This document shows positions 1 to 64,000 of a DNA stretch of 64,000 nucleotides, piece by piece. How positions within the stretch are numbered: the stretch's first letter is position 1; every line of letters begins with the position of its first letter. A model generated the notes under the pieces. It saw only the letters and a program-made list of their open reading frames with translations. It did no database searches and had not been told where the DNA came from. The DNA lies in NCBI RefSeq assembly GCF_024713975.1, contig NC_091109.1, positions 20,615,760-20,679,759 on the forward strand, in the 5' to 3' direction. The position numbers and the translations under genes are program-made. This DNA comes from Paralichthys olivaceus. Lineage: Eukaryota; Chordata; Actinopteri; Pleuronectiformes; Paralichthyidae.

Positions 1-240
1 GTCAGTTCCATTCAGCTTGTCACTGTTTTCCTTTGCATCATCTGTGAGAAGAATCAGGAAGAATTTTGAAGTTGAGCAGCCGGAGACTGGATTTTACTTT
101 GTTGCTAAACGTTAAACTGTATCTGAAGCTTATCAGTATGATTTCTGTACTTGGGTTATTTTTTGAAATTGTGTTTCTGTGATTTCCACGTTCTGCAGAG
201 AATAGAAATAAATCCTCTGGCTTAGCATCATGCAGTGTGT
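1..240 (+). other. Possible 3' UTR end of an upstream gene
   Basis: No convincing reading frame is visible. A canonical AATAAA lies at 207-212 and is followed about 20 bases later by a GT-rich stretch (about 232-245), the arrangement of a vertebrate cleavage/polyadenylation site on the plus strand. This suggests the tail of a gene whose body lies left of the window. The gene cannot be identified from UTR sequence. Confidence 0.35.
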
Positions 241-479
241 GTGTCTCAGTTCTTAACTATAGTAAACAAAGAGATTGCATCCCTAATCTGTTTTAGATGT
301 TCAGAAACATTCAGAGTGAATCTGAGTGGGAACCAGTGGTTTAAATGGTGTCTTTTAATGTTTTACTACATTCGGTAGCAGTGTAGTGCTTCCTGTGGCG
401 TTCCTTTCAGATTCAAAGCACCATTTTCACCGAGTTTTGCCATTTAACATTCACAGTCAATGATACAACAGAAATTGAA

Positions 480-900
480 AGTCTCCTGCTGAATGAATGC
501 TCATATCAGACATATGTATACTTACTGATACACATATGACGACGTCTGATTATACGAAATGTCAAAACTTTTATATTTCTCACAATTGTATATCAGATGT
601 ATAAAAATATATACATACATATTATATTATCATATTTCTCGCATTGAGTCCTAAAAAGATACCAAATATAACATAAAGAAAATATATATTGAAGACAATG
701 TAATCACCATTTTCAATTTGTATGTGATATATATTGTATACGACGTACATATACTTCAGAATTACCATATCATATTTTTCACCATATGATTCGTCAATAC
801 ATATATAACATATAATCAAAATATATATATCCATACTTTACAATGTATAATATTATATACTGGAAATCTATGTATAAAATTTATCTATACTTCAAAATAA
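480..900. other. AT-rich low-complexity segment
   Basis: The stretch is dominated by short TATA/CATA words and contains several small palindromes around CATATG. Short open frames here are products of the base composition. No gene or named repeat is recognised. It separates the candidate upstream 3' UTR from the CpG-rich segment. Confidence 0.5.
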
Positions 901-1084
901 AAGCGTTGGTTTGAGGTGTTTAAAGTCTCACCAGCATAAAATTACATTATTATGAATCATTTATCATATATTAATTGTTTTTGTCGTTATTATTGACGTT
1001 ATAATCATGTAATTTTAAAATGTTTGTGTTGCTTCGACTTTAAACCATAACCCTGCGCTTTTACTTTGAAGTCAGCTCCTCCTG

Positions 1085-1440
1085 AAACAGGAAGTGCCTT
1101 TATTTTGGTAATTCCGGTGCACGGTGGACGGGGGCGCTGTTCGTTATTCACGTACGGAGGTTACGCACCGTTACGCTCATTAATCTGCGGCAGCCTCGCG
1201 AATTAACGGAAGAGACGGAGATAACGGATCCGGTGGACTCGATCGTCTCCACCGACAGACAGCGCGAGTCTCCGCCGGGCCGCGGCTGCCGAGAGCCGGG
1301 CCGCGGCTGCCGAGAGCCGGGACGCGGAGCGAGGACCGAGCGGAGGAAAGGACCGAGTCCCGCCGCTGCAGAGCCCGGCTTCAGAGGTCTGTATCCCGGG
1401 TTCATTCTCTCTTCTCCATCGAGTCGACATGTAAAAAACC
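1085..1440 (+). promoter_or_regulatory. CpG-rich candidate promoter / 5' non-coding exon of tnk2
   Basis: CpG density rises sharply here against an AT-rich background, as in vertebrate CpG-island promoters. A short GC-rich unit is repeated in tandem around 1277-1320, reading roughly CCGGGCCGCGGCTGCCGAGA twice and starting a third time. The nearest downstream gene is tnk2, whose first recognised coding exon begins at 4717, so a non-coding first exon here is plausible. The transcription start and donor site were not determined. Open frames inside it on both strands look like GC-rich chance frames. Confidence 0.45.
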
Positions 1441-1974
1441 AAACAAACGGGTAAAATGAACGGATGTGAATTAAGTAAAGTTGAAACAGTTTGAACAGGA
1501 AACATCTGATTGTTTCCAGAGACACGTGTCGACCTGAAGATAAGAAGCTTTACACTGAAGCAGCAGCTCCATCAATTAAAGTCTCTCCTCATTCATCACA
1601 TCTCTGTTCCTCTCTTTCTCCATCACTTCAGTTTCTTTCTATCTCTCCCTCTGTTTCTGTCTTTATTTAAAAAACTGTTGTAGTATTTAGCACATTGATT
1701 TAGACATATAGTCATTTGTACCATTTTAAACCACATAGACAACATATGTGTATTTTAGGCGTTTCGATTGTTTGAAATCTTCACATTTTATTCATTGAGT
1801 TCGTTTTTCAAATATTTCCTCTGTGAATTGAATTTAACAATATAAAGATGCTTCATGTCAAAGCTTTCTGACATTGACCAGGAAAAGAACTCTTATGTTT
1901 GTTCACTAAGATTTAAAGTAATTAGTTGTGTAGACACGACTTAAAGTTCACAGCTGTGTCTCCATTAAGGGGCC

Positions 1975-2265
1975 GTCTGGTCTTCAGAGGTTTTCTCCTT
2001 ACTGCTGTGAAGCAGTTTGTCACTTAAGCGCAATGAATCCTGGGATAGGTTGGACCACGGAGCCTTCGTTTCTCAGGGATGGAAGGATGCATTTGTTGGC
2101 CACATTCGGAGGAACCTTCAAAATGGGACAGTCTAGTCACGTTGCTGTGACACATTTGTTCTTTAAATGCAGCAATCCCTGTCCCGTCTGACAACATGGA
2201 GGTGACGATTTGGCTTCACTTCTGGGTAGCTGTCATGTAATCCATTTTTATTTACACTCTATATT
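1975..2265. repeat. Probable interspersed repeat fragment
   Basis: The text around GGAAGGATGCATTTG, CACATTCGGAGGAACC and AATGGGACAG is of a type I recall as recurring across teleost genomes, and the end (TGTAATCCATTTTTATTTAC) resembles another common teleost repeat tail. No coding potential and no clear terminal repeats were seen. The family name is not known to me. Confidence 0.4.
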
Positions 2266-2879
2266 AGCCGTATACTTTTATTATGTCGTAAGCTTTGAGA
2301 GGACTCGATCTTGTCTCAGCTCAAACATGAAGACCACACAAAGAAAATAAATCTATTTCTAAGTTCAGTCTTCGAACTTGGATTCACCCTGAGAGACTTG
2401 AGAAAGTCCCGACCTTCTGAAAACAGCTCAGTCTGATCCTCCTCACAGTGAAAACAGGGACATGTGGACGCTGGTCTTGTTGGTCTGCTCGTGTCTGTCT
2501 CTGTGACTCTGTGGTCTCGGTCACTGTTTTCTCAGTGTTTTTGTGTTTTTGTTCTCTCGGTCTGTCTCTCTCTCTTTATAGTAACACATGAACTCGAGTT
2601 TTCCTTGTGGGTTTTTCTTCTTCAAACAAGAATAAATTTAGCTTTCTCTGCCTCGCTGTCACTTCCTGCCTCTCACACATATCACGTGTGTGTTTCTGGA
2701 ATCACACGCTGACTCTCTTTGTTATTTCGTGTGTATTCAGATGTGGGTTCCCTCCGTCCATGGCCGTCTCCAGGTGACCTCCAGCGACCTCAGTCACTCC
2801 TGATTGCAGCTTTAATTCCTGATCCTCCAGACGTCAGGGTGAGAAGTCCGACCTCCACAGTTCATTCATTCTTATTTAC

Positions 2880-3240
2880 TAAACGATAGAGACCATCAGC
2901 ACAGACTGCATCTAAAGGTGGACGACATGACGGCTCCCCACTAATTAAGCAGCACAGGTCATTAATTCCACCTCCTCCATGTTAGTGGATGGGACATGGA
3001 CCAAACTGTAAAGTAAAAATAATTTTTTCCAAATATGGTTTCTGTCAAATGTTCTGAGCGAGTGGTTGATATTCCACTAAATTTGGTTTAAATTACTTGT
3101 ATAATGTTGTAATCAACAGCTAATTAGTTTAAATGAGTACATACAGACTCATCACCACAAGATGGCAGCGTTTGTATCTGGGATATTTTGGCTTCATGTC
3201 TGGATAATGGGAGGAAATGGAGACTAGAGATTATAAACTT
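2880..3240. repeat. Possible interspersed repeat fragment
   Basis: Phrases such as TCCATGTTAGTGGATGGGAC and CACAAGATGGCAGCGTTTGT followed by TTTTGGCTTCATGTC resemble a repeat common in percomorph fish introns and intergenic DNA. No open frame of note. This is recognition from memory, not a search result. Confidence 0.3.
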
Positions 3241-3610
3241 TATAAACATGAAATAAATGAACACATTTGTTGATGACAAACTATTTAATGATACAAATTC
3301 TGCATTCTTTATTCTGTACGATATAAATCTTCATATCGCTGCAAATCAGCAAACGCTGATACCGATGAAGGTGCAGAGTGAATCCTCACTTCATCACAAG
3401 GAGGAATCATCAGTGTGTCTGTTAATTGAGTCTCAGGCATCTGATGCAGAGATGAGAAGAAAAGTGAAGCAGCTCTCCTCACACCAGCACACGTCTGCTG
3501 CCAGTGAGCGAACGTGAGCTAAATTCACTTTTTCTATTTTTGGAGCATCGGCCTGGATGCAACACGCAGAGATGAAAGCTCTGATTTTGTGCTCATTTAG
3601 GCCACAGATG

Positions 3611-3618
3611 CACACAAC

Positions 3619-3651
<33 letters not shown>

Positions 3652-3652
3652 G
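3611..3652. repeat. (CA)n microsatellite
   Basis: Nearly pure CA dinucleotides, interrupted once by ACG near the start. Confidence 0.9.
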
Positions 3653-4716
3653 CCGCTGCAGTTCATGCACCAGTTAGCTTTTCTTGGTTAGCGAATGTTT
3701 GCCAATGGTCAAAGCTCAGTATTTCTCCCATCTCCTCGTTTCTTTCCATCTTTCTCAATCTACATTATCTTTAGGAATAATTTACACATCTCTCTCACTG
3801 ACCCTGGTTTTCTCAATCCAATTTTCTGAATTCTGTAATTCTCAAAATCAAAGAAACCACAGATTCATATAAAGACAAGATAAGAAAAGATAAGACAGCT
3901 ATAACTAGTTAATCGTTCATTCCATTAAATGTCAGAGTAATGTCAAGTAATTAAATGATCTCTGTTAGTAGCTCAATATATAATATATGTTATATATATA
4001 TATATTATTTAACGTGACTACTCATTTAGAAGTGATCCAGAGCTGATTTTACATTTTTAAATTCACCAAATCATCATCATCCCTCCTTCACGAATGTTCA
4101 GCAGTGATGTCAAGCTCAACGGCCATCTGCGTGCATCAAATGTATGCTGGGAATTTTAATATTTCTGGCTGAACCGTCCATTCATTTATTCATCCATCTG
4201 GCCACCTACTGTATCTCCATCTACATGTTCTCTCTCCTCCCTCCCTCCCTCCCTCCTTCAATCTCTCCCCCTCTCTGCCTCTCATCCTCTTGTTAGAGCC
4301 GCTGAATTATTTAACGTCAGACTGTGGGCTCGGCTGCAGAGCCAGAGGGAGATGGAGAACGAGAGGAAAAGATGGAGAGAAGAGGGGAAGAATGGAGGTG
4401 TCCGACGCTGCAGGTCGTGATTCAGCAGGGAGGGAAAAGGAGAAACGGTGGGGGAGGAAGATGAGCAGAGTTTATAGATGGTTTTAGGAGATACGTCCAG
4501 AGAGAGTGTGGCGTCAGATGCCTCCCGGGCGTGTTGGTGTGTGTGCATGCGCGTATTGATTGCGCAGAGAAGGTCATGGACCTGAGAGGAGATTAGCTAA
4601 ACTAGACTCGGTGGTGTTGAGCACAGTGCTACAGCTAACGCCTCCTCTGAATAGCAGCTAGACAGAAAAAGGAGAGCCACAAAAAAAAAAAAGGAGGCAA
4701 GAGGAGCTGTTACAAT

Positions 4717-13262
<8,546 letters not shown>

Positions 13263-13284
13263 AACAAAAAAAAACAAAAATACC

Positions 13285-13345
13285 ACCGTAGAGATGACAT
13301 CATTACATTACATTTCATTTAGCTGACGCTTTTATCCAACTTGGT
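13285..13345 (+). repeat. Teleost repeat fragment with the 'TTTAGCTGACGCTTTTATCC' core
   Basis: ATTACATTTCATTTAGCTGA followed by CGCTTTTATCCAACTTG is a motif I recognise as very common in teleost repeats. It starts just after the tnk2 stop codon and probably lies in the 3' UTR or just beyond it. Confidence 0.5.
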
Positions 13346-14948
13346 GTCTTGCTCCTGTCGCTGTAATCAGTAATGATAGTCACATTTTAAAGTTTGGTTG
13401 TACTTTGAGTTCACAAAATGTATAATTTTTAATCTTAATTAAAATACGATGTACCTCGGGGTTCAATGTTCGGGCCCCTTTTGTTTATTTCTCATTTTCT
13501 AATTTTAATTGATTTTAAATTAAACAGAGCATTTCGGGCAGAAACACCTTCCTGCTCTGACTTCAGAAGAAAAAACTCAATCAAAAGAAAAAGACTTTTA
13601 AAAAGGTTTTATTTCTAAACACTCTGTTTCATATGAACAGCTTCCTCGTTGCAGGATCCTAAATTTGCATGGGAAAAAAGTGAATTCTCACATTTCCTCA
13701 AACACCTCAGCTCAGGTCTACTAATAACCACACACATGTGATACCACCTCTCTCTGTCGGTGTCACAGGAAGTGACAGCGGTCACAACGAGGTGCAAACC
13801 AACAACTGATGATCCCCTCGGGATGACTCATCGCTCCGAGGACCCAAGACGTAGCAATGCTTCTTAATGAATGGAGGAATATAAGGCAGTATTACGTGCC
13901 TCACTCTATGTACTGTGAACACTTGCTACTACTTGCGTCATATACATGCATGCTCATCATTAGCTTACAGAGCAGCTTGTTAAATGAGTCACACACTATG
14001 TACTTGAAACGTTGATATTTATGTTTTTGCTACTTGCATAACGAGAGTAGAGTTTTTTTCCGCTGAGCGCTACTGCAAACTTTTTGTGGGTGTGAGATTT
14101 GCGTGCATGTGTGTTTTGCGTGTGTGCAAGTCTGAGCTTACACCGAGGTACCAACACTGTAAACGTCCATGCCTTTTCGCTGTTAATGAAATCAGGGAAG
14201 TGTGAGCTAACGAGTACTCGTATGTTTCCGTGAAAATGTACAGATAAGACGCTGTATTGTATTTAGCACTTTACCGAGTGTGGATATTTCCGCGGATGTG
14301 TTAACTGCTGGTCAGGAGAAGATAAACAATATGTCTTGTTAGTGCAGCCAACACAGATACCGACTGTAGCATACTGAGTATTTTTAATGAATCATTTGTG
14401 TTTAAAGCTTTGTGAGAGATTCGTCAAATGAAAGAAGTTATCGTAGGCAATTAAATCTCATGAACAACAGTCATAGTCACTGAGTTAAACAAATTATACA
14501 TTTAATGTGATATAAAAGTGATGTTAAGCTTTTCCTCCAGTGAAAACTCGTGCTGTATGATAATCACAACATCATGAATATGTAGTATGTGTATGAGTAG
14601 GTGTGCTTAGCGTTGTGGATATAGAACCTTCACACATCCTGAGTGTGATCACACCCGGATTCATCAGCAGCTAAACAGAAAAGGAAATGATGAAGGAATC
14701 GTTTGTCGTTGCAGCTACTCTGGCTTTTATCCGGCCAGCGATCACTTTAACTGAATCATTAAAGCAGCTTATAAATGTAATATATGCAAATATGTCCTGG
14801 TGTTTTATAATAAACTGAAATTTGAGACTCTCTTTTCAGTTCTGCCGGTGTTTGTGATTCTTTGTGTCCTGAAGAAACGATATTAAAGTTGTTTCTCGTG
14901 CTCATTTGATCAGTTTCACAGAAAGTAATACACATATTATTTTTTTCC

Positions 14949-15025
14949 ATAAAATCCCAAAACAGAAATGGACAAGTTGAAGATATTTCATCTTCAACTT
15001 GTCCATTTCTGTTTTGGGATTTTAT
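14949..15025. repeat. Perfect inverted repeat: 36-bp arms, 5-base loop
   Basis: The left arm 14949-14984 (beginning ATAAAATCCCAAAACAG) is exactly reverse-complementary to the right arm 14990-15025 (ending CTGTTTTGGGATTTTAT). The loop is ATTTC. All 36 positions pair. It lies about 1.7 kb downstream of the tnk2 stop. It could be a small palindromic element, a hairpin RNA source, or a fold-back artefact of cloning or assembly. Confidence 0.95.
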
Positions 15026-15722
15026 TAAATAAACTGATTAAACTGATTAAATACTCAGTAGTATTAAATACAGCAGTGATGGAATGTGTTTTTACTTTAG
15101 ATAAGAGTAAAGTTAGATTATGTATGTGTTTTAAAGTAAACTAATACAAAAGAGTAAATTTAGTTTCCATCATTGAAAATTCAACATGAAATCAAAAATC
15201 TGTTTAATTTACAAATAACATCAGTAAATCTAAGACAACAAACATGTAAACGACTTTAAACAAATCTAAAATGTGATTTACTCTTCAGATGTATTTATAA
15301 TTTCTGCTTTTTATTTCTCACAAAAATGGGGTAATTTCAGCTGTCTATAGATCATTAATCAATATCAATAACCAGAGACAAAGAGAAACAAAAGCTTCGG
15401 TTTCTTTTGAATATCGCTTTAAAAGAAAGAAAACATATGATGACAGCTGCACATCCTCACAGGTACTTTCAGTGTTTTCTGCAGGAAACTGATCCGAGCA
15501 TGTTTGACTAAAACTCGCTGTTAGTCGCTAAACCTCCTCTGAGCAGAGTGACAGCCTCAGACACTGCAGGAGCTCCGGCTCTAATGGAAATCTTGTCTCT
15601 GCTTCCTCTGGGATCCAACCTTTCCATTATGGGACCAACAGGCCACCGCTCCTCTTCCCGGACTATCACCCCTTGTCTTCCTCACTCACTCACACCGTCA
15701 CTCACTTCCACATTGATCGCAG

Positions 15723-15829
15723 CTGCAGTGCATTGTGGTGCGATTGCTCAATGAGATCCCTGGACAGTGGGTGGTTCAGCAGCCTGAGGACGCTCGCTCT
15801 GCACTTCTCTGCTACAGCAGTAAGCACTC
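15723..15829 (+). other. Unrecognised exon-like segment
   Basis: A pyrimidine-rich stretch ends in GATCGCAG, followed by 107 bases with one open frame reading LQCIVVRLLNEIPGQW and then VVQQPEDARSALLCYS, then a canonical donor GTAAGC at 15830. The in-frame TGA just upstream (15714-15716) lies outside the proposed exon. The composition is more protein-like than its surroundings. I do not recognise the peptide and found no partner exon nearby, so it may be chance or a relic exon. Confidence 0.2.
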
Positions 15830-15926
15830 TGTCACTTTCACTGAGGATGCATTGGACACACACACACACACAGAAAACACACACACACACCATACCCCCA
15901 AACAAATGCACCCTTTTCTGTCTCTC

Positions 15927-15952
15927 ACACACACACACACACACACACACAC
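15927..15952. repeat. (CA)n microsatellite
   Basis: Pure CA run; interrupted CA runs also lie just upstream at about 15849-15890. Confidence 0.9.
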
Positions 15953-16089
15953 TACTTGGGCTCCGATAACCACGAGGTGTCACCATGCTCCAGTTTCATA
16001 TCATGTTTGCATGTGGGATAATGTTTGTTTGTTTTGGTGATATGAAGAGCGATGTGCCATTAATCATAAATTGTTGGGAATTAGTCTTG

Positions 16090-16440
16090 ATGACATTTGG
16101 ACTCTTCACCTTTTAGTGACGGTTCCTTCAATCGTCGCAGTTCCTCCATAAGACTATATTGACTGTGTCTCAGTTTGGGGGCAACATCCTTTCATTTAAA
16201 CACAAGAACTCGACCGAACGACCGTACACATGTTATAAAAAACATCTTTTCAAAGTTTTTAATCCACTGAAGAACTTTTTCGTCCTCAGCTCTGTTGCTA
16301 GGTGACGACTGTAAGGGACGACGTGGTCTACCGACGAAGAATGCAGCCGTCGTCGGCTTCGTAGACCGGATCCTCTGAAGAATGCTGCCCCTGAATGGAG
16401 ACATCTGCAACTAGGTGTGTATTACGTGGGTCACATGACA
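16090..16440. repeat. Probable interspersed repeat with internal inverted segments
   Basis: The phrases TGTGTCTCAGTTTGGGGGCA, GGTCTACCGACGAAGAATGC and CTTCGTAGACCGGATCCTC partly pair with one another (GGTCTAC with GTAGACC). They resemble teleost 'GAAGGATGC / CTTCGTAGG' repeats such as the one at 1975-2265. No transposase frame is present, so it would be a non-autonomous element or fragment. Confidence 0.35.
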
Positions 16441-17363
16441 TCATCATGGCGTGGAAGTATGGGCGGGGCTACTGACAACTTTCACCTCAGACCTTTTAAC
16501 CTTTCCTTATAAAAAAAAAAACACGCCAGAGGAATGAAAACTGAAAAAAAACTCCACTGAGGGTCATTCTATTCACTATCATCATGTGCTTTTCATGTAT
16601 TGTAGCATTGTCGTGCTCCCGCCCACGACTCTGACCCTCAGTGGATGTGCTCACGACTTATTGTTCGCTCAGCGTGAACGTGCTGATGTACGGTGGTGTT
16701 ATAAGAATGCGGAGGAGGAGGTTCGCTGGGTTTCTTTTCTATTTTCTCGCTCCTTTGGCTTTGAAATGCGAAACAAACAACACCATTGACCGCTCCTGGT
16801 GGTGATGGTGCTCGATGCGGTGAAACCACTGGAATACAAAGCACATCGTGCTGAAAACACAAAATCGAAGGGTAACAAAGGAGGACAGCTTTATCTCAAT
16901 TTGCACTTCACTCGATGTTGTTTCCGTCGCTTCTCCACTGATTCGTCGTCAGATTGGTCTCGTTGCTTCACAGCAAGTTGAGCTTTCGCATTTTCACACA
17001 CAACACTCTTTCTGTTGCCCTTGACCTTCTCTTAGGGATTAGTCGAAAGCGGAGGGCAGCCTTCTGCAGCGGGATCAGTAAAGTCTAACTTAACTCGGTT
17101 GACATTTTGAGTGTACGGCGTCTGTTGCTCTTGAAAGCCTCTGTCTTCCTGCTCATCTGTTTCGATGTGAAAGTCTGAGCTGACATCCTCCTCCCTCTGT
17201 CGTGTGTTATCTGCTCTTGGGTCCAATCCAGTCAATCATACAAAGGTAAGAGTCTGGGAGAGAAACCAACCGAGGCCCAGCGCTCATTATGCCGGAATTA
17301 CAAGCTTCGGTGACGCAGACCTGGACCTGAAACCTTGTAATTATGGTTTTTGGGATGATGTCT

Positions 17364-17386
17364 GTTGTTGTTGTTGTTGTTGTTGG
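17364..17386. repeat. (GTT)n microsatellite
   Basis: A short run of GTT triplets. Confidence 0.85.
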
Positions 17387-20300
17387 TGAACTGTGACTTA
17401 GAGGGCAGACAACTTGGAGACAAACAAGGCAGCCGCTCTTTTTGTGCTCCTGCCAAAGCTGACCGAACAGTCCGGCAGCCATGCCTGACTAATGAGTGTA
17501 CTTGAAAGGGTCGACATCTTAGAGAAAACGAGCGAGGCAAATGCAGAAAACCACACACACACACAAGTTCAATTAGAAACCGAACACGTTTTTTTTTTTT
17601 TTGGATGAATAGACTTTGGAAAAGTCCACAAAGTGATGGAATCAGTCACTGAGGATGAGACGACCTCTGTAAACCTGAATGTTTGCTTGATTGTTTGATG
17701 AGGAGGTGTGGAAAAAAACTAATCCTCTGAATAGAAACCCCCTCAAACAAATTAACGGACAGTTTTTCAATATCTTTGATGAACATACTGCTTCTTTCTT
17801 ATAGGATAGAATGATAGTTTTGCATTGATAATCCTCGATCCACACACTGCTCAGATCTACACAGTCTGGTAAAATGAAAACATCGGCCAACAACCACGTG
17901 AATGTCTGTGAATGACACTTTTGTTAATTCAAAAACAACTGCGATGATGATGTTATGTTATATCATAAAATTCATTATGCTTGTTCACTGGACAGCTGCT
18001 TTTTTACGATCGTGGTTGTGTCCAGGTGTAAATACGAGGCTGTGTCGCTTTAAATGTTGCCGCCGCAAAGAATTGTGGGGGCGGCATTTTCTCCTTTCCA
18101 AAAGGATGGTCCGATGTTTCCTGTGCTAAAGGAGATAAGTTAGGAAGCATTGAAGCTCCTTTCCTTCTCCTTTAGAGAATTCAAACGTCTCTTATTATGG
18201 TGGATGAAATACTTCAGATCATTTTACTCAGTTCAGAAGGTTTCAAAGTAAAATGAACTATTTGAAGGCACCTTAATGTCAGTAATGGTTCCATGCTGTT
18301 CTCCAACTAACAAAATAAGTCCCATCTCTTACTTTAGTTGTTTCTCGTTCATAATATTTTTCTGTAACCAAGCATCCGGATGCAGAGTAGACAATCTGCT
18401 TCCTGAGCTCCTGCTGTGTGAGATTATTTCTGATACAGAGCCGAAGTTAAAAATGCTGTTCTAAAATTAAATCATACTTATGTGGAGCACTTGCTTCCTG
18501 CTTGTAAATGAGATATGATGAGTTTAGCCTCCTGCTTCGTTTCAGTTGATCTTACAAGCGACGCAGCATCAACAGCTTCAACCCTCTTCATTTAATTTGC
18601 CTCGTGTTGGTGTCTCCTTTGCTCCCGTGCCAACAATAACTGTGTCAGTGCACCGAGATTTGATATAACTCGATGTGACCGGATTCATTAAAGAAGCAAA
18701 AGTACAATGGATGGATAATTATACGAATATTTAAAGAACGGGAAAGAGGGGAGGAGAGAGAAGGAAGAGAGAGAGAGAGAGCGAGAGGGTGAAAATGACT
18801 CATCCTTGAACTGGGCTGAAATCGATTGTGTCAAACCGAGAGGAAAATGTGTTCTCCCTGCGGAGAGGTAAATGGAGTAAAGGACAGGGAGGAGGCCCAA
18901 GGTGCAAGAAGAAGAAAGTAAAAGGCTCTTCTGTTAGGAAAAAAAAAAAATGTGTTTGTGCTACGGACCCCATCTTCTTCAAGATTTCCTCCTTGAGAAG
19001 TATTTGAATTTTCGAGCTGCAGCAAAACATCTCATCCAAAACTCAATCACCCGATGCCACTGTCGTCTGCACACATACAGTACGCTGACATGCAATCCCA
19101 GAAGGACTCTGAGCGCTGCATCACTGTGAAACCACCGAGTGCTTGAGTGCTCTGTGACAGATTTCGTTTTTCGGATCCCTCGCCACACAGTTTCTATCGG
19201 ATTACAGTCCTGCAGAGTTTGTCTGAGGGAAGCCTGAAATCAAGTTAACACGCACGGCAGCGAGCACAGTGAGGGTCTCATCCTCTGAAACAACCATCAC
19301 TTGTTTCGTCTGATTTTGTCAAACAACCTTCCTCATCTCATTATATTCATCGTCTTTTGACCAAATAAAGTCTGCTTCACTTTAACTCTGAGACAGTGTC
19401 ACTCTCGTATTTCTCTGTTGTTGTCCTTTGGTTCTTGACTCGCTGATGGAGGTAACCTCAGATACAAGGAGCGATAATCCCTCTTTGGGCCTTGCAGAGG
19501 TCAAACCTTTTCACTTGTGGACGCTTGTCTCCTGACACAGCTCCCTGCTGCATTAACCTCAGAGTGCAGCGGGGGAGTTTCAAACAGAAACAACTTTGGG
19601 CCTCCTGTTATTGATCGGCCGAGCGAGCGTCTGGCAAGTGTTCGCCAGGTTCAGTTCTTTGCAGCAGGTGGAAGCAGAGAGGGAAATCGTCTGCCTGCTC
19701 TGCGTCCTCCAGGAGTTCTCTGAGCTTTGTTTATCTCCTCTCACGCGTTTATCTGATGCTCACGTGTCTTGTTGTGTTGTGTTTTTATAATTGTTGTCTT
19801 TTCATTGATTGCTTTGGGATGCACTCGTCTCTAAATCTGATCTTTTAACTATTTATTAAAATACTATAAATTTCACCTTAAGTTTGATTGATCGATTGAT
19901 TGAAAACAGTTAAAACTAATTAATAGATTATGATTATGACAATAATCTGAATATCATGTAAGAAGAAATCATCTTATATGATATTAAGTAGGAAAACAAA
20001 ACAATGTAAGGCTGTTGAAATTTCTGACTGAATGCAGACGCGGAGGAGGTGACTTCCATTAACGTCAACACAGTATGTGTTATGTGTCAATTCCACATTT
20101 ATAGCAGCTGCAGCACAGTGGTCGCTTTGACTCTCAAATGTGTTTTTAACAATTGATTGAACATTATGAAAAGGAAGCTGAAGATGACAGAGATGTTTTT
20201 CAGTAACGTTGAGGTATAAGAAAAAGTAATAGAAAAGCATTTCGATTGTCTGTGACGTCCTTCAACATTTATTTCATACATTAAGGACATAACTGCTTCA

Positions 20301-21377
20301 CATTTTCTGTTACTGTGGCTCACGTTGTACCAACATTAGATTTTTTTGATCAATCATACTTTCATTTCTCACACCCAGGATGAACGAAGAGTAGAAGAAG
20401 TCATAAACTCCCCCTTGGATCAGGTTTGATGAACAGGGGAGCAGGAATCCCATTCATGCGTGAATATGTGACAAGTCATTAAAACTGAAAGAAAGAAGAC
20501 GGGCCTCTAAAGTATTTTCAGAGCTTATTATTAATTTCAGGGTGTGAGTCTTAGTTTTCTTTTGGGCGCTTGGGGCTCTTATTAATTTCTGACCCTTATA
20601 TTAACCCCTACTAAAGTTTAATTGGCTGTGAAACGAAGGGCCTGCAGAGTCCGTTCAGAAAAGTTGAAGTTCTTGATAATTGTTTAATGTCTCGGCAGCC
20701 GCTGAAGTTGAGACTCAGCTTGTGTTGCAAAAAAATGTATTATTATCTTTGAGGAACCAAGTCTGTAGGTCTTGAACTTGGTTTAACTGGATTTAGAGTT
20801 TAGTAGAATTTACTTTGTTGATATATTTTTCTTGGAAAAGAACTAAAACATTTTGTGGTTCCAGCTTCTCAAACATATTTTCCTTTGTTTTGACATTCTG
20901 AATTTAAAAGCTTTCTCTCTGTTGATCTGACAGGGGAAAAATATTCAATGAATTGTTGAAAATATCCACAACATAATTGCTTAGCAAATAGTTGGTGTGT
21001 TAATTAACTGCATCATTGTTTTGTAACAAACTCTCATACTTTCTGTTTTTTAAATTTCTAAAACAGCCTATGCAATTAGATTTTTTCAAATCAAAACAAC
21101 TTTAGCCATTGAAAATCTTTACTATATCCAATCAAATCTGTTTTAGATTACTAAGAGATTACAAATGGTAAAAACTGGTGCTTTTCCTTAATAGTATTTG
21201 TGGCCGTCTGTACAATTCTACATATCTTGAATTACAGTTTCAAGGTTAAAGTGAAAAACTGTCTTTTCTAAAAGGTACAGTCTATAATACAACCTCCAGC
21301 GACAACAGTTTGAGAGTGTGTGACGTCTGTAATCACAGTGTCAGAGGTCAGAGGGTCTGAAGATTGGAGACTGAATC

Positions 21378-21410
<33 letters not shown>

Positions 21411-22121
21411 AGGGTAATGGTCTGGATAAATGGATACTGATGCTTTTCCCAACTCAGCCGATCATTCACGGCACAAACGAGTCCCCTGGCAGAGTGAAGG
21501 AAACAACCTGAGAAGGACAAAAAGAAAGAGCAGGAATAACCTCGACCTGCTTCATCTCCCTCTCTCCACCCATCTTCTTCAATAGGAATCAATCAAAATA
21601 AAAAAGATAAAAACTTTGATTGGAGGATATTTATCTTCCCCCCTCTGCTACCTCTCCTTTGCTCTCCTGTTCAATCATTAGTTTACTGGTCTGACGGCGA
21701 GAAAATCATCCAGCTGGAACACCAAATGCATTTCTTTTTTATCTCTCTGATGAGAAATGTCTTTGGTCTTTCTTGGTTTTATGCTGGACAGGTTTAATCA
21801 AGGGTTGTGTATTGGATCCATACCCTGAGGATGTGCCTTGCAAAATATTTTGATTGTTGAATTTTCCATTAGAGAGCAAAAAACAACAATCTTTGGCCAT
21901 GAAGGGCGAGCGGAATATCTTAGTTTAATTAAGTAGCAAATAAAATGTCATTGAATCGCTAGTGTTATTTGTTATTTGCAATACACGCCATCATAACAAG
22001 CCTGTAAACAGTCTGAGTGAGCGTAACAAGTACTCGTATCCCATATATGAAGTTTAATATTTTGTCAAGTCAGTCTGTCTGTTTATAATATATTATGTTC
22101 TATTGTTGGCTCCTGTCCAAT

Positions 22122-22145
22122 CCCCCCCCCCCCCCCCCCCCCCCC
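22122..22145. repeat. Poly-C tract at the left edge of the first duplicated unit
   Basis: Twenty-four consecutive C residues directly precede the point where homology with the second copy (at 25555) begins. The second copy is likewise preceded by a C-rich tract (about 25517-25554). Confidence 0.85.
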
Positions 22146-22397
22146 AACATCGATTTGGGTGACATCATAGCATCAAAGACAAAGAGTTACCAGAGAGCTT
22201 GGCATCACTATGACTTTGATGTCATCTCTTTACATCAATGCTCACACCTCACTTGGTCTATGTGGCTCACTTGGCTTGGTTCACTTTGTTTACTCAACAC
22301 ACATCTTGCTCAGTTTAACTTGTATTCTCGACGCAGCTTGTTGTTAGCATTCACTTAATTCTACACGTACAGAAAGATCTTAAAAGAAATAAAAAAC

Positions 22398-24122
22398 ATG
22401 GCAGATTCCACCAAGAAGTTTCCTCTGTCCCACACAGTGAAGGGAAGTATCCGCCAAAGGGATCCTAGGGTTTTTGTGAAGCCCTCAGTCTCCTCAAGGA
22501 AGAAGAGCGCCGTGGCTTCATCTAACCTCAGGAGCAAGAAGGGAGGACAGACTCAAAACAAGCCTGTCAAGGCCACTTTTGGATGTCCCTCTGAGGTAGA
22601 TGAGCAGCAAAAGAACAAGGAGCTCATCAGGGCTGTTAAAAGTATCCTGAGCAGCCTGACTCCTGAAACATTCCACTCCTCAGTGAGGCGGCTGAAGAAA
22701 CTGTGTCTGAACACAGTGGAGGAACTGCAAGATGTCGTCAACCTCATCTTTGAGAGTGCCGTTATGGGTGACTCTGCTCAGCTCTATGCCAGGATGTGCA
22801 GCAGCCTCCCAACGGTAGGTCACACATCTATGACAATGCAATCATCTTACACTGTATATATTAAAATACAAACAACAATGTTTTCCACCACATGTGAGTT
22901 GAATTAGTCTTAACAAGGTTTTCTTATGTTTTCTTCTCCTCAGGTCCAGTTCCAACCCACAGTTGACTCAAGAACTTTTGTCAACTTTACTATTTTGCTC
23001 GCCAGACGCTGCCGCGCAGAATACGAAGACATCTTTGGCCACGGTAACACTGATGAGAAAAGTGAGAGGGGATTGGAGCATATGAAAAAAGAGCTGGATG
23101 GGGCCACACTTCGTCGCTCCCTTCGTACGATAAAGTTTATCGGGGAGCTCTTTCTCGCTCGCATTTTGAGCGAGGCTGCAATGCACAGCTGCATCACGGG
23201 TCTCCTGAAGAACCAAGATGAAGAGTCTCTTGAGTGCCTGTGTGAGCTCCTCCAGATTATCAGCATGAATCTGGAGACAGTAACTTCCAAAAAGGTCATG
23301 AACGCACACTATGACCAGATGGATGTTATTGCCAAAGATGAAAAGACATCCTCCAGGATTTCTCTGATGCTGAAGACAGCAACAGACCCGAAGAGAAAAT
23401 TCCTCGGGCTGACTGGCGGCAGAGTTCGTAAGACCGAGGATAAAGAATCAGTCTCCACTCCCCAAGAGAAGGAAAAGTTCCACCTAATGCCACGACCAAG
23501 GAAGCCCACTGACTATAGGCCTGTTGCGTCCTTGAAAGAGCAGCCACGCTGTGAGCCCACTGTGGATGAAGAGCCACAGTTACATTGGGACATAACGGAG
23601 GACAGTGAAACCTTTTCCGAGAAGATAATTGTCAATTATCTTACAAATGGCAACTTAGAAGAAGCCATGAGCTGTGTGGCAGAGCAAATGAGCCCCTCAC
23701 TCCTCCATGTGTTTGTCTGCTCTGCTGTGGACTTGACCTTTGAGAGCAGCAGTGACTCTCGGAGGAAGATGGGCCTGTTGCTGCGCCGGCTGCACGAAGC
23801 AGGAGTCCTATCAGCGGAGCAGATCGTGAAAGGTCTGCAGGACATAGTGGAGACGGCTGTCTACATTGACACAGAGGTGCCGAACATCTGGCGCTGCCTC
23901 GCTGAGGTCATCAACACTGTGCCACACCTGGCTGAGGTCATCAACACTGTAGCACACCTTGGTGAGGTCATCGAACCTGTGCCACACATCGCTGAGGTCA
24001 TCGACCCTGTAGCACACCTTGGTGAGGTCATCGACCCTGTGCCAAACAAGGGCACGTCTCCACTGATGAGATGTTTGGAAGCATCCCGTTGCTCCCATCT
24101 ACTTAACCGGCTGGTGTGCTGA
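22398..24122 (+). CDS. Short eIF4G-like protein, copy A (MIF4G + MA3 domains only)
   Basis: Two exons, 22398-22814 and 22944-24122, with a phase-0 GTAGGT...CTCAG intron, encode 531 aa. The ATG has a good context (AACATGG). Residues about 74-290 form a MIF4G domain (LTPETFHSSVRRLKKL; RTIKFIGELF; HSCITGLLKNQDEESLECLC; KTSSRI), matching eIF4G1/3 helix by helix; in eIF4G this domain binds eIF4A and eIF3. A charged linker leads to an MA3 domain (about 362-460: FSEKIIVNYLTNGNLEEAMS; SPSLLHVFV; EVPNIWRCLAE), in eIF4G a second eIF4A site. No eIF4E-binding Y-x4-L motif, no PABP-binding region and no C-terminal W2/MNK domain are seen. Residues 460-509 are five 10-aa repeats, followed by a short Cys-containing tail. 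Polyadenylation signal candidates lie at 24193-24198 and 24248-24253. Known eIF4G proteins are about three times longer. Inference: a derived eIF4G paralogue, perhaps acting as an eIF4A-binding modulator of translation. Confidence 0.8.
23904..24053 (+). repeat. 30-bp coding minisatellite, five units
   Basis: Five tandem units encode EVINTVPHLA, EVINTVAHLG, EVIEPVPHIA, EVIDPVAHLG and EVIDPVPNKG. They begin exactly where the MA3 domain ends, and the first unit itself looks like the final MA3 segment (CLAEVI-P), so the array appears to have grown from that segment. Copy B has three full units and a remnant. Confidence 0.9.
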
Positions 24123-24615
24123 GAATCCACCCCCCAACCAATGCCGTTCCTCTGGACCTGACTCAATACTTAGCCCAACCTGTTAGTTTAACAATAAAAA
24201 TGTTTGTTGAGTATTCCTGGACGTATGTTTTGTTCTGTGAAACTTTAAATAAACTTCATCTAGAAATGAATTGGCTGCATATTATGAACATTAGTATTAT
24301 TATTTATAGTTTTTTCTATTTGTGGACAGATTTGAACACAATAGCATCTTAATTGTGCAAGATGCAGTCATGGGACCCTACAGGTGTGTGGCAAAATGTA
24401 GATGTGGTCTGACCCACAACTGCTTACATTGTGGTTATAACTATTCAATCAATCAATGAAACTTTATGTATTCAACATATTTTATATTGATAATTTGTTG
24501 ATGAGACAGACATAAGAAAACAACTGCAAGCAAAAGCCAATGAACAATTAAAACAAATAAAAACCTTCATTTAGCTTCACTGCTAATCGAAGCTCATTTC
24601 CAGAGTCTACACCAC

Positions 24616-24866
24616 CATGCCACAAACCTGGGTGGAACGAATGCTCATTCCGGTGGACTACAGTCACCCTCCTATTGATGATGAACGCCCCCCATGAGGC
24701 TGGACAACATCTGATGGGACAAGTGCAAGCACCTACTATTGTGTTGAAGACAGGGTGCTGCTGTGGAGAGAACACCATGACTACTTTCCTCATGGTCTGT
24801 TGTGTCATAATCTTTAGTCTAATGCTCGTCTGCACTGTCTTCCTCGCTTTATTTTTGTGGAAGTAA
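24616..24866 (+). pseudogene. Possible remnant frame with a transmembrane segment
   Basis: Frame 1 from ATG 24616 reads MPQTWVERMLIPVDYSHPPI and stops within a C run near 24690. An overlapping frame from 24675 reads MMMNAPHEAGQHLMG and ends in a strongly hydrophobic segment (FLMVCCVIIFSLMLVC...LALFLWK), which looks like a membrane anchor, then TAA at 24864-24866. The frames are offset around the C run, as if separated by an indel. No homologue is recognised, and either frame could be chance. Confidence 0.2.
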
Positions 24867-25293
24867 GAAGTTTATGTGGAACCCAAGTTACCTGTTCTAC
24901 CATTAAAAAGTATTCCACTTGGTGTTCAAAAGCAGTGAAATTAAAGAAATAAAAAATAAAAACAATTTGGGACTTATTCATGTTGTAAAATTCAGGTGAA
25001 ACAAACTAAATGAAAAATCAATATAATACAATAAAAGTGTGTAGTAAAAACTACAGCAAGAATAAAAAGTGGGGTTAGATAGTTAGAAATTATGTTTAAT
25101 AATGATAAAATAGTGAACTGTTTATGAGTAACAAATAAAAATGCTTCAAATACCAAACGTTTGACTATAGTGTTGTAGTAATGATGTCATAATGTAGTAA
25201 TGACTCCAGATGTTCATGTAATAATGTAGTAATGAAGACAGAGTGATCATACAATAATTAAGTCTGCTGATTACTCCTGTACGTGTTATTGAG

Positions 25294-25343
25294 TATTACT
25301 CACATTTTAAGACCTTCGAACTGGTCTTTAAATGTGAGTAATA
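25294..25343. repeat. Imperfect inverted repeat: 21-bp arms, 8-base loop
   Basis: Left arm 25294-25314 (TATTACTCACATTTTAAGAC then C) pairs with right arm 25323-25343 (GGTCTTTAAATGTGAGTAAT then A) with one mismatch. The loop is TTCGAACT. It sits about 210 bp upstream of the second duplicated unit. Confidence 0.9.
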
Positions 25344-25806
25344 TTGTTTTTAATGTATTTTTTGATTTAGAGACTCTCACAACCAGCAGCTGAAGGAAAC
25401 TTAAAACTGGCAGCTAAGCCTTTATATTAAAGGAAACTGCACCCACGATATAAATATTTAAACGCTATGATTATTTAAAAACATAATTTCGAATTTTTGG
25501 AAAATATGTATTATAACCCCCCCCGCCACACACACACCGAGCCCCCCCCTCCCCAACATAGATTTGCGTGACATCATAGCATCAAAGACAAAGAGTTACC
25601 AGAGAGCTTGGCATCACTATGACTTTGATGTCATCTCTTTACATCAATGCTCACACCTCACTTGGTCTATGTGGCTCACTTGGCTTGGTTCACTTTGTTT
25701 ACTCAACACACATCTTGCTCAGTTTAACTTGTATTCTCGACGCAGCTTGTTGTTAGCATTCACTTAATTCTACAAGAACAGAAATATCTTAAAAGAAATA
25801 AAAAAC

Positions 25807-27489
25807 ATGGCAGATTCCACCAAGAAGTTTCCTCTGTCCCACACAGTGAAGGGAAGTATCCGCCAAAGGGATCCTAGGGTTTTTGTGAAGCCCTCAGTCT
25901 CCTCAAGGAAGAAGAGCGCCGTGGCTTCATCTAACCTCAGGAGCCAGAAGGGAGGACAGACTCAAAGCAAGCCTGTCAAGGCCACTTTTGGATGTCTCTC
26001 TGAGGTAGATGAGCAGCAAAAGAACAAGGAGCTCATCATGGCTGTTAAAAGTATCCTGAGCAGCCTGACTCCTGAAACTTTCCACTCCTCAGTGAGGCGG
26101 CTGAAGAAACTGTGTCTGAACACAGTGGAGGAACTGCAAGATGTTGTCAACCTCATCTTTGAGAGTGCCGTTATGGGTGACTCTGCTCAGCTCTATGCCA
26201 GGATGTGCAGCAGCCTCCCAACGGTAGGTCACACATCTATGACAATGCAATCATCTTACACTGTATATATTAAAATACAAACAACAATGTTTTCCACCAC
26301 ATGTGAGTTGAATTAGTCTTAACAAGGTTTTCTTATGTTTTATTCTCCTCAGGTCCAGTTCCAACCCACAGTTGACTCAACAACTTTTGTCAACTTTACT
26401 ATTTTGCTCGCCAGACGCTGCCGTGCAGAATACGAAGACATCTTTGGCCACGATAACACTGATGAGAAGAGTGAGAGGGGATTGGAGCAGATGAAAAAAG
26501 AGCTGGATGGGGCCACACTTCATCGCTCCCTTCGTACAATAAAGTTTATCGGGGAGCTCTTTCTCGCTCGCATTTTGAGCGAGGCTGCAATGCACAGCTG
26601 CATCACGGGTCTCCTGAAGAACCAAGATGAAGTGTCTCTTGAGTGCCTGTGTGAGCTCCTCCAGATTATCGGCATGAATCTGGAGACAGTAACTTCCAAA
26701 AAGGTCATGAACGCACACTATGACCAGATGGATGTTATTGCCAAGGATGAAAAGACATCCTCCAGGATTACTCTGATGCTGAAGACAGCAACAGACCCGA
26801 AGAGAAAATTCCTCGGGCTGACTGGCGGCAGAGTTCGTAAGACCGAGGATAAAGAATCAGTCTCCACTCCCCAAGAGAAGGAAAAGTTCCACCTAATGCC
26901 ACAACCAAGGAAGCCCAACGACTATAGGCCTGTTGCGTCCTTGAAAGAGCAGCCACACTGTGAGCCCACTGTGGATGAAAAGCCACAGTTACATTGGGAC
27001 ATAACTGAGGACAGTGAAACTTTTTCTGAGAAGGTAATTGTCAATTATCTTACAAATGGCAACTTAGAAGAAGCCATGAGCTGTGTGGCAGAGCAAATGA
27101 GCCCCTCACTCCTCCATGTGTTTGTCTGCTCTGCTGTGGACTTGACCTTTGAGAGCAGCAGTGACTCTCGGAGGAAGATGGGCCTGTTGCTGCGCCGGCT
27201 GCACGAAGCAGGAGTCCTATCAGCGGAGCAGATCGTGAAAGGTCTGCAGGACATAGTGGAGACGGCTGTCTTCATTGACACAGAGGTGCCGAACATCTGG
27301 CGCTGCCTCGCTGAAGTCATCAACCCTGTGCCACACCTCGGTGAGGTCATCGAACCTGTGCCACACATCGCTGTGGTCATCGACCCTGTAGCACACCTTG
27401 GTGAGGTCATCGACAAGGGCACGTCTCCACTGATGAGCTGTTTGGAAGCATCCCGTTGCTCCCATCTCCTTTACCGGCTGGTGTGCTGA
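25807..27489 (+). CDS. Short eIF4G-like protein, copy B (MIF4G + MA3 domains only)
   Basis: Exons 25807-26223 and 26353-27489 encode 517 aa with the same start, intron position and domain order as copy A. MIF4G covers about residues 74-290 and MA3 about 362-460. Counting by eye, the two proteins differ at roughly 17 aligned residues, mostly polar or charged swaps (for example R to M in LIRAV and E to V in DEESL), plus repeat differences at the C-terminus: three full 10-aa units and a truncated EVIDKG unit instead of five units. The frame is fully open, so neither copy looks like a pseudogene. A polyadenylation signal candidate lies at 27630-27635. As in copy A, eIF4E-, PABP- and MNK-binding regions of eIF4G are not seen. 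Function is inferred only from the domains. Confidence 0.8.
27313..27420 (+). repeat. 30-bp coding minisatellite, three units plus remnant
   Basis: Units encode EVINPVPHLG, EVIEPVPHIA and VVIDPVAHLG, followed by a shortened EVIDKG. Compared with copy A this is 14 codons shorter, equal to one whole unit and a 4-codon deletion, both in frame. Confidence 0.9.
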
Positions 27490-27769
27490 GGATCCACCCC
27501 CCAACCAATGCCCAAACCATTCCTCTGGACCTGACTCTCTACAAACCCCAACCTGTTATTTTAATATTGAAAATGATTGTTTGTTTTATATTCCTTGACA
27601 TATGTTTGGTTCTGTCTTGTGAAACATTTAATAAACTTAATCTAGAAATGCATATTAGAAGTATGTTACTGTAATACAACCAATATTGGTGATAAAGGAT
27701 GTGGCTAACACACCTCAGCTTTAAAACATCTGCTTTGTAACAACAGGATAATCACTCAGAGAAAAGATA

Positions 27770-28315
27770 CTGGGGTGACGTCACCGAGGCACGCAGTCGC
27801 TGAGCTAACGCTAGCTTCCAGGCTGCTCGTTAGCCCGCTGAAGTTAGCTAGCCTTTAACCGGGTGAATGTGCTGAGCACCAGGACACAGCTGCTTTAAAA
27901 AAATACTGTACTGTAAAGCACCTGATAAATATTCTGCCATGTTGCGCAAAACTAGCAGCAGCAGCAAACTCCGTGTAAACAAACACAGCTGATCTCAACT
28001 GATCTGCGGCTGCGCGCCTCGCGGACGTCACCCCAGTGAAAGCCCGGGATGTAAACAAAGCAACTTGGACTCACAGGGAACCAGTGCTGGCAATTCATAG
28101 TAAATAAAGAGTTTCACGGCAGATAATGGTTATTTAGAGGCTGTGTGGTGGATGCCCCGATCACTTGTGTTGTATGGATATACGCAGATCGCGTGTGGAT
28201 CTAAAAGCGTCCGAAGGACTCCATGATACTCCAAACCTTTATGGGTGAGTAGATCTACAAACCATATGCTGGAAATAAGGTCCAGGTTGAAAAAAAACGA
28301 ACTTCTCCTTTAACA
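27770..28315. repeat. Probable CpG-rich interspersed repeat
   Basis: The sequence begins near GGGGTGACGTCACCGAGGCA, passes through CGCTGAGCTAACGCTAGCTT and GACGTCACCCCAGTGAAAGC, and ends near CGAACTTCTCCTTTAACAG. This style is typical of non-autonomous DNA elements in teleosts. GGGGTGACGTCA near the start and TGACGTCACCCC-like text (GGACGTCACCCC) near 28023 form an inverted pair. No protein frame was found. Confidence 0.4.
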
Positions 28316-29511
28316 GGGTACGAATTTTAATTGAATTGTTCCAAACCAAGAGTTTTACGTGTCTTAACCTGACAAATCTTACCAGGACTATTCTAAATAT
28401 GAAATAATTTGGTGGACAAATCGAATCAATGCTCATTAATATTGATTTTATATGTGAGACTATGTTAAATATCAAATATAAAAATGATAAAAAATATATT
28501 AATAAACATCCGAATAAACATTACACTTGCTCCCCTTCGTATGAATGTGTCTAAACTGTCGATTATACAGTATTTCCTCCACACGTGCAGTTGATGCGTG
28601 GAACTATCGTGATCTGACCAAACAAAGACAAGCACATTTGTCAGAAAGTTTTCAAATTCATCTCATGACCTTCAGCGATGGAACCCCCTCTGATGTGCTC
28701 CTCTCCATGTTGAGGTAATATTTGAAAAGTGATGCAGAAGATCAGAATTAATGAATCCATGTTACTTCATTCCCCCACTTGACCTAGAAATGTCAGGAGT
28801 GTGCCTCCTGTTGGCTGCCGGCATGTTTTACCCTCCATTTCCATCTGTTTGACTTGCCTGCATATTTGCTTATATGCACTTTCTGAGAGATTTATGATTC
28901 ACGATCACACTGTACATGTGACCAGACCCATTTTGTGGTTTTAACCATCCAATTCTAGTGTAAAGTGAATTGATTTCTGTTTGTTTTGTCCGTGCTTTGG
29001 CACATTGGTGGAGCATAAAGATAATTAATATATTATTTCAGGAGAGAAAATGTGAGGTGAGACGGAATGTACAATAGAGTAAGACATATTGAAATACATG
29101 TTTATATACTGTGTCATGAAAAATCTGCCTAATGTGAAAAATATCATGTGACGGTGACGCATTGTTGCACATCAACAAACATTAATCACGATTAACTGCA
29201 AGTGTTAATGTGATTTATGAGCCATTTAATCAGTCAATTTATCAGTCAACAAATGACTCAGTCAACTAGTCCGAGAGTTAATTAATCACACTTGACATTA
29301 GTCAAGTCAGACAACCACCGAATCCGTCAGTCGATCAAGAAATGGTTGAGTCAGTCAATCAGCCAATGAATGGCTCGATCAGTCAGTCTCTGAGTGAACC
29401 AAGAGAATTTAAGTCACACAATCAGCCTCAATGAGAGAGTGAACCAATCAACTAACCCTTCAGTCACCTCTCATCTCAGCCACCAGACAATTTATCACCA
29501 AGTGGAACAGA

Positions 29512-29580
29512 GTGTGTGTGTGTGTGTGTGTGGGTGTGTGTGTGTGTGTTTGTGTGTGTGTGCGTGTGTGTGTGTGTGTG
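29512..29580. repeat. Compound (GT)n microsatellite
   Basis: About 70 bases of GT repeats interrupted by GGGT, GTTT and GC steps. Confidence 0.9.
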
Positions 29581-31129
29581 TATTTGTCCGTAGAGCCATG
29601 TTCCAGATTGAAATGGAAGAGTGAGAGCGATTCAATTTATCTGTGAATGGCTGGGTTGATCTCGGTGAAAGCAGCGCAAGAGTCGAGCTGCGAGGAGGTG
29701 AAATGAGGTGGATTGTCACTGTGGTTCCTCTGACGGGCAACGTGAAGCGTTTATGGTTTTTCTTTGAATAACAACACACCTTTGTTTTGGGAAGTCTCCT
29801 CTCTCACTGTGTCAAGTGCCTTGAGACAATGTATGTCATGCCTGGATGCTAAAAACCAATAACACTGAGTTTAACTTTATAAACAAGTCATTATTTATTC
29901 CTGTGGTGCTTAAAAACAGTCTATCAGTGAAATATCTCAGACATTTAAGGTTTTATTCATCTTTTTGTCACATACATTCGACCCCACACGATAATGAACA
30001 CAAGGAAAACCCTACGTGCACAGCTTCAAGCGAACATAAAGAAAATGTCATATTCTCCACGACAGGGTCTATCCAATCCCTCAAGAGACAAAAGTGCAGG
30101 GAAACGTGTCCTTAAGTTTTTATGAACACTGCTCCATTTTTTATGAGGCCAATTTCATTAAAATAACTAATTTTGCTTAATTAATTATTCATTCCTCACT
30201 GCAGGTGCAGGAGTACATGGTTACGTTTGAAGTGAAAGGTAAAGCTCGTCGCAGGGCCTCGTGTTCCTGCATGTAGCGCGGCAGAGAGTACAAGACGCTG
30301 TGCAATCTTATCAAATCTGTGAGTAAACTCGCCCCGCTCAATTTAATGAGTCTGTGCAACCAGAATATATCCTCCACTACTTTCAACCAAATAATCAATG
30401 CAGATGATTTGAGTCAGTTTACATTGTGCCCTTGAGGTCTAACTAACCCGTCAAATGCGTTTCCCTCCTCGGGGGCCGGCCGCGCGCTTTGAAAAATCGG
30501 CTCACAGATCAAAAGTCAGACCATGGGATTTAATTGAGGGCCGCTTGGCCTCGGGGAGCAGAACTCGATGTTCCCACTGAGCCCCGCTGACGTGCCGTGT
30601 CACTCCGAGGAGAATACACATCTTCAAACAATGAAAACCACAAATTAGAGATGCTTAGATTTGTTTTTATCACAGAGCACTCTTCCTGCTGCTGTCTGAA
30701 ATGGACAAATTCACTCAGCAGAGGTGAGTTAAGAGTTGACAGGAAGACGTTTCACGTGTTAAAACTGGAATGGATTAGGTTCAATAACATTTTGTTGCAA
30801 AGCAGAAAGGAAAACGACTTTGGATGATGACTTGGTGATGAGCACACTGATTACTTTCTCGATCCATGATCACATTTACTCCCTCACTAATTTCGATAAA
30901 CGGATTCTTCATGTGAATCTGAAGATAGGTGTTAACAGAGATGAGCCAAAATGTCGTCTGGACCTAAAACACCTGGCAAAGTGTCGTTGTTTGTGCCAGT
31001 CAGACTGTAAACAGTGCAAACAGCAGGTATCTACTCCGAAATTTTGGTAGTTGCCCTCAGAGGCTAATTCATCAGGCGAATGGGTTTTTCTGGGCTTTGA
31101 GATTGTGCTTGAACTTAATGAACCTGAAC

Positions 31130-31450
31130 GACAAAATAAATAGTTAATACCTCCACCAAGGAGTCATTTCTTTATCAGGATTATGCAAAAACGACTTCAA
31201 TGAAACTTGGTGGAAGAATATGACATGGGTGAAGAAAGTAAAATGGATTCCATGAAGGGATTCGATCCAGGAATTAGTTTTGTCACTTCCTTTAACGTTC
31301 AGAGATAAGATGCATTTTCACATATTTGACAGGGAACATTTTTATGGATCTTGGTTTAAAAGGAACTGATTTCTTCGAGTGTTTGCAATTTGGTGCAGCT
31401 TGATTGAATTTAAGGAGACTGTTGGGCCTTGGGGGAAATGTGTGTCGATA
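31130..31450 (+). repeat. Interspersed teleost repeat, copy 2 of 3
   Basis: TACCTCCACCAAGGAGTCAT, CAATGAAACTTGGTGGAAGA, CACTTCCTTTAACGTTCAGA, TGCAATTTGGTGCAGCTTGA and GACTGTTGGGCCTTGGGG occur in the same order as in the copy at 5048-5300 and extend it to the left. It is a diverged, non-coding copy. Confidence 0.6.
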
Positions 31451-32084
31451 ATAGAAGGCAAAGACCTCTATTCACATTTTGTCATTTGTGCTCAGGGATT
31501 TCTTCTTCCTCACTCTCTCCCATTTCCTTCCTCTTCTTTCGTACGTATGTGCATCATCATGTTGCTGTCAAAGAGCTGAAGACGTGTGCAACAGGTAGGA
31601 GGAAGCAGCGGGAGCAACACAAGAACTTGCACAGGGAGAAAAAGAACAGATCGGGACCAAGCAAACACCATCGATTCCTGTGCTTTTGACAGTTAATTGC
31701 ACTTCCTCACCCCTGACATCAAGCTGTGACCTAATCCACCGATAGATCACCGTGGAACTGGCGAACAGCCCTCTGTACATATCTGTCTTTTTACTTGAAA
31801 TAATGATTGGCAGAGACAGAGAGAGCTCAGGAGAAATCGCTCGTGTCCTTCAGGCTGTTAACTACTGATCTCTTGTCAGGCCGCATGGATTCGCTCTCCT
31901 CCGGCTGCTGACATGAGCAATCGCTTATTTCATTTAATTAAATGTGTGAACAGTGGTAAAGCAGCGGTGAGATCGATGGTGAGGGGTTTCAAAGAATAAT
32001 GTGAAACGAGTGGAGTCTCTGTCACCCAGCCCTCAAATCTGTCTGTGTTCATCTGCTGCCTGTTGTTATGCAATGCTTTCAGTC

Positions 32085-32114
32085 AGTGTGGTGGTGGTGT
32101 GTTGAGTGTGCATG

Positions 32115-32150
<36 letters not shown>

Positions 32151-32515
32151 TGTGTCTCCGTAACTTCAGCGGACATTACATTGACTAACTTTGATTTCCT
32201 GGTGACTTATTCAAACCTTAACTATAGTTGCTACTTGTCTCAGCAAAACTCAACCTTAACCTAAACTTAACTTTAAATATGTTTTAACCTTAAAAATTGT
32301 CAAAACTCAAACCTTAACTACATGGCTTAACCTTAACCTAAACTTAAACCTAAACTAACCTAAACTTAACTTAACCTAACCTAACCTAAACTTAACCTAA
32401 CCTTAAAACAAGGCTTACCGTAAAACTTGTGAATGTGATATTGTGAATGGGAACAGATTTAGGTCCCCACAACATGAGTAATACCTGGTCCACACGCACA
32501 CACAAACACACGCGC
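32085..32515. repeat. Microsatellite-associated repeat with degenerate CCTTAA/CCTAAA array
   Basis: A (CA)n run (32117-32146) is followed by CGGACATTACATTGACTAAC and GATTTCCTGGTGACTTATTC, then about 200 bases of AACCTTAACCTAAAC-type words, then AGGTCCCCACAACATGAGTA, ACCTGGTCCACACGC and more CA. I recall this arrangement as a common teleost repeat. It ends shortly before the opsin promoter region. Confidence 0.5.
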
Positions 32516-32559
32516 GCGCCTCGTATTGATGGTTTCTGTCCCCGAGCAACTAATAAGGG

Positions 32560-32942
32560 GCAGTAGGTGATAAAAGCTCTCGCGCATTTGGCGCATGGAC
32601 AAAGGAGCGCACCTTTTGGATTCAGGAGCGCACGGTGGAGAGGGGCGGGCCCATCGTGACACCACCGGTATCTGCTCTGTAAATACTCGCTCCCTCTCTA
32701 AGTGGCTCGTCTTGACCGGACATCTTCTCCAAATCGTCGCTCTCCTTTAATAAAACTTGCCACATGCGCGCACGGTGCAGCGGGAGGACTGCGCCGCCGC
32801 TCCGCCGTGCGTCTTCGCTTCTCCACATGAGTTGAGCGCGTAAGAAAAAAGAAAAAGAAAAAAGAAAGCCTTGCAGACCGGATGGTTCGGTGCCGTATAG
32901 TGGAAACTTCGGGCTGGACCAAACGTCTCGGCTCAGCCCGGT
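32560..32942 (+). promoter_or_regulatory. Candidate promoter and 5' UTR of the opsin
   Basis: GC-rich, CpG-containing sequence directly upstream of the opsin ATG, with a GC-box-like GGGGCGGGCC near 32642. No TATA box was convincingly placed. The stretch 32840-32870 is a run of A/G words in the probable leader. The transcription start was not determined. Confidence 0.4.
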
Positions 32943-35900
32943 ATGATCGTTTCCAACGTGAGCCTGAGCTGTGAGCACTGTCCCGGGGGAGGAGCCGGCG
33001 GCACAGCGGCGACGGATGCGTACAAAGAGGTGCCCGGCACTCTCCCTCCTCCGTCCCTGAGCCCGACGGGGCACCTGGTGGTGGCCGTGTGCCTCGGCTT
33101 CATCGGCACCGTCGGCTTCCTCAGTAACTTCCTGGTGCTCACGCTGTTCTGCCGCTACCGGGCGCTGCGCACACCCATGAACCTCCTGCTGGTGAGCATC
33201 TCTGCCAGCGACCTGCTGGTCAGTGTCCTGGGGACCCCGTTCAGCTTCGCGGCCAGCACCCAGGGGCGGTGGCTGATCGGACGCGCGGGGTGCGTCTGGT
33301 ATGGGTTCGTCAACGCGTGTTTGGGTGAGCAGGTGTTTTTTGTTATTTGTCTTTATCTCCGGAGCCCAAAACAGCAGCAGGACATTTAATCTGGAATGAA
33401 ATCTGTCAAATCGTGTCTGTATCTGCCTTGTTGTGACTTATCTGCTTCTGCAGAGATGAAATATTGATTTTTGTCTTCACTTACATTCACTGCCCGTCAG
33501 ATAAGATAGTGTCTGTGCGCAATTATTGGAAATTGGCTTCTTTTTTTCCAGCATATTGACTCGTCAGCTCCTTGTAACTGTGAGATTTTGTCTCCAAATC
33601 ATGAATTTGTTCAGATAAAAACTTTTTCCACTTGACTTTGTTTTCATCAGCTTCTCTCTGTTGCACGTTTGCCACAAGAAGATATTAATGCATCTGTCGC
33701 CTGCAGCAAAACTCACACAAACCATACAACAGGATTAAAATCCTATACACTCAATTAATTCTGCGGTTAATATCCATTAAAATCTCATTAAGTTGTGAAG
33801 GTGTAATGTGCTGATTGCAAACTGAAGGATCTGATCTGGTGAAGTGTCATAATTTAGATTTAGTCCCAGATTGAACAATAGATTTTTGGCAAATGCAGAA
33901 AGAAAGAAAAAACGCGGGAAAATCATTTCATATCACATGAGATAGTAAATCTGCTCCTGTCACGTTCTTATCTGGTTCGTCAGAGGTCGACGGAGCTCTT
34001 CACCGGTGCAGGGATCTGACCTCTGACCCCTCGGTTTCCAGGTTATTCACCATAATCACTGTCAAGCATCGTTTCACGGCTCAGCTCAGAAACCTTGAGA
34101 TCCTGATTTTCCAGACAGTGGAGTGAATCAAACTGATGTTGTTGATCAAGGGGGGGGTGTCCTTGCTGTGCCTGGATTTTTGATGACTTAAGACGTTTTA
34201 CACTTTGCAACTAAGTGGTTCTGTGATTGAGAGCAATTGCATGTGATTAATCAGTGTGTTAAGTAGGCTAAACACATCACTTTGCCCTCACTCACCTTGC
34301 TGCTGCACCCTGAAGAGGTGTTGCTACTCTTAAAGATATTTGTTTTGTCTTTGGAGTGTGGCCCTGTAGCAAGGTTGAGGAAGGTGTTATCGTTGGCGCT
34401 CTTAAATAAGTGGTTTTCCCCCGTCGAATCTGCACCAGGAGAAAAGTGCACTGAGGTGTTGCTCTTAAATCTGTTGTTTTCTCAAAGGAATCTGGACTTG
34501 CAGTAAGAAACACTTAGATGCAACGTGTTGCTCATTATTTAGCTGTTTTCTCAATGAGGTCTTGTCTTGCATGAAGCTGAATGAATGATAAAGATGGTTT
34601 GAAGTTTGGTCTTGAAATAAGGTGCAACGAAGCATTTCTGTTGCTCCTAAATTTGTCATATTCTCTATGGAACCTGGACTCAGAGTAAAGTGAGCTATGT
34701 AAGAATCAGGAAGGGGCTGTTGTTCTTTTCTCACCTGTTATCTCTATGAAGTCATGAGTTGCAGGGAAGCTCTGTAAGATGCTCTCAAATCTTTTGTTTC
34801 CTCAATGGAATTTGGTCTTTGCTCTCAAATCTGTTCCTTCCTCTGTGGACTCTGCACCAGAGTAAAGTGCACTAAGATGCTGCTGCTTGATTTGCTGCAG
34901 TAAAGTGTTTCTTTTAAAGCTATTGATTTCTCTTTGGAGTCTGGAGTAACAGTAAGGGATTGCGAAGTGTCATTGCTATTAAACTAGCTGTTTTCTCTAT
35001 GGAATCTGGACCTTGAGTAGAGTGCAGTGAGATGTAAGGTGCAGTGTGATGATGCTCTTGCTCCTTTGTTTTTCTCATTGATGTTTGGTGTGTTGCAGTA
35101 TGACACGGTAAGAAATTGTTTCTCACAAAGCTATTGATTTGTATTTGGAGTCTGGACCTTCAGTAAAGTGCTGCTGTGAATAAATAAGTTGTTTTCTTTA
35201 CGGAATCTGGACTTGCAGTTTTAGCTGCTCTTAAATCAGTTATTTTCTCAATGGAGTTTGGTCTTGCAGTATAGCAATGCAATTTGTTGTCATTGCTCTT
35301 AAATTGGTTGTTGTTTCTGTGGAGCAGCAGTAAGGTGCGCTAAGATGTGAGGTGCTGTTGGTCTTTCTCTATGAAGTTTTGCACGAAGGTACTGTCAGGT
35401 CCTTAATCTGTTCTGTTCCTGTTCAACATTAAGGTGTTATTGTTTCTTTTGCTTCTGTCAGAGTTTCTGTTAAACCAGATCGTTTATGGTTTTGCACCTC
35501 CATTTATCTTCTCTTTCACACACCAGTTTTCAATCTCATCTGTTTTCTCAACTTTCCTCCATCAAACTGATTCTCACTAAAGTTGCTGCATAACTCCGCT
35601 TTATATCCTCTCTGTGATGAAACATGCACAATTCATATAATCTGCAGTTCATCCATGACCCGAGGACCCGCTCGATTAATTTTGCACACTGTTCCTCGGC
35701 GGTGCGTGTTCCCGAGCACCTGCAGAATAAGTAAGTAATAACCAAAAGCATCAAAATTTTACGTGACGAGATCAAAAGGCTTCTCTCACTGTTGCCGAGA
35801 CGCTTTAGAGATTCAGGTCGGAGCTGGGCTTGTCATCTGCAACATGATATAGATACCCCCCATGTGATGCTGAGTTAATGTGGGTTAAATAAGGTTTATG

Positions 35901-38900
35901 CATCTTCAACAGTTTTAAAACAAAGTCAGAACATAGTGGATTTGGTGCAAAGGTAATGGTACTGTTGGGCCATGGTGGAGTTCTACTGAGTGTCATTCTA
36001 GTTTAAAAATGGACCCGAGTGAGCAGAATAAACCTCTATGAGAGATTTATGTCCGAGGAGGGAGAACATTGTTGGATCTGATTCCAGCAAGAATGAGTTT
36101 GAACTCTGCAGGTTTCAAACTGTTTTTCCAGCTGAGAAAGAAAAATGCAGCCTGAGGGTGATATTGAGCCTGATTGCATCTACTTTTTAAAACATGTTTC
36201 TTTGTGCAATAGCTGGACAATTCTGAGCAATTTATTTGAACCTACAGGTGGCCTCCCCAGGTGTCGCTTTGTTGATGTGCAAATGCCCAATACAAAAACC
36301 AGAATGACTCTGTTCGGAGAATGGCGCTCAGATTGGCTCAAATTATGAAATCTACACGAAGCCAGAGACGACGTCAGTCCAGACTTACTCGTGCAAAAAC
36401 TGAAATTACAGAATTGGAAATTCACCCTGCAAAAACACAAGTGCACAATCACACAGTACTGTTTGGTCAGTTTAATAAAACAAGCTGGATAATCCTCAGA
36501 CCCACATTAATACTATGAAAAGGTTAAAGACGTCTCATTTCACCCTCCGGCTGCAGGAGCTGAGGTGGAACCTGCTTCGTTGTTGAGTCACTAATTAGAC
36601 ATTGTCTGTTCCACTACAATTACCCAGGCAACACCAGAGCTGGTGCCCTGTAACTGTAATCGAGCCGCATCAGGTCACTCTCGCTGGAATAAGATCTTGT
36701 TTCTGAAGTCAAAAGGCTCTTTTGTTCTCCTCCTCCCTTTCTCTTTCTTCTTTTGCTTCTGCAGGTTATTTTCTCAGTTTGCCCTTCGTCACGATCAATA
36801 AATCATTGGCCAACAGGTGCAAGATTTGGGAAACTGTTGCAAACAGGTGGTGACATTTTAAGCATCAACAATTAACGGAGTAATCATAAAAATAACTGTT
36901 ACATGCAGCAGTAATTTTCTTTTGTCACATAATCTCCATCAGTACTTTCCCTGTATGAAGTTTTCATCATGCGCACTGTGAAAACACAAGCACAAGTCTG
37001 GTTATGCTTAGACACAGTCAAGATATAATCTTTCCTCAGAAGAAATCAAGATACAGAAAATCAGGTTTCACTAATCCCCATAAGCTGATTAGGAAAACCA
37101 AATTTCTTTTATCTGACTTTGAAGAAATCAGGTTACACCAGAAAGCCACCAGTAACAGGATTATGCAGAGTAAATGCATGTAAACACAGTGGGAGTGCGC
37201 TGGACGTTGTGCTGAGTGGTCAGATTTGGCACAAGTGCTATTGTTTTGCCAACAATTGGATCTGAAACAAGACAGAAAGAAAGAACAGACTGAGAAAGAC
37301 AAAGAGAAAGAGGAGACAAAGAAATAGACGAGGTGAAGCAAGAGAGAGATGATTAGCTCCCGTGCTGACTCAGGCCCGGGACACTGGGTCAGTCATTCTG
37401 CAAATTATTCCACACCTCTTGGGGAAAGAAGATTCAGGCCTCAGGTGAAAACCCCATTAAAATGCACATCGGAGAATGTGATGGTGGTGACGTTTGAATC
37501 AAAGTCACACGCTGGGAAATGATTTGCGGCCCTGTGTCCCCAGGAGGCTCCGAGCAGAGACTGTACAATCATCACAGCAAATGAAAGCTGTTAGAGACGT
37601 TAGCAGACAATTCAAACTCAAAGAATAGACTGTGTTAGACAGGTGAGGACTTGTTTACCCGAGATCACTCTATAATTATAAAATAATCCAAACACAAATG
37701 TATTTTTCTCAGTGAAGTGCATATCGCCCCACAGTCCCCACAGTGTGAAACCACGTTTAAATCTGCCAGATGTGGATTTGTCCCAAATTTCGCATATTCG
37801 CAGATAAAAGTCCCCATTTTTCAAATCGGAAAAAAAAAAGAGTCCAGAGAACATTTTCTTTTTCAAAAGTGTGTCGGTTTTAAATATCTGCAGACCTCAT
37901 CGGTCACATGTTGGTATCTTTTGTCATTTCAACACAATGTGTTAATAATGCTTGACCCACAAGTGTAGAGGAGTGGAGTCGACCTGCTTTATGTAACCAG
38001 AGGGCATCAGTAATGGACAGAGGGAGCTCTCTCTACCTGCACACACACACACACACACAATAATTTAATTATTCTCAGGACTCTTTGCTGTTGCTCTCAA
38101 CACGGTGTTCGCCCACTACCTCACCCCGCTGTCCAAGCCAAACGCGAAGCCGTCATTACGGATCCAAGTGCTCTGATTGTCTGTAATCAAAGTCAGCAAA
38201 GTGCCCCTGGACCGGCACTTAACTTGTGTGCGCTGATTAGCTCTGATTTAAGAATTTTCTCCAGTTGCATATGTTCATCAAATAGCAATTAACATGCAGA
38301 AGAAGATGGCGTACAGCTGTGCTGCTGTCTGCGTCCGCGTCCGCTTTGATGCAGATGAGAGCGCGTGTTTGTTCCGTGTGAGAAGCAGGTGTAAGCAGCT
38401 TCATGATGATTTACGTGACCACTTAGGATGTAATGATTAGCTCAGGATTCAGGTTGAGTCACAACACGCAGCTCATGTTTCGTTCCGGGGATACGATGCA
38501 AAGTTGGATTGTAAGTAAACTAGACGTCTTTATTTTAAATGTAAAATGTTCAGAATATATCGGAGCTTCAGTGTTAGAGCCCTGCCCATATGGATTTTGC
38601 CGTTGGCTGTTGATATCAATATTAGTGAGTAAAAAATAAACAAACAGCCAAATCAGAAGCATCATAATCATTGACCACTTCCTCTCTGCACCCCCCCCCC
38701 TCAGGCATCGTCTCCCTCATATCCCTCGCCGTTCTGTCCTACGAGCGCTACTGCACCATGATGGCGCCAACCATGGCTGACGGCAGAGACTACCGCCCCG
38801 CGCTGGGAGGGATCTGCTTCTCCTGGCTCTACTCGGTGGCCTGGACCGTCCCCCCGCTGCTGGGCTGGAGCAAATACGGGCCCGAGGGCCCCGGCACCAC

Positions 38901-41900
38901 CTGCTCGGTTGACTGGCGGACCCAGACGCCTAACAATATCTCCTACATCATCTGCCTGTTCACCTTCTGCCTGGTGCTGCCGTTCATCGTCATCCTCTAC
39001 TCCTACGGCAAGCTGCTGCTCGCCATCAGACAGGTGGGACTGCAAATGTAAATATTAATGTTGTTTCTTAGCGTCAGAGCATGTGTCTGCGTTGGTTTTC
39101 TCAAACAATATTGGAAAACACAAAGAAAAGCAAAGGTACCGACTGTGTATGTAAATATTTGAAGAGTGTAGGAACTACACATCCCATGAACCATTGCAAA
39201 TGACCCCATTCCAATGACTTCCTGCACCTCGCATCTAAAAAAACTGCAGCTTGTTAGGGCTCCACCAATCAGAGACATCTCTATTACACCTGAGGACTAT
39301 GGGTAGTGTAGTACTCTTTGACTACCGTGGATGGTTAAAATATTACAGCTGATAGTCAGTATGTTTCCTGGGATTTCTACTTCACGCTGTTGAGCCCTTT
39401 AGATCATGGACGTTGTGGTTGCATTAAAAAACATGCAGCTGTCTGCATATGAGACAGTCAAAGCACTTGAGTATAGACCCCAGACATGACACCAGAAACA
39501 AAGAGGGTTCCGTAGTGACTCTTGAAGTTATTGACTCCAGCGGTACACGCTCTAATTTATGATCACAACTGATCCTCGACGGTATCGAACGCCTCCGGGC
39601 CTCTCGTCAGCCTCAGACCGAAGTTCATACATTTCAAAGAATCGAGCGTGGAAGCTGAGAATCGAAGCCGCGTATCTCTAGAGCCTTCTATCAGGTTTGA
39701 CATCTCCACAACGTCGTCTGTTAAAGCTGCTGACACTAATTCATACACTGTCTGTGTGTGGACATAATTTACAGCGTGATGCAGGAACAGGAGGCTCCCG
39801 AGATAATTTAATTCCAGTTATTGTTGCCGAGCAGGTAAAATATTGTGTTTGCTCCTGACGCATATTTCCTAAAAGTACAAGTAAAGTTTTGAGAAAGATT
39901 TAAAGGCATTGTTGAAACTTCAACAGAGGACGATAGAAACGTGAGGGATGACGGAGGAAGGTTGGAGGCGAGGCTTGGAGGATGTTGCATCACGTTAAAA
40001 TGCAGTTTGTGAGCCGATATGCAAACGCGCTTGGAAATAATGTATGTTCTGGCTCAGGTGTGATATTTCTATCGTCCGGCTCATAAATAAAGTTCATGGT
40101 TCTTAAAACTTAGAAGAATTAGAGCGATAAAGAGAGAGGGGAAGTAAACATAACAAAACTGGATGGATCTATGGCAGCCTGATATCAAATCCAGCTACTT
40201 CATTAAAAATTAAATTTTTCCTGCCAATTATTTTCTCAATCAACAAAGTACACCAGGTGCTCAGCAGAGTTAAAGACCCAATTAAAGTTGGTCTGATCGA
40301 ACAGTGTCTATTTTATGTATGTGTATATATCAGGACATCAGTGTCCTCCATGAAAAGAAGATGATATTAAATAAAAACTGTTTAAAATGTTGTTGACAGT
40401 TTTTAATTGGTTAGAAAAGTATTTTCTGCATCAAAAGAGGTGAAAACTGTCTTTGCAGAGATGCAGAGGTCTCGTCTGCAGGCCGGTGTTAATGATAGGT
40501 CTATAGTTTACTCTGCTGAAGTGCTTCATTAAACCTCAAGGCTACAGACCTTCACACCCACGGTCAGATAATCACAGGAGACAAAAACTCTGTATTTAGT
40601 GTGTGTGTGTGTGAGAGAGATAGTTCCTGTACTTCTGCTGATGACACAGAACAGGCCTTCGTATTGTTTCAGGGAATGTGGGTGTTTAAACGACCTGAGG
40701 AGGCGTTTACATTCTACAGTTACACACAAATTATTCACAGCTGGCTTCGGGAGTTGATGAAGATATTTTTAGACCGAGTGGTTCTCATGTCATGTTCACT
40801 TGAACGAACCGACTTTAGCTGTAAGTGGCATGTATGAGTGATTTCAGAGAATGTGTATGGGTGCCAGTTTCACATGACTACAAATGGAAATATTTGGATA
40901 AGAACATGAAATGGTTTTTTGCGTCAGGCGTGCACCTTTAACATCTCAACCTCTGACTGTTTTCGGGCATGAATATTGTTGTGCAGGATGTGAACCAATA
41001 TTTAGATCATCATGTTGTATAACACTGATCAGTTGAAAACAAATGTTTAAAGATAAGATTGATGGGCAGAGCTGCGGATTTTGATGAGATCCAGGCTGCG
41101 TACCTTTGTGTGTTTTGTGCGTGTGTGACTGTGAACATTAAGTGAGTGATCTCACCTAATGTGCCTGCATTTGCATCATTCTCTTGATTTATTACTTCTG
41201 TTCGGGAGCTACGTGCATCCGGTGTGCGTATCCACGAATTTGGCTTGCCTCACACTTTGGTTGTGCGTCATACGTCTTCCTTTACCTTTGCGGGTCACGG
41301 TTAAATGTGTTTGCTCGCGGCTGTGAACCACACTCAGGTGTTGTGCTGTTTGCACAAGAATTGAATTTGCCACACCATTTGCTGGTTCATGTTCCACGGC
41401 TCTGTGGGTGCAAGCTCTCTGAACGTTTTATTTTTGCTGTTGCTGCTTTGTAATATATGTTTGTAGTGTATTTTTGATGGAATTATAAAAACAGAAAGTT
41501 TGAAAAATTAAAAAAATTTGAGAAAGAAAATGTAAAAAGAAAAGTTAACGTTCCCTTTTTCCTACTTTAATAAACATTTTATAGTTCACACGATTAAATG
41601 CATTTATCTTATTCCCCAGATAAGAAAAGGCTGAGACCTGGCACATGTGTATTTGGAACAGATTTGGACCAAGTCATCAAAAAGACCTGCAACACCTTAG
41701 ATTAAATTTGGCAACCAGGCCCAGTTCTGATCTGCCAGATTTGGGCCGATATCGGACCAAACAGATTTTAGCTTCCTGGGAGTCGATAACCATAAAGAGC
41801 TTTGACGTTTTCTGTAGTGCCACCCTGAGGTAACAGCTGCCATCTGTAGTGTAATGTCTCAACAGCTGTCGGATAAGATGGTGCAGATATCCACTTCCTC

Positions 41901-44900
41901 TCATGTGATCCCATGGTAGCACTAAATTAATTGTTAATTAATCAGAAGCCTGTCAGAGCTGCTAGCGTGTTGTCTAACCGTATAAACTTTTTTCCTTACC
42001 TGTAAAGTCTGTTTTACCTCATCAGTCATATTTTTTAATTTCTTCCATCATTTCTTTAGATGACACCCAATTAGCTTCAAGTAAAACCAACAAATGAAAA
42101 CACACTTTAGTTGTCACACTGAGGGAAGGTAGAGAAAAGTGTTTGCTAACTCGTTGATAATCTCATTTCTGCAGAGTCCAGAAGACGGGCTGGTTCATTT
42201 TCATCTTTGTCACATATTTGTTCTGTATTCATGTCGCTCGAAGCTGCGAATCATCACAGAATTAGTAGCTGGTGGCGATTCAACTCAGGTTAATGAACTA
42301 TATCATCCATGTAATTAAACTGATAAGTGGTTGAGCTCATTAAATCCAACGTGTTGACAGAATCTGAAAACAGGAATCTACGGCTATAAACGGCTCCTTT
42401 AATGAACTGGCAGCCGTCCTTATCGTTTTCACGGCTCTGTTTTGAGGACGTGATTCTATAATCTAATAGTGTGTGTGTGTGTGTGAATATCTTTGGATAA
42501 TTCACTGATGAACCACAAAGAAACACAACATTATGTCGAGACAGAGGAGATCGAATGCTCAAGGAGTTTGAGATCTGCATCAGACAGAGAGAGAGTTTCA
42601 TTTTTCTCTGCTGTCTGTACATGTGCAGGGTTTTTATGTGTGTGTGTGTGTGTGTGTTTACTGTTGTCTCACAGCAGCCAAGGTGTTAAGTTACCTGAGG
42701 GGAGGATAATCCCATGCTTACACAGCATGCATCTTTCTCACTTGCAGCACAAACAGACACACACACAAATATCTATACACACACACAGACATTCCCACGG
42801 TGGTGCAGGGTGTGTGCTCTTGTTCAAATATAAATCCTGTACAAGACAAACGAAACTGAGGGAGAAAGTTTTCTTCCCACAGTTTGAGTTGTATTTGTTT
42901 TAATTTAGTATTTATAATATTACAGCACTTCACTTTAAGTATTTTTTAGCAGTACTGTACTTCATAATGCATTTGTGCATCTTCATATTTCAGCTGTAAC
43001 AGTGTGTTTCCTCTGCAGCTTTTCTATTGTGTAAATAAATCACAGTATATATGTGCGTGTTATAGGAAACCCCTGGTTATAATATGAAAAGACTTATCAA
43101 AGTCACTTTTGACTTTTACTTAAACATTTCAGAGAGATCCAGTTTTACTTCACTCCATTTTCGTGCATGTGCGAAAGGAAACCGCCATCTTTATATCTTT
43201 TATAATTTACTGTGTTCTCGGAGCCCTGATGGTCCCATGTGCGGCATCATTGACATCTGAGAAAACAGCAGGATGATGGAGCTCGTCCTTGATGGTGTGA
43301 CAGCGTCTGGTCCACCGCTGACTTGATTGTCACATGTCGTAACGTGTTATAGTTTTGGCCTCTCGCCCTGTTCTCTGGCAGCGAAAATGACCCCAGACTG
43401 TGGGGGGTGGAGGTCTGAAATGTTCTTAAAACGTCCTGGACGCATCCTCCTCCACGTCCAGCTGACGCAGCAGCTGTCGCCAGCGCCGCAGGGCTGCAGT
43501 TTGCTCAGAGTCACACAGCCAGGATGATTTAACTCTGGAAGTCAAAGGTTGGCAACTCCAATATTAAGACCTTATGGAAAAGATGGCAGCTCCTCTGCAC
43601 CGTCAGGACCCGTTTCTGCCCAAGCATTTTCACAAGTTTGTGTTTTTTTTTTTACAACAAAGTGAATCTATCTCCTTCTGAATAAAGAAGTAAACCACCC
43701 CTGTGCAGGTTTAAGCTGCACAAAAAAGGCTAAACATTTTCCAAAGCCTCCTATTGGGCTGATTTCCAGGAGAGGTGAGATTGAACTTGCAGACGTGAAA
43801 CCTTATTCAGACAAATAATCCGTTTCAGTCGCTGTTTTGTGTCAGTAAAGTTGATATCAGGTTCTCTTTAGAAAAACTGGATTTGGCATCTTTGTATTCA
43901 AAACTAAGAATGAGAGAATTGTGGCTAAAAGGTGAAGAAAATTCAATATTTCATGGTCTTATTCTGCTCATTATAATTTACCACAGCCTCAGGAGATGTA
44001 TTCAGAAGTCGACCAAAAGTCACAAACTCAATGAGCATTAAATTAGTTTTGTGTCGATCCGATAATTGATTGAAATGATTTCTTCTCGCAGCTCTGCTCT
44101 GATGTCGCTGCACAGTATTGGATATAAACTGTCCCTGGATTATTTACCGACGTATCACCGAACTTTCTTCATCTTCCCCTCAGGTCCGGAGTTCGATGGT
44201 GGCCCGTCATCGTGAGCAGCGGGTGCTGGTGATGGTCGTCACCATGGTGGTGGGCTACCTGGTCTGCTGGCTGCCGTACGGAGTGGCGGCTCTGCTCGCG
44301 ACCTTTGGGTCCCATGACATTTTGACCCCGGAGGCGACGATAACGCCGTCGCTCTTGGCCAAGTTCTCCACCGTCATCAACCCCTTTATCTACATCTTCA
44401 TGAACAAACAGGTGAGACGTCCACTGTCACTATCAAAAGTTAACAAAAGTGATTAAAACTATTCCTGGATTCCCCAAACCCACAACACAGCCTTCTACCA
44501 AGCTTCATGGTGACACACTCAGTATTTCTTATGTAATCTTGTTCACAAACAAATACTGTATATAAAATATCATATCTGCTCAATGTGTTTTAAACCCTTT
44601 ATTAAATGTTGAGTGTTAACAAATGTGAAAGTAATGAATGCTCTAAATCTACCTAAACTAAAGTGATGTAGATGGAGTCAGCTGTTCTGTGTCTTATAAT
44701 AAATCAGTCTAATTATATTCTCCCCCCTTTATTAAGACACATAATCACACCCCCGGCCAGAAATGGAAGTTATATAAGATTCACACTCAGGGAGAGTCTG
44801 TGATGGAAGGAGCAGACCCCCACTCCTCCATCTGCTGGCTCCTCATTTACACCTTCAGACATCCCGCTGCAAACACACACACACACACACACACACAGGA

Positions 44901-46550
44901 GACAGACACACAACATTATTATCGTGGTGTCGCAGCCAAGGCATAACAGCCCCCCCCCCCCCCCACCCCAACCCCCCGTGAGGCTGCGATACACATCACT
45001 GTCATTCAAGGACGCGGCACAGAGAGAGAGAAGTGATGTGGTGGATGCCCGAGGCCTTCAGCAGATCAAACTGTACTTTGTGCAGCTTTTAACCCGAAAA
45101 CAAATCTGCACAGGGGTCATTCGTATAATATCTGTATCCTTTCAAAATAAAATACAAAGCCTCCCCATTGGTTTTATTTTACCTGCACAGAGGACGGAGA
45201 AAAAAAACAAGTCCTCACGATCTATTTATTTATTTAACAGAAAACATGCCATTAACCAAGAAATGAATTAGAATGAATCTTTCTACTATTTTGCCTCCAG
45301 ACAAAAGTATTAAAGTGTGATATTTCTTACAGCGATTCAAAGTAACTTTTAAAGTTTTAAAAATAGGTTTCAACATTAATTCAAACTGAACACTGCCCAT
45401 TTGTTTTGTTTTCACCTGTTGTGTCCTGTCAAACATATCATCGTGACAGAACGGTTTGGATGGGATTTCAATTTTGTATTAAATCATCAAGAGAAACATC
45501 AGAACTAATGAATAAAAAACGAGGATTTCATCGAAACAATGAGAAGAATCACGATAACTATCAGACGAGAAAGATTTAAAACCCCCGAGGGGGAATGTTC
45601 AATGATTAAAGCTCATTTCATTTTTTAAAAAAAAGGAGCATAAAACCTGAACCTTGTGCCAACATTAGCGTGATGTAAGTTTGTAGTCAAAGTGGTGATG
45701 AGTGAAAAGAGGGATGATGGAAGGACACAGAAGATGAAAGACAGGAAGGGAAAAGAAAGTTGTTTTTAATCTCCTAAAGGTAACGTAGCTTTGATTTCGA
45801 TTATGTCACTATCGGGGAACAGCACGGTGGCGGCGACCTTTCCTTCCTCCCTCACACACCCAGCCACTCTTTTATCTGTCTGCCTCTCTTTTTATCTGCT
45901 GCCACCTCACTCCATCTCTTTGCTTTCCCGCCTGTGTGTCACTTTTGAGCCTGTGAGACATTTAAGTCTCTTTGATGACTGACTTGTGTTACAGCTGCGC
46001 CCTGTGTGGACGTTTTTTTCCGGTGCGCGTGTGTTTGTGATGATGATGAAACTGTTGAAAAGAGCTTTCAGGGCCGTGGATAAACGCTCCGCCGAGGCCG
46101 CGCTGCGTGGCGCTTTCAGTCTTCAGTTCCTCCCAGCCCATAACTATGGCGGCCGTGTGTTGAGGCGAGTTGAAGACTTCAAGCGCTGCGCAGATTCATG
46201 CCCTGGACCCGAGGCGTCTCTCTGAACGAGTCACCGTCACAGTCTGAGAGACTTTAAAACTGGTCAGCTTTGTTGTTGTTAAACAGCAAATTCAATTCAG
46301 TGATGGGACGCAGCAAAGTACATTTACTCTCTCACTGTACTGAAGTGTATTTTTCATGTATCTGTACTTTACTACAGTAAATGTAATGGAAGGTAATTTT
46401 CACTTCCACGATTCTTTGGCTTGTGACAGCTTTAAAACTGTTCGACCATTCAGCTGCTTTTCCTTTACTTCCTGTTTAGAGGCCTGAAGAGGTTAAATTG
46501 TCCAATTATTTGGAAAAGAGGAAATAAAAAAGACGAAATTACAAAAAATA

Positions 46551-46586
<36 letters not shown>

Positions 46587-48078
46587 TCCTCTCTTGTAAA
46601 TCATTTCACAATGATTGGGAACCACCGGCCCTAAAGCTGTTCTCTAAGAGGATAATCTAAATCCTGGTCGGAGGAAATCATTTATTTATTTACTTGAAGT
46701 GAGAATTTTTTCATATTTTTTTTTTCCCTGCACGGGGAAAATGTCGCGCCCCCCCCTCCCCCAATACCTCTGCTTCTTTAATTCTTTTTTATTGTTTCAG
46801 CTTCTCGGAGGAGTCGAGACATTAAACATTGAGAGACGGCATGAAATGAAAACTGCATCTTCTGTAGTAAAAATCTGTTTCCTGCAGCCTTTGCTATATA
46901 TCTCATCTTTTCAAATGTGCAAACTTTTCCCCTTGAAGCCTTTTTTTGCCCAAAAGAGAATGTCAGATTGAGAAATGCATTATTTATGCACATATTATTG
47001 TCAGAGTTCTATCACACGTCTGTTTGCCTTATACACACACACACACACACACACTGGGAGTTGCAGGTTAGGATTTCGTCTCAGTCTTAAGATCCAATCT
47101 GTGCCTGATTTTAGATCTAATCCTTCATGACGTCGGTTGCTCTGTTTTTTCCCCCGCCCTTCCTTCACCTCAGACATCCCTTTTCTCCTTCACACCTCCA
47201 ACCCTCACTTTGCACATCCACCCGTCTCCCCCCCCCCCACCCTGGGGTTTTTGCTTTTAAAACCAACAGCTTTGTTTTCCCGAGCACGGCTCTCCAGTAG
47301 ATTAACTCAGTGGGATTTGAGACACTAGAAGGAGATTTGAAACGGGGGAAGCTCATTTTAAAAAGCCGCACAATTTCCTCGGGGTAGCAGAAATTAATTG
47401 GCTCATATGTGATGAATTGTCTGTTGGCTGCTTATAAGTATCTCGAAAAGCAGCGCAAACTGCTCCCATTTGTCAAATCGCTCGCTGGATGTCACTTTTT
47501 TTTTCTCCTCTACAACTGATAGAAACATGCTTTGAGGGAAGAACTCGCTATGATGATGTAATGAGAGATTCCGAGGGGTCATGCTTTACGCAGCACGCCT
47601 CGTTTGATCTGCGGCGCCCTGGGGAAATGTAGTAGACTTTAAGTATACGTGTGGAACTGGAAAGTATACTAAGTACACTACGTTTATCCAGGGGAGCGCG
47701 CTGCCTGCTGGACGACGGAAAGACCTGCACAGATGAACTCGATCAACATGATATACCTTGTTGTTTTCACTGATATTGACTCAGAGATGTTTTGTTCATT
47801 TTTCTCTTAACTGAACCCAGAGAAGTTCAGGGAACTATTGATAAAAGTCGAATATGTGGAGAACTTGAATAATCGTCCTCTAATAAAGTACTGGACCGTT
47901 CCCTCTCACCTTGTTAACGTCTGTGCGGCTCATCTGTCTCCGAGATGTTTCCTGTTATGACAATAAATAAAAACTTGAGCTTCACTTTGCAAGATTTCAC
48001 TCCCCTGTCCGTTTTATAATAACTGTTATTTATCCACTAATTCCAGAAATCTCTGTCTGTTTCTATGTGACTCCCATA

Positions 48079-48134
<56 letters not shown>

Positions 48135-48424
48135 TCTACAGGTGTTTCAAGGCATTCCTCAACTGCTCCATCCCCGAGCGAGGCTCCAGCATAAAGACAT
48201 TTTCGCGGGCGACCAAGACACTCCGCACCGTCCGCCAGGAGAGGGAACACCACGTTTCTGCTCAGGCCCCCTCCACCGCCATGCCCTCGCCCAACTCCAT
48301 CCATGGGTCGTCGCAGGGGGCCAACCGCTTGGCTCCATCGAATCGAGACTCGGCTGTGTCCCACCCCCCTGCTGCTGACGGTCCCAAACCCAAACTGATC
48401 CTGGTGGCTCACTACAGGGAATAA
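32943..48424 (+). CDS. tmtops: Teleost multiple tissue (TMT) / encephalopsin-type opsin
   Basis: Retinal-binding G-protein-coupled receptor of the non-visual opsin group expressed in fish brain and peripheral tissues. Four exons with GT-AG borders, 32943-33324, 38705-39033, 44184-44411 and 48134-48424, give 1230 nt and 409 aa. Visible landmarks: N-glycosylation site NVS (Asn5); disulphide Cys117 and Cys194; ERY 141-143 at the end of TM3; CWLP 265-268 in TM6; retinal Schiff-base Lys297 in LLAKFST; NPFIY 303-307 in TM7; then NKQFYRC as in rhodopsins. The residue matching the visual-opsin counterion Glu113 is Tyr120, while Glu188 matches Glu181, the pattern of bistable, non-visual opsins. The long Ser/Pro-rich cytoplasmic tail is about 95 residues. 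The phrases GFVNACLGIVSLISLAVLSY and YGPEGPGTTCSVDW point to TMT rather than OPN3 proper. The particular TMT paralogue was not determined. The three introns are about 5.4, 5.2 and 3.7 kb. Confidence 0.92.
34290..35420 (+). repeat. Degenerate tandem array (~75-85 bp unit) in opsin intron 1
   Basis: A consensus approximating TTGCTCTTAAATCTGTTGTT, then TTCTCAATGGAATCTGGACT, then TGCAGTAAAGTGCACTAAGA recurs with substitutions and indels roughly a dozen or more times. Examples of the CTCTTAAAT/TCTCAATGGA core are near 34400, 34460, 34650, 34770, 34820, 34980, 35230 and 35300. It is not simple sequence and not coding, and I do not recognise the family. Confidence 0.75.
35860..36002 (+). repeat. Interspersed teleost repeat, copy 3 of 3 (tail only)
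   Basis: GTTGGGCCATGGTGGAGTTC, TACTGAGTGTCATTCTAGTT corresponds to the 3' tail of the family at 5048-5300 and 31130-31450. The part before about 35935 is uncertain. Confidence 0.4.
36003..38690. other. Remainder of opsin intron 1
   Basis: No coding exon recognised. Two stretches, about 37370-37610 and 38085-38400, have balanced composition and homeobox-type words (GATTAGCTCTGATTTAAGAA, AATAGCAATTAACATGCAGA) and could be conserved enhancers. A (CA)n run lies at 38041-38060. A 10-C tract at 38691-38700 runs into the exon 2 acceptor. Confidence 0.4.
39034..44183. other. Opsin intron 2
   Basis: About 5.2 kb without a recognised gene. GGAACTACACATCCCATGAA at 39171 and CCAGATTTGGGCCGATATCG near 41737 have the look of teleost repeat fragments. 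Short GT runs occur at about 40599, 42472 and 42638. Confidence 0.5.
44873..44897. repeat. (CA)n microsatellite
   Basis: Pure CA run; a 15-C tract follows at 44950-44964. Confidence 0.9.
46290..46400. repeat. Repeat fragment of the AGTACATTTACT type
   Basis: AAAGTACATTTACTCTCTCA, GTATCTGTACTTTACTACAG and the following text resemble the 'AGTACATTTACTCAAGTACT' repeat common in teleosts. Non-coding. Confidence 0.45.
46555..46583. repeat. (TC)n microsatellite
   Basis: Uninterrupted TC run in opsin intron 3. Confidence 0.9.
48081..48130 (+). repeat. (GT)n tract abutting the 3' splice site of opsin exon 4
   Basis: Fifty bases of TG repeats run directly into CAG before exon 4 (48134), replacing the usual polypyrimidine tract. 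Confidence 0.9.
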
Positions 48425-51400
48425 GAAGAGGACAAAACAACAGCGACGGGGGCCGAGCGTTTAGAGGCGGGAGCGACGAGCAGGGGCACAGGTCTCCAAT
48501 TAGGAAACAAATCCTCTTAATAGTAGAAAAGAGCCGGCGCAAAGTGAGCTCAGTGGGAGTCGTCAAACACAAACAGGGAGTTTTAATCCCAGAACAGGTT
48601 GTTGTTGTTGCAGTCGACAAACAGGGACACATCTCATCCTGCTTACCCAGCGGCAGAGAGATATGAAGACGAAGGCTCGTCACGCTTGTAACGCCTCATG
48701 TCGAGATTACAGACTCCTGCCGTTAGAATGTTCTCACTGTATTCACATCCATCGTGCACTGACGTTGCATTAAAGCTCACGTAGCCTCTGCCTAAAGTTC
48801 AGCAGAAAGGGGCCTCCGTGGATCCGAGGTTGAAGTTCAACAAACTTGCATTAGTCTGAGTCGTTTTTTTTCTCGGTGCAGAGAGAAGGAGTCTGTTTCC
48901 TCTGATGCACCTTTGGTTTGAGTTTATTCCGCTGAACGGGGTCAGGGCTTGGTGGTTTGGAGAACGTTGCCCAGGCAGACCCAACGCCAAAAGAGGCTAA
49001 CAACAAAACAAGACGTCCGCTGTTTGAAAAAGAAAGAAAACAACTGATGCCAGCTTTTGCCAAAATGCTTGAAAGTAAGTCACAGGGAGGTCGAGCGCTG
49101 AGGTGATTACTCATTCTGGGACAGCTGTGCTTACGAAACGAGTGCTGAAGAGGACAAAGTCGTGTTTTAGGAACATGTATTTTGTTTAGCTCTTGGAAAT
49201 AAAACTCTTTTATTTGTGCAGAATCAGTTTGTTGATGATTGTGCAGTGTCCAGATGCTCAAACAGCGAGAGCGGCTGTGTTGGAGTGCCGGCTCTATCAG
49301 CTCGAACCATGTTCATCAAGCTGACATTAGCATGTTAGCGATGGACACGGAAATAAGCACGATTGCACTTTATTGATTCAGATGAAGCAGATAGAGAGGA
49401 AGATGTGAAATTGCATTCGCTTTGCCTCAGTAATTCAATTACAAAATTAAAAAAAATCCTCATAAGTGGGTCAAGCTGGGGTTTTTTTTTTGTGTGTGTC
49501 TTTGTTACACAACAAAATAATGTGCAGAAATTATTCAGGAACATTTTTGGAGTCTTCAGAGGAGGTTTTTCTGTTCGGGTGTTTTTTTCTTCTTCCTCTT
49601 GTAAACAGGGCAATGAGATATTTTGTCAGCTCCAGTGTGCAGCGACTATAAAACGGATTATTCTCTCTATTTTCCAGCGATAACTCGGGTGAGGAAGTGG
49701 GAATAAGCACTTTTTCCTGACCCTGTTTCCATGCCTGATATTTGAGGATTTGAGGAGAAGAGCATTAAAAGATTTGTTGAACAATTTTATGCAATTAAGA
49801 ATTTTAATATATGTCTTTTATTTACACTTTGCCCTCCGTCAGCAAAGCCATTAAAGGGATCATTCACCGTGTCATGAGGGTCGTGTCGAGATGTTTCACT
49901 GTTTTGAGTTGTTGTTGAAATGTTTCTGTAGCTTTGTTTAATAGAAAAGTGGCGTTCTGTCGTCTCCCGATGTTTTTTTTTCTCTTCGCTTATGTAACAA
50001 ATTAAATCATGTGTCCAACAGATCTGGATGTCTCGGCTTTTTTTCTCTTTGCTTCAGCCAGAGTGTGTGTGTGTGTGTGTGTTTGTTCTGTGTCGCTCTC
50101 GCTCTCCTCCCTCCCAATCAAATTCACATGTGTTGATTAATCCATGAATTATTGACAGCGGCGTTATTTACAGGGAGGGAAGCCGATTAACACTCCAAAT
50201 TACAGCGTTCGTCTCGGTGAGAAACAGACGCCGTTCGGAGCGTTTGAGTGGAGCATCACAAGCCACAGCCATGAATGAGTAATGAGGTGACGTCTGCAAA
50301 CTCATGCACATGTTTGGATGCACATCTGGGCAGCGGCTCTGGGTAAACATTTGGAGTTAGCGTGCGGTATTATTATCTTTTGGGTATTAACGTCAGCAGA
50401 ATAAAGTTTAGAAAGAACTCCTGCTGCGTGATGCCTTCCTCGGTCCATCTTCGTCCTCCTTGGCGTTTGAAGCATAGATTGTTTTCTCCTCAAACTCATG
50501 CAAACGTGTTCAGCTCTGAGGTTTGTGCACATTACAATGCCTCTTTGATTCCTGTCCACTAATGGTGACTAAGTCCTTGGTCATTCTGAGTCTTTGGCAG
50601 ATTTTTAGATTTTCATTTCCATCACTGGAACCACAGTGGAATATCCTGTTCCCATTATGCTCTATTCTACCAGGACTTTGTCTCTACATGCATGTGATTG
50701 TCCGTTATGGTCAGTTCCATTGACGCAGCACGAATTTACAGGAGAAGTTGAGGCATCAATGTGCCAACGATCTATTTGTCATGAAATATGATTGAAATAG
50801 TCTCTTAATTCAATATTTAAACACATTTGCTGTCATTGCAGAGTGTTAAAAAATATTAAGAGTCCAAGTGGTTCGGAAAGAAACGGACGAGTAGACAGTC
50901 TGATAAATAAATGGTGTTGTTGCAGTCATAGAACTCCAGGGGGCTCTCACAGAATTGTTGTTAAAGGTAATCGGTCATTCTCAGGGGGGCCCCTCTCAGC
51001 CCGGGGGCACCTGTTGCAACGCCCCTGGCCCTGAGTAGAAACAGGCTTTGGGCAGAGTGGACTGGTTGATAAGAAAACCTCATCACTTGCAGAGAAACAG
51101 ATTACAGATCAAACTGGTTGAATATCAGCTCCAGACATCTGAAAATAATATTTCACATTGGATAATAAATCTTTACTGTTGTGATGGAGTGTTCACACTT
51201 TCATTGAATGACACTGAGCGAGTAGCCGACAGTAAAAGTCATAAACTGGAGGAGCAGGTAAAACGCTGCTCAGATGCTGACGTGAGGTTTTGTATTTCAA
51301 GTGTTGATCATTTGTTTGAATTATTAACTTGTGCTCGCTGCATTGAAATGTAGCAGCACCTGAAGTTAAGAGATTCTTATATCACACGTTCCAACAAGTC

Positions 51401-52985
51401 AAACAACACAACACACATTTAATCGGGTTGCTGAGCGTCATGCACGGATATATATATTTATATAGTGTACTTCAGCTTCATTGCTCATTTTCATAATACA
51501 AAAGTCAAATAAAAATGTTTTTAAAAATTATAATACACACAAGATAGATAAGATAATCCTCTATCTACTCTTTCTTGTATTATAATTAATTTCAATTTTC
51601 TATCCTTGCTTGTTTCCAGTTTTGTGTGTTTTTATTTCAAACACATGTGTCAGTGCAAAAGAACCAAACATTTGGATTAAAGCAAACTGTACAAACAAAA
51701 AACTTAAATAAACACTTTAAATAAACACATTGAAAAGGAAAGGATATATTTCCAAAGACGAATAACAGAAAACAGAAAATAAACTAAATTAACCCATCCT
51801 TGGGCCCCTTGTCTCCAGAGACCCAGTCGATGAAGTAACACAGAAAGTTTACAGCAGCGTAACTATCACAAGACAGTGGACGTTTTCAGGATGGCCTCTT
51901 CTTTTTATTACTAAAGATTCAAAGCACAGGGAGGCTTTTATTCTGCTAATAATATTATAGGCTGTGATATTAAACACGTGCATGTCCTCGTTTCACCTCC
52001 GCCGGCCTTCCTCCGGCGCTCAGGTCCACAGCGGCAGTGAAAAACAAGCAGGGTCTGCATCTTTGTCAAAGACGTCACCACAGTTACGGCAGACGCTGCT
52101 GGCTTCTCGCACAATGGGGGATTGTTTGAGAATCAGAATCTAAGGTGTGCTGTGGAAAGACGCTCTTGATATTTTAATAACCTTTCAACTCAAAACAAAC
52201 CGATGGCGTGCATTGTTGCCAAGCGCTGCGTCGATATGTTGCCAAGACAATGAAATAGGATCCCAGGAGTCGCGTAGAGACATTCGCTCTGCACCCAGGG
52301 GAATGTCAGTTTGGGGGTTTTTTGTTAATATGATGAATTGCATATTTTCTTGGGGAATTTCCAAGAAAAATGTGACATTTTGACAAACACGGTGTAAATA
52401 ATAAAGTGAATAGTGGTTGAAAGCCATTTCAGTGACACCAGTTTGCCAAATGTCACCAATCCATTTTCCATCTTGGTTTTATTGATAGTTAAATGTCGGA
52501 GGTAGTTGATTCCTACAGACGGGACAGATAATGGCTCTGTGAGCAGCAGACTCCGGCACTAAACTTTATGAAGAAGCACAGATGAATCGGATTTTTATCA
52601 GTTCTCCGTAAACAACGTGAAGTAAGATGGATTGGTCTTTAACTCAGAAACACTCTGGACTTTTAATTTTACCACAGAGATTCCAACAAGTAGATAAACA
52701 CCGGTCTGCACAAACACTGGAGATGAGTCCGAAAAGATAAACGAGCTCAGCCTCCTCCACGTCGCAAAGCAGAAACTAAACTGAAACGCCTCCATTAATA
52801 TCAATTGATTGTTTGACATGTCCTTAGCGTGTCCCTCTTCTAGCTCCATCGTAATTGGATTGAGCGGAAATGTCCTCTCGTCGCGCTGCTATCTCAATAA
52901 CTGGTCCAAATCCAATCCGGCCGGGAGTCGTATTGGAAAAGTGGACGTGTATCTCGGCTGAATCGCTGCATGCATCCTCATTAGC

Positions 52986-53000
52986 GGGGGGGGGGGGGGG
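52986..53000. repeat. Poly-G tract
   Basis: Fifteen consecutive G residues; potentially unstable in sequencing. Confidence 0.85.
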
Positions 53001-56000
53001 TCACATTGGTTTTATAATGGCTTCAGTTTCAGGATGAATGTCCACGTCGGTCTGAGTGAGTCAAACTATTTGTAGAGAAGAAGGTGGTAAAAGAAAATGT
53101 ACAGTGTAGAAACAGAAAGTTGTAGATTTGATCTTCAGCAGTTTAATTGTTCTGAATCATCAAAAAGCAAAAGAAAGAAGAAAGAGATAAAACAAAGCAA
53201 AACGAGAAGAGGAACTTTGAGGCCCCCCGGTTGTTTTTTACTTCTCTCAAACCAAAATGTCTGTGACAGTCCAGTAAACAACATTTTGACATTTTTATCT
53301 TTGCGACATGTATAATTTATTAAGCAGCGTTTGATTTGACACCGTGTTTATTTCCATCTCCCGCGTTCGGACGTGCTCTCTCGTCCCCCTGCGATGTTGT
53401 GAGACGTTTCCTGTCGGCTCCTCGTGGACGTCACACGTGTCAGCGCTCATTGTGTCACAGCTGCTGCTCGTTGGAGAGAGTGGAGTCTGTGAAGTGGGTT
53501 GAACTGTGAGGGGGAGTTCGATGACAACAATGTCGTCTCCAGAGGTTTTTCTTCACCTCCAAACACAGATATATCAAATCTATCTGAAAATACATTTCCG
53601 GAGAAACGATCTCTGGGTGTGACTGTTTATTGTTTATAGTTTATTGAATGAATCGTCCCCTTCCCTCCAGCTGATGTGGTACATTCCACAAACTATTTAA
53701 ACTGAGGGTGTGAGCAGCAGAACTCTGGGGAAGGGGGAAATGCTATCACCTTGATTTGAGTGTGCTGTTGTTTTGTTTGTATGTGAAACCACTGCTGCTT
53801 GTACGGACTTGAGTTTCAGAACAATCTGAAAGTAGTGTGATGGCGCTGCCTTGCACATGAACACCTCAGAAACTCCCTGTTGTAGCGGCTCGAGTTTCAG
53901 AAATGAAAATGAGTGTCCTGTTTTAATTAAGATCAAGTTTAATGACTCAGACTCAATCGGTGGGAAATGAGCATGTTCCCATGAAGTCTGAAGGGTTGAA
54001 GTTTCAATTTCACCCAGAAGCACATGAATCACCAGACAATGAGTTTGACTCAATGTGGATAAAATGAGAAAAAAAAATCAGGAAGAACTTTTAACCGTTG
54101 AAAACCATCTCATATTAGTTTCTGTGGCTGTTTTCACATTTGGATTTAAAGTCTCTTAACTTTTCAACTTGTTTCTACAGTGTATGAACTGTCCCCTGAA
54201 TCTTTTACACCTGAATGGAGTTTAATTTAGTTTCCTTGTTGCACCACCCTGTTGTTTTGAAACTTGAGCAGATTAAAAGCAATAAGGCTCCTGTACATTC
54301 ATGTGGATCCGTTGGGCCTGTGAGATATTGCACTTTTTTAATTCTATTTAAGTGATGGGGAAAATGTACTGAGTTTTTAAACCTTTTTAACTATAAACCC
54401 ATCAGCCTGCACTAACACCTCTTGCACAAGGATAGAGATCTAACAATGGCCCTCGCAGCTCTGTAGTGCCACGCTGTTCAAGTGTTTTTCCCTCGGTGTC
54501 GAGCACCTTGAAATGTATTCAGTATTTTGAATTTCCAAGCCACACGAGTGCATTTGAGAGGAAATGAAGCAACATGTTTCAAAACATTAAGCTTGTTTTC
54601 TGCGTAAAGCTGAAAACCCTGTGAGATCAATCAAGTGTGTTATTTCATTTTCTGTGACAATTGCTGTGTAAATAAACACAACTTTACCAGAATACTGATC
54701 CAATGTTCCGTCAACAGCTGCTGACGAGGAATCAATCACAAAACCACCGCTCACTCACAGACGTGCAGTTCTAATTTGTTGGGTAGATGTTTGATGGGGG
54801 GGGGTAGGTGCTGAAAATCTGCGATAAGTGATAAATGATATATTAATGGTAAACAAATCATTAAAAAGAAATTAATATCTCAAATACTTTCCACTGAGGA
54901 AGATTTGGAAGTTTGGAAGAGGCAAACTTGACCATACAACACGGGATCATCAGCATAAAAATTGTTTTGTTGAGTTTAAGGACAAAACATTCTGGTATGT
55001 AATTAACCGGGGCCCAGTATTGAGCCCTGGAGGACACAAGGATCACAACACAAAAGCTTAAACCATGAAGTCAATGTGACAATAAACCAATGAAAGTTGA
55101 AAACTGTCTGTGTGGTATGATGTAGAAACAAACAGTAATGATTTGGTCCTGGATCAGAACTGACTGTTCTCTGACTAAAGCCCTAAATCGGCCATCAGAT
55201 GATGTTTCTGCCTGAAGATCACACATTTATCACGATTATCAATTGTAGCCTCAGAAACGAGGGTGAGTTAATGAGGATGACTTATTGTCTCATGTCATTG
55301 CATAATAATGTTGACGGTACGAAGTCTTCTTTATCCTTCCTCTCTGTCGTTGCCGTGTGCTTCTCGTCAGCAGTCACAGCTGTGAGCTCGTACACGTGCT
55401 CATACATATTCCTGCTCATCCATTCAGGTTTTGAGTTGTCTCTTCCTCTCAGGAGCTCTGCATCGAGCTCCCAAAGGAAATGTCAGAGGGCGCGTTGAAT
55501 AATGAGAATATTCATCACATTAGATTATTCTCAAACCGTTGCACAACACAAGCTCTCATCTACACATGAGTACGGAGTCGTGTGCCACTCGTCTATTGTC
55601 CTGCCGTTCACTTCCATCCATCATCCGTCACCTTTTGTCCTCTTGTCCATCCCTCGACCGATCACAACAATCAAGACGGATGCTGCCGCCGCTCGTTCTC
55701 ACTTTTTTCATGAAAACCTACTCAACGTCCTTGGCCTCTCGTGGTCCGGCATGAACGCAGTCGCCTTTGTCCCTCTCCTCCCATTGTCTCTCCCTGTTTT
55801 GCTTCACGTGTGTTTACCTTGTGTGAGAGTTGAAACACGCCGACGGGCCTGGATTCACAGAGATAATGTGACAAAAGAGGCGATGCAGCTCAAGAGCCAA
55901 GATAAAGAGGGAGGATTCCGCTAAAGCAAAGACGGAAGGTGTGGTGCAACTGAAGAAGAGCTGAATTATGAAAAGGAAAAATATTTGAAAACCAATGTGA

Positions 56001-57613
56001 CCAGTGTCTTCTTCTTTTGGCAAACAATCAATGAACAAGATAGGGGAGGCTCAGCTGGACTAAAGGATCGTGAGGGGGAAATTGTCACAAGCCAGTTTTC
56101 CCCTTTTTTTGATATCATCAAATAAACAGATAAAACCAAATGCACCAGAAAAATGAACCATCTGCTTGATAAGATCTTCTTAAACTGACAGAAGCCCTCT
56201 GGGTATGTGACCCTTTACTGCAGCCAGCCACCAGGAGGCGATCAAGATGCTTTGGCTTCACACAGTGGTCACATGGCGATGGCCAAATCCGACTTCCTGA
56301 CTTCGATTGAAACTCACGTACTCAAATCTGAGGAGCGTGTTGGATGGAGGCGAGCGAGCATGACAAATCGTGCTCATATATTCAGGTGGATGTTCAGCTC
56401 ATTTTGATCTTGTGCTTCAGGTCGTTCTCATGCTGCGATGCAAATCTTATCGTCTCTGAAGAGCTGCAGGCAGGGTGATCTCTGATCACAGCTGTCCACA
56501 TAGACTTCCCCTCCGACTGCGGACAGGAGTGACGGCTCTTAATTATCCACAAAGCACATAAACGACAATAATTCAGAGGGAAACACACATTTTAATCTTT
56601 ACAAAGAGTTTTAAAATCAAAAGAATAGTTTGTAGAAAATACTACAAACAAGGAACGGCCATGATAAATAATAAGATGAGGGTTTTATTTGCTTGGACTG
56701 ACAATGAGGTGGAACTGTTTCTGAAAGCCAGGGTTGGCGACACTTGTAATTTGTCCATGTTTCCGGAATAATTGTCGCAGTATGTGGCATCATGTTGTTT
56801 TTCTGCATCAGGGACTGAGAGGAAAAGTCTCCGCAGCACTTCAGAGGAGTGTTTAGATTTGAATTTCAAAATGAACGACCTGAAGCACAAGACCAACACA
56901 ATGTGCACCTCACCCAGAATACATGAGCAGGATTTGTCGCGCCCTCTCACCTCCATTCAACACACTCCTCAGATTTAAGTGTGTTTCCAACAAAACAAAC
57001 TGAAACTCTTTATTAGTTTTATGTGAAAGGAACAGCTGCTTTTCTTTCATTCAAATTACAGCGTGACTCTCAATCTCCGTCGTACGGAGCCTCTTGCTGT
57101 TGTGCTCGATAACCAGATTTACATGTTTGTAGTTATTATTTACATTTCGTTAAGTCTGCTTCCATTTTTGTCACATCTTATAAGTCAAAAAATGCACAAA
57201 TGTTTTTTTTTTGCAATATTTCATTTGTTTTATTTCTGCATGATTTGAAAACGCACACAACTCCCCGTCTCACTTTGTGCCTTTCACTCGGACTTTACCT
57301 TTCTTTTCCAATCCTCTAAAACCTTTCCAGGGAAACGAACTGTTAGATATTAATATTTTTGTCGACGATAGTCAGATAACATCTTATTATCAGTGCATCA
57401 AACTGAAATCCGAAGGCCTCGGTTCTTTTGACACGAGAATGGATTCTCTTATTCGACCTCGCTAACATGGTTTTATTGAACTGACGGTGTTTTCTGCTTC
57501 TCTCTCCACTTCTCCATCGAGGGTTAAATATAAAGGACCAGCAGCAGAGAGGAGGATGAACCATCTGTTGCTGTTTTAAACAGCTACTCTTCACTTCTCT
57601 GCTCCATGTGTTT

Positions 57614-57616
<3 letters not shown>

Positions 57617-57649
<33 letters not shown>
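57617..57649. repeat. (CA)n microsatellite
   Basis: Pure CA run of about 16 units. Confidence 0.9.
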
Positions 57650-57652
<3 letters not shown>

Positions 57653-60600
57653 CTCAGGCACAGTGGGTCCAGATGGCTAAGCTTCATGACCAAACATGGA
57701 AAGTTTGGCAAACGTACACAGAAAAAAGACACGGCGACATATTTCAGTGACATGCTCTGCTTTCAGAACATATTCAGTCAGATTTTATTAGAACGGACTT
57801 CGTCACATGGAGCAAACGGCTGCTCCACTTTTCACGGCCCTTCAGATGTAATTCTCATCGCGTTCCATTACTCGGCTGTAATTAAATGTGGAGGAGACGC
57901 ACACAAAGGAAGCCAATTTCACCCCGACTCTGTTAGATGGAAGTTTATAGAAGAGTTATTATCACCACACTGGCCTCAAGAGGGTGGCAAAAAAACAAAC
58001 ACGTGTTCTTTTGTACATGAACACACACCTGAAGTGTGTTTAAAGAGTGATTAATATTGAAGCAGATGCACTGTTGGGGAGGGATGGGCCCCCTTTGAGT
58101 GGCAGCGTGATGAATGAGCGCTCATGTCGAAGGATAGCAAGATAAACACCCGAGCATCGCCAAGACGACAGCAAGAGGCGGGGGGGCATCTATCACACCA
58201 AGGTTGCCACGACAACCTGTCGCCGGTTGTCGCCAGGCGACACGGCACAGGATCCAACTAATCACCAAGTTATACAGCGACAGGAGAATAAAACAAAAGT
58301 GTGTGTGTGTTTTCAAGCTCCCAACAAGCGTATGAATCATGCCTGTACGCCTCACACGGGGCACAGGCACAAAATTTAATTTACGTAATGATGTCTGCAT
58401 GTGGATTGTATAATTGTCTCCAACATGGCTAATATCTCTGAGTAGTTCATCTTAATTTTCATGTAAATTTGGTATGAAATTAGTTCAAGGCTCTTTGTCT
58501 GTGAGCGACCCTGCTGAACAACGATAAGACAACCCCATCCCACCTCTCCCTTTGTGTCTGTCTCTCTTCCCCCCCCCCCAGTTTTCTCTCTGTCGTCCTT
58601 GTTAGAACTGTTTCTGTTTCCTTGGGGAACAAGAAGAACCTTTTCATTGTGACTGAACTAGAAAGAGAAAAGCTCACATTTGCAAAAAGAAAAAAAAAAT
58701 CCTCTTCTATATTTGTAGAACATGAAAGTTTGGTCATACTAAAGAATTACATTCGATTTCTCAGGGTCAACGTCAACTCAGAGTAAATTTAAAAAAAAAA
58801 AAAAAATGCGTCAAAGGTTGAGTGTTAAAGAAAAAGAAAATACATCCTCATTGATTCTGAAAGTCTGAGACGACTTTGACCGAAGAAAAGTTGAGCTGCA
58901 ACAAAGTCGGAGGAGAGAAGAAATGGAATAAAAAGAGAATTAAATAGATTTTAAAAATCCCCTCGTGATAATATCGTGATCTCGTCCTGCAGGTGTAGAG
59001 TTTCGCAAACGTGCCTCTGGAAATCTCTGACTCTGTTTTCCTCTGACCTCAAATAGAGCAGATCAATATATGAACTGTGACGTAAACGCGCTCACATATA
59101 TTCAATCTTTGTTGTACAAGGTGTAATAATTATCAGCCAATACTTTGTAAGAACATTTCAGAAAGCTCCACCTTTAAGTGCTTTGTGTCCAAAATGAGAA
59201 AATGCAGATTTTTAAAAAAGATGTTTCCTAAAAGTTTGATCTAACAACTTTAAGACATTCTTTTTTTTTTTCAGTAATTAAGTTTGGCAGCGTATTTCCA
59301 AAAGTAAGAAATGATTATAAATGCCACAGACTGTATGAAGAGACGAGTGACACGATTCCACTTCCTTCCACGATCCAGAAATGGAACTAAAATATCCGAG
59401 TGCTGGCATCAGAAAACACAAACAGAAATCACTGGTTCAAACAAAGAACGGTTGAATCTCATTCATTTCTCTCCACTGACTTACAACAGATGTATCTGAA
59501 ATAATTTACTTTAATTTTACACCTGAAAACTTTTCATGACTAATGAGGCTTTTTAATAAGAAGCTTTTTCAAAGGTTGTTTGGGACCTTTTTATTTTTCA
59601 AAGACGTCCACAGAAACACTTTCACTTCAGGGCACAGCTGCATTTATTTATTTATTTATTTATCGAGCTTCCTTTCAATTATGTAGAACCTTTAAGGGGA
59701 TTTGACAAAGTGGCACAGGAGACTCAAGGGCGATCGCAAGAAATCATTCACAAAAATAAAACCATTAAGAAATGAGGGCGATAAGAAAAACAGCATTGTG
59801 TAAAATAAGTGTCGTAAGGAGAAAAATATTTTACATGAAAGGAAATAAAAGTAGTTACATATAAAAAGTGAGTCACTGCAAAGTAACCCAGATTATACAG
59901 TACAGTATGTCTTTGTGTGACAGATCCATGACGTATATAGAGGAGGAGAAACGGGTTGATGAATATAATAACATCAATGCCAAATGGAAAACCTCAGCAG
60001 AGACATTGAGTTTGTCATGGTTTCATTTCTCATTTCTCTCCTTCCACCTTTCTTGTTGTTTTTATTTATTTTTTTCACCACCAGTGTCTCCTCCACCCTT
60101 CCCCTGTTTCCTTCACTTGTTTTCTCTGGACTCCCTCACTTCCTGAGGATCAGCCTTTGGAAATGAGAGCAGAGGGTCGGACGCTCTGTTCGTCAGCCTC
60201 CTGGATTTCACGTTTCTCCGCTGCCTGTGGGATGTTAGAGAAACTCACAACGGCAGTTTGATTCCACAGCTTTGTTCCTGTAAATGACTGCCATGCATTT
60301 TGATTTCCTGCAGCTCCGTTGTTGTGGCCGTCACCTGTGCCTCAATCTAATATTAACATCTTAAATGGTAACGTTTGCACTGAGCTCTTCATTGAAACTG
60401 CTCCAATCCAAGTCATTTACACACAGGAAACAGAGGAACCATTTCTAAATCCATTAAAAGAGAAAACTAAAGCTGCAGGCAATATTTATCTCATTAGTTT
60501 CAGAAAATACTTTTTTTTTTTCTATCGATGCCAATTATTTTTCTGTGACCTGACCTCACATAAACAGATGTGGTTCAAAGCAAAATGTTAAGATATTTAA

Positions 60601-60856
60601 TTGTCAAAACGACAGTTTCTTATCGATTGTCCCTCAAATCCAGTTAACGAGATATTAATAAAAGTGAAGTTGTGATTGGTTAGTTGATAATTAATGTTGC
60701 TGCGGTCGATGACAGGTCAGAGGTGTAAATATTTACAGTAGAATTCATGTGACAGTTTGATCTATTGTTAGTCCCAGTGAAATAATCAGCTCTGACTCCT
60801 GTTGACAGCATCAAACCTCGACCTCTCCTGCTCAGCAGCGACCACAAGAGGGAGTC

Positions 60857-60888
60857 TGTGTGTGTGTGTGTGTGGGGGGGGGGGGGGG
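60857..60888. repeat. (GT)n-(G)n compound simple repeat
   Basis: A GT run passes directly into a run of about 15 G residues. Confidence 0.9.
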
Positions 60889-61624
60889 TAGGACTATCAG
60901 CAGCTGGAGGCAAATATAATTAGGAGTGAGTATCTCTTATCTCTCTGTCACACACACTCTCTCTCGTTTGTGTTTATTTCTGACCTGCAGGTGATCTTTC
61001 CTTCTCTCTCTGTCATTACAGCACCAAGTTTTATTTCTCCCCCATTTAGGTTTATATCACATTTCATTCTGGTCTAGTTGCTGAAACATTCATTATAGGT
61101 TAGCAGTGATTTTCTGTACTATACTTCTTTCACTTATCATTTTAAATATTGTACATTGATTTTTTTATTGGTAATTAAAAATTGGTTTGAATCTGTTTTT
61201 GCTGTTTTGCAGAAAAACCACTTTAGCAAATATCTTTTGTTCTTGGAAGGTTGAAATTAAAAGCTTTTTCATCATCTCATAATCGGTGGTGGAGGAAGTT
61301 ACTCATTGCTCGTTTATCCTCTTCTCACTGTGATTGAATTTATTGCCCAGTTTATTTTTCATGGCTTCACATTTGCCTCCAGTAAGAAGGCAGAAGTTTT
61401 CCTGACATGTGCTCAGTCAATCACCATAAATCATCGCTCCTCCAAAGTGACATAAACACTGTTATTACCGGAGCTTCCACCGTCATTATTCTTCAGACGT
61501 CTCCTGAAATGAGTTTGAACATTTTTTTAACATCCAGCACATCTGGATGTAACGGAGTGTAAATCATGTCCACGGAGATATCCTGTCTCTTGATGCTGTA
61601 ATGACAAACTCCTCTATATCAGTA

Positions 61625-61775
61625 CCGGATCAACTGTGGCCCAGGAGGTAGAGAGGATTGTCCATGAACTTGGTTCATGGACAGAAGTTGGTGGTTTGAT
61701 GCCCAATTGACGTTTCAGTTGTAAAGTGCTTTTAGTGGTGGATGAGACTAGAAAAGTGTTTAAATAAAGTGTTTT
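61625..61775 (+). repeat. Degenerate tRNA-derived SINE-like element
   Basis: GGCCCAGGAGGTAGAGAGGA then GGTGGTTTGATGCCCAATT resemble the A and B boxes of a tRNA-derived promoter. They are followed by GTAAAGTGCTTTTAGTGGTG, GATGAGACTAGAAAAGTG and TTTAAATAAAG, the tail style of a common teleost SINE. Both boxes have substitutions (GGTTTGATGCC rather than GGTTCGATCCC), so it is probably an inactive copy. Confidence 0.6.
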
Positions 61776-62770
61776 TAAAATAAAATGGAATAAATGGATT
61801 GTATTCATTGATCATGTTTGTGATTTAAATGTTTTAATTCATGGTGCTGTGAAATAAATAAGTTATAACTATTTAAACACTCCAGCTGGTTTGTCATCAG
61901 CTGTTTTCGAGCACCACGATGTCTCCTCACGTAAGGACAAGTCGTCTTGAAGAACTTTTTTCTAATCTTTGCTCATTTAAAAGGTCGTTTGCTGTCAGAT
62001 TTGACTTTTTTGAAAGTCTGTATCTCAGCCAGTCGTCAAGGTTGTGCTGACATTTCTCTAAACGCTCTCCCTCCGTCAGATAATGGGACAGAAGTCTCGG
62101 CTCCTGACGGCTGGTTTCTCTGCTTCCTTCCCTCAGAGTTTAAAGACTCTGTGGAATAGATTTATGACCAAACTGAAAATCCTTTTTTATAGAATTTACA
62201 GTAAAGAAAGTTCTCTAATGAAAGAGCAGCTCTGTGATCCTGACTGACAAGAGCTTTTTTAAAGAAATATTTCCCAAATTGCACAATTCACTGAATGATC
62301 AGTTTGTCTTTTCTGTAAGTTTGAACTATCATTCAGTTACTTTTACCTTTTCTCTGTACTGGGTGACATTCCAGTCTTAGTGCAACAATTGATGCAGAAG
62401 AACCATCACCACACACGAAACCACATTAAACGGTTGAGGAAACGTACAAATAGCCCCTATGACGTTAAACCTGACTAATATGTTAATGATGAGCACATGG
62501 GCATTGATTCTTCTCAAGTAGAAAAATATATTTTCAGCTCCAATGAAATTAGATTTGAGCTTTGGGAATTTAAATTGAAAGCAGAGAAACATCAATACAA
62601 ACTGGGTCAGGAGTCTGGAAAAGTGAGATCTAATAAAAATATGAACTTTGGACATTTCATTCATTTCATTCAAGAAAGTGATCAAACACCATAAATGAGA
62701 TGAAATGTGCGAGTGTGTCACAGTTATTGAGTCTATTGCCAAGATTCAATAAATCAAATGCAAAAAACAG

Positions 62771-62795
62771 CTTTTTTATTTTTTTATTAGAACAT
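62771..62795 (-). terminator. Candidate polyadenylation signal for the minus-strand gene
   Basis: TTTATT at 62775-62780 (AATAAA on the minus strand) and a second TTTATT-like site just after it lie about 410 bp downstream of the minus-strand stop codon at 63195, a normal 3' UTR length. The assignment to that gene is inferred from distance and strand. Confidence 0.35.
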
Positions 62796-63194
62796 TCAAA
62801 ATGGAAAAAAAAAACTTTACATAATCCGTCACTGACAAAAAAAAAGCAACAAACAAATTAGAAAAAACGTGAGATGCATAGATAGAGAAGCGAAGCTGAG
62901 CGTTATCACACATTCGAGTGAACTGAGGAGGTTTGAGGTGGAGGCTGGAAAAAGCGAAGCAACAGATGCAGCTACAGAGATGAAAACTTTGCTGGAACAC
63001 CCTCAGCTTTCCGAAGCTATGTGTGGATGCACGTGCATGAGCTTGCTCACTGGGTCCATAGACTTCTCATGTGTCCCATATCTGGTCCAGTCTGGACTGG
63101 CTGTGCACTGCGTGAGGCGGTCATGGGCTAAGCTACAAGAACGCACGGGACTGTGTATTTATGTCCATCTGCATGCATGGGTGTGTTTGCATGT

Positions 63195-64000
63195 TTATTT
63201 CTTGCGGTAGTCGCCTGCGTAAGCTCTGTGATCATCCTGCTCGGGGTTCTGGCCTCCGTAGAGCCTCAGGATGTCCTGCAGGCTCGGGATCCCCTTTGAC
63301 ATCTGAGGGTAGGACATGTGAGGGTAGGACATGTGAGGCTCCTCCTGGCCACTCTCGTAGGGCTCCCCCTCGTACTGCTCCTGCTCCAGCTGCTCTGGCT
63401 GATGCTCTCTCTCTGCTGCCCCCTGGCTGTGGTCCTCCCCGGCGTGATGCTCGGGCTGGGCTTCGACATGGGGCTGCTCGGGCTCGTAGCGACGCAGGCG
63501 GCAGTCCCTGTCGTACTCGGGGTCACAATCAGGGTTGGATGGCTCCATGACGCCGCTTCGTGTGCCGTCGGCATTCAGGTGAGGCTCGTAGGGCTCGGCA
63601 GGATAGGGCATGTGGCGGTGGACGCCAGAGCGAGGCTCAGTGGGCTTCACGGGGTAGCATTCACGGTCGTAGCCGATGAAGCAGTCATATCCCTCCTTGG
63701 TCTTACCTGGGGGGCCCAGAGGGTGGCGCTCCTCTTGGGCAGGCTCTTCATAACTGGGGTTAGAGAAAGGGAACTGCTGCCTGGGGTTGGACGGACCGCG
63801 GCGATGCATGGCACCTGCCGCCTCACGGATCGCAGAGAAAGGATCGTTGGGGTTGGACTCTGGAGCAGCCTCCATGCGTGGAGAGTATGGGTCACTTTGT
63901 TGAGCTTGGGCCATGAAGCGTCGCAGAAGAGCATATGGGTCATTAGCTGCAGGTGAAGCTGGAGGAGAAGCTGGACGCTGCTGGAACATAGCATAAGGAT
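63195..64000 (-). CDS. Probable actinodin-like matrix protein, last exon (partial at window edge)
   Basis: An open frame on the minus strand runs from the right edge to TAA at 63195-63197. At the edge the frame stays open before the first Met (PYAMFQQRP), so the true start lies outside. The product is very polar, rich in Pro, Glu, Gln and Tyr. NDPYALLRRF and NDPFSAIRE repeat a (N)DPYA-like phrase; YDCFIGYDRECYP and PDCDPEYDRDCR are Cys-paired, Tyr/Asp-rich motifs; a 15-bp direct repeat gives MSYPHMSYPQMS; the tail is GIPSLQDILRLYGG...DYRKK. No membrane segment is seen. The Tyr/Asp/Cys motifs remind me of actinodins, the fish proteins of fin-fold actinotrichia, which tetrapods lack, but this rests on memory of the family's style. 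Alternatives are other secreted or calcified-matrix proteins. A long plus-strand frame opposite is its shadow. Confidence 0.5.
   Translation of the reverse strand, partial: PYAMFQQRPASPPASPAANDPYALLRRFMAQAQQSDPYSPRMEAAPESNPNDPFSAIREAAGAMHRRGPSNPRQQFPFSNPSYEEPAQEERHPLGPPGKTKEGYDCFIGYDRECYPVKPTEPRSGVHRHMPYPAEPYEPHLNADGTRSGVMEPSNPDCDPEYDRDCRLRRYEPEQPHVEAQPEHHAGEDHSQGAAEREHQPEQLEQEQYEGEPYESGQEEPHMSYPHMSYPQMSKGIPSLQDILRLYGGQNPEQDDHRAYAGDYRKK

Follow-up and report, generated by a model that had tools for sequence, protein, structure and literature searches.

Tandem MIF4G-MA3 genes

Two adjacent genes, A and B, lie on the forward strand of the window, the whole 64,000-nucleotide stretch analyzed here. 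They are 97.8% identical to each other, both are intact and each carries one intron; gene A encodes a product of 531 aa (coding span 22398-24122) and gene B one of 517 aa (coding span 25807-27489). The start ATG of gene A has the context AAAAACATGG, with an in-frame stop TAA at 22356. Gene A and its spacer make up a tandem unit of ~3.4 kb, and in alignments of at least 60 bp the spacer was found again on C13, C18 and C4. The features of the locus are as follows.

22133..25541, +, tandem unit of ~3.4 kb, made up of gene A and its spacer
22398..22814, +, gene A exon 1, 139 codons, coding for the N-terminal tail and the beginning of MIF4G
22815..22943, +, gene A single intron, 129 nt, phase 0, GT..AG, occupying the ancestral intron site of eIF4G MIF4G
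22944..24122, +, gene A exon 2, remaining MIF4G, linker, MA3, repeat tail and stop
23619..23915, +, gene A MA3 domain, uninterrupted (Pfam PF02847)
23897..24044, +, 30-bp tandem repeat, 4.9 copies, a decapeptide repeat at the end of gene A MA3
24193..24253, +, AATAAA signals of gene A, at 24193 and 24248
25807..26223, +, gene B exon 1
26224..26352, +, gene B single intron, position and phase as in gene A
26353..27489, +, gene B exon 2
27028..27327, +, gene B MA3 domain (Pfam profile)
27306..27414, +, 30-bp tandem repeat at the end of gene B MA3, 3.6 copies
27630..27635, +, AATAAA signal of gene B

Pfam analysis revealed matches to MIF4G (gene A, E = 5.9e-24; gene B, E = 4.8e-23) and MA3 (gene A, E = 5.2e-16; gene B, E = 1.5e-15). 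The initial annotation, which described a tandem pair of intact, minimal genes with these two domains and a single intron inside MIF4G, was confirmed. The remaining Pfam matches of both proteins were under their cut-offs and unrelated, and no W2 match was detected at E ≤ 1. Exon 2 of gene A, the sole query used against the prokaryotic NCBIfam library, matched no family. We also examined the possibility that further in-frame exons supply the missing eIF4G parts, which had been named as grounds for refutation. No W2-like exon was seen by eye among ORFs listed for the spacer and for the DNA beyond the genes, and AATAAA comes after the stop codon of both genes; extra downstream exons adding W2 were rejected on these grounds. 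The eIF4E-binding part was likewise absent, as annotated: a probe for the Y-x4-L-phi motif, which finds it in the C11, C16 and C2 canonical eIF4G genes, was negative in all six intact copies of the family described below. The stretch ahead of MIF4G is only ~75 aa.

Relationship to known factors

The best PDB matches were to eIF4G1 (E = 2e-61) and eIF4GII (E = 3.3e-41), with DAP5 at E = 4.7e-15. Together with the Pfam matches, these results bear out the annotated eIF4G type of the two domains, and chance similarity was rejected at the E value for eIF4G1. In alignment with human eIF4G1, 92/220 MIF4G and 43/107 MA3 residues of the gene A product (mini A) were identical. Minis differ from eIF4G1/3 in having no eIF4E motif or W2 and no room for a PABP region. 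DAP5 (eIF4G2/NAT1) resembles them in being related to eIF4G yet lacking the eIF4E and PABP region, but it has W2 and the residues N86 and R295, and the minis score far higher against eIF4G1/3. Membership of DAP5 was rejected given its weaker match and the missing W2; judged by sequence, the similarity is of the eIF4G1/3 type. The MA3 domain is common to the minis and PDCD4 (E ~1e-6), but PDCD4 membership was rejected, since the minis have MIF4G and PDCD4 has two MA3 domains and no MIF4G (abstract of PMC3850090).

AU tests gave P = 0.69 for minis outside eIF4G1/3, P = 0.27 with eIF4G1 and P = 0.053 with eIF4G3, on an unrooted tree, where placing the minis as sister to eIF4G1/3 or to DAP5 gives one and the same topology. 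These values do not set the mini clade firmly inside eIF4G1 or eIF4G3. Origin from intron-rich eIF4G-like array genes was disfavoured (P = 0.031 or 0.061, depending on the form of the constraint).

CWC22 is a MIF4G and MA3 protein. Neither CWC22 nor NOM1 was among 20 PDB matches at E ≤ 0.001. The initial annotation knew of no named gene with this layout; this did not hold, as NOM1, described in part of PMC4072693 as a nucleolar protein of 835-860 aa, has MIF4G and MA3 like the minis, though it is longer and need not be a close sequence relative.

A multi-locus family in the host genome

An isolated tandem pair was rejected, as the host genome contains at least 10 mini-eIF4G loci spread over five chromosomes, and at least six fragments. 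Six of the 10 loci are intact; the four others comprise one with a stop and three without the 5' coding part. Two further, more distant MIF4G-only subfamilies (II and III) account for at least six loci. All counts are lower bounds, with 81 of 122 candidates scored. Subfamilies II and III cluster with the minis (support 99.9/100) and gave no MA3 match in Pfam, which means that the clade does not share MA3 throughout. The pattern of change in this young, fast-changing family suggests a job other than that of the parent gene. No report of such a fish mini-eIF4G family was found among the literature matches listed.

These loci could be neutral duplication debris, that is, young non-functional copies some of which are still unbroken. 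The stop-bearing locus, the three truncated loci and the fragments fit this reading, as do the exon-2 frames of the three 5'-truncated C4 copies, which have stayed open (371 and 431 aa, rechecked, and 397 aa in the third). An open frame is therefore no proof of function by itself.

Selection on the intact copies

Codon tests covered the six intact copies, which were chosen from the 10 loci (the other four were left out), and used the 437 codons that all of them share, without the repeat tail or any gapped column. These tests revealed an omega of 0.53 (P = 0.0025), in keeping with the annotated intact frames. By region, omega was 0.66 for the N-terminus and linker (P = 0.10), 0.60 for MIF4G (P = 0.024) and 0.27 for MA3 (P = 7e-5), with heterogeneity between regions (P = 0.034); omega exceeded 1 in no region tested. 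Purifying selection acts on the six intact copies, most strongly in MA3 and weakly in MIF4G. Divergence between copies was higher in coding sequence (~5.5%) than in the spacer (~3.9%) and dN was close to the spacer value, which means that only weak constraint acts outside MA3; the dN value is also what debris would give, and an omega of 0.53 is compatible with recent relaxation too.

In nucleotide alignments, all coding indels between intact copies were multiples of 3; spacer indels among four copies were 1, 2, 4 or 7 nt. Neutral simulation with indels included kept all six copies intact in 0/2000 runs at each of two rate settings, compared with 0.4-4% without indels. The simulation is rough, because the no-stop results vary between runs (0.4% and 1.15% in two runs of the same setting) and the indel rate was guessed from few spacer indels. 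The in-frame indels, the simulation and the codon tests, above all in MA3, argue against debris, which we regard as improbable.

Intron site and origin

The mini intron has the site and phase of an intron in all three eIF4G1/3 genes checked at base level (junctions LMG|LKV in C11 and C16, LAT|LKV in C2 and LPT|VQF in the minis). The same intron was identified at base level in subfamily II and by frame break in subfamily III. Five more introns of C11 and C16 are absent from the minis; the three of these in MIF4G are also present in C2. By site and phase, the single mini intron is an ancestral phase-0 eIF4G intron.

A partly processed retrocopy, already raised in the initial annotation, is the likeliest origin, because one ancestral intron was kept in place and at least five others are gone; most parental introns were lost precisely, as in a retrogene. 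The basis of this assignment is the intron pattern; no poly(A) tract or target-site duplication was noticed at these loci. The present copies spread as DNA together with their flanks. Retrocopies often acquire gonad expression, and by analogy with other gonad-specific initiation-factor copies the minis might be a germline or oocyte translation paralogue, a role we hold to be unlikely. Rodent preproinsulin I and the TMF1 insertion are semi-processed copies in which, similarly, some introns were kept and others lost; the TMF1 insertion is described as 3'-truncated (text of PMC4151081), and the minis also lack the 3' part.

Contact residues and proposed role

DAP5 N86 and R295 are described as touching the two eIF4A lobes (text of PMC10746786), and the N86A mutation as abolishing eIF4AI binding (text of PMC4402527). 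In all six intact minis the counterpart of N86 is Ser and that of R295 is Ser or Thr; in contrast, the C11, C16 and C2 canonical genes retain N and R (3/3). The initial suggestion that the protein competes for or recruits eIF4A is thus unsupported for MIF4G. MA3 might still bind eIF4A, but this is uncertain too, as alignment with PDCD4 placed Tyr in the mini at one of the two acidic positions that serve PDCD4 as eIF4A contacts.

The same residues bear on whether the minis are a minimal working eIF4G/DAP5-like factor that binds eIF4A and eIF3 and drives cap- or eIF4E-independent translation. Both domains remain recognizable by Pfam (E of 6e-24 and 5e-16), core segments such as IKFIGELF and ESLECLCxLL are conserved and the HEAT-1 H918 position is kept. 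Against this stand the replaced eIF4A contacts and the eIF3l-contact segment, described as eIF4G1 Met775-Ala787, which reads MFQQLMKQVTQLA in the human eIF4G1 row and TFHSSVRRLKKLC in mini A. The minis also lack W2, and DAP5 activity is described as falling without it (text of PMC9726905). We consider such a factor doubtful.

Our tentatively preferred reading is that the minis are a diverged eIF4G derivative that may modulate initiation or act as its decoy, mainly via MA3. An eIF4G1/3-type transcript, spliced in part and without the 5' part (eIF4E and PABP sites) and the 3' W2 part, would have been copied into DNA. One ancestral intron, at the same codon boundary today and presumably spliced, would have been carried along. 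DNA duplication would then have produced the tandem and interchromosomal spread, with birth-and-death evident in the mix of intact and broken loci, truncated copies and fragments. Protein is probably made from the intact copies, because their frame is under selection. This protein would work chiefly through MA3, its most constrained part, while MIF4G, whose eIF4A-contact residues are lost in the alignment, may be a modified scaffold. It would probably be a modulator or decoy in translation initiation, of the PDCD4 or DAP5 kind, that cannot bring in the cap.

eIF4G is a hub that normally has few copies. An intact, selected, cut-down family without cap, PABP, W2 and canonical eIF4A-contact features would be a natural set of decoys or modulators. 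Such a family allows one to ask directly what MA3 does once MIF4G has lost its hold on eIF4A, and why fast-evolving families sometimes draw in initiation factors. More speculatively, and with rather low confidence, a fish lineage may have evolved dedicated eIF4G-derived regulators in which a MIF4G stripped of eIF4A contacts is joined to a conserved MA3, with arms-race-like multiplication and recycling and with side branches dropping MA3 or amplifying a 124-aa N-terminal repeat.

Because eIF4G is a target of viral hijacking and cleavage, the minis could have been kept and diversified as a host decoy surface. Rapid locus turnover and the lower constraint on MIF4G than on MA3 would be consistent with this, and norovirus VPg is described as binding eIF4G HEAT-1 (text of PMC4703368), where the M-H-x-C part of the mapped patch is kept in the minis. 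However, patch residue D919 is Ser in the minis and no region had an omega above 1; we judge this reading very unlikely.

Finally, the eIF4A-contact positions were read in intron-rich eIF4G-like relatives. Asn is retained at the N86 position where covered. The R295 position is Cys in 4/6 covered relatives (C3, C15, C17:14.36 and C2:17.15) and Arg in C1 and C12; as aligned, replacement of R295 is not unique to the minis.

A family of one-intron MIF4G-MA3 genes

Two genes in the window, A and B, lie head-to-tail and follow one common plan.

22398-22814 and 22944-24122, + strand: gene A, 531 aa, 129-nt phase-0 intron
25807-26223 and 26353-27489, + strand: gene B, 517 aa, 129-nt phase-0 intron

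Both frames run from ATG to stop, as the initial annotation had described for two adjacent intact MIF4G-MA3 genes. Each has an in-frame stop 42 nt upstream of the ATG (context AAAAACATGG) and is followed by AATAAA signals. Coding identity between A and B is 97.8% (pairwise dN/dS ~0.5), and a 30-bp repeat encoding a decapeptide repeat at the MA3 end differs between them in copy number. Both proteins contain MIF4G and MA3; a domain search of both revealed no W2 domain.

A search of the genome to which the window belongs (588 Mb, 25 contigs), using protein A together with the MIF4G and MA3 profiles as queries, revealed, instead of an isolated pair, a family of at least 10 loci with the same plan (minis): two on chromosome C17 (A and B), one on C18, three on C13, three on C4 and one on C19. 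The C17, C18 and C13 copies (six in all) are intact from ATG to stop, with the intron as in A and B. The C19 copy has a stop inside the frame. In the three C4 copies the 5' coding part is missing from its place and exon pieces are rearranged; their exon-2 frames remain open (371, 397 and 431 aa). Fragments alone were found at six more loci (C12, C18, C9, C19, C21 and C13). The spacer between A and B has long matches on C13, C18 and C4 at 89-96% identity; thus, copies moved as DNA along with their flanks. A spacer ORF (24561-24863) with a membrane-like stretch at its end (MTTFLMVCCVIIFSLMLVCTVFLALFLWK) is kept with its stop in 6/6 aligned spacer copies, some with a frame slip in an upstream C-rich run. 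Adjoining gene B is a ~520-bp dispersed repeat (27797-28315) with dozens of copies, often inverted pairs; its portion up to 28190 is common to the window and the C4 locus.

Two more distant subfamilies gave no match in an MA3 profile search. Subfamily II (three C18 loci and one on C24; 99.35-99.7% identity over 2.46 kb) carries in exon 1 a tandem 124-aa unit comprising the tail and the start of MIF4G, with five units plus one final complete unit in the fully read C18 copy and four plus one on C24. Subfamily III comprises two inverted C18 copies (98.9% identity over 1.6 kb). A second, intron-rich eIF4G-like gene, with units ~10.4 kb apart, has a first MIF4G exon ~50-59% identical to human eIF4G1 and further relatives on C1, C3, C12 and C15.

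C18:7153382-7156389: subfamily II gene (L057, L035), 124-aa repeat in exon 1
C24:11781994-11784627: subfamily II gene (L058, L037), near-identical to the C18 gene
C10:24.12-24.24 Mb: intron-rich array, at least 9 copies
C4:27.67-27.69 Mb: intron-rich array, at least 3 copies
C17:14.36-14.38 Mb: intron-rich array, at least 3 copies
C2:17.15 Mb: intron-rich gene, at least 1 copy

Origin of the family

Protein A matched eIF4G1 (2e-61), eIF4GII (3.3e-41) and DAP5 (4.7e-15). In the MIF4G tree, minis and subfamilies II and III formed one clade (support 99.9/100), placed in the best tree between DAP5 and eIF4G1/3; as the tree is unrooted, the clade may equally be sister to either. This position possibly reflects long-branch attraction to DAP5. 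The nesting within eIF4G envisaged by the initial annotation was not rejected for eIF4G1 (AU test, P = 0.27) and was marginal for eIF4G3 (P = 0.053).

The full eIF4G1/3 genes on C11, C16 and C2, used as canonical references, have a phase-0 intron exactly where the minis have theirs, making this the ancestral site. Within the stretch compared, C11 and C16 contain five more introns, three in MIF4G (following KELEAAS or the corresponding residues, DFEKAK and DLR) and two inside MA3. The minis have none of these five; the three in MIF4G are also present in C2. The initial annotation had offered a partly processed retrocopy or extreme intron loss. Because one intron was kept and the others were precisely lost at a new locus, the founder was most likely a semi-processed retrocopy of an eIF4G-type gene, with stepwise intron loss a possible alternative route. 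According to the available text of PMC4151081, preproinsulin I of rodents and an insertion of TMF1 truncated at its 3' end are semi-processed precedents, resembling the minis in having some introns kept and others gone.

Selection on the minis

Among the six intact copies, picked for being intact, omega was 0.53 (LRT versus 1, P = 0.0025) and differed between regions (P = 0.034): 0.66 for the N-terminus and linker (P = 0.10), 0.60 for MIF4G (P = 0.024) and 0.27 for MA3 (P = 7e-5), the most constrained part. Across all 15 pairwise nucleotide alignments, every coding indel was a multiple of three; spacer indels, compared in a set of four copies, were 1, 2, 4 or 7 nt. With indels included, neutral simulations left all six frames open in 0/2000 runs for each of two rates; when indels were omitted, the share was 0.4-4%. 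Against selection, a weak-constraint reading draws on coding divergence (~5.5%) exceeding that of the spacer (~3.9%), dN close to the spacer rate, the choice of copies by intactness, and the long open frames of the truncated C4 copies.

Probable loss of eIF4A contacts

No eIF4E-binding motif was found in any intact mini, in agreement with the initial annotation; the identical probe detected it in all three canonical genes. According to the available text, DAP5 N86 and R295 contact the two eIF4A lobes (PMC10746786) and N86A abolishes eIF4A binding (PMC4402527). In protein A, these residues align with S85 and S279. Ser occupies the N86 position in 6/6 intact copies, in two exon-1 pieces from C4 and in the four subfamily II loci (complete unit); C19 has Arg there, and subfamily III does not align at this site. 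At the R295 position, 17/17 alignable family loci carry Ser or Thr. The canonical genes have N and R. To guard against over-reading, the intron-rich relatives serve as a control: they keep N, with Cys at the R295 position in 4/6 loci covered. The eIF3l-contact segment, Met775-Ala787 of eIF4G1 in the available source text (our numbering takes H918 of another paper as its anchor, differs by one residue from that paper's and was fixed by the named end residues), has likewise diverged. With both contact residues replaced in 6/6 intact copies, the mini MIF4G would, as far as sequence tells, have lost its known eIF4A grip, arguing against the earlier suggestion of competition for eIF4A in so far as this would go through MIF4G; MA3 may still bind eIF4A.

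Beyond the structure, family, intron history, selection and residue changes observed here, the mini protein is probably expressed and would act through MA3. Because cap, PABP and W2 functions and MIF4G-eIF4A contacts appear to be missing, it would be unable to stand in for eIF4G; competing with initiation or modulating it is the more likely role. In subfamilies II and III, which lack MA3, the clade adopted MIF4G-only forms as well, and this weakens a single-mechanism account.

The MIF4G-MA3 combination by itself is known: NOM1 has both domains, as the minis do, contrary to the initial view that no named gene has this layout. Among the matches listed, in a search lying mostly outside subscription journals, no publication described a MIF4G-MA3 family that derives from eIF4G1/3, has duplicated repeatedly and has lost its eIF4A contacts; sequence databases may well contain automatic annotations of such loci.

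Elsewhere in the window, a kinase-like exon (6909-7343) presumably resembles TNK2/ACK1; its whole ORF gave no Pfam match at E<=0.01. Exons of a rhodopsin-family receptor (Pfam 7tm_1) lie at 32901-33389 and 38668-39051, and we take them to resemble a TMT-type opsin.
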